A stretch of DNA of 64,000 bases from Candidatus Palauibacter rhopaloidicola (GTDB lineage: Bacteria > Gemmatimonadota > Gemmatimonadetes > Palauibacterales > Palauibacteraceae): contig JAPPGH010000055.1 in assembly GCA_026914155.1 (NCBI GenBank), positions 1 to 64,000 on the forward strand. The letters are read 5' to 3'. The number at the start of each line of letters is the position of its first letter. Position 1 is the stretch's first letter. The notes beneath the pieces were generated by a model. That model was not told the DNA's origin, searched no databases, and was given only the letters and a program-made list of their open reading frames with translations. The translations under genes and the position numbers were made by a program. This document shows positions 1 to 64,000 of this stretch, piece after piece.

Positions 1-124
1 ACTGGGCGGCGTCGAGGTGGGCGCAGAGTTCGGCGATCTCGTCGCCGACGGGGTCGCCGTTCAAGGCTGCGGGGTGCGAGACATCAGCGTTCGAGGCATC
101 GCGGGCGTCGGGCGTGACAGGCAT
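1..124 (-). CDS. N-terminus of a DUF222/HNH-endonuclease-like protein (partial)
   Basis: An ATG at 124 opens a minus-strand frame that runs off the left edge after about 41 codons. The visible residues end in DEIAELCAHLDAAQ, which resembles the first helix of DUF222-type proteins that usually carry a C-terminal HNH nuclease domain. No nuclease motif is visible because the gene is cut. The identification rests on this short match and memory of the family, so it is tentative. Confidence 0.4.
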   Translation of the reverse strand, partial: MPVTPDARDASNADVSHPAALNGDPVGDEIAELCAHLDAAQ

Positions 125-532
125 GGCGTTCTCATCCGAATCTCAGGTTCAAGGGGCCCGCGCGCGGGCGGGACGCGAGCGGGGGAGCCGGCACCGTTTG
201 TGACTCCGGTTTCATACCCCGTTCTTCGGTAAATGTTCGGGTCGCCTCTCAACGGGATCTCAACCCGATCCCAGCCCGGTCTCAGCCCAGTCTCAAACGC
301 CCGGGACGTTCCCGCGGGAACGCCGACGACCCGTCGGCATCGGCAACTGGAGCGGGCCGCCGGTGAGATCGCGTCGTCGCCGGACGGGCTTCGTTGTGGT
401 AATTACAATCCATACGCTCCGGGAACTCGACGAAGGGAAGGGCTATCAGCTGCGAATGAACCGCGTACTCGAGAGCTACGTGCGGCACCGGACCGCGAAC
501 CGCGACGACACCGGCGAGGGCGGCCGGGGATC
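125..532. other. Intergenic region between divergent genes
   Basis: No convincing gene is seen here. The only AT-rich spot is around 394-415, with the 8-bp palindrome GTAATTAC at 399-406 and a TACAAT hexamer at 404-409 that could be a -10 element for the downstream gene, but no good -35 sits 16-18 bases upstream. A frame open on the plus strand from 233 is continuous with the next gene, but this part has no protein-like features and is treated as leader. Confidence 0.4.
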
Positions 533-1831
533 GTGACCGTCGATCGGCGAGGGTTCGTGATCCGGACGGGCGCGGGGGCGGCGGGCCTCACGATCGGGCT
601 CTCGGGGTGCGCGCCGGGGACGGGCGGCGGCGCGCAGGGGGCGGACGCGGAGGGCTGGCCGACGGATCCCGACGCGCTCGAGGCCCGCTACCGCGACAAC
701 ATCTATACGCGCCTCCTCGGCGTGAGACCCCACCTCCCGGCGCACGAGCACGTCTCGCGGCTGGGCGGGGGACGGATGGACGCCGAGGTCATCGCGGCGA
801 TGGCGGAGGCGAACGAGTTCTTCGTCGAGATGAACGAGTTGCTCGAGGCGGCGGGGGCGCGGATCGCGGAGCGGCTCGGGACCGAGGCGGCGCTCGTCAC
901 AGCCGGCGGCTTCTCGGCCATGGTGCTCGGGGCGGCCGGCTGCCTGACGGGCACGGATCCGGAGCGGGTTCACGCGCTTCCCCTCCCCACGTGGCCGCGC
1001 CGGGAGTGCCTGATCCAGACCCCGCACCGGTTCGGCTACGACCGGGCGTACCGGGACGCGGGGATGACGATCGTCGAGGCGCAGACGCGGGAGGACTTTC
1101 GAGCGAAGCTGACGCGGCGGACGGCGATGATCGCCGCGCTCGCGACGGCGGAGCGGCAGACGATGTTCGCACCTCCGGCGCCCGTGGACTGGGCACCCGC
1201 CCCCGGGCCCGAGGTCATGACCGTGCGCGAGCAGATCGAGATCGGGCGCGCGGCCGGTGTCCCCGTGCTGGTCGACATGGCATCGGACCTCCCGACCGGG
1301 GTGGGTCTCGTGGAGTTCGTCGAGGCGGGGGCGGACCTGATCGTGATCAGCGGCGGAAAGGGGATCGGCGGCCCGCAGTCGTCCGGCATCCTGGCCGGGC
1401 GGGCGGACCTCGTCGAGGCGGCCCGTCTGAACGCCTCGCCGAACGATGGCATCGGCCGGGGCATGAAGGTGGGGAAGGAGGAGATCGTCGGTCTCGTGGT
1501 CGCCCTGGACCGCTACGTGGCGCGCGATGTCGAGTCGTGGGTCGCGGGCTGGTCCGACATGGCCCGTCGCATCGCCGCGGATCTCGCCGACGTCCCCGGC
1601 CTCACCGCCGAGGTCGTGACGAACACCGCGGGCTACGAGGACGTGGAACTCACCTGGGACCCCGGCGTCATCCCCCTCACGACCGACGAAGCGAAAGCCG
1701 GACTCATGGCCGGTGAGCCCCGCCTCGCCTACCTGATGACCGTCCGCACGCGCCTCCTCCGCGAAGGCGAGGATGCGCTCGTCGCCCGCACCCTCCGCAA
1801 CTTCTTCACCGAAGCAGCCACTACGGCCTGA
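533..1831 (+). CDS. Exported SelA-like PLP-dependent enzyme
   Basis: A 432-residue fold-type I PLP protein of the L-seryl-tRNA(Sec) selenium transferase-like (SelA/DgaE) family. Starting at GTG 533 puts DRRGFV and a hydrophobic stretch ending LSGC at the N-terminus, which reads as a twin-arginine type signal with a lipobox. The likely PLP lysine is about K276 in the GGKGIGGPQSSG segment, and LVDMASDLP upstream resembles the aspartate region that contacts the pyridine ring. The family usually works in the cytoplasm on amino or sugar acids, so a signal peptide is unusual. The frame is open upstream to 233, but those residues look non-coding. The substrate cannot be told, and nothing suggests selenocysteine insertion. 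The start is inferred from the signal peptide. Confidence 0.75.
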   Translation: MTVDRRGFVIRTGAGAAGLTIGLSGCAPGTGGGAQGADAEGWPTDPDALEARYRDNIYTRLLGVRPHLPAHEHVSRLGGGRMDAEVIAAMAEANEFFVEMNELLEAAGARIAERLGTEAALVTAGGFSAMVLGAAGCLTGTDPERVHALPLPTWPRRECLIQTPHRFGYDRAYRDAGMTIVEAQTREDFRAKLTRRTAMIAALATAERQTMFAPPAPVDWAPAPGPEVMTVREQIEIGRAAGVPVLVDMASDLPTGVGLVEFVEAGADLIVISGGKGIGGPQSSGILAGRADLVEAARLNASPNDGIGRGMKVGKEEIVGLVVALDRYVARDVESWVAGWSDMARRIAADLADVPGLTAEVVTNTAGYEDVELTWDPGVIPLTTDEAKAGLMAGEPRLAYLMTVRTRLLREGEDALVARTLRNFFTEAATTA

Positions 1832-1839
1832 GCGCCGGG

Positions 1840-1860
1840 CGACAATCACGGTGATTGTCG
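1840..1860. promoter_or_regulatory. Perfect 21-bp palindrome, possible operator
   Basis: CGACAATCAC at 1840-1849 and GTGATTGTCG at 1851-1860 are exact inverted repeats around a single central G. The one-base centre is too short for an RNA hairpin loop and no T-run follows, so a two-fold protein binding site is more likely than a terminator. It lies 8 bases after the PLP gene stop and about 115 bases before the propeller gene. The regulator is unknown. Confidence 0.45.
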
Positions 1861-1975
1861 CGGCGGGCTTTGTCCATCTACGTTGGCGGGCCGCGGTCCG
1901 ACCGGGCATGGCGTCCGGGAGGTCCGCCACAACCGCAGCGAATCAACGTGCCGCCGTAACAGGAGCGAGAGCCCC

Positions 1976-4900
1976 ATGCGCAAGCTGGCCATCGTCACGC
2001 CAACCACGCTCACCCTCGCCGCAGCCGTCCTGGCCGCGGCGGATTTCGCCGTCGCCCCCTCGGCGCTCGCCGCGCAGGAGGCGGTGGTGTTCGACTCCGC
2101 CGATGTCGCGGGCCTCAGCTTCCGGTCCATCGGGCCGCCCCGTGGGGGCCGGAGCACCGCCGTGGCCGGGATCACGGAGCAGCCGCTCACCTATTTCATG
2201 GGCGCGACGGGCGGCGGCGTGTGGCGCACGGACGACGCCGGCCTCAATTGGCGCAACATCTCCGACGGCTACATCGAGACGGGCTCGATCGGGGCGATCG
2301 ACGTGGCGGACAGCGACGCCAACGTCATCTACGTGGGCACCGGCTCGGCCCCCATCCGCGGAAACGTGTCGAAGGGGGTCGGCGTCTACCGCAGCACGAA
2401 CGGGGGCGACTCATGGACCCACATCGGCCTCCCGAACGCGGGGCAGATCGGCCGCATCGAGGTCCACCCGCGCGATGCCGACGTCGCCTTCGTGGCCGCG
2501 CTCGGCGACCCGTTCGGGCCCAACCCCGAGCGCGGCGTCTTCCGCACGACGGACGGCGGGGACACGTGGGACCACGTGCTCGCGATCTCCGACTCCACCG
2601 GCGCGGTGGATCTCGCGATCAACCCGGTGAATCCGCGCATCGTCTTCGCTACGGCGTGGCGGGGCGAGCGCAAGCCGTGGACCGCGATCTCCGGTTCGGA
2701 GGAGTCCGGCGTGTTCCGGTCGACCGATGGCGGGGACACGTGGACCCGGCTCGAGGGCGGACTCCCCACCGGCCTCGTCGGCAAGGCGGCCGTCACCGTC
2801 TCGCGCGCCAACCCCGACCGGGTGTGGGTGCTCATGGAGGCGCCCAACGATCGGGGCGGCGTCTACCGTTCCGAGGACGGCGGCGACAACTGGCGGCGCG
2901 TGAACGACGACCGCGGGCTCCAGCAGCGCGCCTGGTACTACACGCACATCTACGCCGACCCGGTGGACGAGAACACGGTGTACGCCCTCAACGTCGGCTA
3001 CAACAAGTCCATCGACGGCGGCGTGACGTGGCAGGGGTACGGCGTGCCGCACGGAGACGTGCACGACCTCTGGATCAACTACGAGAACCCCGACTTCCAG
3101 GTCGTGGCGAATGACGGCGGCGGGCAGGTGACGACGACCGGCGCGGAGAGCTGGTCCACGTACTACAACCAGGTCACGGCCGAGATGTACCGGGTGTTCG
3201 TCGACAACCAGTTCCCCTACCGCGTGTACGGCTCGCAGCAGGACAACTCCACGATCATGGTGCCGAGCCGCGGCATGCCGGCGGTGCAGCCGGCGCAGCA
3301 CTGGGCCGCGGTCGGCGGCTGTGAGAGCGGCCACATCGCGATCGACCCGCGGAACCCCGACGTGACGTACGCGGGCTGCTACGGCGGCAGCATCAACCGG
3401 GTGGACCGGGGCAGGGGCGACGTGCGGCAGATGCTCCTCTATCCCCAGCTCCAGCTGGGACAGGCCCCGAAGACGATGAAGCACCGCTTCCAGTGGAACG
3501 CGCCGATCCGGATCTCCCCGCACGACCCCGACGTCATCTATCACACCTCGCAGTACGTGAACCGGACATCGGACGCGGGATACTCGTGGGAGACGATCAG
3601 CCCGGACCTCACGCGCAACGACACGACGAAGATGGAGCACGCGGGCGGGCGCATCACGTGGGACAACACCGGGGTGGAGATGTACGGGACGATCTTCGCC
3701 TTCGAGGAATCGCCGCACGAGGCGGGCGTCCTTTGGGTGGGCTCGGACGACGGCCTCATCCACGTCTCGCGGGACGACGGGGCGAGCTGGGAAAACGTGA
3801 CGCCGGGCGACCTGCCCGAGTTCTCGACCGTCAACATGATCGACCTCTCGGCGCACGGCCCGGGGCGGGCGCACGTCGCCGTCTACCGCTACCGGATGCA
3901 GGACAACACGCCCTACATGTGGCGCACGGACGACTACGGGGCGAGCTGGACCCGGCTCTCGGGGAACGGGATCGAACCCGGCCACTTCGTGCGCGTCGTG
4001 CGCGAGGACCCCGTGCGGGAGGGCCTCCTCTACGCCGGCACCGAGTTCGGGCTCTACGTGAGCTTCGACGGCGGCGACAACTGGCAGCGCTTCCAGCAGA
4101 ACCTGCCGATCACGCCGATCACGGACATGCTCGTGCACGAGGGCGATCTCGTCCTCGGGACGCAGGGCCGCTCGTTCTGGATCCTCGACGACGTGTCGCC
4201 GCTCCGCACGATGTCCGCGGCCACGCTGGCGGCGGACGTCCACCTCTACACGCCGCGCGATGCGGTGCGCGCGCAGGGCGTCTTCCCCAACGGGGCGTCG
4301 ATTCACTTCGCGCTCGGCGAGGGGATGGAGGAGACGATCAACCTCGAGATCGCGGATTCGGGCGGCGAGGTCGTGCGGGTCTACTCCTCGAACCCCGGTT
4401 CGTGGGACGATGAGGCGAAGGCGGCGATCGGCCGCGCCTCGACCTGGTCGCCGGACCGCCTGCAGACGAGCGCCGGTCTGAACCGGATGGTGTGGAACCT
4501 TCAGGGAGAAGGGCCCGACCTCGTCCAGGGCGCCCGGATCTGGGGCTTCACGGGCCGGGTGCCCGCGGTGCCCGGACGCTATGAGGTGCGGCTGACGGCG
4601 GGGGACGCGACGCAGACGCAGCCGCTGGCGGTCCATGTGGATCCGCGCGTGGCCGACCAGATCACGGTCGCCGACCTGCAGCAGCAGCACGACCTGATGG
4701 TCCGGGTGCGCGGTCTTCTCCAGCAGTCGCACGACGCCGTGCGCGAGGTGCGGTCGGTCCGGTCGCAGATGAGCGACATCGCGACGTCCGTGGAGGAGGC
4801 CGGCTACGGCGATGACTTCACGGAGATGGCGGACGCGGCGGGCGAGAAGCTCACGGACGTCGAGGAGGAACTCTTCCAGACGCGGAACCGCTCGGGGCAG

Positions 4901-5149
4901 GACATGCTCAACTTCCCGCCCATGCTCGACAACGAGATCGCGAACCTGTACGGCTACATCGCGTCGACCTACGACCGCCCCAACGCGGTGGCGGCCGTCC
5001 GCGCCGACGAACTCGAGGCCGAACTCGGCGGGTGGCTGACCACGCTCCAGCAGATCATCGACACGGACGTCGCGGAGTTCAACAACCGCCTGCGCGAAGC
5101 CGGCGTCCCCGGCGTCATCGTACGCACCCGGCCCCGCGCCACGAGCTGA
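1976..5149 (+). CDS. Secreted sortilin/VPS10-like BNR-repeat propeller protein
   Basis: A 1057-residue exported protein. ATG 1976 is preceded by AGGAG at 1961-1965 and begins a signal peptide ending near ALAAQE. The first 750 or so residues carry many Asp-box/BNR motifs (STNGGDSW, TTDGGDTW, STDGGDTW, SEDGGDNW, SRDDGASW, SFDGGDNW), as in sortilin-type and glycosidase-like ten-bladed propellers. A beta-sandwich-like section follows and the end is helical, with several RVRG/VRSVRSQ stretches. Proteins of this build are abundant in Gemmatimonadota and some other soil and marine phyla, often annotated as glycosyl hydrolases, but no hydrolase active site is evident, so the role is probably binding or processing of extracellular ligands. 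A downstream lipoprotein gene starts 17 bases later, suggesting one transcript. Confidence 0.85.
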   Translation: MRKLAIVTPTTLTLAAAVLAAADFAVAPSALAAQEAVVFDSADVAGLSFRSIGPPRGGRSTAVAGITEQPLTYFMGATGGGVWRTDDAGLNWRNISDGYIETGSIGAIDVADSDANVIYVGTGSAPIRGNVSKGVGVYRSTNGGDSWTHIGLPNAGQIGRIEVHPRDADVAFVAALGDPFGPNPERGVFRTTDGGDTWDHVLAISDSTGAVDLAINPVNPRIVFATAWRGERKPWTAISGSEESGVFRSTDGGDTWTRLEGGLPTGLVGKAAVTVSRANPDRVWVLMEAPNDRGGVYRSEDGGDNWRRVNDDRGLQQRAWYYTHIYADPVDENTVYALNVGYNKSIDGGVTWQGYGVPHGDVHDLWINYENPDFQVVANDGGGQVTTTGAESWSTYYNQVTAEMYRVFVDNQFPYRVYGSQQDNSTIMVPSRGMPAVQPAQHWAAVGGCESGHIAIDPRNPDVTYAGCYGGSINRVDRGRGDVRQMLLYPQLQLGQAPKTMKHRFQWNAPIRISPHDPDVIYHTSQYVNRTSDAGYSWETISPDLTRNDTTKMEHAGGRITWDNTGVEMYGTIFAFEESPHEAGVLWVGSDDGLIHVSRDDGASWENVTPGDLPEFSTVNMIDLSAHGPGRAHVAVYRYRMQDNTPYMWRTDDYGASWTRLSGNGIEPGHFVRVVREDPVREGLLYAGTEFGLYVSFDGGDNWQRFQQNLPITPITDMLVHEGDLVLGTQGRSFWILDDVSPLRTMSAATLAADVHLYTPRDAVRAQGVFPNGASIHFALGEGMEETINLEIADSGGEVVRVYSSNPGSWDDEAKAAIGRASTWSPDRLQTSAGLNRMVWNLQGEGPDLVQGARIWGFTGRVPAVPGRYEVRLTAGDATQTQPLAVHVDPRVADQITVADLQQQHDLMVRVRGLLQQSHDAVREVRSVRSQMSDIATSVEEAGYGDDFTEMADAAGEKLTDVEEELFQTRNRSGQDMLNFPPMLDNEIANLYGYIASTYDRPNAVAAVRADELEAELGGWLTTLQQIIDTDVAEFNNRLREAGVPGVIVRTRPRATS

Positions 5150-5165
5150 CCGGCGTGGGCGTCCG

Positions 5166-7772
5166 TTGAGCCGGCAGAGGGGGACCCCGCCGGCCGTATC
5201 GGCGGGGCTGCTGGCGGTCGTCATCCTCTCGGCCGCGGGGTGCGGCGGCGGCGACTCCACGGCGCCGCCCACGGCGTCTCCCAACCGGCGGCCGACGCCG
5301 ACGAGCACGATCCCGCCGCAGGAACTGGCGGCCGGCGACACGCTCACGCTGGACGCGTCGGCCTACTTCACGGATCCGGACGGGGACGCCCTCACGTTCT
5401 CGGTCGAGACCTCCAACGCCGGGGTCGCTTCCGCTTCCCTGTCGGGGGCCGCGGTCACCGTCGTCGGGGTCGCGCCGGGCGAGGCGCGGGTCACGATCCG
5501 GGCGCGCGATCCCCGGGCGCTGCAGGCCCGCTTGGACTTCACCGTCCTCGTACCCGAGCCCGTGACGGCGGACCACGTCGTGCTCCGGGCGCTCTACGAA
5601 GGGACGGGCGGCGAGGGCTGGACGCACGACGACAACTGGCTGAGCGGACGGCCGCTGGATACGTGGTACGGCGTCGGCGTGGACGACGACGGACGGGTGA
5701 CGGACCTCCGCCTCGACTTCAACGGGCTCCGGGGACCGTTGCCCCCGGAACTCGGCGATCTCGACCGGCTCCAGTCGCTCGTACTGTCGAGGAACGAGCT
5801 GGCGGGGGCCGTCCCGCCGGAGCTGGGCCGCCTGCCGATCCTCGTGGAGCTGGATCTCGGCGACAATCGCTTCGACGGCGAGATCCCGCCGTTCATCGGC
5901 GACTTCGGCTACCTCGACGAACTGGATCTGGGCGGCAACGGATTCGAGGGGCCGATCCCGGCCGCGCTGGGCGACCTTCGCGACCTGCGCCGGCTGGACC
6001 TGAGCGGCAACGATCTCACGGGACCGATCCCGGCCGAACTCGGGAACCTCGGTCGGCTCGAGACCCTGCTGCTCATGCGCAACGACCTCGAGGGGCCGGT
6101 GCCCGCGACATTCGGGCGTCTGGGCGCACTCCGCGTCCTCAACCTGTCGGGCAACGCCGGACTGTCCGGCGCCGTGCCCGTCGAGTGGGCGTCGATGCGG
6201 AGGCTGGTCCAGCTCCACCTGGGCGGCTCGGCGCTCTGCGCCCCCGCCGAACCCGCCTTCCGGGACTGGCTCGAGCGCCTTTACCGATACCGGCTCGCCG
6301 CGTGCGGGCAGGACGCGTCGGTCATGCTCACGCAGGCCGTGCAGTCATCCCGGTTCCCCGTGCCGCTCGTCGCCGGCGATTCCGCGCTCCTGCGCGTGTT
6401 TCTGACGGCTCCGGAAGGTGCGTCCGTCGATTTTCCGGCCGTCCGGGCCCGGTTCTACGTGGATGGCGTCGAAACCCACGTTGTCGACATTCCCGCGCAG
6501 TCGAACCCGGTGCCGACCGTGATCCAGGAAGGCGATCTCGCCGCATCGGCGAACGCCGTGATCCCGGGACGGGTCGTGCAGCCGGGGCTCGAAATCGTCG
6601 TCGAGACGGATCCCGAAGGCACGCTGGACCCCGCGCTGGGTCTCACGCGGCGGATCCCCGACAGCGGCCGTCGAACCGTCGATGTCCGGCAGATGCCCAC
6701 GTTCAAAGTCACGGTGATCCCGTTCGTGCTGACCTCGGACCCGGACGCGTCAATCGTGAGCCACGTGAACAATCTGACGCCGGAGCACGAACTCTTCTGG
6801 GACACGCGTACGCTGCTCCCGGTCGGAGCCATGACGGTTCGGGCGCACGAGGCCGTGATGACATCCACGAACAACCAGAGCGCGCTCCTGGGCCAGACGG
6901 CGGCGATACGCGCCGCGGAGGGGTCCATCGGGCACTACATGGGCACGATGACGAACAGCGACGGCGGAGGCGTGGCCTTCGTCGGCGGGTTCGCCAGCTT
7001 CTCCAGTCATGATCGGGCCGACATCGTGGGGCACGAATTCGGGCACAACATGAGCCTCAGCCACGCCCCCTGCAGCGCGACCGGCCCCGACCCGTGGTAT
7101 CCCGAACAGAACGGCTACATCGGCGCGTGGGGATACGATTTTCGCGACGGCGGGCACCTCGTGCCGCCGGACAGGCCCGACATCATGGGATACTGCGATC
7201 CGCACTGGATCGGGGACTATCACTTCTATAACGCCATGCGGTTCCGCCTGCGCACCGAGCCGACCCCATCGGCCTCGCGCACGGCCGGCGGCGGCGATGG
7301 CCGCACGCTGCTGCTCTGGGGGGGCGTGAGCGAAGAAGGCGTTCCCTACCTGGAGCCCGCGTTCGTCCTCGACGCTCCGCCGTCCCTGCCGGAGCGCGGC
7401 GGCAACTATCGGATCCGGGGCCGGAACGCGTCCGGTGAAGAGCTGTTCGAATTGCGCTTCGACATGTGGCGCATCGCCCATGGGAACGGAGGCCTGGGCT
7501 TCGCCTTCGCCGTGCCCGTCCGGTCCGGGTGGCCGGGCGCGCTGGCGAGTCTCACGCTCTCGGGGCCCGAGGGATCCTTCACGCTCGACGGCGAGAGCCG
7601 CCTCCCCACCGCGATCGTCCGCGACCCCGCGACCCGGCAGGTGCGCGCGATCCTGCAGGATCCAGCGCCCGCCGGGCTCGCCGGGGCGGTGGCGGAGGCG
7701 CTGGCCCTGGATCCCGCCCTGGAGGCGCTCGTCAGCCGCGGAATCCCCGACCCCGCGGACTGGGAGCGCTAG
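5166..7772 (+). CDS. Lipoprotein with leucine-rich repeats and an HExxH metallopeptidase domain
   Basis: An 868-residue surface protein starting at TTG 5166. The N-terminus is a lipoprotein signal (SAAGCGGG). Residues about 35-125 form an Ig/cadherin-like domain with a DPDGDALTF motif. About 180-345 are plant-type leucine-rich repeats (xLxxLxLSxNxLxGxIPxxLGxL), six or seven copies. The rest resembles reprolysin/M66-like metallopeptidases: HEFGHNMSLSH at residues 623-633 supplies three zinc histidines and the catalytic glutamate, with IMGYC downstream as a probable Met-turn. The combination suggests an anchored protease that recognises protein or glycan partners through the repeats. It sits 17 bases after the propeller gene. 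The substrate is unknown. Confidence 0.8.
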   Translation: MSRQRGTPPAVSAGLLAVVILSAAGCGGGDSTAPPTASPNRRPTPTSTIPPQELAAGDTLTLDASAYFTDPDGDALTFSVETSNAGVASASLSGAAVTVVGVAPGEARVTIRARDPRALQARLDFTVLVPEPVTADHVVLRALYEGTGGEGWTHDDNWLSGRPLDTWYGVGVDDDGRVTDLRLDFNGLRGPLPPELGDLDRLQSLVLSRNELAGAVPPELGRLPILVELDLGDNRFDGEIPPFIGDFGYLDELDLGGNGFEGPIPAALGDLRDLRRLDLSGNDLTGPIPAELGNLGRLETLLLMRNDLEGPVPATFGRLGALRVLNLSGNAGLSGAVPVEWASMRRLVQLHLGGSALCAPAEPAFRDWLERLYRYRLAACGQDASVMLTQAVQSSRFPVPLVAGDSALLRVFLTAPEGASVDFPAVRARFYVDGVETHVVDIPAQSNPVPTVIQEGDLAASANAVIPGRVVQPGLEIVVETDPEGTLDPALGLTRRIPDSGRRTVDVRQMPTFKVTVIPFVLTSDPDASIVSHVNNLTPEHELFWDTRTLLPVGAMTVRAHEAVMTSTNNQSALLGQTAAIRAAEGSIGHYMGTMTNSDGGGVAFVGGFASFSSHDRADIVGHEFGHNMSLSHAPCSATGPDPWYPEQNGYIGAWGYDFRDGGHLVPPDRPDIMGYCDPHWIGDYHFYNAMRFRLRTEPTPSASRTAGGGDGRTLLLWGGVSEEGVPYLEPAFVLDAPPSLPERGGNYRIRGRNASGEELFELRFDMWRIAHGNGGLGFAFAVPVRSGWPGALASLTLSGPEGSFTLDGESRLPTAIVRDPATRQVRAILQDPAPAGLAGAVAEALALDPALEALVSRGIPDPADWER

Positions 7773-7784
7773 CTACGCCGCGCC

Positions 7785-8507
7785 CTACCCGCCCTCGCGG
7801 TCGCGCAGGTCGGCCAGCGCGCCGGTGTCGATCGCGTCCCGAAGCGCGTGGAGCTGGTCGATCGTCAGGTTCCGTCCCTCCAGCGCCACGACGAAACGAT
7901 CCTCGATGAACCAGATGAACTCCGCGTGGCCGCGGTCGCCGCGCGTGCGGCGGAACCCTTCCATGGCCGGATAGCCCTCGTAATCGATCGTGCGTTCCCA
8001 ACCCCGGTCGCTCTCCTGGTCGACCGAGAGGTCGAGCCACTCCACGAAGCCCTGCGAGCCGATCACCGGAAGCGCGCCGATGTCGGCGATGGCGACTTCC
8101 ACCTCGGCCCCGCCACGCCCCTCGTACTCGGCTTCGGCCTTGGAGACGTGAAACCCGAAAGCTCCACCTGTCGTCCCCTAGCGCGAGACCCGCCTCAGCC
8201 CGCCCGCCCGCTCGGGCAGAAGATCGTAGAACTCGCGGAAGTGGATCGGGTTGTCGACCAGCGCTTCGCCGCTCAGTTCCTCGGCGAAGTCGGACATGTG
8301 CTCGCCGATCTCTTCCACCGCGTCGGTGATGCTGGCCGCGATGTCGTCCGCGGCATCGCGCAGGTCTTCCCGCACTTCCTCCGCTTCGTCCCGCGACTCG
8401 TTGTCGCCGAGGAAGATGCAGCCCGCCGACGTGAGGCCGCAGAAGAGGGCGCCCGCGAGGGCGATCCGCCGCGCAGGGCGGCCGAGAGAGTGACGATTCC
8501 GGAACAT
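7785..8507 (-). pseudogene. Lipoprotein gene interrupted by a single in-frame TAG
   Basis: Reading from ATG 8507, which follows a strong GGAGG ribosome site, gives a signal peptide with lipobox (TSAGC), a charged helical region, then FREFYDLLPERAGGLRRVSR and a TAG at 8180-8178. The same frame continues without another stop to TAG 7787-7785: GGAFGFHVSKAEAEYEG, a beta-rich segment, and FVVALEG near the end. The two halves fit a single family layout I recall (DLLP...GLRR...GF.VSKAEA.Y...VEV.I.D.G), so one sense codon (GAG or CAG would be one change away) seems to have become amber. As one protein it would be about 239 residues. The upstream part could still be made as a 109-residue lipoprotein. 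Sequencing error, real pseudogene or stop readthrough cannot be separated here. Confidence 0.7.
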
Positions 8508-8629
8508 CTTTTCCTCCAGACGCTGAACGCAGGGTGGTGCGGTGCCTGTGCGCGCCTACGCGCCTTGCCGTGAGGAAGTGTCAGACCGTGCCCGTTGACC
8601 GGCGACCGGGGCGGCTCGATGGTGTTCCC

Positions 8630-10963
8630 ATGAACCGCCGCCCGTCCCGCTCCGCCGTTTCACCGAAGGCTCGCATCGCGGCACTGGTTCGCGATGACAA
8701 GTGGTTCCTGGGGGGACTGGACGGCGTGGCGTGGGCGCCGCCGTTCCCGAGGTGGCTGCACCGGCCGGGGTTCTGGGATCCCGTTCACCTGCTGCAACAC
8801 GAGGTCGGCCCCGGGTTCTCGGTGGCCCTCCTGGGCTCCGACGGGCGGGAGATCCCGCTGCGTCGGGCGGCCCCCGGCCCCGGCGGTGGCGAGCCGGGCC
8901 CCGGCAGGTGGCGGCCCGGGCGGCTGACCGTCGGGTGGCTGGACGACCGAGGCGTCCTCGTCGAGGAAAGCCGCCAGGTGCTGCCGGGCGGAATCCTGGA
9001 ATCCACCTGGGACATCCCCCGCAGCTTCGAGGGGCATCTGGTCGGCTTCACCGCGCAGCCGGCGGACGCGACGGACGGGGTGACGCCCACGGCGGACGGC
9101 GTGAGCTGGACGCGGACCGTTTCGGACCGGCGCGGGCAGGAACTGGTGCTGCACATGGAACTCTCCGGCTCGGGATCGCCCGAGTGGCGGCGCATCGTGC
9201 CGTCCGAGGGCCTCGCCGCGCCCGAATGGCGGCATGCGCCCTTCGCGGAAGGTGGCGGCGACCCCGTGGGCACCGCGCCCCCGGGCGCCGACCCCCCGCC
9301 CGGTCCACCTCCCGACCCGCGTGCCGGCCTGGACGCCCAACGCGGGGGCTGGATCTGGATCGCCGTCGCGCTTCCGCTGGAAGGGATCGACGGCGGCGGA
9401 GCGCCGACGTTCCGGCTCACCCTTCGCCCCCGGCGCCCCGAAGCTTGCGGCCCGCCCCCAACGTCTTCGATTCCCCCGACCCCGGCATCCCCGACGCGCG
9501 GGCCGGACGAGGCCCGAACGGCCCCTGCCTGGGAATCCTTCTTCGGCGGTTTCCCGCATTTCGAGAGCGGCGATCCGTATCTCGACCGCACCTTCGACTA
9601 CCGCATCTACGGTCTCGGCCTGAACCGCATCGAGGGCGCGTGGGGCCCGGTGCGGCACCCCGCCATCGCCGAGGGACCGGAGTACTTCCACGTGCCGATC
9701 GCCTACAGCGCGCAGTGCCACATGATGGAGATGCGGTGGCGGACGGGCGGGCGCGAGGCATGGGGCTCGCTCCTGAACTTCGTCGACAACCAGAAGCCGG
9801 ATGGCTCCTTCCACGGGCGCCTCTATCCCGAGCGCCTTGAGGGCACGGACTTCTACCACGCGAACTGGGGCGACGCGCTGCTCGCGGTCGACGACATGCA
9901 CCCGGATGCGGCGGCGCTGGCCCGCTGCTACGAGGGGCTGTCACGCTATGCCCGCTGGCTGGCGGCGGAGCGCGATCCGGAGGCGTCGGGGATGTTCACC
10001 GTCACGAACCACTTCGAGACGGGACAGGAGTACATGTCGCGCTACATGGCCGTGGACGAGGAGGCCGACGTGGCGGGGTGGCGTCCCCGGCTCCGGCTCA
10101 AGGGGATCGACGTCACGGTCTACGCGCACCAGTTGTTTCGCGCCCTCGCCGCCGTGGCGCGCCGTCTGGAGCGATCCGGCGACGAGGCCGAGTGGCGCGG
10201 GCTCGGAGCCCGCTGCCGGAGGGCGATCGACGAGCGGATGTGGTCGGCGGAGGCCGGGCTGTTCACGGACGTGGACGGACGCACAGGCGAGCGGACCGGC
10301 GTGAAGGCGGCGGTGGGGTTCTATCCGCTGCTCACCGGAGGGGTCGAGGGCGCGCGGCTCGATGCCCTGCTCGATCACCTCGAGAATCCTGCGACGTTCG
10401 GGACGCGCTTCCCCCTGCCTTCGTCCAGCGTGGACGACCCGCGGTTTTCGGCCGAGGGCATCTGGCGCGGGAAGCGCCGCAACTGCCCGTGGAACGGACG
10501 CGTCTGGCCGATGACGACGAGCCATGTGATCGAAGGGCTGCTGCGCTGCTGGCGCGGCAGGAACTCGCGGGCGAACGCCCGGGCCGGCGCGCTGGCGGGC
10601 GACATGCTGCACCGCTTCGCGCGCATGATGTTCACCGATGGCGACGCTTCGCGCCCGAACTGCTTCGAGCACTACAACCCGCACACGGGTCGCGCGTGCC
10701 ACTTCCGGGGGATCGACGACTACCAGCACTCGTGGGTACTCGACCTGCTGGCGCGCGGATTCGGCGGGCTTCATGTAGACACGAGGGGCGTCGAGGTGCG
10801 GCCGCTGCCGAACGGTCCCGCGCGGGTGTCGCTGGGACCGGTCATCGCGCGGGGGCGCACGGTGTCCGTCGAGGTGGCGCCCGAACGGGTGAGCCTGGAG
10901 GTGGACGGCGATCGGTTCGACGGGCCGCGCGGCGAGCCTCTGCGGGTGCCATGGGTCTCGTGA
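8630..10963 (+). CDS. MGH1-type / GH63-like glycoside hydrolase
   Basis: A 777-residue protein with a beta-rich N-terminal part (about 1-290, including a proline-rich stretch around 215-235) and an (alpha/alpha)6-barrel C-terminal part like mannosylglycerate hydrolase and GH63 glucosidases. Diagnostic stretches include NPATFGTRFPLPSSSVDDPRF, WNGRVWPMTTSHVIEGLLR, FEHYNPHTG and DYQHSWVLDLLARG. No signal peptide is seen, so it is probably cytoplasmic and acts on an imported sugar. ATG 8630 was chosen as the first ATG before clearly family-like sequence; the frame is open from 8534. The ABC transporter ATPase gene overlaps its end, so it is probably the first gene of the sugar uptake operon. The exact linkage cleaved is not determined. 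Confidence 0.75.
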   Translation: MNRRPSRSAVSPKARIAALVRDDKWFLGGLDGVAWAPPFPRWLHRPGFWDPVHLLQHEVGPGFSVALLGSDGREIPLRRAAPGPGGGEPGPGRWRPGRLTVGWLDDRGVLVEESRQVLPGGILESTWDIPRSFEGHLVGFTAQPADATDGVTPTADGVSWTRTVSDRRGQELVLHMELSGSGSPEWRRIVPSEGLAAPEWRHAPFAEGGGDPVGTAPPGADPPPGPPPDPRAGLDAQRGGWIWIAVALPLEGIDGGGAPTFRLTLRPRRPEACGPPPTSSIPPTPASPTRGPDEARTAPAWESFFGGFPHFESGDPYLDRTFDYRIYGLGLNRIEGAWGPVRHPAIAEGPEYFHVPIAYSAQCHMMEMRWRTGGREAWGSLLNFVDNQKPDGSFHGRLYPERLEGTDFYHANWGDALLAVDDMHPDAAALARCYEGLSRYARWLAAERDPEASGMFTVTNHFETGQEYMSRYMAVDEEADVAGWRPRLRLKGIDVTVYAHQLFRALAAVARRLERSGDEAEWRGLGARCRRAIDERMWSAEAGLFTDVDGRTGERTGVKAAVGFYPLLTGGVEGARLDALLDHLENPATFGTRFPLPSSSVDDPRFSAEGIWRGKRRNCPWNGRVWPMTTSHVIEGLLRCWRGRNSRANARAGALAGDMLHRFARMMFTDGDASRPNCFEHYNPHTGRACHFRGIDDYQHSWVLDLLARGFGGLHVDTRGVEVRPLPNGPARVSLGPVIARGRTVSVEVAPERVSLEVDGDRFDGPRGEPLRVPWVS

Positions 10964-12093
10964 CCCGCGCGCCGCAGGGCGTGGAGCTGCGCGGCGTGGA
11001 AAAGCGCTACGGCGACGTCGCGGCCGTCCGGGCGCTGGACCTGGAGGTCCGGCCGGGAGAGCTGGTGGTGCTGGTGGGCCCCTCGGGGTGCGGGAAGAGC
11101 ACGCTGCTGCGCCTCATCGCCGGGCTCATCGAACCCACCGCCGGGGAGGTACGGATCGGGGGACGGCGCGTGGACGACGTCGAGCCGGGCGCCCGCGACG
11201 TGTCCATGGTGTTCCAGAGCTACGCGCTCTACCCGCACATGACCGTGGCCGGGAACCTGGGCTTCGGCCTGCGGGTGCGGGGCACGCCGCGCGACGAGAT
11301 CGAGCGGCGTGTCGCGGACGCCGCCGCCGCGCTCGGGCTCGCCGAACTGCTGTCGCGGAAGCCCGGCCAACTGTCCGGCGGACAGCGCCAGCGGGTCGCG
11401 CTGGGGCGGGCCATGGTCCGGGATCCGGGCGTGTTCCTGTTCGACGAGCCGCTCTCGAACCTGGACGCGGAACTCCGACTGCGGACGCGCGACGAGATCG
11501 CCGCCCTGCACCGGCGGCTCGGCACGACGATGATCTTCGTGACGCACGACCAGGTGGAAGCGCTGTCGCTGGGCGAGCGGGTCGCGGTCATGGATCGCGG
11601 CCGGCTCCAGCAGGTGGGCACGCCGGATGAGGTCTACCGCCGGCCGACGAACCTGTTCGTGGCGGGCTTCGTCGGGTCGCCGCCCATCAACCGCATCTTC
11701 CTGTCCCGAGACGAGGCGGGCCGCCTGGCGGGCGGTCCGTTCGCCCTGCAGGCGCCGCCGGACCTCGACCGGGCTACGCTCGCGGTGCGGCCGGAGGATC
11801 TCGCCGTCGTCCCTGGCGGGGCGCACGATTCGAGCGAGGCCGGCGACGCGACCGAAGCGGGCGACTTCCGGGCCACCGCGCTCCGCGTCGAAGCGCTGGG
11901 CAGCGAGCAGCGCGTGCACCTGGACGGCCCCGGCGACGCGGCGTGGGTGGTGCGCGCGGGCCCCGCCCTCCGGGTCGCGCCCGGCGACCGGTTGCGCGTG
12001 TCGGTCGCGTGGGAGCGCAGCCACCTGTTCGGTCCGGACGGCCGCCGCGAGGAGGCCGCGCCGCGACCGCTGGGCCGGCTGGCTTCGCCATGA
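10951..12093 (+). CDS. Carbohydrate ABC transporter ATP-binding protein (UgpC/MsmK type)
   Basis: A 380-residue ATPase with Walker A GPSGCGKST, Q-loop VFQSYALYPHMT, signature LSGGQRQR, Walker B VFLFDEPLSNLD and switch histidine THD. The C-terminal 130 residues form the OB-like regulatory domain (LAVRPEDL, GDRLRVSVAWERSHLF) typical of sugar importers such as UgpC, MalK and MsmK. ATG 10951 overlaps the glycosidase stop by 13 bases; GTG 10960 in the same frame forms a GTGA overlap and is an equal candidate. It should energise the two permeases encoded downstream. All three carbohydrate-importer elements are present, so this looks like a complete transporter rather than a shared orphan ATPase. 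Confidence 0.9.
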   Translation: MGLVTRAPQGVELRGVEKRYGDVAAVRALDLEVRPGELVVLVGPSGCGKSTLLRLIAGLIEPTAGEVRIGGRRVDDVEPGARDVSMVFQSYALYPHMTVAGNLGFGLRVRGTPRDEIERRVADAAAALGLAELLSRKPGQLSGGQRQRVALGRAMVRDPGVFLFDEPLSNLDAELRLRTRDEIAALHRRLGTTMIFVTHDQVEALSLGERVAVMDRGRLQQVGTPDEVYRRPTNLFVAGFVGSPPINRIFLSRDEAGRLAGGPFALQAPPDLDRATLAVRPEDLAVVPGGAHDSSEAGDATEAGDFRATALRVEALGSEQRVHLDGPGDAAWVVRAGPALRVAPGDRLRVSVAWERSHLFGPDGRREEAAPRPLGRLASP

Positions 12094-13379
12094 CGCGCCA
12101 CCTCGTCCTCGCGGCCCTCGTCCTCGCCGCCCTGGGCCTCGCGGCGGCCGGCTGCGCGCCCGGCGAGTCGGACACCGTGCTGCGCGTGGCGCTCTGGGCC
12201 GGTGGGCATGAACTCGAGATCGAGCGGCAGGTGGCCGACCGCTACGAAGCGCTGCACCCCGGCGTCCGCGTCGCGCTCGAATCGGCCCCCAACGGATACG
12301 AGGAGCGCCTGCTGACCTCGATCGCGGCGGGGCGTCCGCCGGACGTCTATCTCATGGATTCGCCGGACATCCCGACCTTCGTGGAGCGTGGGCTGGCGCT
12401 GGACCTCGCGCCGTACGAGGAGGCGCTCGGCTTTCGGCCGGACAGCGTGTTCGGCCAGGTGGCGGACGCGTTTCGCCGAGGCGCGTCCATGTTCGCGCTG
12501 CCGAAGGACTTCACGCCGATGGTCCTGTACGCGAACCGCGGCGTGCTCGCCGCCGCAGGAGTCGAGGACCTTCTGCCCGCGGCCGGCTGGACGTGGACGG
12601 ACTTCCGGCGGGCCGCGGAGACGGTCGTGGCGGATACCGACGGCGACGGCCGGACGGATGTGTTCGGGTTCGACTTCCCGCGTAACCTGTACCAGTGGGT
12701 TCCGTTCGTGTGGTCGGCGGGCGGCGACATCCTGGCGCCTGGCGGCGGCGGGGCGGCGGGCTATCTGGACGGGCCGGAAGCGCTGGAGGCGTACCGCTTC
12801 CTCACGGCCCTGGCGGAGGGCGGCCTCACGCCGGGCGCGCAGTTCGTCCAGCAGGGAGACCCCGCGCGAGAGGCGCGCTTCGCATCGGGCGGACAGGCGT
12901 TCCTGCTGTCGGGCCACTGGACGCTCCCCGTGTTCCGGGATCTCGTGGAGACGGGGGACCTGGAACTGGCCATCGTCCCCATCCCGCACCATCCCTCGCG
13001 GACGGCGGCGACGAGCGTGCTGTACGCGTCCGGGTGGGCCGTGCCTCCGAACGCGCCGCACCTGCGCCGGGCCATCGACCTGGCCGGCTTCCTCGCCTCG
13101 CCCGAAGCGCAGCGTATTCGGGCACGGTCCGGACTCGCCATTCCCTCGCGGATCGACGTGGCGGCGGAGATCGCGGCGGCGGACGGCACCGGAGTCGAGC
13201 GTGCGTTCATCGAGTTGGTGGAAGGCGCCCGGATGACGTGGGGCGCCCGGGTGCGCGACTTCTCCCGCATCGAGGCGCTGGCGGTGGAGATCATGGACCG
13301 CCGCCTGATCCGGGGCGAGCCCCTCGCCTCGAGCGCCTCGGACGTGGCCCGCCGCATCGACGCGGAGTTCGGGCGGTGA
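12090..13379 (+). CDS. Extracellular sugar-binding lipoprotein of the ABC importer
   Basis: A 429-residue solute-binding protein, family 1. The start ATG overlaps the ATPase stop as ATGA. The N-terminus is a lipoprotein signal ending LAAAGC, followed by the usual opening VLRVALWAGGHELEIERQVADRYE and PPDVYLMDS. A DTDGDGRTD segment near residue 190 looks like an EF-hand-type calcium loop, as in galactose- and maltose-type binding proteins. The closing helices (RRIDAEF) are normal, so the gene is intact. It would deliver the sugar to the two permeases. The ligand cannot be read from sequence, but the neighbouring galactokinase-like fusion and two glycosidases point to a hexose or short oligosaccharide. 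Confidence 0.88.
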   Translation: MTRHLVLAALVLAALGLAAAGCAPGESDTVLRVALWAGGHELEIERQVADRYEALHPGVRVALESAPNGYEERLLTSIAAGRPPDVYLMDSPDIPTFVERGLALDLAPYEEALGFRPDSVFGQVADAFRRGASMFALPKDFTPMVLYANRGVLAAAGVEDLLPAAGWTWTDFRRAAETVVADTDGDGRTDVFGFDFPRNLYQWVPFVWSAGGDILAPGGGGAAGYLDGPEALEAYRFLTALAEGGLTPGAQFVQQGDPAREARFASGGQAFLLSGHWTLPVFRDLVETGDLELAIVPIPHHPSRTAATSVLYASGWAVPPNAPHLRRAIDLAGFLASPEAQRIRARSGLAIPSRIDVAAEIAAADGTGVERAFIELVEGARMTWGARVRDFSRIEALAVEIMDRRLIRGEPLASSASDVARRIDAEFGR

Positions 13380-15157
13380 GCCGTGCGCGGCAGCCGGCTC
13401 TCGCCCCCCTCGCCGCCGTCGTCCTGGCCGCCGGGCTGGCGCTGGTTGTGGCCATCGCCGCGGGCCGGGTTCAGAGCGTGCGGGTGGCATCGGCGGAGGC
13501 CGAGGCGCGCATGGCGGCCGCGCTGTGGGAGGCGGGGGGCGGCGTCCCGGCCGTCGCCGGACTGCTCGGCGAGCGGGCCACGATCCTCGGCGCGGGCGAC
13601 GGAAGCGACGGGGCGGGGGCATACGCCTACGAGGCCGGTGCGCTCGAGCCCGCCGCCTGGATCGCGGTCGCGCCGCGCCGCGCGGGCGGACGGCTGGGCG
13701 CGCTCCCCGGCGGCGCCCTCGCCATCGCGCTGGCGGGCGCCGCGCTCATCGCGGGCTGGGCCGCGGGGCGGCGCCGCGGGCCGGCCCGTTCGCGCTACCC
13801 AAGGGTCATCGCGCTCCTCTCGATCGGCTGCGTCGCCCTGACGGCGGCCACCGCCGGGCGGTGGGCGGACCGCGAACTCCGGTCGCTGAGCGCCGCCACG
13901 GTGGCCCGAGGGGCCCAAGCCGTCGAGTTGGCCCTGGCGAGCGGCGCGGAGCCGGCGCGCGCCGCCCGGGTCGCCGGGCTGCCCTGGGCCCACGACGGAT
14001 CGCTGGAGTCCGCGGACGGGCAGTGGACCATGCCGTTCGAGGTGGCGGCGACCATCGCCGCCTCGCCGGACCGAGGGTCGCAGCCCGCGGGGGCGCCCGC
14101 GGGGGCGCCATACACGGTGGAGGCGAGCGGCGCTACGTGGCACGCGGCCCGCGCCGCGGACATCCATCTCGCCCTGCTCGGATACGAGCGCACCGCCTCG
14201 CCCGCCCTCGCGCTGGCCGCCGCGGGCGGGCTCGCGACCCTGCTGGTCGTGCTGGCGCTCCACCTGGTGCAACTCGCGGCCCGTCCCCGCGCCATGCGTC
14301 GTACCCTCGCGGCCTGGGGCCTCCTCGCGCCGGCGGCGGCCCTCATCCTCGCGTTCACCCTCGGGCCGCTCGTCTTCTCGCTGTGGATCTCGCTGCACGA
14401 ATGGCGCCTCATCGACCCCGCGCCGCTCTTCCTCGGATTCGACAACTACGCGGCGCTGCTCGCGGACGGCGAGTGGTGGTCGGCGATCGGGAACACGGCG
14501 CTGTTCACGCTGCACGTGCCCGCCGCGATGGCCATCGCCCTCGCCCTCGCCCTCCTCACCCGTGGGTCGCGCCGCGCCATGCGCTGGGCCCGGCTCGCCC
14601 TCTTCCTCCCCGGCATCACGAGCGTGGCGGCGATCGCGGTGGTGTGGAAGTGGCTGCTGAGCGACCGGTACGGGCTGCTGAACCGGGGTCTGGAGCGCGT
14701 CGGGCTCGAGTCCGTCCCGTGGCTCACCTCGCCCGACACCGCGCTCGTCAGCCTGATGGCGATCGGGGTCTGGATGGTCGTGGGCTACCAGATGGTCGTC
14801 TTCCAGGCGGGCCTCGCCGCGATCCCGCGCGACTGGTACGAAGCGGCCCGGGTCGACGGCGCGGGGCCGTGGCAGCGCTTCCGCCACGTCACCCTTCCCG
14901 GCCTGCGCCACACCCTGTTCTTCGTGCTCGTCACGTCCGTCATCGGGTCCTTCCAGGTGTTCGGACTCGTCTACGTGATGACCGAGGGCGGCCCGCTGGG
15001 CGCTACCGATGTCGCCGTCTATCACATCTACCGCGAGGCGTGGGAGTTCCTGCAGTTCGGCAACGCGGCGGCGATGAGCTGGATGCTGTTCGCGGTCGTG
15101 TTCGCCGCCACGTGGCTGCACTTCCGCTTCCTCGATACGCGGCGCGCCCATGGCTGA
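13376..15157 (+). CDS. Sugar ABC permease (MalF-like) with long sensor-like N-terminal extension
   Basis: The start GTG overlaps the binding-protein stop (GTGA). The protein has 593 residues, about twice the usual 290-320. From about residue 310 it is a standard permease: ILAFTLGPLVFSLW, then the EAA loop EAARVDGAGPWQRFRHVTLPG near 488-508. The first 300 residues hold four hydrophobic segments (about 8-30, 110-128, 142-160, 272-296) separated by two extracytoplasmic stretches. Both stretches contain a similar element (VAGLLGERATILGAGDGS and VAGLPWAHDGSLESADGQ), so the extension looks like two related membrane-anchored modules. Such an extension could sense ligand or the binding protein; that is inference. 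A known alternative is the longer MalF of enterics, whose extra domain sits between helices 3 and 4, not in front. Confidence 0.85.
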   Translation: MSRARQPALAPLAAVVLAAGLALVVAIAAGRVQSVRVASAEAEARMAAALWEAGGGVPAVAGLLGERATILGAGDGSDGAGAYAYEAGALEPAAWIAVAPRRAGGRLGALPGGALAIALAGAALIAGWAAGRRRGPARSRYPRVIALLSIGCVALTAATAGRWADRELRSLSAATVARGAQAVELALASGAEPARAARVAGLPWAHDGSLESADGQWTMPFEVAATIAASPDRGSQPAGAPAGAPYTVEASGATWHAARAADIHLALLGYERTASPALALAAAGGLATLLVVLALHLVQLAARPRAMRRTLAAWGLLAPAAALILAFTLGPLVFSLWISLHEWRLIDPAPLFLGFDNYAALLADGEWWSAIGNTALFTLHVPAAMAIALALALLTRGSRRAMRWARLALFLPGITSVAAIAVVWKWLLSDRYGLLNRGLERVGLESVPWLTSPDTALVSLMAIGVWMVVGYQMVVFQAGLAAIPRDWYEAARVDGAGPWQRFRHVTLPGLRHTLFFVLVTSVIGSFQVFGLVYVMTEGGPLGATDVAVYHIYREAWEFLQFGNAAAMSWMLFAVVFAATWLHFRFLDTRRAHG

Positions 15158-15971
15158 CCGCGCGGTCGCGCCCCGGACGGCGCGGGGGCTCCTGCTCGCC
15201 GCGGCGTGCCTCGTCATGGCCGCGCCCTTCGCGTGGATGGCGCTCACGAGCCTCATGGGGCAACTGGAAGTGTTCGCCGGCGGGGGTCTCCTGCCGCGGT
15301 CGCCGCGATGGTCCAACTATCCGGAGGCACTGACGATCCAGCCGTTCGGGCGCTACTTCCTGAACTCGCTCGTGTTCGCGACCGCGGTGGCGGCGGGCCA
15401 GGTCGCGACCTCCGCCGCCGCCGGGTACGCCTTCGCCCGCCTCGACTTCCCGGGACGGGACGGGCTGTTCATGCTCTTTCTGTCGACGATGATGGTGCCC
15501 GCGGTCGTCATCCTCATCCCCCGCTTCCTCATGATCGAGGCGCTCGGCTGGATCGACACCTACCAGGGACTCATCTCCACGGAACTCGTCTCTGTGTGGG
15601 GCATCTTCCTCATGCGGCAGTACTTCCGGACGGTGCCGCGCGAGCTGGAGGACGCCGCGCGCGTGGACGGGGCCGGGCGCGTGCGCATCTTCTGGAGCGT
15701 CGCCCTGCCGCTCGCGAAGCCCGCCGTGGCCACGCTCGCGCTGTTCGCGTTCGTCGACGCGTGGAAGAACCTGCTGTGGCCGCTCCTCGTGACCCGCTCC
15801 ATGGAGATGCGCGTCGTCGAGGTGGGGATCGCCGCCTTCCATTCGACCTACGAGATCCACTGGCCCTACCAGATGGCGGCCGGCGTCGCCGCCGTGCTGC
15901 CCATCGCCCTCCTCTTCCTCTTCACCCAGCGGTACTTCGTGCGCGGCATCCAACTCGAAGGCATCCGCTAG
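15150..15971 (+). CDS. Sugar ABC permease (MalG-like)
   Basis: A 273-residue inner-membrane permease overlapping the preceding gene by 8 bases. It begins MADRAVAPRTARG and has six hydrophobic helices of the MalG/UgpE family. The EAA loop EDAARVDGAGRVRIFWSVALP at about 166-186 contacts the ATPase. The C-terminus FVRGIQLEGIR is a typical end for the family. With the preceding three genes it completes a type I sugar importer. No gene follows closely on the same transcript until the HicB gene 97 bases later. That gap holds no clear terminator. Confidence 0.9.
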   Translation: MADRAVAPRTARGLLLAAACLVMAAPFAWMALTSLMGQLEVFAGGGLLPRSPRWSNYPEALTIQPFGRYFLNSLVFATAVAAGQVATSAAAGYAFARLDFPGRDGLFMLFLSTMMVPAVVILIPRFLMIEALGWIDTYQGLISTELVSVWGIFLMRQYFRTVPRELEDAARVDGAGRVRIFWSVALPLAKPAVATLALFAFVDAWKNLLWPLLVTRSMEMRVVEVGIAAFHSTYEIHWPYQMAAGVAAVLPIALLFLFTQRYFVRGIQLEGIR

Positions 15972-16068
15972 CGTGATGCGCGCCGGCAGGGCGTAGGCTC
16001 CCTTCGCATGGTATGTTTCGAAGGAGGTAGATTCAGGGATCGACGGAAGCCGCACGGCACGGGAGCGC

Positions 16069-16290
16069 ATGATGTCCGCAACCGAAATCATCTTCGAAGT
16101 TACCGAGGACGAAGTCGACGGTGGCTACTCCGCCAGCGCGCTGGGTTTCGGTATCCACACCCAGGGCGACTCGGTGCAGGAAATCCGGCGAAACGTCAAA
16201 GAGGCCGTTGACTGCTATTTCGATGAGACAATGGCGAAGCCCGGGATCATCCGCCTTCACTTCGTGCGCGACGAGATCCTTGTTGCGTGA
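16069..16290 (+). CDS. hicB: HicB-family antitoxin (pair 1)
   Basis: A 73-residue protein with the partial RNase H fold of HicB antitoxins: a beta-strand start (IIFEVTEDEVDGGYSASALGFGI), then TQGDSVQEIRRNVKEAVDCYF, the helix shared by this family. The usual C-terminal DNA-binding segment is absent, so this is the short form. ATG 16069 and the next codon ATG 16072 are both possible. Its stop overlaps the GTG of the HicA gene, coupling antitoxin and toxin. It lies between the permease gene and the second glycosidase on the same strand. A GGAGG at 16022-16026 is too far upstream to serve as its ribosome site. Confidence 0.85.
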   Translation: MMSATEIIFEVTEDEVDGGYSASALGFGIHTQGDSVQEIRRNVKEAVDCYFDETMAKPGIIRLHFVRDEILVA

Positions 16291-16529
16291 GACTGCCGCG
16301 CAACGTAAGCGGCGCGGCTCTGCAGGCAGCGCTGCGACACCTTGGGTACGAAGTCGTCCGTCAGCGCGGTTCTCACATTCGCATCACCACCCAGGTTGGC
16401 GGTGAACATCACGAGGTAATCCCGAATCACAATCCGATTGGGGTCAAGACGCTGTCGAGCATCTTGAAGAGCGTCGCCCGGCATCACGACATGAGCGTCA
16501 AACAGCTGCTGCGGCAACTCGACTTGTAG
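16287..16529 (+). CDS. hicA: HicA-family mRNA interferase toxin (pair 1)
   Basis: An 80-residue protein of the HicA double-stranded-RNA-binding-fold toxins. The start GTG overlaps the antitoxin stop (GTGA). The helix SGAALQAALRHLGYEVVRQRGSH and the strand HIRITT carry the family's catalytic histidine (GSH). A C-terminal helix LKSVARHHDMSVKQLLRQL is intact. HicA cleaves mRNA when free of HicB. Order antitoxin-toxin is reversed from the classic E. coli hicAB order but common elsewhere. Confidence 0.88.
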   Translation: MRLPRNVSGAALQAALRHLGYEVVRQRGSHIRITTQVGGEHHEVIPNHNPIGVKTLSSILKSVARHHDMSVKQLLRQLDL

Positions 16530-16647
16530 TAGGACGGCGGCTGCCGAGGGGACTTTCCGGTTGACTCCATGTAGAGCGAGTCGGGACAGAGTTCAATCAA
16601 GCGTCCGTTCGTCAAGGACGAAGTCATCGCGGTACAGCCGGACTTCG

Positions 16648-18654
16648 ATGCGCATCGGGGCGCTTGAGGCGCGGCGCTGGGCCGGGCTCGTGTTCGCGGC
16701 CGGGCCCGGAGAAGGGATCGGCCTCCGACTCGTCTTCACCACCCCGAGCGGTGAGCGGCGGGAGTTGGAGGACTGGTACTGGATGGTCTCCCGCGTCGGG
16801 CCCCACGCGCCGGACGGATCCTACGCCCGCATGGAGTTCGATCTCGCCGCCGAGCCTTCGCCCGACTCCCGCCCCGGGGAGGGCACGCTCATCCTGGAAT
16901 GGGCGCGCCGCGAAGACGCCGTGGCGCTGCGGGCGGTGGCGCGGGCGCCGGGCCGGGTGGAGCTGGTCGGGGACAATCCGTGGGGATGGAAGACGACCTG
17001 GGAGGAAGCGTCCGATGGCTGGCGGGCCGCGCCGGGAGGCGTGGAGATCGCCGCCGCGTTCGCGCCGCGCGCGGGAGACCGTGCGGCCACGTTGGTCGTC
17101 TGGGAGTCGAGCGGTACGCCGTCTCGATCCGGAGCTGTCCTCGCCCGGGCCAAACGCGTTCTCCAGGAGTTGGACCCCTGGATCGACGACGCGCGCCGCG
17201 CCTGGGACCGCCGCCGACCACGTTCGTCAGGGGCCGCTGAAGGACTGGTCGAGGCCGTTACGGACCACCTGATGTGGACTATTCTCCTTCAGCCGGAAAC
17301 GGGTCGACTCTACGCGCCGGCCGGCCGCCGCTGGATCTTTCCGAAATCAGACGACGCCTCGGCGAAGGGTGACGGCACGGCGGAGGGCGCGGGCGTGAAA
17401 CAGGGCGCGGCGGGGCCCGACGACTGGACTGTGTTCGGATGGGATTCCTTCTTCAACGCCCTCGCGCTCGCCACCGCGTCCGGACGACTCGCGTGGGAGG
17501 TACTCCTTGCGGGGCTCGAGTCGCGCTACCCGAACGGGAACGTGCCCAACTGGCGGACCCGGCGCGGCGGCACGCCCGACCGCTCGCAGCCCCCGATCGG
17601 GTCGTACGCGGCGCTGAAGCTGCACCTCCTGTGCCCCGACGTGGACGCGCTAGCGGCGGCTTGGCCGGGGCTCCGCGCCTGGAACGACTGGTGGCTGGCC
17701 GACAAGGGTGGACGCCCGCGCCGGGAGGGCCTCACGCCTGGACTGCTGGCGTGGGGCTCGGACGCAGCACTGGTGCCGGAGCGCGAGCGACTCCCGAAGT
17801 GGGAAGTGGGCGCGGATGGCCACCAACGCGCGGCGTGGGAATCGGGCCAGGACGACCTGCCGCTGTGGGAGGAGGCGGAATGGGACCCGGAGCGGGAAGT
17901 CCTCGCGATGTCCGCCGTCGACCTGTGCAGCTACCGCGCCCTGGACCTCGAGTGCCTGGCGCGGATCGCCCGCATCCTCGGCCACGGGGGGGAGGCGGAT
18001 CGGCTGGAGGCGGAGCGCCGCCGACTCATCGAGACGATGAACCGGGTGCTGTGGTCCGAGACCGCCGGGCTCTACCTGGACGAGCTGCCTGCCGGTCACT
18101 CTCCTCGCGTGGCGGCGTCGAACTTCCTTCCCCTGATCGCCGGCGTGCCGTCAGCGCGGCGGGCGCGGCGCATGGTCGGTGTGCTTCGCGACCCCGCGCG
18201 CTTCGGGGGAGAGTGGGGGCTGCCCACGATCTCGCGCGACGACCCCGCGTTCGACGACCAGCAGTACTGGCGCGGCTCCATCTGGCCACCCATGAATTAC
18301 CTCGTGCTGCAGGGACTGCGACGGTACGGGTTCGACGAGCTCGCAAGCGAGCTGGCATGGAAGGGGGCGCTCATGTTCCTGGCCGACCTCCGGCGCACGG
18401 GGTTCTGCCGCGAGAACTTCGACGCGCGGAGCGGTCGCGGGCGAGGGCACCGCTTCCAGAGCTGGGGACCGCTGTTCGCGCTGGGCGCGATCGAGGAGTT
18501 CGTTGACGCCTCTCCGTGGCGCGGACTGCGCATCGGCGCCCGGCTGCCCGCGATCGTCGCGTGCGGGGAGGCCGCCGTCGACGGCGCCGTCCAGGCGCGC
18601 GTTGAAGGGCTCCGCGTCGCGGGCGAGGCGCGGACGGTGGAGATGTCGCGATGA
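16648..18654 (+). CDS. Second MGH1-type glycoside hydrolase
   Basis: A 668-residue protein with the same family features as the enzyme at 8630: VFGWDSFFNALALATASGRLAWEV, SNFLPLIAGVPSARRARRMV, FGGEWGLPTISRDDPAF and YWRGSIWPPMNYLVLQGLRRYG of the (alpha/alpha)6 barrel. There is no signal peptide. The start ATG 16648 was chosen because the sequence before it (frame open from TTG 16561) is low-complexity and unlike the family. It ends in an ATGA overlap with the next gene, so the two are translationally coupled. It is probably an intracellular exo- or endo-glycosidase paired with the first one on a related substrate. The substrate is unknown. Confidence 0.75.
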   Translation: MRIGALEARRWAGLVFAAGPGEGIGLRLVFTTPSGERRELEDWYWMVSRVGPHAPDGSYARMEFDLAAEPSPDSRPGEGTLILEWARREDAVALRAVARAPGRVELVGDNPWGWKTTWEEASDGWRAAPGGVEIAAAFAPRAGDRAATLVVWESSGTPSRSGAVLARAKRVLQELDPWIDDARRAWDRRRPRSSGAAEGLVEAVTDHLMWTILLQPETGRLYAPAGRRWIFPKSDDASAKGDGTAEGAGVKQGAAGPDDWTVFGWDSFFNALALATASGRLAWEVLLAGLESRYPNGNVPNWRTRRGGTPDRSQPPIGSYAALKLHLLCPDVDALAAAWPGLRAWNDWWLADKGGRPRREGLTPGLLAWGSDAALVPERERLPKWEVGADGHQRAAWESGQDDLPLWEEAEWDPEREVLAMSAVDLCSYRALDLECLARIARILGHGGEADRLEAERRRLIETMNRVLWSETAGLYLDELPAGHSPRVAASNFLPLIAGVPSARRARRMVGVLRDPARFGGEWGLPTISRDDPAFDDQQYWRGSIWPPMNYLVLQGLRRYGFDELASELAWKGALMFLADLRRTGFCRENFDARSGRGRGHRFQSWGPLFALGAIEEFVDASPWRGLRIGARLPAIVACGEAAVDGAVQARVEGLRVAGEARTVEMSR

Positions 18655-20819
18655 AGCACATGGCGTCGGCCGACCGGCCGGAGAGGCCGACGCTGGTGAT
18701 CCTCGCCGCCGGGCGATCCACCCGGTTCGGTCGCGCCAAGCAACTCGAACCGGTGGGGCCGGGCGGCGCGTCGCTGCTCGAATACGCCGTGTACGACGCC
18801 GTGCGCGCGGGCTTCGGGCGTTTCGTTCTCGTCGTGCGGGAGAGTCAGCGCGATGAGTTCGAGGCGCGACTGCGTCCAATGCGGGCCGCGGGGGTCTCTC
18901 TCTCCCTCGCCTGCCAGCGTCTCGTCCACCCCGACCTCGTCCCGCTCGCCCCACCCGGGCGGGTTCGGCCGTGGGGCACGGGATTCGCCGTGCTGGCCGC
19001 GGCGACGGCCCTGCCCCGCCAGGGCCCGTTCGCGGTCTGCAACGCGGACGACTTCTACGGGCGAGTCGCGCACGAGCGCCTGGGGCACGCCCTCGCGGAT
19101 CCTCCCTCGGGCGTCCGCGCCTTCGCGGTGACCTCCCCCCTGGCCAACACCCTGTCGGCCTTCGGCGGCGTGTCGCGCGGTCTGTGCGAAGAGCGGCCCG
19201 ACGGCACGCTGCTCCGCATGACCGAAGGCCTGGATCTGCGCCTTGACGGCGACGCACCGCGGACGGGCGAAGGCGCCGAAGCCCCGGCCGCCCGGCCCCG
19301 CGTCGTCGGGCGCACGCCCTCCGGCGCGGCGATCCGAGTCGACGGGGACAGTCAGGCGTGTATGGGCCTGTGGGGGTTCTTCCCCGACATCCTGCCCCTG
19401 CTGGAGGAGCGCTTCCGGGACTTCGTCGCCGCGTCCCCCGGGACCGAGGACGAGTTCTACCTGTCGGAGACCGTCGGCGATCTTGCGGCCGCCGAACGGA
19501 CGCGCTGCGGCCTGGTGCCCGCCGGCCAGGGGTGGATGGGCGTCACCTTCCCCGGAGACCGCGAGCGCGTCGCCGTCTCGCTCCGGCAACTGACCGAGGC
19601 CGGCGCGTATCCCGTCGATCTCTGGACGCCACACGTTCACGCGAAGCCGGTCGGATCGGCGCAGCCGTCACTCTTCGGTCCACCGCCGGCGCCGCCGAGC
19701 GGGGTCGCGACCGCTCCGGGGCGCATCAACCTGATCGGCGAGCATATCGACTACAACGGCCTGCCGGTGCTGCCGATGGCTCTCGACCGACACGTCAATG
19801 TGGACTTCGAGGCGGTGGCGCACTCGACGGTCGAACTCGAAGGCGATTCCGTCCACGGTTCGTTCGCCTTTCGGCTGGACCGCGCAACCGAATCCGCCCC
19901 CCGGGGACACTGGTCGAACTACGTGAGGGCCGCCGCCAGGGGGTTGCTCGACCACGGCGTGGAACTGCGGCGAGGCATCCGGGGAACGGTCACGGGCACC
20001 GTTCCGGTGGCGGAGGGGCTGTCGTCCTCCTCCGCCCTCGTGGTCGCCTCCGCGCTGGCCCTGTTGCACGCCAACGAGGCGCAGGTGGAGGCGCTGGAAC
20101 TGGCGGCGCTCCTCGCCCGCGCCGAGCGGTATGTCGGCCTGCAGGGCGGCGGCATGGACCAAGCCGCGTCTCTCTGCGGAAGAGAAGGGCACGCGCTGCG
20201 GATCGACTTCGGACCGCTGCGCGTTACGCCGGTACCGGTGCCGGAGGGATGGCGGTGGGTCGTCGCCTCGTCGTTGACGCGCGCGGAGAAGGCGGGCGCC
20301 GTCCGCGAGCTGTACAACGAGCGGCGCGCCCAGTGCGCGGAGGCCCTCGAGCGCGTGGGCCGCACGTCCTGGCTGGAGGTGGTGGAAGCCGACGAGGACG
20401 AGTTCGCATCCATCCTGGCCGGGGCGCGGAAGTCGCTACCGCTCACGTTGTCGAGGCGCTTTCGTCATGTGGCCAGCGAGGGCCGCCGGGTGATCGAGGC
20501 CGAGCGCGCCCTGCGCGGCGACAACATGGCCGCCTTCGGCCGGCTGATGAACGAGTCGCACGCCAGCCTGCGCGATGACTTCGGCGTGAGCACGCAGGCT
20601 CTGGACGAGATCGTGGGCGTGGCCCGCGACGCGGGCGCGGCCGGGGCGCGGCTCACGGGCGCGGGATTCGGCGGCTGCGCGGTCGCGCTCTGCCGCGCCA
20701 ACGAGGCGAAGGGCGTGATCGAAGCCCTCATCGACCGTTTCTACGCCCCCCGCGGAGGCGTCGATCGCCGAGCCCTCTTCGTCGCCGACGCCTCCAACGG
20801 CGCCACCGTAACGCCGTAA
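18651..20819 (+). CDS. Nucleotidyltransferase-galactokinase (GHMP) fusion
   Basis: A 722-residue two-domain protein. Residues about 10-330 are a sugar nucleotidyltransferase: ILAAGRSTRFGRAKQLEPVG is the nucleotide-binding loop and VCNADDFYG holds the metal-binding aspartates. From about 345 a galactokinase-type GHMP kinase follows: GRINLIGEHIDYNGLPVLPMA (galactokinase signature, near 356), the ATP loop EGLSSSSALVVASAL (about 455), and GAGFGGCAVAL near the C-terminus. Kinase plus pyrophosphorylase in one chain resembles Bacteroides Fkp (fucokinase/GDP-fucose pyrophosphorylase), but the kinase domain here is closest to galactokinase. The simplest reading is sugar to sugar-1-phosphate to NDP-sugar salvage. 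It is ATGA-coupled to the second glycosidase. The true sugar and nucleotide are not known. Confidence 0.8.
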   Translation: MKHMASADRPERPTLVILAAGRSTRFGRAKQLEPVGPGGASLLEYAVYDAVRAGFGRFVLVVRESQRDEFEARLRPMRAAGVSLSLACQRLVHPDLVPLAPPGRVRPWGTGFAVLAAATALPRQGPFAVCNADDFYGRVAHERLGHALADPPSGVRAFAVTSPLANTLSAFGGVSRGLCEERPDGTLLRMTEGLDLRLDGDAPRTGEGAEAPAARPRVVGRTPSGAAIRVDGDSQACMGLWGFFPDILPLLEERFRDFVAASPGTEDEFYLSETVGDLAAAERTRCGLVPAGQGWMGVTFPGDRERVAVSLRQLTEAGAYPVDLWTPHVHAKPVGSAQPSLFGPPPAPPSGVATAPGRINLIGEHIDYNGLPVLPMALDRHVNVDFEAVAHSTVELEGDSVHGSFAFRLDRATESAPRGHWSNYVRAAARGLLDHGVELRRGIRGTVTGTVPVAEGLSSSSALVVASALALLHANEAQVEALELAALLARAERYVGLQGGGMDQAASLCGREGHALRIDFGPLRVTPVPVPEGWRWVVASSLTRAEKAGAVRELYNERRAQCAEALERVGRTSWLEVVEADEDEFASILAGARKSLPLTLSRRFRHVASEGRRVIEAERALRGDNMAAFGRLMNESHASLRDDFGVSTQALDEIVGVARDAGAAGARLTGAGFGGCAVALCRANEAKGVIEALIDRFYAPRGGVDRRALFVADASNGATVTP

Positions 20820-20824
20820 GGCCG

Positions 20825-20854
20825 TTGGCCGTCTCGGCCGGCGACAGCTAGAAT
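20825..20854 (+). promoter_or_regulatory. Candidate promoter for HicBA pair 2
   Basis: TTGGCC at 20825-20830 and TAGAAT at 20849-20854 are spaced 18 bases apart, 27 bases before the HicB ATG. The -10 is good and the -35 weak. It lies immediately after the fusion-kinase stop. A small GGCCG-TCT-CGGCC hairpin overlaps the -35 side, which could also act as an end signal for the upstream gene, though no T-run follows. Confidence 0.35.
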
Positions 20855-20880
20855 GGCGGGGCTGTACCGAGGACAGGATT

Positions 20881-21096
20881 ATGCCGATGCAAACCTACAC
20901 TGCCGTCGTGGAGCGCTGCCCCGACACGGGCCTTTACGTGGGCTACGTGCCCGGTTTCCAGGGTGCGCACAGCCAAGGCGAGACCCTTGAGGAACTCAAC
21001 CGGAATCTCAAGGAAGTGATCGCCATGCTTCTCGAGGAAGGGACGCCCGCGCTCGTTGGCGAGTACGTAGGTACGCAGACCGTCGTCCTGGCCTAG
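20881..21096 (+). CDS. hicB: HicB-family antitoxin (pair 2)
   Basis: A 71-residue HicB-like protein: YTAVVERCPDTGLYVGYVPGF, then GAHSQGETLEELNRNLKEVI is the typical strand-strand-helix pattern. As with pair 1, no separate DNA-binding domain is present. The HicA gene begins 6 bases after its stop. The two HicB proteins share only family-level similarity and differ in most positions, so pair 2 is not a recent copy of pair 1. Confidence 0.85.
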   Translation: MPMQTYTAVVERCPDTGLYVGYVPGFQGAHSQGETLEELNRNLKEVIAMLLEEGTPALVGEYVGTQTVVLA

Positions 21097-21102
21097 ATTC
21101 GG

Positions 21103-21330
21103 GTGCCGCCGGTCCCTGTCCTCAAGCCGCGCGAGGTGATTTCGATCCTCGGCGCACTCGGGTTCAAGGAAGTGCGACACCGGGGGTCCCACAAGCGGTT
21201 CCGCCATCCTGATGGCCGTGCAACCACCGTACCCGTCCATGGCGGCCGGGACGTGTCACCCGTACTGCTCCGCAGAATCGCCCGCGAAGTCGGCCTGACG
21301 ATTCACGAGTTCGTTGAACACCGGCGATAG
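21103..21330 (+). CDS. hicA: HicA-family mRNA interferase toxin (pair 2)
   Basis: A 75-residue HicA toxin starting at GTG 21103. The sequence VISILGALGFKEVRHRGSHKRFRHPDG matches the family, with the catalytic histidine in RGSH, followed by TTVPVHGGRDVSPVLLRRIAREVGL. This is a more typical HicA than pair 1 and appears intact. The DUF5107 lipoprotein gene starts 8 bases downstream, so the toxin gene may be followed directly by it on one transcript. Confidence 0.88.
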   Translation: MPPVPVLKPREVISILGALGFKEVRHRGSHKRFRHPDGRATTVPVHGGRDVSPVLLRRIAREVGLTIHEFVEHRR

Positions 21331-21337
21331 GGGAACG

Positions 21338-24300
21338 ATGAAGCACATTGGCGGTGGGACAACCGCGATCCGGGCCTGTGTCATTTGTGCCGCTCTGGGT
21401 GCCGTCTCATGCGACGCTCCGGGGCCGCGCGCTCGGATCTCGGAGGAGGTGCGGGTTCTGGATACGTATCCGTTTTCGGATCCGAATCCCGTGCCGGTGC
21501 TGGCCACGGACCGGCGGCTGTACCCCTACCACACGTTCGAGGGGTACGCGGCGACATCGGAGCCCCGGGAGTGGAAGGTCGTGACGATGGAGAACGACCT
21601 CATCGAGGTCTTCGTCCTTCCGGAGGTGGGCGGCAAGGTGTGGGGGGCCGTGGTGAAGGCGACCGGGCACGAGTTCATCTATCGCAATGAAGTGATGAAG
21701 TTCCGGGACATCGCGCTCCGCGGCCCGTGGACCTCCGGCGGCATCGAGTTCAACTTCGGCGTCATCGGGCACACGCCGGCCACCGCCACGCCCGTCGACT
21801 ACGTCGTGCGGGAGAACGCGGACGGCAGCGTGAGCACGATCGTCGGCGCCACCGACCTCCCGTCGCGGACACCGTGGCGGGTTGAGATCCGGCTTCCGCC
21901 GGACCGGGCGGCCTTCGAGACGCGCGTCCTGTGGTACAACCCGACCGCGCTGGAGCAGCCCTACTACAACTGGATGACGGCCGCGGCCTTCGCGCAGGAC
22001 GACCTGGAACTGTTCGTGCCCGGCGACGCCTACCTGGAGCACTCGGGGCGGGAGCGCCCCTGGCCCGAGGATGAGGAAGGACGCTTCCTGCCCCTCTACC
22101 GCAACAACGCGTTCGGGGGACACAAGTCCTACCACGTCGTCGGGGCGCTGAACGACTTCTTCGGCGGCTACTACCACGACGAGGACTACGGCTGGGGGCA
22201 CTGGGCCCCGCACGAGGAGATGCCGGGGCGCAAGATGTGGCTGTGGGCGCTCTCGCGGGCGGGGGGCATCTGGGAGGACCTCCTCACCGACACGGACGGA
22301 CAGTACGTCGAGTTCCAAGCCGGACGGCTCCATGCGCAGTACCAGCCGGGAGCGCACCGCAACCCGGTCTCGAAGGCCGGCTTCGACCCCCTCTCGGCCA
22401 GCCGCTGGACCGAGTGGTGGTTCCCGCTGGAGGGGACGGGCGGGCTCTCGGACGCTTCGCCTCACGGCGCCATGCACGTCGAACGGGAGAGCGACCGCCT
22501 GCGGGTCGTGGTCCAGGCGTTCGGGACCGGGGTCGACACCGTGGCGGCATGGTCGGGCGGCGAACCGGTCGACGCGCGGGCGGTGGCGCTCGAACCCCTT
22601 GAGCCGGTGGCCCTTGAGTTCGACGTCGATCCCGGGCGCCCGTGGCGCGTTGCCGTGCCGGGGCTCCGCCTGGAAGCCTGCTCGAGGCCGGGCGCGACCG
22701 GTCTCGCCGGGGTGTGCGGATTCGGCGGAGAGCCCTCGGTGTCCCGGCCGTTCGGGACGAACGCCGAGGCGTGGGAAGCGCTCCCGGAGACGGATCGCCT
22801 GGTGTTCGAGGCAAGGGAGCTGGCGCGGGCCCGCCGCCATGCCGACGCGCGGACGCTGTACGACCGGGCGCTCGCGGCCGAGCCGTGGAACCGGGATGCA
22901 TTGCTGGGTCTCGGCACGCTGGCCCTGAGGTCGGCCCGCCACGAGGAGGGCCTCGCCCACGCCCGGCGCGCGCTCCAGCTCGACACCTACGACCCGGAGG
23001 CCAACTTCCTCGCCGGCAACCTGTATCTCGCCCTCGGGCGCCGCGCCGATGCGCTCGACTCGTTCGGCTGGGCCGCCCGGTCGGTGGCGTTCCGGGCCGC
23101 GGCGCGCACCCGGCTGGCGGAGTTGGCGCTGGAGGCGGGGGACATGGCCGAAACGCGCCGCCACGCCGCGCTGGCGCTCGACCACGACCGCGTGGGTATT
23201 CCGGCCCGCGAGGTGCTCGCGATCGCGGCGCGCCTGGAAGGAGACGAGACGGGCGCGGCGCGCGTGCAGGCGGAGTTGCTGGAGCTCGACCCGCTGAACC
23301 ACTTCGTGCTGGCCGAGCGCTATCTCGCGGCGCCGGCCCAGGGAGCCGATGCGGCGCGCCTCACCGCGTCGATGCGGAGCGAGGTTCCGGGGCAGACGCT
23401 GCTCGAACTCGCCGTGGGCTACGCGAACCGCGGGCTGCCCGGCGAAGCCGCGCGCCTGCTGGAGTTGGCGGACGAGGTGGACGGCGGCCCCGTCGCCGCC
23501 GCCTGGCTCGCCTTCCTGACGAGTGACGCGGAGATGCTGCGGGCGGGAGCCGATCCCGCCTTCGCCTTCCCCTACCGCCCCGAGACGCTGCCGGTCCTGC
23601 GCTGGGCGGCCGCCGAAGACCCGCACTGGGGTTGGCGCTACCTGCTCGGCCTGAACCTGTGGGCGCTCGACCGCGACGCCGAGGCGGCCGAAGTGCTGTC
23701 GGCCCTGGGCCACGAGCCTGACTACGGCCCCGCCTACGCGGCGCGGGCGCACCTGACGGAGGCCCTGGGCGGCGACCCCGGGCCCGACTTCCGCCGCGCG
23801 GTCGAGATGGATCCCGGCAACCGCCTCCTCCACATCTCTCTCGTCCGGCACCTGCAGGAGACGGGACGCTGGGCCGAGGCGCGCGAGGCGTCCGGCCGGG
23901 GACGGGAACTCTTCCCGGACGACTTCAACCTCGCCCTCGTTCACGCGCGGGGGCTCATCCAGGCGGGCGAGTACCGCGAGGCCAACGGGATCCTTGCCGG
24001 CACCCGCGTACTACCCTCGGAGAATTCCGGCGAGGCCCACCGCCTGTACGAATTCCTGCACATCGGGGCCGCGCTGGACGAACTGGAGGCCGGGAACCGC
24101 CCGCTCGCCCGCCGTCACCTGGAAGCGGCGCTGCTGTGGCCCGAATCGCTCGGCCAGGGCCGGCCCTTCGACCCCGACGACCGCCTCGTACGGTTCCTGC
24201 TCGACGCGGCGGCGGAGAGCCTCGACGGCGGACCCGTACCCCGGGCCTTCGAGACCGTCACCATCGCCTCGCTGCGCGCCCGCATCGATTCGCTCGCCGC

Positions 24301-24379
24301 GGCCGCATCCCCGATCGCCACGATCGAGCAGGACCTCCTGCGCCGGGCCCTCGCCGCCGCCGCCCGCCTGCAACGCTAG
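21338..24379 (+). CDS. DUF5107 and TPR domain lipoprotein
   Basis: A 1013-residue exported protein. ATG 21338 begins a lipoprotein signal (LGAVSCDAPG). Residues about 30-400 are DUF5107, a sugar-mutarotase-like fold: WKVVTMENDLIEVFVLPEVGGKVWG, GGIEFNFGVIGHTP and WMTAAAFAQDDLELFVPG. From about 470 onward it is a long series of tetratricopeptide-like helices (ALLGLGTLALRSARHEEGLAHARRAL, FLAGNLYLALGRRADALDSFG and so on). This family is found near carbohydrate-degradation genes in other bacteria, and here it follows the sugar ABC locus. Function is not established. It ends 7 bases before the convergent MFS gene. Confidence 0.8.
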   Translation: MKHIGGGTTAIRACVICAALGAVSCDAPGPRARISEEVRVLDTYPFSDPNPVPVLATDRRLYPYHTFEGYAATSEPREWKVVTMENDLIEVFVLPEVGGKVWGAVVKATGHEFIYRNEVMKFRDIALRGPWTSGGIEFNFGVIGHTPATATPVDYVVRENADGSVSTIVGATDLPSRTPWRVEIRLPPDRAAFETRVLWYNPTALEQPYYNWMTAAAFAQDDLELFVPGDAYLEHSGRERPWPEDEEGRFLPLYRNNAFGGHKSYHVVGALNDFFGGYYHDEDYGWGHWAPHEEMPGRKMWLWALSRAGGIWEDLLTDTDGQYVEFQAGRLHAQYQPGAHRNPVSKAGFDPLSASRWTEWWFPLEGTGGLSDASPHGAMHVERESDRLRVVVQAFGTGVDTVAAWSGGEPVDARAVALEPLEPVALEFDVDPGRPWRVAVPGLRLEACSRPGATGLAGVCGFGGEPSVSRPFGTNAEAWEALPETDRLVFEARELARARRHADARTLYDRALAAEPWNRDALLGLGTLALRSARHEEGLAHARRALQLDTYDPEANFLAGNLYLALGRRADALDSFGWAARSVAFRAAARTRLAELALEAGDMAETRRHAALALDHDRVGIPAREVLAIAARLEGDETGAARVQAELLELDPLNHFVLAERYLAAPAQGADAARLTASMRSEVPGQTLLELAVGYANRGLPGEAARLLELADEVDGGPVAAAWLAFLTSDAEMLRAGADPAFAFPYRPETLPVLRWAAAEDPHWGWRYLLGLNLWALDRDAEAAEVLSALGHEPDYGPAYAARAHLTEALGGDPGPDFRRAVEMDPGNRLLHISLVRHLQETGRWAEAREASGRGRELFPDDFNLALVHARGLIQAGEYREANGILAGTRVLPSENSGEAHRLYEFLHIGAALDELEAGNRPLARRHLEAALLWPESLGQGRPFDPDDRLVRFLLDAAAESLDGGPVPRAFETVTIASLRARIDSLAAAASPIATIEQDLLRRALAAAARLQR

Positions 24380-24386
24380 CCGAGCG

Positions 24387-25682
24387 CTAGCCCGCAGGCG
24401 CTCCCTCTTCCGCCGCCGCCAACTTCACGCCCTCCTCCTCGTCCACGCGCAGCAGGAGCAGGAACCCCGCGGCGAGGAAGACGAGGATGGAGGCGATGGC
24501 CCAGCGGTGACTGCCCGTGGCGCCCAGGATGAGCCCGTAGGAGAGCGGCCCGGCCGCGGCGGAAAGCCGGCCCGAGAAGGCGTAGAAGCCGAACAGTTCG
24601 CCCTGCTTGCTCTCGGGCACGAACGACCCGAGGAGGGCGCGGCTCCCCGCCTGGTTCGGCCCGACCATCAGCCCCAGGAGTATGGCCGCGGCCCAGAACA
24701 TCGGAAGATCCCGCGCGGACCACGCCATGGCGATCGACACCATCAGCAGCACGAGCGTGATGGCGATCGTGCGCTTCCCGCCGATGCGGTCCTGGACGAA
24801 ACCGAAGCCGATCGCGCTCGCGCCGGCCGTCAGGTTCACGACGATGCCGAGGATGATGAGGTCGGCCGTCTCCATCCCGAACTCGGCCCCCGCGAAGATC
24901 GCCGCCATCGCGAAGGCGGTCGCGAGCCCGTCGTTGTAGACGAGACGCGCCACGAGGAGGCGGACGGCCTGCCTATAGCGCCGCAGGTCCCGGGCCGTGT
25001 TCGCGATGCGCCCGAAGCCCATGCGCACGTAGGTGCCGAGCGGCGCGTGGCGGCGGGGCTGCCGCTCCCGAAGGAAGAGAAAGACCGGAATCGAGAACAC
25101 GAGGAGCCAGCCGGCGGCGAGGAGGCTCGTGGACCGCACGTTCAGCCCTCCGTCCTCCGGCAGCCAGCCGCTGACCAGCCCCAGCGCCAGCACGAGGCAG
25201 AGAAGCCCGCCGAAGTACCCCAGCCCCCAGCCCAGCCCGGATATCCGTCCCATGTTCTCTCGCGTGGAGATCTCGGGCAGGAACGCGTTGGCGAGCGACT
25301 GCATCGACTCGTAGGCGACGCTGGCCCCGATGAACACGAGCGCGGCGATCCACGCATCGCCCGGCCCCATGCCGAAGAGGGCCGCGGTGAGGACGACGCA
25401 GACCAGCGTGGCGATGAGCAGAAAGCGCTTCTTGAGGCCGCCGTAGTCCCCCATCGCCCCTACCACGGGCATGATGAGCGCGGTCGTGACCGCGGAGACG
25501 GTGACCGCGCGCGTCCACCAGACGCCCCCGAGCACCTCGTCGGGGGCGATCGAGCGCGCGAACCAGGCGGAGAAGATGAACGTCACGATGATCGTCCCGA
25601 AGGCCGAGTGGGCGAAGTCGTACATCGCCCAGGAGACGATCTCCCGGCGGGCGACGGGCGGGGGTTGAGGGGTCGAGTTCAC
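24387..25682 (-). CDS. MFS transporter, UMF1 (Atg22-like) family
   Basis: A 431-residue inner-membrane protein of 12 predicted helices, starting at GTG 25682. The opening WAMYDFAHSAFGTIIVTFIFSAWF is the UMF1 signature, and YESMQSLANAFLPEISTRENMGRISGLGWG is the typical loop with conserved glycine pattern. The remaining helices are intact up to LLLRVDEEEG. UMF1 members are related to eukaryotic vacuolar amino-acid effluxers, but bacterial substrates are mostly undetermined. It is transcribed toward the DUF5107 gene and divergently from the acyl-CoA dehydrogenase gene, with 235 bases between that contain no other gene. Confidence 0.85.
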   Translation of the reverse strand: MNSTPQPPPVARREIVSWAMYDFAHSAFGTIIVTFIFSAWFARSIAPDEVLGGVWWTRAVTVSAVTTALIMPVVGAMGDYGGLKKRFLLIATLVCVVLTAALFGMGPGDAWIAALVFIGASVAYESMQSLANAFLPEISTRENMGRISGLGWGLGYFGGLLCLVLALGLVSGWLPEDGGLNVRSTSLLAAGWLLVFSIPVFLFLRERQPRRHAPLGTYVRMGFGRIANTARDLRRYRQAVRLLVARLVYNDGLATAFAMAAIFAGAEFGMETADLIILGIVVNLTAGASAIGFGFVQDRIGGKRTIAITLVLLMVSIAMAWSARDLPMFWAAAILLGLMVGPNQAGSRALLGSFVPESKQGELFGFYAFSGRLSAAAGPLSYGLILGATGSHRWAIASILVFLAAGFLLLLRVDEEEGVKLAAAEEGAPAG

Positions 25683-25917
25683 TCGCGGCGGCCTTTCGAA
25701 TCCGGCGGGGTCCGTTTCGAGGGCTCAAGGGTATCACGGGAAGTCGGCGTGACGCGACCCGGCCGGCCGCGCCTTTCCGCCTCTCCGGGCGGCGGGAACG
25801 CGGTGCCGCCGGTTTGTCGCGAACGCGTGGCGCGGGGTAGGTTTGCGGGCGAGTCGCCGTCGGAGCCGGCGTTCCCGGCGGCGTTCCCAACTGAGGCACA
25901 CGAGACGGAAGATTCAT

Positions 25918-27918
25918 ATGTCTGAACAACCCGCCGCGAACACGGGATCCCACGTCAGCGAGGCCGAGGCGCGGAAGGTCGCCGAGGCCGCCCGCGAGAC
26001 GGACTGGACGGGGCGAACCTTCGTCCGGAACCTCTTCCTCGGGAAGCTTCGGCTCGACGCGATCCACCCCTATCCGGACCCCGACGACTTCATCTCCGAG
26101 CGCGCCCGCGCTTGGACGGAGGACCTGCGGATCTTCCTGCGCGACGAGGTGGACTCGGACGGCATCGACCGGGACGGCAAGATCCCGCCCGAAGTGGTCA
26201 ATGCGCTCGCGGAGCGCGGCGCCTTCGGCATCAAGGTGCCGGAGAAGTACGGCGGGCTCGGGTTCAACCAGACCGAGTACGCGAACGCGATGCGCGTGGT
26301 GGGTTCGGTGGACGGCAACGTCGTCGCCCTCCTCTCCGCCCATCAGTCGATCGGCGTAGGACAGCCACTCAAGATGTTCGGCACGGAGGCGCAGAAGGCG
26401 GCGTACTTCCCCCGACTCGCGAAGGGGGCCGTCAGCGCCTTCGCGCTCACCGAGAACGACGTGGGTTCGGACCCCGCCCGGCTCACGACCTCCGCCGAGC
26501 GCACGGAGGACGGGTCCGCCTTCATCCTGAACGGCGAGAAGCTGTGGTGCACGAACGGTACCCTGGCCGAACTCTACGTCGTCATGGCGCGCCACCCGGA
26601 CACGGGCCGCATCTCCGCCTTCATCGTCGAGCGCGACTGGCCGGGCGTCGAAGTCGTGCGGCGCTGTCATTTCATGGGACTCAAGGCGCTCGAGAACGGG
26701 ATCATCCGCTTCACCGACGTCCGCGTGCCGGCCGAGAACCTCCTCTGGAAGGAGGGGAGCGGACTCAAGCTCGCGCTCATCACGCTGAATACGGGACGCC
26801 TGACGATCCCGGCCTCGTCGGTGGGCGGCGCGCAGGCCGCGCTCGAGGCCTGCCGGCGCTGGTGCGCGGAGCGCATCCAGTGGGGCGTGCCGGTCGGCAA
26901 GCACGAGACGATCGCGCACTACCTGACGTCGATCGCGACGCGGACGTACGCCATGTCCGCGATCGCCGACCTCACGCAGTCGATGGCGGACCGGGGCGGC
27001 TACGACATCCGGCTCGAGGCCGCGATGGCGAAGCTCTGGAACACGGAAACGGGCTGGCAACTGATCGATGACGCGCTGCAGGTGCGGGGCGGACGCGGCT
27101 ACGAGACGGCGGACTCGCTCACGGCGCGCGGCGAGGAACCCGTCGCCGTCGAGCGCTGGCTGCGCGACTTCCGCATCAACCGGATCTTCGAGGGATCGAG
27201 CGAGATCCTGCGCCTGTTCATGGCCCGCGAGGCCGTCGACCGGCACCTGCAGATCGCGGGCGACCTCGTCGACCCGCGGCTCGGCCCCGGCGCGAAGCTC
27301 AGGGCCCTGCCGAAGGCCGCCTGGTTCTACGCCACATGGTATCCGACGACGTGGATCGGCTGGAGCCTGCCGCCGCGTTTCGCGAGCCACGGGCGGCTGG
27401 CGAAGCACCTGCGCTACGTCGAGCGCAACAGCCGCAAGCTGGCACGCACGATCTTCCACCTCATGCTGCGGCACGGGCCGAAGCTCGAGCGGCGCCAGGG
27501 CCTGCTATTCCGCTGCATCGACATCGGCGCGGAGCTGTTCGCGATCGCGGCCGCCGTCACGAGGGCCGACATGCTGCGCCGCCGGGCGGGGGACGAGGCG
27601 CGCGACGAAGCCCGGGAGGCCGTCCGTCTCGCCGATTCGTTCGCGGCCGGGTCACGCCGTCGCATCGGCGAACTCTTCCGCCATATCCGCTCGAACCACG
27701 ACGTGGCGGACTACCGCATCGCCCAGGACATCATGGCGGGTCGCTTCGAGTGGATGGAGCGCGACATCGTCGGCCTCCAGAAGGCCGCACTCGAAGCGTG
27801 GCGGGGCGAGGCGCCGGACCTGCCGTCCGATCCCGGATCCGACGCCTCTCCGCCCGAACCCTTCACCGAGCCCCGCCCGGATGTCCGCCCGGCCAGCGCC
27901 GGGGCCGAGGTCGTCTAG
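25918..27918 (+). CDS. Acyl-CoA dehydrogenase (ACAD9/VLCAD-like)
   Basis: A 666-residue FAD enzyme. ATG 25918 has a GGAAG ribosome site just upstream; the open frame starts at 25843. Domain order is N-terminal helical (about 30-160), beta middle with [16 protein letters not shown] at the FAD site, and C-terminal helical with [23 protein letters not shown] and the catalytic-base region [13 protein letters not shown] near 430. The last 200 residues form the extra helical domain that marks VLCAD/ACAD9-like enzymes and sits on the membrane. It would introduce the trans-2 double bond in beta-oxidation, passing electrons to ETF. It stands alone as a plus-strand gene between minus-strand neighbours. 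Confidence 0.85.
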
Positions 27919-27972
27919 CCTCGCTCAGCCGCGGTCGATCAACCGGACCCCGGGTCGGTCGGCCGGAGTCGA

Positions 27973-28575
27973 TCAGCCGGACGGGTCGGGGGTGCTCTCC
28001 ACGGGGAAGCGGGTCTCGTGGCCACATAGCCTGCCGGCCAGGGCGCCGGCCACCGACGGTTCGGTGCCGGAGGAGTCCAACTCCGCGCTCAGCGCCAATT
28101 CGACGTTGCAGGACCCGGACCGACCGTCGGACTGCCAGTGCAGCGCTCCGGTCACCGAACCCTCGACGGTGAACGCCTCGAGAAACCCGACGATGGTGGT
28201 GATGGTCTGTTCGCGAACGCCCGGGCGGCCGTCCACGGTGAACCGCATCCCGCCGCTCGAAACCTGGCAACCGCTGGGTGAGGCCGTGACATCGGACCTC
28301 AGCCTCACCGTGTCGGCCACCGACTCGTCCGCGACCTGGCTCGCGATGGTGATCTGGCCTCCCAGGGGACACGCGATCACCATGCTGTTCCCGGAGCCCC
28401 CAATGATGGTGGCAGCGGTGTCGCCCTGAATCGCCCGCATCGCTTCGAACAGCGCCACGGACTCGGCTTGAGAGAGCCGATCCGCCTCGGCGGGGGGGGT
28501 GGTCGGTCCCTCGCTGCAACCCGCCGCGAGCACGCCAGCGAGGACCACCGCAGTTACATTCCGTCGGTCGAACAT
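27973..28575 (-). CDS. Hypothetical lipoprotein
   Basis: A 200-residue protein starting at ATG 28575 after a strong GGGAGGAAGG ribosome site. Signal peptide MFDRRNVTAVVLAGVLAAGC is a lipobox. The rest is a beta-rich, Thr/Gly-rich region with three cysteine residues (ACPLGG, SGCQVSS, SCNVELAL, LCGHETR, so at least four) that may form disulfides outside the cell. I do not recognise the family. It has an AT-rich patch (GCATATATTC around 28661-28670) about 90 bases upstream that may be a -10 region. It faces the acyl-CoA dehydrogenase gene tail to tail. Confidence 0.7.
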   Translation of the reverse strand: MFDRRNVTAVVLAGVLAAGCSEGPTTPPAEADRLSQAESVALFEAMRAIQGDTAATIIGGSGNSMVIACPLGGQITIASQVADESVADTVRLRSDVTASPSGCQVSSGGMRFTVDGRPGVREQTITTIVGFLEAFTVEGSVTGALHWQSDGRSGSCNVELALSAELDSSGTEPSVAGALAGRLCGHETRFPVESTPDPSG

Positions 28576-28703
28576 CCCTTCCTCCCTTCCTCCCTGGCCG
28601 GGTTCCGGCTCATGTGAAGCCACGGTGGCCTCCCGCCGGCCCGGCACCTCCACACCGTTAGAATATATGCAAGTGGGCCACTCCGGGTTCCACGCCGAGC
28701 GAG

Positions 28704-30555
<1,852 letters not shown>

Positions 30556-30570
30556 CCGCAAAGATAGGGG

Positions 30571-31653
30571 CTACCCGTCCGCCGCGCCCGCCTCGGCCAG
30601 GGCCTCGATGATCAACTCTCCCATCCGCGCCGTCGACACCGGCGCCGGGCCCCCGTCGGCGTGGAGGTCGGCCGTGCCGTGCCCGTCCTCGAGCACGCGG
30701 TTGACGGCGGCCCGCACGGCGCCCGCTTCTTCCGGCAGCGCGAACGTGAGGTCGAGCATCATGGCGACGGAGAGGACGGCGCCGATGGGGTTGGCGATCC
30801 CCCGCCCCGCGATGTCCGGCGCCGCGCCGTGGACCGGCTCATAGAGGCCGACGTCGCCGCCCACGCTCGCCGACGGCAGCATGCCCAGACTCCCGACAAG
30901 CACCGCCGCCTCGTCGCTCAGGATGTCGCCGAACATGTTGCTCGTCAGCAGGACGTCGAACTGGCGCGGATTCCGGATCAACTGCATCGCGCAATTGTCC
31001 ACGAGCATGCTGGAAAACTCGATATCCGGATAGTCGCGGGACACTGCTTCGGCGATCCGGCGCCAGAAGATGGACGACTCCAGGACGTTCGCCTTGTCTA
31101 TCGACGTCACCTTCCCCCGCCGCGTGCGCGCGAGTTCGAACGCCGACACGGAGATCCGCCGAATCTCCTCCTCCGCATAGATCTCGGTGTCGAAGGCGAC
31201 GCCGTCCTCGATGCCGCGGGGACGTCCGTAATAGATGCCGCCGAGCAGTTCGCGGACGACGACGAGGTCGACGCCGCGGACGCGCTCGGGACGGAGAGGG
31301 GACCGGCCCACGAGCGCGTCGGGCACGGCCACGGGTCGGATATTCGCGTGGTTTCCCAACAACCGCCGCAGATCGAGCAATCCCCTGGAGGCGTCGACCT
31401 CCGTTCCATCCACGGAGCGCACGGCGAGGCCGACCGCTCCCACGAGCACGGCGTCGACCTCGACGGCCAAGGCGCGCGTTTCCTCCGGCAGCGGATCCCC
31501 GAACCGCTCGATCGCGCCGTCGCCGATGGGGGCCTCGATGACGTCGAAGCGGTGGCCGTAGACGTCGCCGACGGCCTCCAGCACGCGCCGCGCCTCGAGC
31601 AGAACCTCCGGGCCAATGCCATCGCCGGGCAGGAACAGGATGCGCCCGTCCAA
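30571..31653 (-). CDS. leuB: 3-isopropylmalate dehydrogenase
   Basis: A 360-residue NAD-dependent decarboxylating dehydrogenase for leucine synthesis. The sequence starts at TTG 31653 (reads MDGRILFLPGDGIGPEV). Family features are VVVRELLGGIYYGRPRG (substrate loop), the SIDKANVLESS lysine region, and NMFGDILSDEAAVLVGSLGMLPSAS with the metal aspartates, followed by LYEPVHGAAPDIAGRGIANPIG. No other leu gene is next to it. It starts 4 bases after the rhomboid stop, so it shares a transcript with the rhomboid and DUF72 genes. A distinction from tartrate or isocitrate dehydrogenase rests on length and the REL-LGGIYYG loop. Confidence 0.92.
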   Translation of the reverse strand: MDGRILFLPGDGIGPEVLLEARRVLEAVGDVYGHRFDVIEAPIGDGAIERFGDPLPEETRALAVEVDAVLVGAVGLAVRSVDGTEVDASRGLLDLRRLLGNHANIRPVAVPDALVGRSPLRPERVRGVDLVVVRELLGGIYYGRPRGIEDGVAFDTEIYAEEEIRRISVSAFELARTRRGKVTSIDKANVLESSIFWRRIAEAVSRDYPDIEFSSMLVDNCAMQLIRNPRQFDVLLTSNMFGDILSDEAAVLVGSLGMLPSASVGGDVGLYEPVHGAAPDIAGRGIANPIGAVLSVAMMLDLTFALPEEAGAVRAAVNRVLEDGHGTADLHADGGPAPVSTARMGELIIEALAEAGAADG

Positions 31654-31657
31654 GGCG

Positions 31658-32446
31658 CTAGCCGAAGCCTCCGCCGAATCTCTCCACGAAGGTGCGTTCG
31701 CGGTCGGTGAGGGCGGACCAGCCCGCGGCCTTGAGCTTGCCGGCGATGCGCTCGTACTCGGCCCGGTTCACGGGATGAAGGGTGCTCGGTTCGATGCGGC
31801 CCCACTTCATGTTCAACTCCCGCTCCCCCATGCGGGCGCCGGGACTCTCGGCCTTCTTGCGGAATTGCGCCGCGGCGGAGCGCGTGGTCCGCCACCTCAG
31901 GTAGAGCCAGCCGCCGAGGAACCCGCCCAGGTGAGCGAAGTGCGCCACGCCCCCGCCGACGCCCCCCAGTCCCAGCCACAGGGAGAGCACGGTGAAGCCG
32001 ATGACGAGGAAGCGGACCTGCACGGGGATGACGAACCAGATCATCACCCGGTCGCGCGGCCAGTAGCGCGCGTAGCCGAAGAGGACGCCATACACCGCCG
32101 CCGAAGCCCCGACCATCGGAATGTAGAGGCCCCCCTGCGACATCGTGAGGACGGTCCACAGGATGTGGACGAGGGCCCCGATGAGCCCGGCGAGAAGATA
32201 CAGCCTGAGGAAACTCTTCGATCCGAGCAGCGCCTCGAGCTTCGGCCCGAAGAAGAAGAGCGCGAGCATGTTGAAGAAGATGTGAGACACGCCGCCGTGC
32301 AGGAACTGGTAGGTGATGAGCGTCCAGGGTCGGGTCAGAACCTGGGCGGGGACGAGCCACAGCTCCGACGTCAGGACGGGGTTCGTGCGGGTGAACACGT
32401 AGGCGACGACGTTGATGAGGAGCAGTTGGCCGACGACGCGGGTCAT
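31658..32446 (-). CDS. Rhomboid-family intramembrane serine protease
   Basis: A 262-residue membrane protein from ATG 32446 (AGGAG upstream), overlapping the DUF72 stop as ATGA. Six hydrophobic segments are visible. Catalytic serine lies in GASAAVYG and the catalytic histidine in HLGGFLGG, with HGGVSHIFFNMLALFFFG providing the conserved HxxxN region. The last 70 residues are cytosolic and helical (RIEPSTLHPVNRAEYERIAGK), which appears in Gemmatimonadota-type rhomboids, though I cannot verify that. Rhomboids cut transmembrane substrates within the membrane; the substrate here is unknown. Confidence 0.92.
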   Translation of the reverse strand: MTRVVGQLLLINVVAYVFTRTNPVLTSELWLVPAQVLTRPWTLITYQFLHGGVSHIFFNMLALFFFGPKLEALLGSKSFLRLYLLAGLIGALVHILWTVLTMSQGGLYIPMVGASAAVYGVLFGYARYWPRDRVMIWFVIPVQVRFLVIGFTVLSLWLGLGGVGGGVAHFAHLGGFLGGWLYLRWRTTRSAAAQFRKKAESPGARMGERELNMKWGRIEPSTLHPVNRAEYERIAGKLKAAGWSALTDRERTFVERFGGGFG

Positions 32447-33177
32447 GCGTGCGTCTCCTCCGTCATCTCCGTCATCATCTCCGTCATCATCTCCGTGAAC
32501 TGCCCGGCGAGCGCGGGACCGACGCCGGCGTCCTCGTGCTTGAAGAAGGCGTAGACCCGACCCCAACCCGAAACGCGCAGCCGCTCGGTCCAGGCTTCCA
32601 ACTCCTCCCTGGAATACGCGCTGCGGCGCAGCCGGAGGTAGCTCCAGTCCGCCGTCTCGACGAGCGGCGCATCGTCGCCGTCGTCCGTCTCGGCGAGGCA
32701 GAGGGCGGAGTTCCGGGCCCGGAGGATGTCGAACACCGCCTCGTCGAACCACGAGGCGTGCCGGAACTCGAAGGCCGAGGTGCCGGGGTTCGGAAGCTGG
32801 TCCACGAAGCGCGCGAGCCGTTCATCGTCCCGCTTGAAGTTGGGCGGAAGCTGGTACAGGATGACGCCCGCGCGATCCGCCATCACCGACGCCGTCTGCA
32901 CGAGATACTCCGTCTCCTCTTCCGTGTTCTGCAACCGCTTGAAGTGCGTGATGCGGCGCGAAGCCTTGAGCGCGAAGCGGAATCCGTCGGGCACCGCTTC
33001 GGCCCAGTTCTCGAGCACGCTCTCGCGCGGCATTCGGTAGAAGGTGTTGTTGATCTCGACGGCCCGAAGCCGGCGGCCGTAGAAGGACAACATCTCCCTG
33101 TTGGGGAGATCCTCCGGATAGAAGCTGCCTTTCCACGCGGGATAGCTGTAGCCGCTCGTGCCGATCCAGACCTGCAT
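32443..33177 (-). CDS. DUF72 family protein
   Basis: A 244-residue TIM-barrel-like protein of the DUF72 family, starting at ATG 33177. It opens WIGTSGYSYPAWKGSFYPEDL and contains VEINNTFYRMP, FALKASRRITHFKRL and FEFRHASWFDEAVF, the family's conserved stretches. DUF72 proteins have no settled function. The C-terminus is odd: the last residues repeat TEMMTEMMTEMTEE, encoded by a 12-bp direct repeat near 32450-32496, which probably arose by slippage. The rhomboid gene overlaps its stop. Confidence 0.9.
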   Translation of the reverse strand: MQVWIGTSGYSYPAWKGSFYPEDLPNREMLSFYGRRLRAVEINNTFYRMPRESVLENWAEAVPDGFRFALKASRRITHFKRLQNTEEETEYLVQTASVMADRAGVILYQLPPNFKRDDERLARFVDQLPNPGTSAFEFRHASWFDEAVFDILRARNSALCLAETDDGDDAPLVETADWSYLRLRRSAYSREELEAWTERLRVSGWGRVYAFFKHEDAGVGPALAGQFTEMMTEMMTEMTEETHA

Positions 33178-33207
33178 GGCCGGGATGATACGGCCCCGCC
33201 GTCGACC

Positions 33208-33269
33208 GGCCAACGCACCCCGGCAGCGGACCATCGTACGCCGGCAGCGGGCCAACGCACCCCGGCGGT
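33208..33269. repeat. Three tandem 20/21-bp repeats (array A)
   Basis: Units at 33208-33227, 33228-33248 and 33249-33269 share GG(A/G)CCAnCGnACnCCGGCAGC. Unit 1 and unit 3 are nearly identical. They lie in the 201-base divergent region between the DUF72 and BNR-protein genes. The repeats are contiguous, without spacers, so this is not a CRISPR. Confidence 0.7.
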
Positions 33270-33300
33270 GCGCGCATTGTACATTGGCCGCCGGCGACTT

Positions 33301-33363
33301 CGGTTGCGAAGCGACGGATTTCGGTTGTGATGCGACGCAATACGGTTGCGTAGCGACTTGCGA
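33301..33363. repeat. Three tandem 21-bp repeats (array B)
   Basis: Units at 33301-33321, 33322-33342 and 33343-33363 share CGGTTGnGnnGCGAC. The period of 21 bp, two helical turns, places each copy on the same face of the DNA. The array ends 15 bases before the ATG of the BNR-protein gene, overlapping where its promoter and ribosome site should be. The array differs in sequence from array A. Confidence 0.75.
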
Positions 33364-33378
33364 AGAACGAGGGGACGG

Positions 33379-34539
33379 ATGGCGGCGAGCGAAAACGGGA
33401 CGAACGGGGGCGACACGCTCCTGCTGGGCACGACGAAGGGCGCCTTCCTGGCGCGGCCGCGCGGTGGCGGCGGAGAGGGCGGCGGCGGAAACGGCGAAGG
33501 AGGCGGAGAGGGCGACGGGGGCTGGAACCTGGACGGGCCCCACTTCCCGGGGGAAGAAGTCTACGCGATGGCTTACGACGACCGGGCCGGCCGGTCGCGC
33601 CTGTGGGCGGCGCCGCACAGCCCCTTCTGGGGGACGACGCTGCGCTTCTCCGACGACTTCGGTGCGAGCTGGTCGGGGAAGGCCGAGCGTTCGGTCAGGT
33701 TCCCGGAGGACTCCGGACTCTCCCTGAAACGCATCTGGCAGATCCAGCCGGGATCGGCCCGCGAACCCGATGTGATCCGGCTGGGCGTGGAGCCCGCCTG
33801 CCTGTTCATCTCGCACGATGCGGGGGAGAAGTGGGAGGCGGTGGAGGGGCTGCTGAACCACCCGCACCGCGAGCGGTGGGTGGGGGGAGCCGGCGGGCTC
33901 TGCCTGCACACGATCGTCACGGACGGCGAGCCGGGCGGGCTGGCGGCGATCGCCATCTCGGCGGCGGGGACGTACCGCAGCGACGACGGCGGCGCGAGCT
34001 GGGCGGCGCGCAACGAGGGGGTGCGCGCGGAGTTCCTTCCCGACAAGCACCCGGAGTTCGGCCAGTGCGTGCACAAGATCGTGAACCATCCGTCGAACCC
34101 GGGCCGGCTCTTCCTGCAGAACCACTGGGGCCTGTACCGGAGCGACGACTGGGGCGACTCGTGGACGGACATCGCCAACGGCGTCCCGTCCGACTTCGGC
34201 TTTGCGATGGCGATGCATCCGGGCGACGCCGACACGGTCTACATCGTCCCGCTCGAATCGGACGGCTTCCGCTGTACGCCCGAGGCGAAGCTGCGCGTCT
34301 ACCGGACCCGGAACGGCGGCGCGAGCTGGGAGGCGCTCACCGAGGGACTTCCGCAGCGGAACGCGTACGAGACCGTGCTGCGCGACGCGCTGGACACGCT
34401 CGCCCCCGGGCAGGTGTTCTTCGGCACCCGTAGCGGCAAGGTGTACGCCTCCCGCGACGACGGGACGACGTGGGGGCTCGTGTGCGAGGGTCTCCCGCCG
34501 GTGGTCTGCGTGAAGGCGTGCGCCCCCGGGCGAGCCTGA
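33379..34539 (+). CDS. BNR/sortilin-like propeller protein without signal peptide
   Basis: A 386-residue propeller protein from ATG 33379 (GAGGGGAC upstream). Asp-box motifs include SDDFGASW, SHDAGEKW, SDDGGASW, SDDWGDSW, TRNGGASW and SRDDGTTW. An unusually glycine- and glutamate-rich insert, residues about 30-50, follows the first strand. No signal peptide is seen, unlike the large propeller at 1976. Its neighbour is a MoaD/ThiS-like gene whose start overlaps its stop (TGATG). In other bacteria such small BNR genes are often annotated exo-alpha-sialidase; nothing here supports sialidase activity. Confidence 0.8.
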   Translation: MAASENGTNGGDTLLLGTTKGAFLARPRGGGGEGGGGNGEGGGEGDGGWNLDGPHFPGEEVYAMAYDDRAGRSRLWAAPHSPFWGTTLRFSDDFGASWSGKAERSVRFPEDSGLSLKRIWQIQPGSAREPDVIRLGVEPACLFISHDAGEKWEAVEGLLNHPHRERWVGGAGGLCLHTIVTDGEPGGLAAIAISAAGTYRSDDGGASWAARNEGVRAEFLPDKHPEFGQCVHKIVNHPSNPGRLFLQNHWGLYRSDDWGDSWTDIANGVPSDFGFAMAMHPGDADTVYIVPLESDGFRCTPEAKLRVYRTRNGGASWEALTEGLPQRNAYETVLRDALDTLAPGQVFFGTRSGKVYASRDDGTTWGLVCEGLPPVVCVKACAPGRA

Positions 34540-34859
34540 TGCCCGGAGGAATGCCGACCGCCGGGACGCCGGCCGCCGGCCTCGTGCGCGTGACGCTCCC
34601 CGCCGCGCTGACGGAGTTCACGGGCGGACGGTCCGTGGTCGACATCCCCGGCGCGCCCGCTCCGGTCCGGGACATCCTGGCCGGCCTCGGCGCCGCCCAC
34701 CCCGGCGTCCAAGACCGCTTGATCACGGAGCGGGGCCGCCTGCGGCCTCATGTGAACATCTTCGTGGACGGCGAGAACATCCGCTTCCTGAGCGGCCTGG
34801 ACACCCCCGTGCCGGACGGCGCCAACGTCGTCGTCCTCCCCGCCATAAGCGGCGGCTGA
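34539..34859 (+). CDS. MoaD/ThiS-family ubiquitin-like protein
   Basis: A 106-residue beta-grasp protein ending in GG (AISGG), the hallmark of sulfur-carrier proteins that are activated by adenylation and thiocarboxylation. The core VRVTLPAALTEFTGGRSVVDI, VNIFVDGENIRFLSGLDTPV and ANVVVLPAI fits MoaD/ThiS. It is coupled by a TGATG overlap to the BNR gene. No E1-like activating enzyme, MoaE or ThiG gene is beside it. A moaC gene is 22 kb away, so a molybdopterin role is possible but unsupported by proximity. Confidence 0.82.
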   Translation: MPGGMPTAGTPAAGLVRVTLPAALTEFTGGRSVVDIPGAPAPVRDILAGLGAAHPGVQDRLITERGRLRPHVNIFVDGENIRFLSGLDTPVPDGANVVVLPAISGG

Positions 34860-34866
34860 CGCGCCG

Positions 34867-35874
34867 TCAGCCGCCGAGTGCGAGGAGGACCTTGCCGAAG
34901 GACTGGTTGGACTCGACGTAGCGGTGGGCTTCGGCGGCTTCGGCGAGGGGGAAGACGCGGTCGATGACGGGGCGCAGGTGGGAGGGGTCGGTCTCCGGGG
35001 CCGTGAAGCCGGGGAGGAAGCGGGTCGCGAACATATCCGTGAGGTATGCCTTTTCCGCCTTCGAGCGCGCGCGGAGGACGGTGCCCACGACGGTCGCGCG
35101 CTTCCCCATGAGGGTGCGCAGGTTGGCCTCGACCTTCATGCCGCCCATGACGCCGACGATGACGAGGCGGCCGAGAGTGGCGAGGCTGGCCATGTTCGCC
35201 TCCCAGTACGGGGCGCCGACGGTGTCGAGGATGACGTCGGCGCCGGCCCGGTCGGTGTGTCGCGTGACGGCGTCGGCGAAGGAGCCGGCCCGGCGGTCGA
35301 CGGCGAGGTCGTGCGGCAGTCCGGCTTCGCGGATGCGGTCGAGCTTGGCCGCCGACGCCGTGGCGAAGATCGAACCCGCCCCGCTAGCGCGGGCCAGTTG
35401 CAGGGCGGCGGTTCCCACGCCGCCGCCGGCCGTGTGCACGAGCACGGTCTCGCCGGGGCGCAGACGGCCGCGCTCGATGAGGGCGTCCGCCGCGGTGAGG
35501 AAGACCTCCGGGATCGCCCCGGCTTCGGTCCAGCTCAGCTTCGGCGGGACGGGCAGGAGCTGCCCGGCCGGCACCGCCACGCGCTCGGCGTAGCCGCCGC
35601 CGCCCAGAATGCCCATCGCGCGGTCGCCGGCGGACCAGCCGGAGACGCCCGTCCCGACCGCCTCGATCTCGCCGGCGAACTCGAGTCCCGGGATGTCGGG
35701 CGGGGCGTCCGCGGGGGCCGGATAGCGGCCCATCCGCTGCAGGAGATCGGCCCGGTTGATCCCCGCGCAGCGCACGCGCACGAGCACCTCGCCGGCCCCG
35801 GCGACGGGGGCGTCCCGCTCGACGAGTTCGAGCACCTCCGGGCCGCCGGGCTCCCCGATGCGGATCGCCTTCAT
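34867..35874 (-). CDS. NAD(P)H:quinone oxidoreductase (zeta-crystallin-like)
   Basis: A 335-residue MDR-superfamily enzyme without zinc-binding cysteines. It starts MKAIRIGEPGGPEVLEL, and contains LQRMGRYPAPADAPPDIPGLEFAGEI, the nucleotide loop GGGVGTAALQLARASGA and the NADPH-binding PYWEANMASLATLGRLVIVG region. Such enzymes reduce quinones with NADPH, and the TP53I3/PIG3-like group is closest in pattern. The start ATG overlaps the stop of the MurU-like gene (ATGA), so it is translated from the same transcript as the cell-wall salvage genes. Its link to them is unclear. Confidence 0.88.
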   Translation of the reverse strand: MKAIRIGEPGGPEVLELVERDAPVAGAGEVLVRVRCAGINRADLLQRMGRYPAPADAPPDIPGLEFAGEIEAVGTGVSGWSAGDRAMGILGGGGYAERVAVPAGQLLPVPPKLSWTEAGAIPEVFLTAADALIERGRLRPGETVLVHTAGGGVGTAALQLARASGAGSIFATASAAKLDRIREAGLPHDLAVDRRAGSFADAVTRHTDRAGADVILDTVGAPYWEANMASLATLGRLVIVGVMGGMKVEANLRTLMGKRATVVGTVLRARSKAEKAYLTDMFATRFLPGFTAPETDPSHLRPVIDRVFPLAEAAEAHRYVESNQSFGKVLLALGG

Positions 35875-36626
35875 GCGCCGACCGCCCCGAACGCCCGTCG
35901 CGCGGCGTCCAGCCGCTCGGGCGTCCCGATGTCGTACCACGCCGCGCCCGTCGCGTCGAACACCCCGACGTGCTCCCCATCTCCGATCCAGTCCATGTAC
36001 GAATCCATGATCGAAAAGACGCCTCCTTCCGCGTAGCGCTCGAACACGCGCGGCGAGAGCGCGTGGATGCCGCAGAAGCCGTACTCCCGGGCCTCGCCCG
36101 CGCTCGACGGCTCGCGCGCCACGACTTCCCACCCTTCGTCCCGATTCGCGCGCCCGTACACGCCGCGGCCGTCCACGAGGAGAGGGCGCGACGTCTCCCG
36201 CTCCGCGATCGCGAGCGTGGCCAGCCGCCCATCCCGCGCCTCGCCCTCCAGGTGCGCGCGGTACAGCGCCGCGAGGTCGACCTCGGTCACGACGTCGCAG
36301 TTGTGGAGCAGGAAGGGTTCCCGCGCCTCGAACAGCGACCGCGCGTGGAAGAGCCCGCCGCTCGTGTCGAGGGGAGCCGGCGACTCTTCGTCTTCCCGCG
36401 ACACGAACACCGGGACGCCCAGCGACGACGCCTCGGCCCACGCCGCCACCTGCCCGGCAAGGTAGTGCGCGTTCACGATCAGGCGGTGTGCGCCCGCCGC
36501 GACGAGCTTCCCGGCGACGCGCTCCAGCAACGGGATGCCGCCGAAGTCGACGAGCGCCTTGGGCGTCGCGTCGGTCAGCGGCCGCAGGCGGCGTCCCCGG
36601 CCGGCGGCGAAGATCATCGCCTCCAA
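35871..36626 (-). CDS. MurU/RmlA-like sugar-1-phosphate nucleotidyltransferase
   Basis: A 251-residue nucleotidyltransferase. TTG 36626 gives an N-terminus reading MEAMIFAAGRGRRLRPLT, matching MurU-like proteins; ATG 36617 is an alternative three codons on. The nucleotide loop GRGRRLRPLTDATPKALVDFGG and the HNCDVVTE metal aspartate region are intact, with REYGFCGIHALSP and WYDIGTPERLDAA in expected places. MurU makes UDP-MurNAc from MurNAc-1-phosphate in peptidoglycan recycling. The partner kinase AmgK is normally adjacent, and an AmgK-like gene lies directly upstream. GDP-mannose or UDP-GlcNAc pyrophosphorylase roles are possible alternatives. Confidence 0.82.
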   Translation of the reverse strand: MEAMIFAAGRGRRLRPLTDATPKALVDFGGIPLLERVAGKLVAAGAHRLIVNAHYLAGQVAAWAEASSLGVPVFVSREDEESPAPLDTSGGLFHARSLFEAREPFLLHNCDVVTEVDLAALYRAHLEGEARDGRLATLAIAERETSRPLLVDGRGVYGRANRDEGWEVVAREPSSAGEAREYGFCGIHALSPRVFERYAEGGVFSIMDSYMDWIGDGEHVGVFDATGAAWYDIGTPERLDAARRAFGAVGA

Positions 36627-36670
36627 GCGTCCGCCCCCGCCCTCCGGCTCAAGCAGCCCGTGGCCACGGC

Positions 36671-38152
36671 TCAGACGCGCGCGGGACGGCGCGGCCAGTC
36701 GGCCGATTCCCGGTGCGTGACCTCCACGCGCACGTCGGGGAAACGCACGCTCAGGTGCTGGCGCAGCCGCTCCGCCATGTACACGGAGCGGTGCTGTCCC
36801 CCCGTACACCCGAAACTCACGCTCAGGCTGTGGAACCCGCGCTCCAGGTAGTTCGCGATGTGCGCGTCCACGATCCCCCGCACCCGTTCCCAGAACTCCT
36901 GCGCCTCCGGCCGGGCCGCGATGAAGGCGATCGTCTCCTCATCGAGACCCGTGAGGTCACGGTACGCCTCCTCCCGGCCCGGATTCGGGAGCCCGCGGCA
37001 GTCGAACACGTATCCTCCGCCGTGACCCGACGTGTCCGCAGGATAGCCGCCGGGATACCGGAAGCTCGAGACCGTCACCTCCAGCCCGCCCTCGACCGCG
37101 GACGGCTCCGCCCTGCGGCTCCAGCGCTCGACGATCGCGCCCAGCGCCCCCTCGAGTTCGGGGACGTCCACCGGCAGACCCGCCTCGAGCAACCCCCGCA
37201 GGTTCTCCGCCGCGTAGGGCACGCTCTGCAGGAAGCGCGGCTTGCGCTCGAAGAACCCCCGGTAACCGTAGGCCCCGAGCGCCTGCAGCAGCCGCACGAG
37301 GACATATCCGGGCCAGAGTTCGAGGAACTCGTCGCGCCGCGCGACCCCGTGCGACTCGATGACGCCGATGTAGTGATCGAGCAGCGCCTCCCGGTGCCCG
37401 CGCGCGAGATTCGCCTTCGAGTCGTAGAGGAGCGACGCCACGTCGTACTGCAGCGCCCCGCGCCGTCCGCCCTGGTAGTCGATGAACCAGGGCTCCGGAC
37501 CCTCCGCCCCCTGCCGCACCATCACGTTGCGGGACTGGAGGTCGCGGTACAGGAACGAGGACCGGTCGCCGGCGAGCAGGTGGCGCGCGAGCCGCGAGAA
37601 GTCGCGCTCCAGGTCCGCCTCGTTGAACGGGATGTGCGCGAGCTTCAGGAAGTGGTACTTGAAGTAGTTGAGGTCCCAGAGAATGGACTGCCGGTCGAAC
37701 GCCGCCCGGGGATAGGCCCGGCGGAAGTCGATCCGCCTCCCTCCCTCGACCTGGAAGCGCGGCAGGATCTCGAGCACCTGCCGGTAGAGGGGGAGGACGG
37801 CGTCGGGGAAGGCGTCCGATCCCGGGTCCCGCGCCTCCTTGATCGCATCGAAGAGGGTCGTGTCGCCGAGATCCTCGAGCAGCCACACGCCGGACTTCTC
37901 GTCCGCTCCGTACACCTCCGGCACGGGCAGTCCGAGTTCGCGCAGCGTGCGGGAGTAGGAGAGGAAGGCCCGGTTCTCCATCGGGTCGGGCCCGTGGGCG
38001 CCGATGGCGGAAGCCCCGTCCCCCGCGGTGAGGCGCCAGTAGCTGCGGGTGGAGCCGTCCGCGGCGACCGGCCGGATGTCCCGCGGCGGTTCGCCGTGCC
38101 ACTCGATGAAGAGCGCCGACGCGAGGTCGACCAGAGCCTTGCCGGGAATCAT
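36671..38152 (-). CDS. AmgK-like sugar kinase fused to RapZ C-terminal domain
   Basis: A 493-residue fusion. Residues about 1-345 are an aminoglycoside-phosphotransferase-fold kinase like AmgK, which phosphorylates MurNAc or GlcNAc at C1: VWLLEDLGDTTLFD, LYRDLQSRNVMV (catalytic loop) and FIDYQGGRRGALQYDVASLLYD (metal-binding DxD-like). Residues about 360-485 match the C-terminal domain of RapZ (VSSFRYPGG, SVSFGCTGGQHRSVYMAERL), which in E. coli binds glucosamine-6-phosphate and RNA. The N-terminal Walker part of RapZ is absent. Its start overlaps the PyrD stop (TGATG). The arrangement suggests a kinase controlled by amino-sugar level, but that is inference. Confidence 0.85.
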   Translation of the reverse strand: MIPGKALVDLASALFIEWHGEPPRDIRPVAADGSTRSYWRLTAGDGASAIGAHGPDPMENRAFLSYSRTLRELGLPVPEVYGADEKSGVWLLEDLGDTTLFDAIKEARDPGSDAFPDAVLPLYRQVLEILPRFQVEGGRRIDFRRAYPRAAFDRQSILWDLNYFKYHFLKLAHIPFNEADLERDFSRLARHLLAGDRSSFLYRDLQSRNVMVRQGAEGPEPWFIDYQGGRRGALQYDVASLLYDSKANLARGHREALLDHYIGVIESHGVARRDEFLELWPGYVLVRLLQALGAYGYRGFFERKPRFLQSVPYAAENLRGLLEAGLPVDVPELEGALGAIVERWSRRAEPSAVEGGLEVTVSSFRYPGGYPADTSGHGGGYVFDCRGLPNPGREEAYRDLTGLDEETIAFIAARPEAQEFWERVRGIVDAHIANYLERGFHSLSVSFGCTGGQHRSVYMAERLRQHLSVRFPDVRVEVTHRESADWPRRPARV

Positions 38153-39117
38153 CAGCCGGCCGGAATCGCGGGACCCGCGCCGGGCCGGGCCTGGAGCGCG
38201 CCCACGAGATCCTCGAGGCGCGCGATGCCGTTCGCCGTCAGGTATTTCGAGATCCCTTCGTGGACATCCACCGCCGCGCCGGGATCGACGAACGAAGCCG
38301 TCCCGATCTGCACGAGACAGGCGCCGGCGAGGATGTACTGCAACGCGTCATCGGCGTTGCGGATGCCCCCGATGCCCATGATCGGAAGCTCGCACGTCTG
38401 CCGCGCGCGCCACGTCGCGTAGACGCCCATGGGGAGGATCGCGGGCCCGCTCACGCCGCCGGACCGGTTGCCGATCAGCGGTTCGCGCCGCCCGATATCG
38501 ACGACCATCCCCGGGAAGGTGTTGATCGCGCTCAGGCCGTCGGCCCCCGCCTCCTCGCAGATGCGGGCGAAGTCGCCCACGTCGGGGACGTTGGGCGTGA
38601 GCTTGACCACGAGCGGCCGCTCGGTGCAGCCGCGGAGGCGCGCCACGAGGTCGGCCAGCGCCCGCTCGTCGGTGCCGAACATCGTGCCGCCCTTCACGTT
38701 CGGGCAGGAGACGTTGATCTCGTACCCGAGGAAGCCGTCCTCCCCGTCGAGTCCGCGCACGACGGCGGCGAAGTCCTCCGCCGAGTGCCCGACGACATTC
38801 ACGAACACGTGCGCGCGGCGGAGGTGTTCGCGCAGCCAGGGGAGTTTCTCCGCGATGAAACCGTGCAGCCCGGGGTTCTCGAGCCCGATCGCGTTGATCA
38901 TCCCGCCGGGCGTCTCCGCGACGCGGTGCGGCGGGTTCCCGGGGCGGGGTTCGAGGCTCACCGCCTTCGTGACCAGGCCTCCGATCTCGTCGAGGGGGAT
39001 GAGATCCGCGTATTCCTGCCCGTAGCCGCACGTGCCCGAGGCCAGGAGCACGGGACTCGGAAACTCCGCCCCGAACACGCGCTGGACGAGGCCCGGGGAC
39101 GCCGCCGCGGGGGTCAG
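38152..39117 (-). CDS. pyrD: Dihydroorotate dehydrogenase, class 1B catalytic subunit
   Basis: A 321-residue FMN enzyme of pyrimidine synthesis, acting with PyrK. SPVLLASGTCGYGQEYADL, INAIGLENPGLHGF, the catalytic-base region EINVSCPNVKGG (cysteine as in class 1B), VVKLTPNVPD and GIGGIRNADDALQYILAGA are all in order. The best start appears to be CTG 39117, overlapping the pyrK stop as CTGA with GGGGGG just upstream; GTG 39078 is the next in-frame alternative. The cysteine base and the neighbouring pyrK show NAD-linked class 1B rather than class 2 (quinone) type. Confidence 0.93.
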   Translation of the reverse strand: MTPAAASPGLVQRVFGAEFPSPVLLASGTCGYGQEYADLIPLDEIGGLVTKAVSLEPRPGNPPHRVAETPGGMINAIGLENPGLHGFIAEKLPWLREHLRRAHVFVNVVGHSAEDFAAVVRGLDGEDGFLGYEINVSCPNVKGGTMFGTDERALADLVARLRGCTERPLVVKLTPNVPDVGDFARICEEAGADGLSAINTFPGMVVDIGRREPLIGNRSGGVSGPAILPMGVYATWRARQTCELPIMGIGGIRNADDALQYILAGACLVQIGTASFVDPGAAVDVHEGISKYLTANGIARLEDLVGALQARPGAGPAIPAG

Positions 39118-39926
39118 ATCGCCCCCCAGTCGAGTTCCTCGGCCGGGAAGACGGAGCCCTCGATGCACGACTTCACCCAGCGGCCGTCCGCCCCGCGCAC
39201 GACGCACCCCTGGCAGGTGCCGATCCCGCAGCCCATGTGCTCCTCCACCGAGACCTGGAGCCGGCGGCCGTGTTCCCGCGCGAAGGCCTCGAGCGCCCGC
39301 AGGAGCGGCGTCGGGCCGCAGCCGAGCAGTAGCGCGCCCGACGCCGGGTCGAGGCCGGCGGTCACGAGGCCCTTCCGGCCGGCGCTCCCGTCTTCCGTGA
39401 ACAACTCCGGGTCGTGATCCGTGAGGCGGGCGATGAGCGCGGGGTCGAAGACGGCGCCCGCATCCCGCTCTCCATAGATGAGCCGCACCCGCCGTCCCGC
39501 GGCCGCTTCGCGAGCCGCGAGGAAGATGAACGGGGCGAGCCCGACGCCGCCCGCGACGCACTCGACGTCCGCGCCCTCCGTATCGAAGGGGCGGCCCAGC
39601 GGACCGAGGAGGAGGGCGGTCTGCCCGACTTCCAGCTTCGCGAGTGCCCGCGTGCCCTGTCCGTAGGCGCGCAGGAGGATGCCGACCTCGCCGCCGGGGC
39701 CCGTCCAGCCCACGCTGAACGGACGCGGGAGGAGCCAGGCCCCCGGCGCGTCGAGCCCGACGCCGAGCATGACGAACTGCCCGGGGAGCGCGGCGGCCGC
39801 GATGTCCGGGCAGTCGAACTCCTGCCACCAGGTATCGCGGGCCACGAGGCGCGTGGAGAGCAGCGCCGCCCGCCGGCTCACGGGCACCGCGCGCTCCACG
39901 GCCACTCCGCCGCCGGCGCTCAGCAC
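39114..39926 (-). CDS. pyrK: Dihydroorotate dehydrogenase electron-transfer subunit
   Basis: A 270-residue FAD and 2Fe-2S protein that passes electrons from PyrD to NAD. The FAD motif LLPRPFSVG, NAD region GGVGLAPFIFLA, and the iron-sulfur cysteines in EEHMGCGIGTCQGCVV plus KSCIEG are present. Several GTG codons could serve as start; 39926, which overlaps the amidase stop within GTGCTGA and has GGAG six or seven bases upstream, was chosen, and 39905 or 39887 are also possible. Confidence 0.9.
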   Translation of the reverse strand: MLSAGGGVAVERAVPVSRRAALLSTRLVARDTWWQEFDCPDIAAAALPGQFVMLGVGLDAPGAWLLPRPFSVGWTGPGGEVGILLRAYGQGTRALAKLEVGQTALLLGPLGRPFDTEGADVECVAGGVGLAPFIFLAAREAAAGRRVRLIYGERDAGAVFDPALIARLTDHDPELFTEDGSAGRKGLVTAGLDPASGALLLGCGPTPLLRALEAFAREHGRRLQVSVEEHMGCGIGTCQGCVVRGADGRWVKSCIEGSVFPAEELDWGAI

Positions 39927-41179
39927 CCCGGCTCCGGCGCGGGGGCATACCGGCGCAGCACGTCCGCGCGGTACGCCACGATCGCGTCCGCGATCGCCCG
40001 CGCGATCGCTTCCTGTCCCTCCGCCCCGTTCAGGTAGCGCTCCTCTTCTCCGTTCGAGAGAAAACCGACTTCGACGATCACCGACGGCATGCGCACGAGC
40101 GCCCCGAGGAGGACCCACCACGGACCCTGTATGACGCCGCGGTCGGGGGAGCCGCCGCTGCGAACCCTTCGGATCGAGTTCTGCACGAACCCGGCGAAGA
40201 GCCGCGACTCCGCAAGATTCTCTGTGCGGTCCAATCCCGCGAGGATGAACTGAACGTCGGACGGCGAACCCGCCGCGTCTTCCACCTCCGGGCCCCGGTT
40301 CTCGCGCAGCGCGACCTCGCGCGCCTCCTCCGAGCGGGCCTGCCCGAGGAAGATGGTCTCGAATCCGCGCGCCCGTTCATCCCCCGCGGCGTTGGCGTGG
40401 ATCGAGACGAAGAGATCCCCGGCCCGGTCCACCGCGAACTGGGACCGCTCGTCGAGGTCCACGTAGACGTCCGTGTTCCGGGTCATGTGAGGCTCGAACA
40501 TCTCGCGCCCTTCAAGTTCCTCGTACAGCCGCCTCGCGATCGCGAGCACGATGTCCTTCTCGTAGCTCGCGCTGCCCAGCGTTCCCGGGTCCCGGCCTCC
40601 GTGCCCCGGGTCGATGATCACGCGCCACGGGGCTGTCGGGTCGACGCGGGCCGGCAGCGGGTCGGCGGCCGGCGGGGAGGACGGAGACGCCGGCGACGAG
40701 GCGGGCGCACCGGACCCAGCGGACCCGGCGGCGACCGGCGGCGGTCCCTCCGACACCCACCGCGCGACGAACTCGGCCGGGAGCCAGAAGGCGCCGCCTT
40801 CCTCGTACGGCGGATTCGCGAGCTGCACCGCGCGCCCCCCGTGCCGGAAGAAGGGAGATTCGGCCTCGAACGCGACCTCTTCGCCGCGGAGGCGGGCGCG
40901 GAGGAAGACACCGTTCCGCGTGACGCCGTCGAGGACGCTCTCCAGCGCGAGCGCGAGTTCCGCCGCGTCCACGGCGGGGTATGCCCGGTGCCGCGCGACG
41001 GCGAGACTCACGGTACGGCCCGAGACCTGCGCCTGTACCGTCTCGGGGGGCGCCTGCGCGTCGATTCCCGCCGGGATCCCGAACAGCACGGTCTGCACGA
41101 TGACGACGGCGGCAACCGCGGTCCGCCCGCCCGCGCCGACCCGGTCGCGCCGGCCGCCGACTCCCCGGTCAACCGCCAC
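39920..41179 (-). CDS. N-acetylmuramoyl-L-alanine amidase (AmiC type)
   Basis: A 419-residue exported amidase starting at GTG 41179 and overlapping the smpB stop by 11 bases. A hydrophobic stretch (TAVAAVVIVQTVLFGIP) precedes the mature region and gives a signal peptide. A beta domain (about 45-150, AMIN-like in placement only), then a Ser/Ala/Pro linker (about 155-180), then Amidase_3: IIDPGHGGRDPG, EKDIVLAIA, FVSIHANAA and VEVGFLSNGEE with zinc residues His/Glu in place. It cleaves the MurNAc-alanine bond during division or recycling. Its likely activator (EnvC-like) is encoded at 53896. Confidence 0.9.
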   Translation of the reverse strand: MAVDRGVGGRRDRVGAGGRTAVAAVVIVQTVLFGIPAGIDAQAPPETVQAQVSGRTVSLAVARHRAYPAVDAAELALALESVLDGVTRNGVFLRARLRGEEVAFEAESPFFRHGGRAVQLANPPYEEGGAFWLPAEFVARWVSEGPPPVAAGSAGSGAPASSPASPSSPPAADPLPARVDPTAPWRVIIDPGHGGRDPGTLGSASYEKDIVLAIARRLYEELEGREMFEPHMTRNTDVYVDLDERSQFAVDRAGDLFVSIHANAAGDERARGFETIFLGQARSEEAREVALRENRGPEVEDAAGSPSDVQFILAGLDRTENLAESRLFAGFVQNSIRRVRSGGSPDRGVIQGPWWVLLGALVRMPSVIVEVGFLSNGEEERYLNGAEGQEAIARAIADAIVAYRADVLRRYAPAPEPGC

Positions 41180-41642
41180 GCGCCGCCTCTCTCGTCGCCC
41201 GCTCGACCTCCCGCTGCATCGTCTTCCTCTTCAGGTCTTCCCGCCGGTCCCGGTGCTTCTTCCCCCGCGCCAACCCCAGCGTGACCTTGGCGAAGCCGCG
41301 CCGAAAGTGGATGTCCAGCGGCACCAGCGTCAGGCCGCTCTCCCGCGTCTTCGAGCGCAGACGATCGATCTCCCGTCTCCTGAGCAGGAGCTTTCGCCGA
41401 CGCACCGGGTCGGGGGCATCGATCGTCGCCTTGTCGTACGGAGGAATGTGGAGATTATGGAGCCACGCCTCCCCGCCGTCGATGCGCCCGAACGAGTCCG
41501 CGAAGCTCGCCTTCCCGTCCCGGAGCGACTTCACCTCCGCGCCCCGCAGCACGAGCCCCGCCTCGAACTGCTCGAGCACCTCGTAGTCGTGGCGAGCCTT
41601 CCGGTTGCGGGCGACGACCCGGATTCCATCGCGGTCGCCCAC
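41169..41642 (-). CDS. smpB: SsrA-binding protein SmpB
   Basis: A 157-residue partner of tmRNA for ribosome rescue, starting at GTG 41642. IRVVARNRKARHDYEVLEQFEAGLVLRGAEVKSLR and FADSFGRI, AWLHNLHIPPY are diagnostic. The last 40 residues are Lys/Arg-rich (LARGKKHRDRREDLKRKTMQREVERATRE) as expected for the tail that enters the decoding centre. No tmRNA gene was recognised in this window. The amidase start lies inside its last codons. Confidence 0.97.
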   Translation of the reverse strand: MGDRDGIRVVARNRKARHDYEVLEQFEAGLVLRGAEVKSLRDGKASFADSFGRIDGGEAWLHNLHIPPYDKATIDAPDPVRRRKLLLRRREIDRLRSKTRESGLTLVPLDIHFRRGFAKVTLGLARGKKHRDRREDLKRKTMQREVERATREAARGG

Positions 41643-41645
41643 GGC

Positions 41646-42155
41646 TCACTCCCGGGACGCCCCGCCGTCCGCGTCTCCGGCGGTCTCATCGGCCTCCGGC
41701 GCTTCGGCCGCCTCGTCTCGATCCTCCGCGTCTCCGTCCTCCGCGGGCGCGCCCTCCGCCAGTGCCGCGCGGTAGGCGTCCTTGGACTCGGCGACGCGCG
41801 CCTCGAGGTCGGAGCGGGCCTGCCGGGCCGCGTCCTTTCCCGCCTTGAGCGCCTCCCCGGCTTTCTTCTGGCGGTCGGCGACGTTCCTGCGGAGGGCCCC
41901 CACGCGCGTTCCCACCTCGTCGCGCGTGCGGTCGTAGCGGTCCCCGAGCGTTTCCCGGAGGTCGGTGAACCGCTCCTCCGTCCCCTCCTTCAGCCGGCGA
42001 GCCCCCTCACGCAGGTCGGCCTGCGTTTCGCGTCCGGATTTCGGCGCCAGGAGCAGCGCGACGCCCGCACCCACGAGGGCGCCGCAGAAGAAAGCGACGA
42101 CCCCGGACGCCCGGCGTTCCACGATCACGTACGGCTGTTGATCCTGCTCCGACAT
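41646..42155 (-). CDS. YtxH-like membrane protein
   Basis: A 169-residue protein from ATG 42155 (GGAG ten bases upstream; GTG 42164 is an alternative). A single hydrophobic segment VVAFFCGALVGAGVALLLAP then a helical, charged tail (coiled-coil-like, about 50-140) and an acidic end. The start APKSGRETQADLREGARRL is the YtxH/DUF3618-like pattern. Function is unknown; such proteins are usually envelope stress or cell-surface proteins. Confidence 0.8.
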   Translation of the reverse strand: MSEQDQQPYVIVERRASGVVAFFCGALVGAGVALLLAPKSGRETQADLREGARRLKEGTEERFTDLRETLGDRYDRTRDEVGTRVGALRRNVADRQKKAGEALKAGKDAARQARSDLEARVAESKDAYRAALAEGAPAEDGDAEDRDEAAEAPEADETAGDADGGASRE

Positions 42156-42156
42156 G

Positions 42157-43656
42157 TCACTCACTCTCCTGCTGACGCCCTGGCGTCTCCGGGGAACTCG
42201 ACGACCCCCGGCCGCCGACGCCCTCTACAACCCGCCGGTATGCGGCCGGATCCCACTCGGGCCGTTCGTCGGCGTCGGCGATGCGCTGCCCGAGGTGATA
42301 GATGAGGCGCGTGATGCGCGCCGTCTTGTCGTAGAGAATCCGGTCCGGTTCGTCGTTGGGGCCGTGATAGTCTTCGTGCGTCCCCGTGAAGAAGAAGAGA
42401 ACGGGTACGCCCTTCCTCGCAAAACTGTAGTGGTCCGAGCGGAAGTAGAAATTCTCCTCCGGCCAGGGGTCGTCGATCATCTCGAGCCCGAGTTCCGGGT
42501 GCGCCCGCAGCGTCTGCCGCAGGGTCCCACCGAGCGTCGATTCGTCGGCGCCGATCGCCACGACGGTGTCGCGCCAGTTCCGTCCGATCATGTCGATGTT
42601 CAGGTTGGCGACCGTCGCCCCGAGGGGGAACAGCGGGTTCTCCGCGTACCACCCGGAGCCGAGAAGCCCGCGCTCCTCCCCGCTCACGGTCATGAATACG
42701 AGGGAGCGGCGAGGCGGCGTTTCCAGCGATGCGAACGCCTGCGCGAGTTCGATGATCGCCGCGGTTCCCGAGGCGTCGTCGTCGGCGCCGTTGTAGATGG
42801 AATCCCCGTCAACGGGCCGCCCCACGCCCACGTGATCCATGTGGGCCGTGAAGACGATGAACTCGCCCCGGAGGTCGGGGTCAGAACCCTCGATCCAGCC
42901 GATCGTGTTGTAGGCCCTCTCCTCGCGGAATTCGGAGTGGGTGCGCACCCTCGCCTCCCAGGCGGTCGTGCTCGCGCCGGAAGCGAGGGCCGCCCGCAGC
43001 GCTTCGGGGAGCGCCTGCGTGCGGACGAGCGCAACCGGGGCGCCGAGTTCCTCGGGCATGCCGACGGAGAGCCGCTCCCGCTCGTAGAAGCGCCGGATGC
43101 CGTCGAAGTAGTCGTCCGGCGCATCGACCGCGAGCAGGACGGCGACCGCCCCGCCATCGAGGACGCCGCGGACGGATTCGAGGCCGCGCCGCGTGTCCTC
43201 GGGCGCGACCCGCATGACCGCGACGGCACCGTCGGGCGGGTCCGCGCCGCCGGGTGTCACGATCATGAGCGGACCCGAGGCCTGACCGCGGCCACCCGGA
43301 ACGGGGAGGATGTCGGACCCGTCGATCGTCCCGCCGCCCGGACCGTCGATCTCGATCAGCTGCCGGCCGGGGGCGCCGGCCCGGGAAGCGGTCAGCGGAT
43401 ACTCCTGCAGGTAGCTGTCGCCGTCCGCCGGCTGGAGCCCGAACTCCTCGAAGCGACCGGCGATGTGCCGCGCCGCCTTGTCCAGTTCCGGACTCGGCGT
43501 CGCTCGGCCCCGCATCGAGTCGTGTGCCAGGGCGCCGATGCGGAGCCGCAGGTCGCCCGCGGTGATGGTCGCCGCCCCGGCCGCGGCTTCGGTCTGCGCG
43601 GAGATTCCCGCGGGGGAGGTCGCGAGCGCCAGCAGCGGGACCCATATCTTTTTCAT
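42157..43656 (-). CDS. Exported M28-family metallopeptidase with PA-like domain
   Basis: A 499-residue protein with signal peptide MKKIWVPLLALATSPAGISA. The M28 zinc site is complete: FTAHMDHVGVG, NGADDDASGTA, VSGEERGLLGS, NLNIDMIGR and FTGTHEDYHGPNDE. A middle PA-like insert (about 95-215) lies before it. These enzymes remove N-terminal residues from peptides outside the cytoplasm. The ATG is 85 bases from the divergent DUF58 gene, and the region between should hold both promoters. Confidence 0.9.
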   Translation of the reverse strand: MKKIWVPLLALATSPAGISAQTEAAAGAATITAGDLRLRIGALAHDSMRGRATPSPELDKAARHIAGRFEEFGLQPADGDSYLQEYPLTASRAGAPGRQLIEIDGPGGGTIDGSDILPVPGGRGQASGPLMIVTPGGADPPDGAVAVMRVAPEDTRRGLESVRGVLDGGAVAVLLAVDAPDDYFDGIRRFYERERLSVGMPEELGAPVALVRTQALPEALRAALASGASTTAWEARVRTHSEFREERAYNTIGWIEGSDPDLRGEFIVFTAHMDHVGVGRPVDGDSIYNGADDDASGTAAIIELAQAFASLETPPRRSLVFMTVSGEERGLLGSGWYAENPLFPLGATVANLNIDMIGRNWRDTVVAIGADESTLGGTLRQTLRAHPELGLEMIDDPWPEENFYFRSDHYSFARKGVPVLFFFTGTHEDYHGPNDEPDRILYDKTARITRLIYHLGQRIADADERPEWDPAAYRRVVEGVGGRGSSSSPETPGRQQESE

Positions 43657-43741
43657 TCGCTTCCTTCCCGGAGGGACGTTCGACCGAAGGCGAGTCCGCG
43701 ACGTGTGGCGGGGCTCCGCCGGGTGGAGCTAGTCTTTTCCG

Positions 43742-44683
43742 ATGACCGAAGGCACCGCAACTCTCACCTCCGCTCTCGAAGCTTCCCGGCAGCGCCTCGA
43801 CCTCGCGAGTCCGCGCGAGATCGTGGGCCTTTCGCACCTGGAACTCGTGGCGCGCCACATCGTGGAAGGGTTTCTCATCGGCCTCCACGACTCGCCGAAG
43901 CGCGGCTTCTCCGCCGAGTTCGCCGAGGATCGCCCCTACAACCGCGGCGACGACATCCGGTATCTGGACTGGAAAGCCTACGCGAAGACGGACCGCCTCT
44001 ACATCAAGCAATACGAGGAGGAGACGAACCTGCGGGCCTACCTTCTCGTCGACGTGAGCCGGTCGATGGGCTGGGTGTCGGACGAGGAGCGCTTTCCGAC
44101 AAAGCTCGCCTACGCGCGGCTGCTCGCGGCCTCGCTTTCCCTGCTCCTGGTGCAGCAGGGAGACGCGACGGGACTCATCGCCTTCGATGAGGCGCTACGG
44201 GCCCACATCGCGCCGCGCACGACGCGCCGCCACTGGCGCCGGCTGCTGGGCGAACTCACGCGCCTCTCCGCCGACGGCCGGACCGATGCGGGTTCCGCGC
44301 TCAAGGAGATCGCCGGCCGGCTTCAGCGGCGGGGTCTCGTCGTACTCATCTCGGACCTGCTGGTGGACCCGGATACGACGCGGATGTCGCTGCGCTATCT
44401 CCGGCACCGGGGCCACGAGGTGATCCTGTTCCACATCATGGACCCCGGCGAACGGGAACTTCCCGCCGAGGGGGAGGCGATCTTCTTCGACCCCGAGACG
44501 GGCGAGGAACTGGGCGCCAACTCCGCGGCGCTCCGCCGGCAGTACCGGGAGGCGGTCGAGGCGGCGGTCGATGGCTGGCGCAAGGAGGCGCTGCGCTGGG
44601 GTGCCGACTACGCGCTCCTCACGACGGACACTCCCATCGGGCTCGCGCTGAGACAGTTCATGCGCAGGCGGGCCGGCGGGTGA
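43742..44683 (+). CDS. DUF58 protein of the MoxR/vWA type
   Basis: A 313-residue cytosolic protein. DRPYNRGDDIRYLDWKAYAKTDRLYIKQYEEETNL is the DUF58 hallmark. A vWA-like region begins with YLLVDVSRSMG (DxSxS metal site). DUF58 genes normally sit after a moxR ATPase gene and before BatA-like proteins; here a BatA-like gene follows at once, but no moxR lies upstream (an M28 gene faces away). The absent moxR may be elsewhere. The start has no obvious strong ribosome site. Confidence 0.9.
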   Translation: MTEGTATLTSALEASRQRLDLASPREIVGLSHLELVARHIVEGFLIGLHDSPKRGFSAEFAEDRPYNRGDDIRYLDWKAYAKTDRLYIKQYEEETNLRAYLLVDVSRSMGWVSDEERFPTKLAYARLLAASLSLLLVQQGDATGLIAFDEALRAHIAPRTTRRHWRRLLGELTRLSADGRTDAGSALKEIAGRLQRRGLVVLISDLLVDPDTTRMSLRYLRHRGHEVILFHIMDPGERELPAEGEAIFFDPETGEELGANSAALRRQYREAVEAAVDGWRKEALRWGADYALLTTDTPIGLALRQFMRRRAGG

Positions 44684-44684
44684 C

Positions 44685-46673
44685 TTGAGCTTCCTCTACC
44701 TGTCGGCGCTGGCGCTCGGGCTGAGCGTGATCGTGCCGCTCATCCTCCACCTGCGGCGGCGCCAGACCGACCGGCGCGTGTCCTTCCCGGCGCTCCGCTA
44801 CCTCAGCCGCGCGGAGGACGCGCGCTCGAGATCGCTCGCGGCCTCGGACCTGCTGCTGCTCGCCGTGCGGATCGGCCTCCTGATCGCACTCGCGCTCGCC
44901 GCGGCGGGTCCGCTCATCGGACGCGGCGGCGCCCGCGACCACGAGCCGACCGACCTCGCGCTGATCGTGGACAACTCGGCAAGCGTCGGGCGGCTGGACG
45001 AGAACCGCATCCTGTTCGAGTCGCTCGTGGAGCTGGCCCGGTCGGCGCTCGCCGCGGCCCGCCCGGAGGACCGCGTGTGGCTCTTCCCCACCGTGGGGGA
45101 GCCGCTCGCGGCCGGCGTGTCCGCGGGGCGGGCCGCGCCGGCACTCGGGCAGCTCCGACCGACGGACGGCGCGGCCGATCTGGCCGCCGCCGTGGCTCGG
45201 GCGGCCGCGGCGCTCCCCGCCGACGGCGAGCGGCGGCGCGAAATCCAGTTGCTGTCGGACCTCCAGGCGTCCGCTCTGCGGACCGTCCCGGCGGCCGCGA
45301 GCGACGCCGTCCCCCTCGTAGCCTACGCGCCGCGGCCGCCGGCCGAGCCCAACGGCGCCCTCGTCGATGTCGAACTCACCGGTGGCACGACCGCCCCGTC
45401 GGGAGCCGGCCACGGCGTCATCGTGCGGAGCGCGCGCTCCGGGCCGCCCGCGTCGCCGGATCCACCGGACAACGCCGCGGCGGAGGCCGACATCCGGCTT
45501 GAACTCGACGGGCGGCTTGCCGGCGCGGCCCGGGCCCCGTGGGGAGCGAGCGCCATCCTCGGCCTCCCCGAACTCGGGCCGGGGCTGCACGAGGGGCGGC
45601 TGGAGGTGGAACCGGCCGGCGCGCGGGCCGACGACCTGCGCTACTTCGCGATCCGGGTCGTACCGCCTCCCACGGTTCGCTTCCATGGCGACGCGAACGG
45701 CTTCGTCGGGCTTGGGATCGAAACGCTCCGCGACGGAGGTCGGCTGGGAGCGGGAGGAAACGCGACCGTCGCGGTCGTGGACGGAGATGCGAGCGTCGGC
45801 GCGCCGTGGGAGGGCGCGGGGACCGTCATCTTCGTTCCGCCCGCGGATCCGGTCGATCTGGCGGCGTTCAATCAGGGGCTGGCTTCCGTCGGGATTGCCT
45901 GGCAGGCACGCGTCGATGCGGGATCGGGCGACCTCGGACTCGGGGAGCCGGAGGCCGCGTTCTCGCTCTCGGGGGTGCGGGTCCGGCAGCGCTACCTGCT
46001 GCGCGCGACCGGTGGCGGTTCGGCTGCCGACACGGCGCTGCTGCGCACGGAAGACGGAGAACCGTGGCTCATCCGCACGGATTCGGACGACCGGATGGCA
46101 CTGGTCCTCGCGTCGCCGCTCACCGCGACGGCCAGCGACCTCCCCGCGCATCCCGCGATGGTCCCCTTCCTCGAAGCGCTCCTCGTGCACTGGTCGCACC
46201 TGGCCACCTGGCCCTTCGCCGACTTTGGCGCGGGACGGCCGCTGACCCTCCCGGAGTGGGCGAGCGAGGTCGAGTCCCCCGACGGGACGGTGCGCGCCGT
46301 GGAGGGCGGAGCGCGGTTCACGCCGCTCAGGGCGGGAGTGTATGCGGTCCGGGGCACGGGGAGCGACGGGGCGGACGCGGAAGCGCACTTCGCGGCGAAC
46401 GTGCCGGCGGAGGAGGCCGATCCGACGCCGATGGCGCGGCGCGAACTGGAGGAACTGTTCGCCGGCCGGCCGGTATTCACGGCGGGCCCCGACGCGAGCG
46501 CCTGGCAGGACGGTATCTTTCGCGCGCGGCGGGGCCGGGACATGGCCCCCTGGTTGATCGCGCTCGCGCTCGCGCTGATGGGGATCGAGCTGTACCTGGC
46601 GACGCCGGGCCGGTCGCGCCGCCCGAGCGCGGACGGCGAAGGGAGCGAAGTGACATCGGGCGCGTCGAACTGA
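44685..46673 (+). CDS. BatA-like membrane protein with vWA domain
   Basis: A 662-residue protein starting at TTG 44685, one base after the DUF58 stop. N-terminal helix FLYLSALALGLSVIVPLILHLRRRQTDR is the BatA (aerotolerance regulator N-terminal) pattern, a second helix LLLLAVRIGLLIALALAAAG follows, and LALIVDNSASVG holds a vWA metal site. The rest is a large beta-rich extracytoplasmic part. A final helix near 640 (MAPWLIALALALMGIELYLA) may anchor the C-terminus. Its likely function is in complex with the DUF58 protein and MoxR, as seen in related clusters; the exact role is unknown. Confidence 0.85.
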   Translation: MSFLYLSALALGLSVIVPLILHLRRRQTDRRVSFPALRYLSRAEDARSRSLAASDLLLLAVRIGLLIALALAAAGPLIGRGGARDHEPTDLALIVDNSASVGRLDENRILFESLVELARSALAAARPEDRVWLFPTVGEPLAAGVSAGRAAPALGQLRPTDGAADLAAAVARAAAALPADGERRREIQLLSDLQASALRTVPAAASDAVPLVAYAPRPPAEPNGALVDVELTGGTTAPSGAGHGVIVRSARSGPPASPDPPDNAAAEADIRLELDGRLAGAARAPWGASAILGLPELGPGLHEGRLEVEPAGARADDLRYFAIRVVPPPTVRFHGDANGFVGLGIETLRDGGRLGAGGNATVAVVDGDASVGAPWEGAGTVIFVPPADPVDLAAFNQGLASVGIAWQARVDAGSGDLGLGEPEAAFSLSGVRVRQRYLLRATGGGSAADTALLRTEDGEPWLIRTDSDDRMALVLASPLTATASDLPAHPAMVPFLEALLVHWSHLATWPFADFGAGRPLTLPEWASEVESPDGTVRAVEGGARFTPLRAGVYAVRGTGSDGADAEAHFAANVPAEEADPTPMARRELEELFAGRPVFTAGPDASAWQDGIFRARRGRDMAPWLIALALALMGIELYLATPGRSRRPSADGEGSEVTSGASN

Positions 46674-49600
46674 TTCGAACGTCGTTCCTCCAGACCGTGC
46701 GAGCCGCCGGAATCCCGGAGGCGCTCTCGCGGCGTGGCGCCCGTGCGTCCGTCCACCCGCTTCCGAGTGCGGGATCCGCCGCCGTTGCGCTCGCGCTCGA
46801 CGATCTGGCCGTCGGCGCACCCATCGTCCTCGTCGCCGACACGCCCGAGCGGGCCGAGGCGCTCCACGAGGACCTCCGCACGCTCGGGGCCGGGGGCGCC
46901 CGCTGTTATCCGCAGCGGGAGGCCCTCCCGTACGAGGATGCGGACCCGCACATCGAGATCGAGGCCCAGCGCGTGGACGCGATGGGGGCGCTGCTCGGCG
47001 GGCGCTGCCGCATCCTCACGACGACGGCCCGGGCGCTCGCCGAACGCGCGCCGATTCCCGTCGGCCCCGGAACGAGCCTCGCCCTCACGATCCGGCGCGG
47101 GGCCGCACACCCCCTGGCCGTACTCGGCCGCCGCCTGGAGGAGATGGGATTCGGCCGCACCCACACCGTCCGTGAAGTCGGGGACTACGCGATCCGCGGC
47201 GGGATCGTGGATCTGTTCCCGTTCGGACATCCGGCGCCGCTTCGGATCGAACTCTGGGGAGACGAGGTGGAGTCGGTGCGCCGCTTCGATGCGCTCACCC
47301 AGCGTTCGACCGAACCGCTGGAGAGCGTGGATGTCCTTCCGATCGCGCTGCAGGGCTCCGAAACGGCGGGCGACGTGGAGCGGCGCGCCCTCCTCGAGAC
47401 GCTTCCGCCGACGGCGCTCGCGCTGATCCTCGACCCGGAAGGGGGCGTCCGGGCCCGCCAACGCCTGTGGGCCGAGGTCCGGGACGCGAGGAAGCGCGTC
47501 GGCGCCGGCGCGGAGCCGGCCGAGTCCCTCGTCCTCCCGCCTTCAGAGGCGGAGCAGCGGCTCGCCGCGTTCCGCCGCCTCGAATTCGCGGCGCCGGAGC
47601 GGGCGCCGGAGCAGGCCCCCGTGGCCGCGATTCGGCTTCCGGTCGAGCCTCCGCCCTCCATAGACCGCGACATGAAGCGGCTCGTGGCCGAGATCGGCAC
47701 GGCGCGGGCCCGTGGCGAACGACTCATCGTCTTCTGCGACAACGACGGCCAGGTCGAGCGGCTGGAGGAGATCCTCACCGAACGCGGGGGCGCGGCGCTC
47801 GCCCGCGAAGTCGCGCTCGCCATCGGATCGCTCAGCGGCGGGTTCAGGGTCGGCGTCCCCGGCACCCTGCTCGTCCTCACGGATCACGAGGTGTTCCGGC
47901 GCCGGTATCGCCGCCACCGCGTCCGGCTGCGTGGCGCCGCCACCATCGAATCCATCGCGGCCATCGAACCCGGCGACTACGTGGTTCACATGGAGCACGG
48001 GATCGGCCGTTACATGGGCCTGGAGCGCGTGGAGGTGCGCGGCGAGACGATCGAGACGATGGAGATCCGCTACGCCGACGGTGAAATCCTGAGACTCCCG
48101 CACTATCGGCTGGACCTCATCGAGCGGTGGAGCGCCGCGGGTCCCGACGCCCGGCCGCCCGCGGTCCACAAGCTGGGCCGGCGGAAGTGGAAACAGCTGC
48201 GGAACCGAACCGTCGCGGCGATCGAGGCCACGGCGGTCGAACTCCTCCAACTCTACGCGCGGCGCAAGATGTCGCCCGGACGCGCCTTCCCGGCCGAGAC
48301 CGCCTGGCAGAGGGAGATGGAATCCGCCTTCCTCTACGATGAGACGCCGGATCAACTCAGCGCCTGGGAGGCCGTGCGGCGCGATCTCGAGGCGCCGGTC
48401 CCGATGGACCGCCTCGTGTGCGGGGACGTAGGCTTCGGGAAGACGGAGGTCGCGATCCGCGCGGCGTTCAAGGCCGTGCAGGACGGCGCGCAGGTCGCCG
48501 TGCTCGCCCCGACAACGATCCTCGCGGACCAGCATCTCGCCACGTTTCGCGAGCGCCTCGCGGGCTTCCCGGTGCACGTGGAAGGGCTGTCGCGCTTCCG
48601 CACCCCGCGTGAGCAGCGCGACGTCATCGCGGGGCTCGAAGCCGGGACCATCGACATCGTCATCGGCACGCACCGGATCCTCTCGCGCGACGTCGGGTTC
48701 CGCGACCTGGGCCTCCTCATCGTGGACGAGGAGCAGCGGTTCGGCGTTCGTCAGAAGGAGCGGTTGAAGGAGGTCCGCGAGACCGTGGATGTCCTCACGC
48801 TCACGGCGACCCCGATCCCCCGGACGCTTCACCTGGCGCTCGGCGGGCTGCGCGACCTCTCCACCATCCGCACGCCGCCGCGGAACCGCATGCCGATCAT
48901 CACGCACGTGCTGTCCTGGGATGACGGGATCCTGGAGGAGGCCCTGCGGCGCGAGTTCGACCGCGGCGGCCAGGTGTTCTTCGTCCACGACCGCGTCGAG
49001 ACGATTCACGCCGCCGCGAGCCGCGTGAAGAGGCTGATGCCCGAGGCGCGGGCCGCCATCGCGCACGGCCAGATGCCGGAGCGCGAACTCGAGGACGTCA
49101 TGCACCGCTTCGTCCGCGGCGAGATCGACCTCCTCATCTGCACGTCCATCATCGAGAACGGACTCGACGTCCCGTCCGCGAACACGATGATCGTCCACCG
49201 GGCCCACAACTTCGGCCTCGCCCAGCTCTACCAACTGCGGGGGCGGGTCGGCCGCTCCCACCGCCGCGCCTACTGCTATCTCGTCGTCCCCTCCGATGTG
49301 GCCCCGGATGCGGCGGAGCGGTTGCGCGTGCTCGAGCACCACACGGAACTGGGCTCGGGGTACGAGGTGGCGCTCAAGGACCTGGAGTTGCGGGGGGCGG
49401 GGAACCTGCTGGGCGGAGAGCAGAGCGGGTTCGCCACCGCCGTGGGGATCGAGACGTGGCAGCGGCTCGTCGAAAGCACCCTTCGGCGATTGAGGGGAGA
49501 ATCGTCGGACTCCGCGCCGCGCGCCCGGGTCTCCGTGGACGGGGAATCGTTCCTCCCTGATGACTACGTCGCCGGGTCTCCGGTGAAGATGCATCTCTAT

Positions 49601-50008
49601 CGCCGTCTCTCGCGTCTCACGAAATGGGAAGAGGTGAAGGCGTTCCGCGCGGAACTCGAGGATCGCTTCGGCCGCCTTCCGCCCCCGGCGGCGCGTCTGC
49701 TCGCGGCGGCGGAACTCCGGATTCTCGGGGCGGCGATCGGCGCGGACTGGATCCGGGCCTCCGACGACGACGCCCGAATCTCGTTCGAAGCGACGGCCTC
49801 GCCGCAGCTCAGGCTGCTCACGAACGCGCTCGCGGACCGCCAGTTGCACGTTGAAGTGCGGCGGCTGGAACCGTTATCGTTGGTCCTGCGACGGGCGGGA
49901 ACCGAGCCCCTCCTGCCGATGTTGGTGGAGGCCCTGGGGATCCTGGCGGCGCCGGGGCGCACGGACGCGAAGGAGACCAGAATTCCGGCGGCCGCCGGAG
50001 GAGTCTAG
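46670..50008 (+). CDS. mfd: Transcription-repair coupling factor
   Basis: A protein of about 1112 residues that removes stalled RNA polymerase and recruits UvrA. Order of domains: UvrB-homology region ([31 protein letters not shown]), RNAP-interaction domain ([19 protein letters not shown]), then translocase helicase with [12 protein letters not shown] (Walker A), DEEQRFGV (DEEx), [10 protein letters not shown] and [15 protein letters not shown]. The C-terminal TRCF domain is present. The best start appears to be CTG 46670, overlapping the previous stop as CTGA; GTG 46697 is the next in frame. No strong ribosome site exists for either, so translational coupling seems likely. Confidence 0.96.
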
Positions 50009-50009
50009 C

Positions 50010-51410
50010 GTGATCGATATCAATGGTGGAATGAAGGCTTTTCGGGCCGGGGCCTGCCTGCTCGCCGCGGCGCTCGCCCTCGGCGCGCCGCTCGCCGGAC
50101 TGCAGGAGAACGAACCGGCGGCGCCCGACACCGTGGAGGCGACGGAGTTTCCCTCCGGCGTGGCGTCGCTCGACCGGGTCGTGGCCGTGGTGGGCGACAC
50201 CGCGATCCTCCTGTCCGATATCCAGGTCACCCTCTACCAGCTGCAGGGCGCCGGCGCGCGGATCCCGCCCGAGGGTTCGGAGCGCTGGAAGACCTTCGCC
50301 GACGACGTACTCGAGGCGATGATTGACGACCTCATTTACCTGCAGCAGGCGAGGAACGCGGGGGTCACGGTGCCCGAGGACCGCGTGACGCAGATGGCGG
50401 ACGAGATTTTCGCGGAGAGGCGATCGCGGTTCTCCTCCGACGAAGAGATGATGCTGGCGGTGGAAGAGACGGGCATGAACATGCTCCAGTTCCGCCAGAT
50501 GCTCCGCTCCCAGGCTCAGGCCGAGGGAATGCGCCAGGCCTACCGGTTCGAACTCGAGCAGCGCGACGACCTGCCGCCGGTCATCGTGAGCGAGGAAGAG
50601 GTCGAAGCCGCCTTCGAGGAGTTCGCGCAGAACCAGCCACCGCGCCCCGCGCTCGTCTCCTTCAACCGGCTCGTGGTCACGCCGAATCCGAGCGGCGCGG
50701 CCCGTGACAGCCTCGTGGCGCGCACGATTCGCGTTCAGAACGATTTCGCGAACGACGAGGAGTTCTCGGTCCTCGCCCGCCGCCATTCCGACGACGACGG
50801 CACCAGGGAGCAGGGCGGCGAGCTGGGCTGGATGAACCGCGACCTGCTCGTGAAACCGTTCGGCGACGCCGCCTGGGGGGCACGCCCCGGCCAGACGGTG
50901 GGTCCGGTGCAGACGCAGTTCGGGTTCCACTTCATCAAGATCGAGCGCCAGCGGGGGGCGGAGCGCTTTCTGCGCCACATCCTCCTGCGCCCCGAGATCT
51001 CGGAGGATGACGTCGAGGAGGCCCGGACGCTCGCGATCCAGGTCGCGGACAGCCTGCGCGCGGGCGCCGACCCGGAACGGCTCGTGGCCGTGTTCCGCGG
51101 ACGGGTGGCCGACGAGGCGATCCGCTTCGACGACGTGTCGCTCGCGAGCCTGGTCAGCCAGTTCACGGGCGGGGGCGCCGAATCCGGACTCACCGCCCCG
51201 ACGCCCGGCACGGTGTACGGGCCGCTGCCGATAGAACGCGGCGGCCCGACCGAGTTCGGGCTCGTCCACGTCCTGTCGTTCCGTCCCGAGGGCCCGATCG
51301 AACTCAACGATGTGCGGGACCAGATCCGGCAGAGCCTCCGGACCCGCAAGCAGATCGACGTCATCCTCCAGGAGGTGCGTGCCAACACCTACATCGATGT
51401 GAGATTCTGA
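50010..51410 (+). CDS. SurA-like periplasmic peptidyl-prolyl isomerase
   Basis: A 466-residue chaperone. GTG 50010 has GGAGGAG seven bases upstream and is preferred to ATG 50031. Signal peptide AGACLLAAALALGAPLAG, then a SurA N-terminal-like helical part (VASLDRVVAVVGDTAILLSDI and IDDLIYLQQARNAGVTVPEDRV), a parvulin domain at about 205-310 (LARRHSDDDGTREQGGELGWM, FGDAAWGARPGQTVGPVQTQFGFHFIKI), and a second, degenerate parvulin-like region before the end. It assists outer-membrane protein folding. It begins two bases after the mfd stop. Confidence 0.9.
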   Translation: MIDINGGMKAFRAGACLLAAALALGAPLAGLQENEPAAPDTVEATEFPSGVASLDRVVAVVGDTAILLSDIQVTLYQLQGAGARIPPEGSERWKTFADDVLEAMIDDLIYLQQARNAGVTVPEDRVTQMADEIFAERRSRFSSDEEMMLAVEETGMNMLQFRQMLRSQAQAEGMRQAYRFELEQRDDLPPVIVSEEEVEAAFEEFAQNQPPRPALVSFNRLVVTPNPSGAARDSLVARTIRVQNDFANDEEFSVLARRHSDDDGTREQGGELGWMNRDLLVKPFGDAAWGARPGQTVGPVQTQFGFHFIKIERQRGAERFLRHILLRPEISEDDVEEARTLAIQVADSLRAGADPERLVAVFRGRVADEAIRFDDVSLASLVSQFTGGGAESGLTAPTPGTVYGPLPIERGGPTEFGLVHVLSFRPEGPIELNDVRDQIRQSLRTRKQIDVILQEVRANTYIDVRF

Positions 51411-51424
51411 GGAGGATGACCCAC

Positions 51425-52372
51425 ATGCCGCGCCTCGGGATCACGCTGGGGGATCCGCGCGGGATCGGGCCGGAGGTGACCGCGGCGGCGCTCTCCTCGT
51501 TCTCGGGCGCGGACGGGATCGATGCGGTCCTCGTGGGGCCGCGGTCGCTCGGCGAGGTGGAGGACCGGCTGGAGGGGGTGCCCCGGGAGACGGTGGGAGA
51601 CTGGGACCCCGCGGGCGGCGAGAGGCTCGCGGGCCTGCTGTCGGCGCGGGCCATCGAACGGGCCGTCGCGATGGCGCGGACGGGAGAGATCGACGGGATC
51701 GTCACGGCTCCGATCAGCAAGGCCGCCCTGCGGGCCGCGGGGTACGCGCACCCGGGGCACACGGAGTTCCTCCAGGAGCTGGCCGGAGCCCACGAGGTCA
51801 CGATGATGATGTCCGCCGAGCGCACGCCCCTCGGCGGATCCCTGCGCCTGGCGCTCCTCACCGCGCATCTTCCCCTGCGCGACGTACCTTCCGTGCTCGA
51901 CGCGGACCTCTTCGTGCGCAGATCCGCGATCGCGATCGAAGCCATGCGCGCGTGGTGGGGGATCGAACGGCCCCGCCTCGCCTTCGCGGGGCTCAATCCG
52001 CACGCGGGCGAGGGGGGACTGTTCGGCGACGAGGAGATCGAGGTGTTCGCGCCGGCGCTCGCCCGGCTCGCTTCCGACCCCGCGCTCGACATCCTCGGCG
52101 TCTTCCCCGGGGACACCGTCTTCCTGAAGGCGCTCTCTGGAGAGGCGGACCTCGTCGTGACGCCCTACCACGACGTGGGCCTCGCGGTGCTGAAGACGAT
52201 CGCGATGAACGAAGGCGTGAACGTGACGGCCGGGCTTCCCTTCCCGCGCACCTCGCCGGATCACGGCACGGCGATGGACATCGCGGGCCGCGGGGTCGCG
52301 GATCCGGGAGCGATGCGGGCCGCGATCGAGCTCTGCGCCCGGTTCTGCGCGGCGCGGGCCGTCGCGACGTGA
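51425..52372 (+). CDS. pdxA: 4-hydroxythreonine-4-phosphate dehydrogenase
   Basis: A 315-residue metal- and NAD-dependent enzyme of pyridoxal phosphate synthesis. It reads MPRLGITLGDPRGIGPEV, with DGIVTAPISKAAL, HPGHTEFLQELAGA, GLNPHAGEGGLFG, FPGDTVF and VTPYHDVGLAVLK as expected, the histidines being metal ligands. ATG 51425 lies 9 bases after GGAGG and is preferred; ATG 51416 directly abuts the ribosome site. No other pdx gene is nearby. Confidence 0.96.
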   Translation: MPRLGITLGDPRGIGPEVTAAALSSFSGADGIDAVLVGPRSLGEVEDRLEGVPRETVGDWDPAGGERLAGLLSARAIERAVAMARTGEIDGIVTAPISKAALRAAGYAHPGHTEFLQELAGAHEVTMMMSAERTPLGGSLRLALLTAHLPLRDVPSVLDADLFVRRSAIAIEAMRAWWGIERPRLAFAGLNPHAGEGGLFGDEEIEVFAPALARLASDPALDILGVFPGDTVFLKALSGEADLVVTPYHDVGLAVLKTIAMNEGVNVTAGLPFPRTSPDHGTAMDIAGRGVADPGAMRAAIELCARFCAARAVAT

Positions 52373-53037
52373 TCGCGCTGAGGGATGTCTCGAAGGCCTA
52401 CCCGCGCTCCGGAGACGCGCTGCGGGGGGTTTCGTTCCGCCTCCGGAAGGGGGAGTTCGCGTTCCTCACGGGGCCGTCGGGGGCCGGCAAGTCGACGGTG
52501 CTCGAACTGATCCACTTCCAGACGCGGCCGACCGAAGGCGAGGTCCAGGTCTCGCGCTACAACTCGAGGCGGATCCGCCGCCGGGACATCCCCGCCCTGC
52601 GGCGCCGCGTCGGGTTCGTGTTTCAGGACTTCAAGCTGCTGGAACGGCTGACCGCCGCGGAGAACGTGGCCTTCGCGCTCGAGGTCATCGGGACACCGCG
52701 GCGCGAGATCGCGGGGCGCGTGCAGCGGCTGCTGAGCCAGGTCGGTCTCGCCGCCCGCGCCAGTTCGAGACCGTCGGAACTGTCGGGCGGGGAGCGGCAG
52801 CGCGTCGCCGTGGCGCGCGCCCTCGCCACGGAACCACGGATCCTCCTCGCGGACGAACCCACGGGCAACCTCGATCCCGACGCCGCCGGGGGAGTGTTCG
52901 AGCTGTTCAGCATGCTGAACCGCCTCGGCACGGCCGTGCTCATGGCCACGCACGACGCGGATTTCGTGCGCCTGCATGGCGAGATTCGCCGATTGGAGCT
53001 GGAGGGCGGGCGACTCGTCGGGGATTCCACCGCGTGA
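52369..53037 (+). CDS. ftsE: Cell-division ABC ATPase FtsE
   Basis: A 222-residue ATPase beginning at GTG 52369, overlapping the pdxA stop (GTGA). Walker A GPSGAGKST, FQDFKLLERLTAAENVAFALEVIG (the FtsE Q-loop region), signature LSGGERQR, Walker B ILLADEPTGNLDP and ATHDADF are complete. With FtsX it forms a division transporter that uses ATP to trigger periplasmic amidase activators, and both genes plus an EnvC-like gene lie together here. Confidence 0.96.
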   Translation: MIALRDVSKAYPRSGDALRGVSFRLRKGEFAFLTGPSGAGKSTVLELIHFQTRPTEGEVQVSRYNSRRIRRRDIPALRRRVGFVFQDFKLLERLTAAENVAFALEVIGTPRREIAGRVQRLLSQVGLAARASSRPSELSGGERQRVAVARALATEPRILLADEPTGNLDPDAAGGVFELFSMLNRLGTAVLMATHDADFVRLHGEIRRLELEGGRLVGDSTA

Positions 53038-53909
53038 GAGCCGTGCGCGAGGCGCTCGCCGGCTTCCGGCGCACCCCCCTGCTGTGCGCCCTCTCCGTCG
53101 GAGCGGTCGGGCTCAGCCTCGTGATCCTCGGTCTCTTTGGGCTCGTTGCGCACAATGTCGGCGGAGCGATCGGCGATGTGGAGCGGCGCGTGGAGGTCGT
53201 CGGCTACCTGCTCGACGACGTCGGCCCGGATCAGGTGCGAGCCGCCCGGCGGGAGTTGGAGGCGCTGCCGGCGGTGGAGTCGGTGCGCTACGTCTCGAAG
53301 GACGAGGCGCTGGAGCGGGCGCGGCGCGATCTCAGCGAGTTCTCGAACGTCTACGGAGAACTTCAGGTGAACCCGCTTCCCGCCTCGTTTCACCTCAGGC
53401 TGCGGGAGGGGTTCCGCACGCCGGAGACCGTGTCGGAGACCGCGGGCACGCTCGCGGCGTATCCGTTCATTGAGGAGGCGCGCTTCGGGGAGGAGTGGGT
53501 GGAGCGGCTCTTTGCCCTGCGGAGCGCGGCGGCGGCGATTGCGCTCGCCCTGGGCGGCGGGTTCGCGCTGGTCGCCGCGCTTCTCATCGTCACGACGGTG
53601 CGCATGGCGGTCCTCGCACGCGGCGAAGAGATCGAGATCATGCAGATCGTGGGCGCGCGGGAAGGCTACATCCAGCGACCCTTCCTCCTCGAAGGCGCGG
53701 CGACGGGACTCGCGGGCGGGCTGCTCGCGCTCGGCCTCACGCGGCTCGCGTACGTCGTCTTCCCCGCGCGTTTCGCGGCCGTCGAGTCTCTCGCGTGGCT
53801 CCCGCACCTCTGGACCGCGGCCGGCGTCGCCGCCGCCGCCGTTCTCGGCCTGCTCGCCGCCGCATTCTCCGTGCACCGTGAAGTGGGACGGGTGTATGGC
53901 CCCTCGTAG
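53034..53909 (+). CDS. ftsX: Cell-division permease-like protein FtsX
   Basis: A 291-residue protein, start GTG overlapping the ftsE stop (GTGA). Four hydrophobic segments: about 20-40, 165-190, 215-240 and 260-280. The large extracytoplasmic loop between the first and second contains VEVVGYLLDDV and VRYVSKDEALERARRDL, the part that binds the EnvC-like protein in E. coli. EIEIMQIVGAREGYIQRPFLLEGAATGL is the typical FtsX membrane-proximal motif. Its last 14 bases overlap the start of the EnvC-like gene. Confidence 0.94.
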   Translation: MRAVREALAGFRRTPLLCALSVGAVGLSLVILGLFGLVAHNVGGAIGDVERRVEVVGYLLDDVGPDQVRAARRELEALPAVESVRYVSKDEALERARRDLSEFSNVYGELQVNPLPASFHLRLREGFRTPETVSETAGTLAAYPFIEEARFGEEWVERLFALRSAAAAIALALGGGFALVAALLIVTTVRMAVLARGEEIEIMQIVGAREGYIQRPFLLEGAATGLAGGLLALGLTRLAYVVFPARFAAVESLAWLPHLWTAAGVAAAAVLGLLAAAFSVHREVGRVYGPS

Positions 53910-55119
53910 CCGCGCGTGGACGGCGCGGGTCGCTGCGGCCGTGAGCGTCGCCGTCGCGACGATCCCCGCGTGGACCGCGCCGGCTCCCGCGATCGCGCAG
54001 GAGTCGCCCGACGTGCGGCGCCGCCTCGACGAGAGCCAGGCGCGGCTGGAACTCATTCGCGAAGAACGGCAGCGGCTGCGCCGCGAACTCGCGGGGATCG
54101 CCGGCCAGGTCAGCGGCGACTCGGCCGAACTCGTGAACATCGAACGCCAGATCGACGCCTCGGCGAGCCTCCTGGCCGAGTTCGACGTTCAACTGCTCGC
54201 ACTCTCCGACCGGCTCACGGTCATGACGCGCGAGATGCTGCTCACGCGCGACGAACTCACGGCGCGCCGGGTCGTGCTGCGGGCGCGGCTCCGCGACATC
54301 TACAAGCGCGGCCCCCTCCGCACCGTCGAGGTGCTCCTCTCCTCGGGGTCGTTCTCGGACCTGCTCAGTCGCTACCGGTACCTCCGCGATGTCGCGGTCT
54401 TCGACCGCATGCTCCTGGAGGACGTGAGGGAACTCGAGGTCAGCCTCACGGAGCAGCGCGGCGGGTTGAGCCGGGAGAGCGACCGCATCGCAGGCGTACG
54501 GGCGGAGAATCTCCGGGAATACGACGAGCTGGAGAGGCTGGAGGGACAGCGGCAGGAGCGGTTGCGCCGCTTCGAGGACCGCCGCGACGAGGCGCAGTCG
54601 ACGCTGGCCCGACTGGCGACGGAGGAGGCCGAGCTGCGCGCGCTCATCGGTGGCCTGGAAGAACGACGCCGCTCGGCGGAACGCGAGGCCGGCGCCGCGT
54701 CGGTCTCGTCGCTGACGACCGGGGATCTCGGACGCCTCGCCTGGCCGGTCGAGGGAGAGATCCTGTGGCGCTTCGGGCCCGAGCGGGAAGGGCGCACGAC
54801 GATCCCGCGCGAAGGGATCGGGATCGCGGCCCCGCGCGGCACGCCCGTGAACGCGGTGGACCGCGGCACCGTCGCCTCCGTGGCGGCGCGCGCCTCGGGA
54901 CAGACGGTGATCCTCGATCACGGAGGCGGTTTCTACTCGTCCTATCAGAAGCTCCGCGACGTCACGGTCCGCGAGGGACAGGCGGTCGGCGAGGGACAGC
55001 CGATCGGACACGTGGGCGGGGACGCCACCCAGCCGCACATCGAGTTCCAGATCTACGAACCGGGGGCGGTGGGGCCCCGCGCGGTGGATCCGGTCCGGTG
55101 GCTGCGGGGCCGCCCGTGA
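53896..55119 (+). CDS. EnvC-like murein hydrolase activator (degenerate LytM)
   Basis: A 407-residue exported protein. A signal peptide ends near AIAQES. Residues about 35-260 are a long coiled coil (LDESQARLELIREERQRLRRELAGI), matching the FtsX-binding coiled coil of EnvC. Residues about 285-400 are an M23/LytM domain: LAWPVEGEILWRFG, GIGIAAPRGTPV, DHGGGFYSSYQKL and HIEFQIY. The first zinc His/Asp of active M23 (HxGxD) is replaced by IxIxx, and the second HxH is HxE, so it is probably an inactive activator, as in EnvC and NlpD. Overlap with ftsX supports an FtsEX-EnvC pathway acting on an amidase such as the one at 39920. Confidence 0.92.
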   Translation: MAPRSRAWTARVAAAVSVAVATIPAWTAPAPAIAQESPDVRRRLDESQARLELIREERQRLRRELAGIAGQVSGDSAELVNIERQIDASASLLAEFDVQLLALSDRLTVMTREMLLTRDELTARRVVLRARLRDIYKRGPLRTVEVLLSSGSFSDLLSRYRYLRDVAVFDRMLLEDVRELEVSLTEQRGGLSRESDRIAGVRAENLREYDELERLEGQRQERLRRFEDRRDEAQSTLARLATEEAELRALIGGLEERRRSAEREAGAASVSSLTTGDLGRLAWPVEGEILWRFGPEREGRTTIPREGIGIAAPRGTPVNAVDRGTVASVAARASGQTVILDHGGGFYSSYQKLRDVTVREGQAVGEGQPIGHVGGDATQPHIEFQIYEPGAVGPRAVDPVRWLRGRP

Positions 55120-56333
55120 ACGGCGAGCGCCAGCGTCCCTGGGGGCAGGAGGACCTCCTGCAGCGCCTGGCCGGCGCCGTCGCGGGCCGGAGACTGCCGC
55201 AGTCGCTCCTCGTCCACGGCCCGGAGGGCGTCGGCAAGCGTTCGCTGGCCCTGTGGCTCGCGCGCGCGCTCCAGTGCGAGGCCGCCGAGACCGGGGATGG
55301 ACCGTGCGAAGAGTGTCGGAACTGCCGCATGGCGGCGCGGCTCGAGCACCCGGACATCCACCTTCACTTCCCGATGCCGCGCCCCAAGCGCGCCGCCTCG
55401 CGGGCCAAGCTGCGAGAGGCGATCGAGGTGCAGCGGCACGAGCGTCTCGCCCTCCTGCGGGAGAACCTCCACGCGCGTCTGGACCCCGACGCGGTCACGG
55501 GGCTCTATGTGGCCGCCGTGGAGAACATCCGGGAACAGGCGTCCAGGCGTCCGTCGATGGCGCGCAGGTCGGTGTTCGTGATCGAGGACGCGGAACGGAT
55601 GGTGCCGCAGAGCGCCAGCCCCGAGGCGGCGAACGCCTTTCTCAAGCTCCTGGAAGAACCGCCGCCCTTCGCGTACATCGTGCTCACGAGCAGCCGTCCG
55701 GACGCCCTTCTGCCGACGATCCGCTCCCGCACGGTGCCGCTCCGCATCGCGCCGCTGCCGACCGAACGCGTGGCGGCCTATGTGGCGGAACACCTCGGCG
55801 TTCGCGACGACGACCGGGCGCGGGGCGTGGCAAGGCAGGCCGGTGGCGCCGTTTACCGGGCCCGCATGCTCGTCGACGCCGAAGGCGGCGAATCCGAGGC
55901 CGCCGCGGACGGTCTGCTGGCCGCCGCCCTCGACGGCACGCCGCAGGCGCGCTATCGCGCCGCCTCCCGTTTCTCCGCCCGTGGCGCCCGAGGGGAGTTG
56001 GAGCCGGCGCTCGAGGCGCTGCGCATCCGCCTGCGGGACATGCTCTGCGTCGCCGCGGGGGCCGCCGACGCAGCGCTCGATCCGGATCGCGCGAAGACAT
56101 CCGGCCGAGCGGGAAGCGGGGGCGCCCGCGGAGCGGCCGGAGCCCCCGCGGAAGCAGCGGTCCTCGAAGCCCTCGCGGCCGTGGATGCGGCGGTGGAAGG
56201 GGTGGGCCGCAACCTGAATCCGCAGGCGACGACGGCCCTCCTGCTCGAGGAGATGAGCGCGGCCTTCGCCGGCCGCTCCACTGGCCGAACGGCGGGAACA
56301 CCGCAGTTTGCGGGGGTACTGAGAAGTCTGTGA
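55116..56333 (+). CDS. holB: DNA polymerase III delta-prime-type subunit
   Basis: A 405-residue clamp-loader protein, start GTG overlapping the EnvC stop (GTGA). Walker A region HGPEGVGKRSLALWLARALQC, zinc cysteines GPCEECRNC, and FVIEDAERM, SPEAANAFLKLLEEPPPF, LTSSRPDALLPTIRSRTVPLRI (SRC-like motif) fit delta-prime. The C-terminal third is helical with an Ala/Gly-rich stretch (about 330-360). It helps load the sliding clamp. Confidence 0.9.
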   Translation: MNGERQRPWGQEDLLQRLAGAVAGRRLPQSLLVHGPEGVGKRSLALWLARALQCEAAETGDGPCEECRNCRMAARLEHPDIHLHFPMPRPKRAASRAKLREAIEVQRHERLALLRENLHARLDPDAVTGLYVAAVENIREQASRRPSMARRSVFVIEDAERMVPQSASPEAANAFLKLLEEPPPFAYIVLTSSRPDALLPTIRSRTVPLRIAPLPTERVAAYVAEHLGVRDDDRARGVARQAGGAVYRARMLVDAEGGESEAAADGLLAAALDGTPQARYRAASRFSARGARGELEPALEALRIRLRDMLCVAAGAADAALDPDRAKTSGRAGSGGARGAAGAPAEAAVLEALAAVDAAVEGVGRNLNPQATTALLLEEMSAAFAGRSTGRTAGTPQFAGVLRSL

Positions 56334-56347
56334 CGGGAGGCAGCTTC

Positions 56348-56830
56348 GTGGACGGACTCACACATCTGGACCCGGAAGGGCGGGTGCGAATGGTCGACGT
56401 GGGCGAGAAACCGCTCACGCGGCGCGTGGCCGTGGCCGAGGGCCGGATCCGGATGCGCCGCGCGACGCTCGACGCCATCCGCGGGGGCGAGATCGAGAAG
56501 GGAGAGGCGCTCGCCGTGGCCCGTCTCGCGGCGATCCAGGGGGCCAAGGCGGCGTCCACGCTCGTGCCGCTCTGCCATCCGATCCCGCTCGACGCGGTCG
56601 ACGTCGACCTCGAAGCCGAGGAGACGCCGCCCGCCTACCGGCTCAGCGTGCGGGCCTCGGCGGAGTGGCGCACGGGCGTCGAGATGGAGGCGATGGCCGG
56701 CGTCGCGGCCGGTCTGCTCGCCCTGTACGACATGTGCAAGGCCATCGACCGGGGCATGGCGCTGGGGCCGATTCGACTCCTCGAGAAGCGCGGCGGTCGA
56801 TCGGGCGCCTGGACGGCGGACGCGGAGTGA
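56348..56830 (+). CDS. moaC: Cyclic pyranopterin monophosphate synthase
   Basis: A 160-residue enzyme of molybdopterin synthesis. GTG 56348 is preceded by GGAGG seven bases away and gives VDGLTHLDPEGRVRMVDVGEKP; GTG 56330 overlaps the holB stop and is also possible. LVPLCHPIPLDAVDVD, VEMEAMAGVAAGLLALYDMCKAIDRG carries the active-site Cys/His/Glu/Asp/Lys residues. No other moa or moe gene is adjacent. Confidence 0.95.
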   Translation: MDGLTHLDPEGRVRMVDVGEKPLTRRVAVAEGRIRMRRATLDAIRGGEIEKGEALAVARLAAIQGAKAASTLVPLCHPIPLDAVDVDLEAEETPPAYRLSVRASAEWRTGVEMEAMAGVAAGLLALYDMCKAIDRGMALGPIRLLEKRGGRSGAWTADAE

Positions 56831-56849
56831 CGCGGATACGGGGGACGCG

Positions 56850-58316
56850 GTGAACCACAGCGAGGCGCTCCGGAAGAAGATCGAGTCGGGCGCGGCCCGG
56901 TTGGGCGTGCTGGGGCTCGGCTACGTCGGCCTTCCCGTCGTCACGGCGTTCTCCGCCGCCGGCTTCCGGACGCTGGGGTTCGACATCGACGAACGCGTCG
57001 TGCGGCGGGTGAGGCGGGGCGACTCCCACATCGGCGATGTCCCGGCACAGGCGGTCGCCGCCGCCGTGGAGAGCGGCCTCCTCGATGCGACGACGGACTT
57101 CGGCCGGCTCCGGGAGATGGACGCCGTCATCATCTGCGTCCCCACGCCGCTCGGGAAGACCGGAGACCCCGACGTCTCCCACATACTCGACGCGCTGGGG
57201 CACATCCGGGACGGTCTCCGGCCCGGCCAGCTCATCATCCTCGAGTCGACCACCTGGCCGGGCACGACCCGCGAGCTCCTGCAGCCCGAACTCGAACAGC
57301 GCGGACTCACGGCGGGAGAGGAGTTCTTCCTCGCCTTCAGCCCCGAGCGCGTCGATCCGGGCAATCCCACCTACACGTTCACGAACACGGCGAAGGTCGT
57401 GGGCGGACTGACCGCCTCGTGCCGCGAACTCGCCGCCGCTCTCTACGAACGGGTCATCGACGAGGTCGTGAGCGTTTCGTCGCCCGAGGTCGCGGAACTC
57501 ACGAAGCTGCTGGAGAACACCTTCCGCGCGGTGAACATCGGTCTCGTGAACGAGATGGCGGTGATCGCGGACCGTCTGGGGATCGACATCGGCGAGGCCG
57601 TCGAGGCGGCTGCCACGAAGCCCTTCGGCTTCATGCGTTTCACGCCCGGGCCCGGTCTGGGCGGCCACTGCCTCCCGATCGACCCGCAATACCTCGCCTG
57701 GAAGATGCGGACGCTCCAGTACCGGACCCGCTTCATCGAACTCGCCGCCGAGGTCAACGCGGAGATGCCGCGCTACGTCGTGGACCGCGTCGCGCAGGCG
57801 CTCAACCGACATCGACTGCCGCTGAACGGCAGCCGCGTCCTGCTGCTGGGCGTCGCCTACAAGCCGGGCGTCGGCGACGTCCGCGAGAGTCCGGCGCTCG
57901 ACGTCATCGAACTGCTGCGCCGACAGGGCGCCGAGGTCTCATACCATGATCCGTTCGTACCGCGGCTGGCGCCTGAGGGGCTTGAGGGGGGAGATCTCGA
58001 ATCGCAGCCGCTGACCGCGGAGCTGCTCGCAGCGAGCCACGCGACGGTCGTCATCACGGATCACCCGCAGGTGGACTACGGTCTCGTGCTCGAGAAGGCG
58101 CGGATCATCGTCGACACGCGTAACGGACTGCCGAAGGGGGCTGCCGAGTCCGGGGAGCCGGGCGGTGCGGTCCTCTATCCGCTCTCCGGCCCGCCGCGCG
58201 ACGGCTCAGCGCCGGATCTGAAGCCGGTCGCCGGGGTGGATCCGGGTCGAGGAGAGGCGATTCCACTCGATAAGCTCGCGCGTCGATACCGAATGTCGGC
58301 GGGCGATCAGCCATAG
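56850..58316 (+). CDS. UDP-N-acetyl-sugar / UDP-glucose dehydrogenase family
   Basis: A 488-residue NAD enzyme starting at GTG 56850. Domain order is NAD-binding GVLGLGYVGLPVVTAFSAAGF, VPTPLGKTGDPD, AFSPERVDPGNPTYTF, LLENTFRAVNIGLVNEMAV, then GPGLGGHCLPIDPQYLAWKM with the catalytic cysteine, and LLLGVAYKPGVGDVRESPAL. It oxidises a UDP-sugar to a uronic acid and the WecC/TviB-like UDP-HexNAc subgroup is the best fit. The last 65 residues after DTRNGLPKG have no family counterpart and the last 111 bases overlap the MltD gene on the other strand, so the true stop may have been lost. Confidence 0.88.
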   Translation: MNHSEALRKKIESGAARLGVLGLGYVGLPVVTAFSAAGFRTLGFDIDERVVRRVRRGDSHIGDVPAQAVAAAVESGLLDATTDFGRLREMDAVIICVPTPLGKTGDPDVSHILDALGHIRDGLRPGQLIILESTTWPGTTRELLQPELEQRGLTAGEEFFLAFSPERVDPGNPTYTFTNTAKVVGGLTASCRELAAALYERVIDEVVSVSSPEVAELTKLLENTFRAVNIGLVNEMAVIADRLGIDIGEAVEAAATKPFGFMRFTPGPGLGGHCLPIDPQYLAWKMRTLQYRTRFIELAAEVNAEMPRYVVDRVAQALNRHRLPLNGSRVLLLGVAYKPGVGDVRESPALDVIELLRRQGAEVSYHDPFVPRLAPEGLEGGDLESQPLTAELLAASHATVVITDHPQVDYGLVLEKARIIVDTRNGLPKGAAESGEPGGAVLYPLSGPPRDGSAPDLKPVAGVDPGRGEAIPLDKLARRYRMSAGDQP

Positions 58317-59939
58317 CGAGTCGCCCGGCCGGACCACGATCGTCACAGGGCCGCCGCCGTCGCTCGCGGAGCCGGCGGACCGCGCTCCGGCCGGCCGGCC
58401 GGCTCTCGGAACCAGCAACTCCTGGCCGATCTGCAGCCGGCGCGGACTCACGTTGCCGTTCGCGGCCCGCAGCGCCGCCACCGACACCCCGTATCGCTGC
58501 GCGATCACGCCCAGCGTCTGCCCGCGCTGCACCGTGACGACGGTCGTCCCCTCGGCATTCGTGCGCGCGGTGATCGGACGGGCATTCGAACTCTGGGCAA
58601 TCGATGCGCCGGAGGACCGCGCGGACCGGGGAATCACGAGTTCCTGGCCGATCTGCAGGCGACGCGGGTTCAGGTTGCCGTTCGCCGCTCGCAGCGCCGC
58701 CACCGACACGCCGTACTGCTGTCCGATCCACCCCAGCGTGTGACCGCGCTGGACCGTGTGGAACGTCCAGGTCACCCGCTCATCCGCCGGCACGGCGGCA
58801 TACCGCGCCGCGAAGCGGGCGGCCCCCTCGACCGGGACCCGAACTTCGACCTCCCGGTTGGGCGGAGTCACGTCGCGCGGAAACTCGGGGTTGAGGAGGT
58901 TGATCGTCTCCTCGTCGGTCCCGGCGGCCTCGGCCAGGACATCGAAGCTCGTCGCGTCGGGCACGCGCACCTTCGCGTACTCCGGGATCGTCTCTCCTTC
59001 AGGATCCGGGAACCCGTAGCGCGCGGGATCGTGTCCGATCAGGGCCGCCGCGATGATCTTCGGCACGTAGTCCCGTGTCTCGCGCAGCAGCAGACGGCGG
59101 TCGGCGAGATCCCAGAAGGTCGCGCCCGGCACGGTCCGAAGCCCGCGGCGAACCCGGTTCGGCCCTCCGTTGTAGGCGGCCGCCGCGAGGTACCAGGAAC
59201 CGAACTCCTCGTACAGGTCCTTGAGGTGCCGGAGCGCGGCGTCCGTCGCCTTCTCCGGGTCTCTCCGTTCGTCGATCCAGTAGGATATTTCGAGGCCGTA
59301 CTGGCGCCCCGTACCCGCGATGAACTGCCACAGGCCCACCGCGCTCGCGCGGCTGTAGGCGTTCGGGTTCATCCCGCTCTCGATGAGCGAGAGGTAAATG
59401 AGATCCTGCGGCAGCCCCACCTCGCGCAGCTTCCGGCGAATCATGGGCTCGTAGCGGGTCTTGCGGCCGAGATAGGTCGCGAAGCGCTCGCCGATGACGG
59501 TCTGGAAGTAGTGGACCCACGATCGGACGCGCTCGTTCATCTCGAGCTTGAAGACGCGCGGATCCTCTCCTTCGTGAACCAGCCCCAGCGGGTCGTCGCC
59601 GAGCATCTCGCGGACGGCCCGGTCGATCTCCGCCGCGGTCGGCCCGGCGCCCGTTTCGTCTACGGGATCCGGCACGACCGGGTCCTCTGGCATCAACTCG
59701 TCGTCGGGCGCCTGAGCCGACGCCGGCGCCGCAGCGTCTCCCGGTGCCGCGGTCGCTTCGGGCCAGTCCGTCCCTCCGGCCTCGAGCGTCCCCGGCTCGA
59801 CGTTGGCGGTCTCCGGGACCGGGCCGGTATCGAGGGTGCGCTGTGTGAACGCGCAGCCGTGCAGCACGAGGGCCGCGAGCACCGGACCGACCCAGTGAAG
59901 GCGCGCGAGAGAGTGGGTTCCTGACGATCGATTGGTCAT
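58206..59939 (-). CDS. MltD-like lytic transglycosylase with three LysM domains
   Basis: A 577-residue lipoprotein. ATG 59939 gives LGPVLAALVLHGC-like signal (VLHGC lipobox). An acidic, Pro-rich stretch precedes an SLT domain at about 145-300: GLPQDLIYLSLIESGMNPNAYSRASAVGLWQF contains the catalytic glutamate, and YLAAAAYNGGPNRVRRGL follows. The C-terminus has three LysM motifs (TVQRGHTLGWIGQQYGVS, VQRGQTLGVIAQRYGVS, VRPGDSLWLIARRHSVS) that bind glycan. It cleaves peptidoglycan without hydrolysis, as MltD. The 3' end overlaps the convergent UDP-sugar dehydrogenase by 111 bases. The leader (59940 to the AT-rich patch) is long. Confidence 0.93.
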   Translation of the reverse strand: MTNRSSGTHSLARLHWVGPVLAALVLHGCAFTQRTLDTGPVPETANVEPGTLEAGGTDWPEATAAPGDAAAPASAQAPDDELMPEDPVVPDPVDETGAGPTAAEIDRAVREMLGDDPLGLVHEGEDPRVFKLEMNERVRSWVHYFQTVIGERFATYLGRKTRYEPMIRRKLREVGLPQDLIYLSLIESGMNPNAYSRASAVGLWQFIAGTGRQYGLEISYWIDERRDPEKATDAALRHLKDLYEEFGSWYLAAAAYNGGPNRVRRGLRTVPGATFWDLADRRLLLRETRDYVPKIIAAALIGHDPARYGFPDPEGETIPEYAKVRVPDATSFDVLAEAAGTDEETINLLNPEFPRDVTPPNREVEVRVPVEGAARFAARYAAVPADERVTWTFHTVQRGHTLGWIGQQYGVSVAALRAANGNLNPRRLQIGQELVIPRSARSSGASIAQSSNARPITARTNAEGTTVVTVQRGQTLGVIAQRYGVSVAALRAANGNVSPRRLQIGQELLVPRAGRPAGARSAGSASDGGGPVTIVVRPGDSLWLIARRHSVSTRELIEWNRLSSTRIHPGDRLQIRR

Positions 59940-60093
59940 CGGACGGTAAAATCCCCCCTCGGCACCACGACTTCGGTACTTGCTACCCCCCAGGCCCCTC
60001 CGCCCCACCAGGGCGTCGCTCCGGAAGCAGGACCGGACAACCCGCGGAGACATGGTACCGAACCGCATGTGCGGTGTCGAGAATCGACCCGGC

Positions 60094-60131
60094 GCTAGAC
60101 GCCACGTCTAGCGCTAGACGCCACGTCTAGC
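60094..60131. repeat. Two tandem perfect 19-bp palindromes
   Basis: Each unit is GCTAGACG-CCA-CGTCTAGC, an exact inverted repeat with a 3-base centre, at 60094-60112 and 60113-60131 with no gap. Four CTAG tetranucleotides fall in 38 bp, notable in a GC-rich genome where CTAG is usually rare. The site lies about 155 bases upstream of the MltD start. It could be a double operator or two adjacent hairpins in the leader RNA. Confidence 0.75.
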
Positions 60132-60221
60132 AGCCCGTGACAAAACCCTGCGTCGGCGCCGAGAGCGGTGAGGCGCTCGCCTGACAAGGCGCGACGAGGG
60201 AGCATAGCAGAGCTATTCTGT

Positions 60222-60267
60222 GGATATTTCGTAATGTCCATATACTGCAACGAGTTATGGTTGTTGA
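60222..60267 (-). promoter_or_regulatory. Candidate promoter region for the MltD-like gene
   Basis: On the minus strand TTCAAC (60267-60262) and TATATG (60243-60238) lie 18 bases apart; a second overlapping option is TTGCAG (60249-60244) with AATATC (60227-60222), 16 bases apart. Both are moderate matches. If used, the leader would be about 290 bases and would include the tandem palindromes. Confidence 0.3.
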
Positions 60268-60353
60268 ACTATCTCTCATCCCCTTTTTACATCCCTATTT
60301 ACAAACGGGATTCCGTGCGACTTTGCCGGACGTTGGCGGACCCCACGGATCGT

Positions 60354-61601
60354 TCATCCTTGCGGCTCCAACGCAATCAGCCTGACCACGCGCACGGTCT
60401 GCACGTCCATCTCGTCTCGTTCGATGTAGGCCATGAGCCCTTCGGGGCCGAAGGCTTCGGGCGTCCGGAGCCCGTCCGGCGGCAGCGTGCCGATGTAGTC
60501 GCCGTCGGGGGTCACGACATCGGTCGGACCGTCGTCGTCGCCCGTCGGACCCCAGCGTTCCAGCCAGATTCGGTCGTCCCAGTCCACGTCCAAGGCATAC
60601 AATACCGGCAGCTCCGCAGCGAAGGTGCGTCCCTCCGCGCCCTCCCGCTCGACCTGTACGTTGACTCCCCCCGAGCTCACGACCTCCGATGCCTCGCGCT
60701 CGCGGTAGCGCTCGCGTTCCGCCTCCATGATCGCATCGTCGACCCGAAGTGGCGCAATCGGCCGCTCGATGGTTCCGGTGACGGTTCCGTCGAGTCCAAC
60801 GAGCTTGACGCGGTATCCGATCGAGTCGATCAGCGCCAGGCGGCCATCTGTCAGAAGGTCGTATTGGAGGCGGGGCTCGAAGGCACGACCCGCCGCCCGG
60901 TACATGCGCACTGCACCCGACCCTGACGACTCGAACGTGCTTTCGTCTTCGCCCTCCGGGGGCAGCTCCCAAGCCGTGTATAGGATTTCCGGCTCGGCAC
61001 CGTCCAGCGGGAAGACATGGATGGGGCGGCCTGCCTCGTAGTGTTCGTCCTGAGCTCCGAAGCGCTGGAGCGCGGATGTGACCAGGCGGCCGTCGGGAAG
61101 CGCCATCGAGGAGAAGATCAATCCCGTCGTCATCGGATCCATGGTGACGCGCCGCACGAACTCGCCGTCGGGGTGGAGGAGATCGATCGTCGTGAATCCC
61201 AACACGGTGTAGGAGCCGTCGCGCCCAACGATGACCGACACGACGTTGTTGAACTCCCCGGGCCCCTCTCCTTGGCCACCGACGGTACGGACCAGCGAAC
61301 CGTCCGGCCCGACCACGAGGATGTGATCGAGTTGGCTATCGAGGATGTGAAGGTTGGACTGCGCATCGAAGTGCACCGAGCGCACGCTGCCGAAGGTGTC
61401 CCAAGTGTCGCCCAGGACGGAGCCTACGGTGAAGACCTCCTCGGTCACGGCGTTCACGATCACGTCCGGGCCGTCCAAAGTTCCGGTGGCCCCGGTGGCC
61501 GATTCGTCCCCGGTACCGCCGCAGGCCACCAAGAGGGAGAGAGGGAGGAGCGCCGCGAGGTGTCGCGCCCGCGCCGTTGTCGTGTTGTCCAGATTCCTCA
61601 T
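60354..61601 (-). CDS. Six-bladed beta-propeller lipoprotein
   Basis: A 415-residue exported protein from ATG 61601. Lipobox LLVACGG. The body shows propeller-type repeats: VRSVHFDAQSNLHILDSQLDHILVVGPDGSLVRTVGGQGEGPGEF and later LYALDVDWDDRIWLERWG, GPTDVVTPDGDYIGTLPPDG. Related proteins are called 6-bladed beta-propeller (NHL-like) lipoproteins, common in Gemmatimonadota and of unknown role, possibly ligand or surface binding. It is divergent from a second member of the same family at 61828. Confidence 0.8.
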   Translation of the reverse strand: MRNLDNTTTARARHLAALLPLSLLVACGGTGDESATGATGTLDGPDVIVNAVTEEVFTVGSVLGDTWDTFGSVRSVHFDAQSNLHILDSQLDHILVVGPDGSLVRTVGGQGEGPGEFNNVVSVIVGRDGSYTVLGFTTIDLLHPDGEFVRRVTMDPMTTGLIFSSMALPDGRLVTSALQRFGAQDEHYEAGRPIHVFPLDGAEPEILYTAWELPPEGEDESTFESSGSGAVRMYRAAGRAFEPRLQYDLLTDGRLALIDSIGYRVKLVGLDGTVTGTIERPIAPLRVDDAIMEAERERYREREASEVVSSGGVNVQVEREGAEGRTFAAELPVLYALDVDWDDRIWLERWGPTGDDDGPTDVVTPDGDYIGTLPPDGLRTPEAFGPEGLMAYIERDEMDVQTVRVVRLIALEPQG

Positions 61602-61639
61602 TCCGGCTCGTCCTTCATGCCAAGGGAGAAACAGAGGCA

Positions 61640-61710
61640 GCCAAACGCATCGCAGCGGGCGCTCAGCACCTTCAGATTCGTCCCATTCAATGTAGGCAAG
61701 GAGCCTGTCG
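61640..61710 (-). pseudogene. Remnant of a six-bladed propeller gene 3' end
   Basis: On the minus strand, 61708-61674 and on encode DRLLAYIEWDESE, followed by a continuation toward the propeller gene start. This matches the C-terminal LMAYIERDEMDVQTVRVVRL of the intact neighbour at 60354 in most positions. The rest of such a gene is missing, so this appears to be the tail of a deleted tandem copy. Confidence 0.45.
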
Positions 61711-61827
61711 AGGACGACGTTGCGTCGCCGTTGGCCTGGCGAGCACCCGTCAGCAGTGCGATCTTGGACGCGGCGGGCGGCGCGAGGTGGCCCGCCTGTC
61801 GTGCTGATGGCGAGACGGAGTTGAAAG

Positions 61828-63056
61828 ATGTACGAACGAACGCAAGCGATACTGATCGCCGGGGCGTGGATGGCGTTGGCCGGGTGCGGGGACTCCGAGT
61901 CCCGCAGCGACTGGACCACGCTACGGGACACGTTGGCTTCCGGCACGATTCACGTCACGAACATCCCGGCTGCGAACGCATCTCCCACTTGGACGCTGGT
62001 CGAGGAACTCCGCGTCGGCACCCTCGAAGGCACCGGACCGGACGCCTTCGCCTATCTGAAGGGCCTCGTGGCGCTGGAAGGCGGGGGCTTCGCCGTCCTG
62101 GACTCCCAGATTCAGGAACTGCGAGTGTTCGGCCCCGATGGCGCTCACGTCGCCAGCCATGGCGGCAAGGGGCAGGGACCCGGCGAGTTCGCGGACGCGA
62201 ATGGTCTCATGCTTGGCCCCAACGGACGCATCTGGGTCCCGGACGCGCGGAACGGGCGTATGTCGGTCTTCGATCCCGAGGACGGGTTCATCGAGTCTTT
62301 TCCGTTCGCCGACGGGAACTACGGCTGGCTGTGGGACGGCGCGATGGTCCAGGGGAGCCGCATCTACCGACCGTGGTCGGGTGGGAACCGGCAGGTGATT
62401 CGTGTCTACGACTTGACGATGACGCTGGTGGACTCGATTCCGCTGCCCAGCGACGAACCCGAGGACGAAGAGTTCGATCCCGAGAGTCAGCCCGGTGCGT
62501 TCTACCAAGAGCTGGACGGTGGCTACATGGTGTACGGGATACCGTTCTTCGCTTCCGAGGTCAGCTTCATCGATTCGCGGGGCTCCTTGTGGTCCACATG
62601 GGGCGGCGATCCCGCATACCGCCTATCGCGGCGGGAGCCGGGCAGGGATATGACTCTCGTGGTCGAAACCCGCCGACCCGCCGTCCCCGTGCCGGAGGTC
62701 GAGCGCGATTCGGTGATCGCCGAGCTGCGGCAAATGCTTACGGACAGGGGCGTGAGCAGCCAGTGGGACTGGTCCCGGATCCCCAATGTCAAACCCGCCG
62801 TCGAGGCTATCTTCCAATCCGTCGAGGGCAACCTGTGGGTGCGCACCCCGTCGGCGGACGGGGGAGTCCTGTTCGATGTCTACTCGGGGGAGGGCAGCCA
62901 TCTTGGAACGGCGAGCTTGCGGGCGGGCCTCAGCCTTTGGGACCAAGTCGCGCCGGTGTGCGGGGAGACTCGGCATGGCTGATCGTGACGGACGAGTTCG
63001 ACGTGCAGTACGTCGTCCGTGCCCGTATCGCGGCGGGGAGCACGTCGATTGACTGA
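61828..63056 (+). pseudogene. Six-bladed beta-propeller lipoprotein with a frameshift near its end
   Basis: ATG 61828 (GGAG upstream) opens a lipoprotein signal (LAGCGDS) and a propeller with LEGGGFAVLDSQIQELRVFGPDG and GGKGQGPGEFADANGLMLGPNGRIWVPDARN, like the neighbour at 60354. In this frame it ends at 62982 after LWDQVAPVCGETRHG, but the next frame carries VRGDSAWLIVTDEFDVQYVVRARI up to 63056, the usual last blade of the family. Adding one G near 62958 would read APVVRGDSAW and restore the protein to about 409 residues. A true deletion or a sequencing slip in the GTG/GGG stretch are both possible. Confidence 0.72.
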
Positions 63057-63149
63057 AGCGAGACCGCTGTCTTCCGCTAAGTCCGCGTCGCCCGAATCCG
63101 GCTCTTTGGGGGAGCGTCGCGATTCGGAAGCCGGGCCGGTTCGGTGAGA

Positions 63150-63185
63150 GGCTGGCTCAGGACCGTTACCGATCCTAAGCCAGCC
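63150..63185. repeat. 36-bp imperfect inverted repeat
   Basis: GGCTGGCT...AGCCAGCC with an inner AGGACCG/CGATCCT pairing gives 14 base pairs with two mismatches and a 4-base loop. It stands in the 229 bases between the propeller pseudogene and the integrase, with no T-run after it on either strand. It could be a weak terminator or part of a recombination region. A second smaller inverted repeat (CGCAAG...CTTGCG, about 63191-63222) lies next to it. Confidence 0.5.
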
Positions 63186-63285
63186 GACGCCGCAAGAATA
63201 GTCGGATTTGCAACTACTTGCGGTCGATGAACTTAGCGGATTTGAAGGCCGAATTCCCGCCGAATGATTCCCGCCGAGTGCGGGA

Positions 63286-64000
63286 TCAGCCGCGAACCCT
63301 CCTGCGGCCTTCCAGTGCCGTCCTGAGTTGTCCGGCATCCGGCCTCTGGTAGCACCTGAGCACCGTCTGGGCATCCCGCCAGCCGCCAAGCTCACAAAGC
63401 ACCTTGAGCGGCAGGTCCATCAGGTCGCTCGCGAACTTCCGTCTCAGCGAGTGCCAGCCGCGCCGGGGCTTCGGCTCCAGTCCCGCGAGCGTCTGGGCCT
63501 TCCTCCACCACTGAAAGGCGGAAACGCGGTGTACGCACCGCGTCTCGTCCCTCGACGAGGGCAGCACCGGGGCATCCCCGGTCCCGTCGCCCATCCGGCG
63601 CGCCGCCTCCAAGGCGGCGAGGGCTTCGTCGGTGAGCGGCGTGACGTGCTCGTGGCCCGTCTTCTCGTGTTCCGCCCGCCACCGCACCTCCCGGCCCTCG
63701 AAGTCGATGTCGGTCCACCGAAGCTGGCGGATGGCACCGATCCGGTGTCCGGTTTCGTGCGCGAGCACGAGGGCGACGTGGAACCGCCAACCGATCTGCC
63801 CCGACACCGCGAGCAGCGCTTGGTATTCGTCCTCCGTGAGAACGACCCGGGCGGGGTTCTTCTCCCTGGGCTTCCTCAAGCCCTTCAGCGGGTTCCTGTC
63901 GAGCAGCGGGCGGCCCCGCTCGTCCTTGGACCTCTCGGCCCAGTTGAGGACCGCCATCAGGAACGTCAGGTCCCACTCGATCGTCCGGTTGCCCACGGGC
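63286..64000 (-). CDS. Tyrosine-type recombinase/integrase (C-terminal part)
   Basis: The gene runs off the right edge, leaving the C-terminal 237 or so residues. Catalytic residues are visible: arginine in HETGHRIGAIRQLRWTDID, HSLRRKF (HxxR), GGW and the tyrosine in QTVLRCYQRP. A core-binding part (WDLTFLMAVLNWAER) precedes it. Such enzymes integrate mobile elements or phages, and its position beside the frameshifted gene, remnant and AT-rich patch supports an accessory region. No tRNA attachment gene is seen in the window. Confidence 0.88.
   Translation of the reverse strand, partial: PVGNRTIEWDLTFLMAVLNWAERSKDERGRPLLDRNPLKGLRKPREKNPARVVLTEDEYQALLAVSGQIGWRFHVALVLAHETGHRIGAIRQLRWTDIDFEGREVRWRAEHEKTGHEHVTPLTDEALAALEAARRMGDGTGDAPVLPSSRDETRCVHRVSAFQWWRKAQTLAGLEPKPRRGWHSLRRKFASDLMDLPLKVLCELGGWRDAQTVLRCYQRPDAGQLRTALEGRRRVRG

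Follow-up and report, generated by a model that had tools for sequence, protein, structure and literature searches.

Among the described systems closest to the protein analyzed here are Fkp, which is named in PMC9875253, and human GalNAc salvage, in which GALK2 acts first and is followed by the UDP-GalNAc pyrophosphorylase UAP1 (PMC5487050). No description of the present fusion, or of any bacterial GalNAc kinase-nucleotidyltransferase pair, was found in the literature, which is weak evidence given that subscription papers were covered only in part. The window (the whole 64,000-nucleotide stretch of Candidatus Palauibacter rhopaloidicola DNA that was analyzed) encodes a single 722-aa chain at positions 18651-20819 of the forward strand, and its ORF translation runs from ATG to stop without an internal stop codon. 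The start codon is either the ATG at 18651, in a 4-nt overlap with the stop of the upstream gene, or the ATG at 18660.

This chain is a 3PNN-type, RmlA-fold nucleotidyltransferase (residues 12-326, approximately) joined to a GHMP kinase (approximately 345-720). An earlier note on this DNA had proposed a fusion of a nucleotidyltransferase with a GHMP kinase in one 722-residue chain, and the ORF together with Pfam, NCBIfam, and PDB matches bears this out. For description, we divided the protein into a nucleotidyltransferase half (residues 1-328, at 18651-19634), a linker (residues 329-350, at 19635-19700), and a kinase half (residues 351-722, at 19701-20819), all on the forward strand.

A domain search and structure prediction, two of the checks that the earlier note had suggested, both agreed with it on the fusion. 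NTP_transf_3 was found at residues 16-69 of the window protein (E 7.7e-9, above the Pfam cut-off), along with the GHMP kinase domains; NTP_transferase (PF00483), at 16-151, scored 19.9 bits, below its own cut-off of 21.2. By sequence, residues 12-324 match PDB entry 3PNN (E 5e-52), and the model of the N-terminal half (mean pLDDT 85.6) takes the RmlA fold, matching 3PNN first (34% identity, TM 0.81/0.89) and RmlA next. This half contains the segments LAAGRSTRFGRAKQ (residues 18-31), PWGTG (107-111), and NADDFYGR (131-138), and across 8 aligned fusions PWGT and NADD are identical while the signature shows one or two changes. The fold and these signature segments point to a sugar-1-phosphate nucleotidyltransferase. 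Another small nucleotidyltransferase (PF00483), which we take to be perhaps of the MurU kind, is encoded 15 kb downstream of the fusion, at 35871-36617 of the window.

In the kinase half, Pfam places GalKase_gal_bdg at residues 343-382, GHMP_kinases_N at 423-510, and GHMP_kinases_C at 619-698, and the NCBIfam galactokinase model TIGR00131 scores 252.4 bits, above its cut-off of 226.65. Its segments include APGRINLIGEHIDYNG, GLSSSSALVV, GGGMDQ (residues 499-504, identical in the 8 aligned fusions), and GARLTGAGFGG. The first PDB match by sequence is human GalNAc kinase (2A2C), from about residue 347 on, and human galactokinase also matches. With the kinase model (pLDDT 89.9), Foldseek placed human galactokinase (E 2.2e-31) slightly ahead of GalNAc kinase (E 7.1e-30), both with a TM of about 0.85 of the query. 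GGGMDQ is common to the window kinase and human GalNAc kinase, and it differs from the [CS]GIMDQ that is present in all seven loci of the phylum where GalT lies no more than 2 kb away. Since GGMDQ also occurs in the galactokinases of yeast and plants, the informative residue of GGGMDQ is its first G alone. Galactokinase, the specificity that the earlier note had favored, is probably the wrong label for this half: the segment is of the GalNAc-kinase type, many unfused members of the clade lie beside GH109-family genes, and the fusion stands in for a kinase and a nucleotidyltransferase absent from a GH109 locus, as described below.

Comparison of the window with five other fusions gave dN/dS values of 0.23-0.33 for the nucleotidyltransferase half, 0.16-0.24 for the kinase half, and 0.26-0.69 for the linker, the fastest-evolving part; both halves are under purifying selection. 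A chance ORF, a frameshift, or an assembly artefact was ruled out by these values together with stop-free frames in 13 of the 17 genomes of the window's genus. With the two domains kept in one conserved chain in those 13 genomes, the Fkp-like logic that the earlier note had drawn on holds up. Among the 60 relatives searched, the fusion was found in no other genus.

One further fusion appeared among the matches listed from 395 genomes of the phylum, in a genome of family f6 (G318). Its contig (C81, locus L073) is 85-93% identical to six loci of the window's genus, and this fusion is probably a binning error or contamination; a comparison of that contig with three f6 loci gave no match, which adds weak support, as those loci represent other parts of the genome. 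The 80 best loci, out of at least 586 matches in named genomes, showed no fusion, and that scan may omit the window's nearest kin. The fusion is the sole match for either half (E<=1e-3) in 12 of the 13 genus genomes that carry it. The thirteenth is the window's own bin, which holds a second, unfused pair on contig C13 (L024). Over 11-12 kb this contig shares 90-92% identity with three f6 genomes (six f6 loci compared), its GC content is 0.656 versus 0.709, and the pair on it is probably a contaminant. Binning contamination of this kind in L024 and L073 would inflate both the copy number and the host range of these genes.

The genus genomes lacking the fusion have a different arrangement. In one of them (G013, L038) the gene order is GFO, nucleotidyltransferase, SSF symporter, kinase, X1, and GH109; a second (G003, L037) has the same order with one extra gene after GFO, and in the remaining two (G005 and G012) only parts of this order are visible. 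GH109 is also present in 12 of the 13 fusion genomes, where it is 78-81% identical to that of L038 (80% for the copy in the window's own genome, on contig C33), and only G001 has the fusion with no match to GH109. In the fusion genomes, GH109, X1, and the SSF symporter remain together, sometimes with genes between them. The kinase is absent from all 12 of these loci, its slot being visible in each, and the nucleotidyltransferase is absent from the nine in which its slot is visible, the other three contigs ending first; slot and partner counts here rest on six-frame tblastn in draft genomes. Since both genes are missing from this locus and the fusion is the sole copy found, the fusion stands in for exactly two missing genes. 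This complementary absence is the weightiest single finding of the analysis.

The GH109 assignment comes from PDB matches to 6T2B and 2IXA (L038) and from Pfam GH109_C matches (L038, L043, L130, and L139). Characterised GH109 enzymes carry a GGHGG loop. The corresponding loop is GRGHGS in the window's genus, GGHGG in L139, and G[AS]GHGG in L043, L094, L102, and L130, and given its variant loop we treat the genus's protein as a putative N-acetylgalactosaminidase. X1 (L151:10441-11316) has no Pfam match and adjoins GH109 in the 15 genus loci with GH109 in view.

Phylogenetic trees were built quickly and with a single support measure, the kinase tree from 56 of 97 rows and the nucleotidyltransferase tree from 53 of the 57 rows collected plus five from outside, with nine near-identical fusion rows omitted from each. 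Both halves of the fusion group with the operon type of family f6 (nucleotidyltransferase-symporter-kinase; SH-aLRT 100 and 99) and stand apart from the unfused genes that the genus has of its own. Because both halves do so, the simplest reading is that the nucleotidyltransferase and the kinase arrived together and displaced the native pair.

The fusion itself lies in an importer locus, and the two glycosidases and the ABC importer that the earlier note had placed upstream are there, all on the forward strand: an MGH1/GH63-like glycoside hydrolase at 8630-10963 (Pfam), a UgpC/MalK-like importer ATPase at 10951-12093 (Pfam and NCBIfam, in the longer frame 10078-12093), an extracellular solute-binding protein at 12090-13379 (Pfam, longer frame), a permease at 13376-15157 (Pfam and NCBIfam, longer frame), a UgpE-like permease at 15150-15971 (Pfam and NCBIfam), and another MGH1/GH63-like hydrolase at 16648-18654 (Pfam), whose gene is the one overlapping the fusion. 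Solved relatives of this last enzyme match its C-terminal part only, and inspection by eye revealed no obvious signal peptide in either hydrolase. A protein with DUF5107 and TPR domains is encoded at 21449-24379 on the forward strand (Pfam). All 12 other genus loci have a GH63-like gene immediately 5' of the fusion and a DUF5107 gene 3' of it (one clipped by a contig end), with one or two small genes in between in some. The nearest permease lies upstream in 11, the contig of the twelfth ending first; a PALP-family gene is inserted in four of the 12, and one has a larger insertion. The linkage to importer and glycosidases is thus conserved within the fusion-bearing genus and was seen only there; unfused relatives adjoin a Na+ symporter and often GH109. 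In the window, a small HicB/UPF0150-like protein is encoded at 20881-21096, in the interval separating the fusion from the DUF5107 gene, and a related gene is present in a few of the other fusion loci.

Unfused kinases of the phylum have recurring partners, namely a nucleotidyltransferase of the type present in the fusion, a Na+:solute symporter (PF00474), and a GH109-family gene. We picked loci by score from matches in sets of 60 and 395 genomes, as groups of 20, 60, and 20 stretches. Most stretches of the final group, the source of the [CS]GxMD controls, are no longer than 13 kb and the others reach up to 20 kb, many ending at contig ends. The 101 loci analyzed comprise two with no kinase match (L124 and L134), 14 fusion loci, and 85 that were counted (63, 15, and 7, by kinase motif). 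In the fetched stretches of the 63 unfused GG[GA]MDQ loci, among which are L024, the probable contaminant, and loci almost identical to one another, L040 and L074 for example, the nucleotidyltransferase is present in 41, the symporter in 46, and GH109 in 27 (within 2 kb in 24); GalT occurs once, 7.9 kb away, and nine loci have none of the nucleotidyltransferase, symporter, and GH109. The 15 [CS]GxMD loci yielded GalT in seven, always within 2 kb, no nucleotidyltransferase, and one symporter and one GH109. The latter two are both in L141 and seem to belong to a second kinase cluster of that locus, a divergent one. Seven of the 85 loci have neither motif. In the 80 best loci from named genomes (at least 586 matches), GalT was found in 33, none of which has GGGMDQ (three have no readable motif), and GGGMDQ was found in eight, at least two of them repeating genomes already counted. 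The 21 f6 loci, the fusion's nearest unfused relatives, have the nucleotidyltransferase in 17, the symporter in 18, and an epimerase in six, and GH109 is in none of their 21 fetched stretches; two f6 genomes that were searched whole (G046 and G058) have GH109 elsewhere.

Similar modules also occur with other components. Both L130 and L139 hold GH109, an SSF symporter, a PF00483 nucleotidyltransferase with no match to the 3PNN-type seed, and a divergent GHMP kinase. Seed and Pfam matches give the same set (GH109, SSF symporter, PF00483 nucleotidyltransferase, and divergent GHMP kinase) for L141, and L134 has the symporter, the PF00483 nucleotidyltransferase, and a divergent GHMP kinase, with GH109 lying 0.7 kb beyond the stretch. 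The segment of this divergent kinase reads GKHVDY in L139 and GKHTDY in L141. In Hymenobacter tibetensis, a 3PNN-type nucleotidyltransferase, an APH-family kinase, and one further gene stand in a row with a GH109 gene whose product is 41.7% identical to that of L038. In other phyla, loci from Deltaproteobacteria and Thermoflexaceae (L176:1733-5776 and L199:9944-13883) bring together a melibiase-like gene, a PF00483 nucleotidyltransferase, and a kinase whose segment is GGGMDQ or SGGMDQ. This recurrence of the same module from other parts argues that kinase and nucleotidyltransferase form a functional unit, which several times acts downstream of GH109.

The reading we favor, and consider fairly probable, is that the fusion is a bifunctional GalNAc kinase/UDP-GalNAc pyrophosphorylase converting GalNAc to GalNAc-1-phosphate and on to UDP-GalNAc. 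In its favor are the gene pair missing from the GH109 locus, the GH109 assignment, the partner counts, the nearest solved kinase by sequence with its GGGMDQ, the recurrence of the module, the lack of GalT matches given below and of NagA and AgaS above cut-off, and the shared f6 placement of both halves in the trees. Against it stand the Bacteroidales pairs described below, the f6 loci without GH109, the fold ranking, the TIGR00131 match, the variant GH109 loop, G001, and the NagA and AgaS matches below cut-off. The C-terminal GHMP kinase would phosphorylate free GalNAc at C1 with ATP, and the N-terminal nucleotidyltransferase would join GalNAc-1-phosphate with, most likely, UTP to give UDP-GalNAc and pyrophosphate. 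Cytoplasmic GalNAc would be supplied by the separate locus, through the putative GH109 N-acetylgalactosaminidase and presumed transport by the Na+ symporter. A further, speculative source is the importer locus of the window with its GH63-like hydrolases. UDP-GalNAc could then enter surface glycans or be turned by a 4-epimerase into UDP-GlcNAc. NagA was detected above cut-off in none of 30 genomes (7 of 14 controls), with weak matches below cut-off in all 30, in short pieces, including one of 195 bits in G040; AgaS was likewise above cut-off in none of the 30, a weak test with only one of 14 controls positive, and matched below cut-off in eight, at 25 bits or less.

The main rival keeps the galactokinase label. 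In Bacteroidales, a 3PNN-type nucleotidyltransferase lies beside a CGIMDQ galactokinase in L168 and L217 and within 1.2 kb of one in L240 and L246, with no GalT match in these four stretches; a mutarotase-like neighbor in L168 and L217 and an MFS-type transporter in L217 were named by eye. Because it adjoins a CGIMDQ galactokinase there, the nucleotidyltransferase family is no guide to which sugar is used. Probably it can act in galactose metabolism, and the Bacteroidales pairs suggest a UDP-galactose pyrophosphorylase and a candidate function for 3PNN. The fusion could then be a true galactokinase joined to a UDP-galactose pyrophosphorylase that replaces GalT, in an Isselbacher-type route. 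GalT (TIGR00209) was not detected in any of 35 genomes of the family (8 of 60 relatives and 5 of 14 controls match), nor galT_2 (TIGR01239) in 40 relatives (2 of 14 controls), a soft feature in that bypass routes exist and the genomes are drafts. Galactokinase models (Pfam and TIGR00131) match the kinase half, GH109 adjoins none of the 21 f6 loci, and a GalE-like epimerase relative is present in all 30 genomes and lies beside the pair in six of the 21 f6 loci, although it does not separate Gal from GalNAc. Nevertheless, the motif and clade are unlike those of galactokinases linked to GalT in this phylum, the GH109 locus of the fusion genomes lacks exactly a kinase and a nucleotidyltransferase, and many other unfused relatives sit in a GH109 context. 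The appearance of this context led us to rate a plain galactose bypass lower, and we regard it as unlikely.

An enzyme of broad specificity, one that takes both Gal and GalNAc, perhaps along with further imported sugars, and feeds several UDP-sugars, would fit two observations: the fusion resides in a second sugar-uptake locus, separate from the one with GH109, and the partner of its nucleotidyltransferase family is galactokinase in certain lineages and a GH109-linked kinase elsewhere. The breadth itself is an assumption, and we hold this version to be distinctly improbable. A catalytically inactive or regulatory half, which would reduce the fusion to a kinase alone or a nucleotidyltransferase alone, appears very improbable: the nucleotidyltransferase half does evolve faster than the kinase half and scores below the PF00483 cut-off, but its PWGT and NADD segments are kept in the 8 aligned fusions, its dN/dS stays at the values given above, and no other nucleotidyltransferase of this family was matched in 12 of the 13 fusion genomes.

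Taking GalNAc as the substrate, we propose, with somewhat better than even confidence, a wider scheme: that GalNAc-1-phosphate salvage, made up of GH109, a Na+ symporter, a 1-kinase, and a nucleotidyltransferase, exists in Gemmatimonadota and other bacteria and was assembled on more than one occasion, with kinases and nucleotidyltransferases drawn from different families, and that in one genus both cytoplasmic enzymes came jointly from an operon type belonging to another family, were fused, entered an ABC importer locus, and ousted the native pair, giving a GalNAc counterpart of Fkp. If so, bacteria would take environmental GalNAc directly to UDP-GalNAc, bypassing the 6-phosphate route, glycan synthesis would gain a single enzyme for producing UDP-GalNAc, and galK annotations in this and perhaps other phyla would need re-examination. 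GGGMDQ together with a GH109 neighborhood offers a simple, testable annotation rule.

Compared with known proteins, the N-terminal half resembles 3PNN, from Porphyromonas gingivalis W83 (titled glycosyltransferase and conserved domain protein), which is a single-domain chain of about 300 residues rather than a two-enzyme chain. In the Bacteroidales pairs, too, a member of this nucleotidyltransferase family neighbors a GHMP kinase, but the genes are separate, the kinase has CGIMDQ, and a mutarotase-like neighbor, named by eye, makes it a galactose context. Human GALK2 and UAP1 resemble the fusion in the reactions proposed for it, and GALK2 has GGGMDQ in common with it; in contrast, the fusion is one chain, and its nucleotidyltransferase half resembles 3PNN and RmlA. 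Fkp likewise combines a sugar 1-kinase and a pyrophosphorylase in one chain that takes free sugar to nucleotide sugar, as predicted for the fusion. The fusion is not an Fkp by domain make-up, however: no fucokinase or Fkp-type domain was matched in it by Pfam or NCBIfam at E<=1e-3, its kinase belongs with galactokinase and GalNAc kinase, and its N-terminal half is of the 3PNN type with an RmlA fold.
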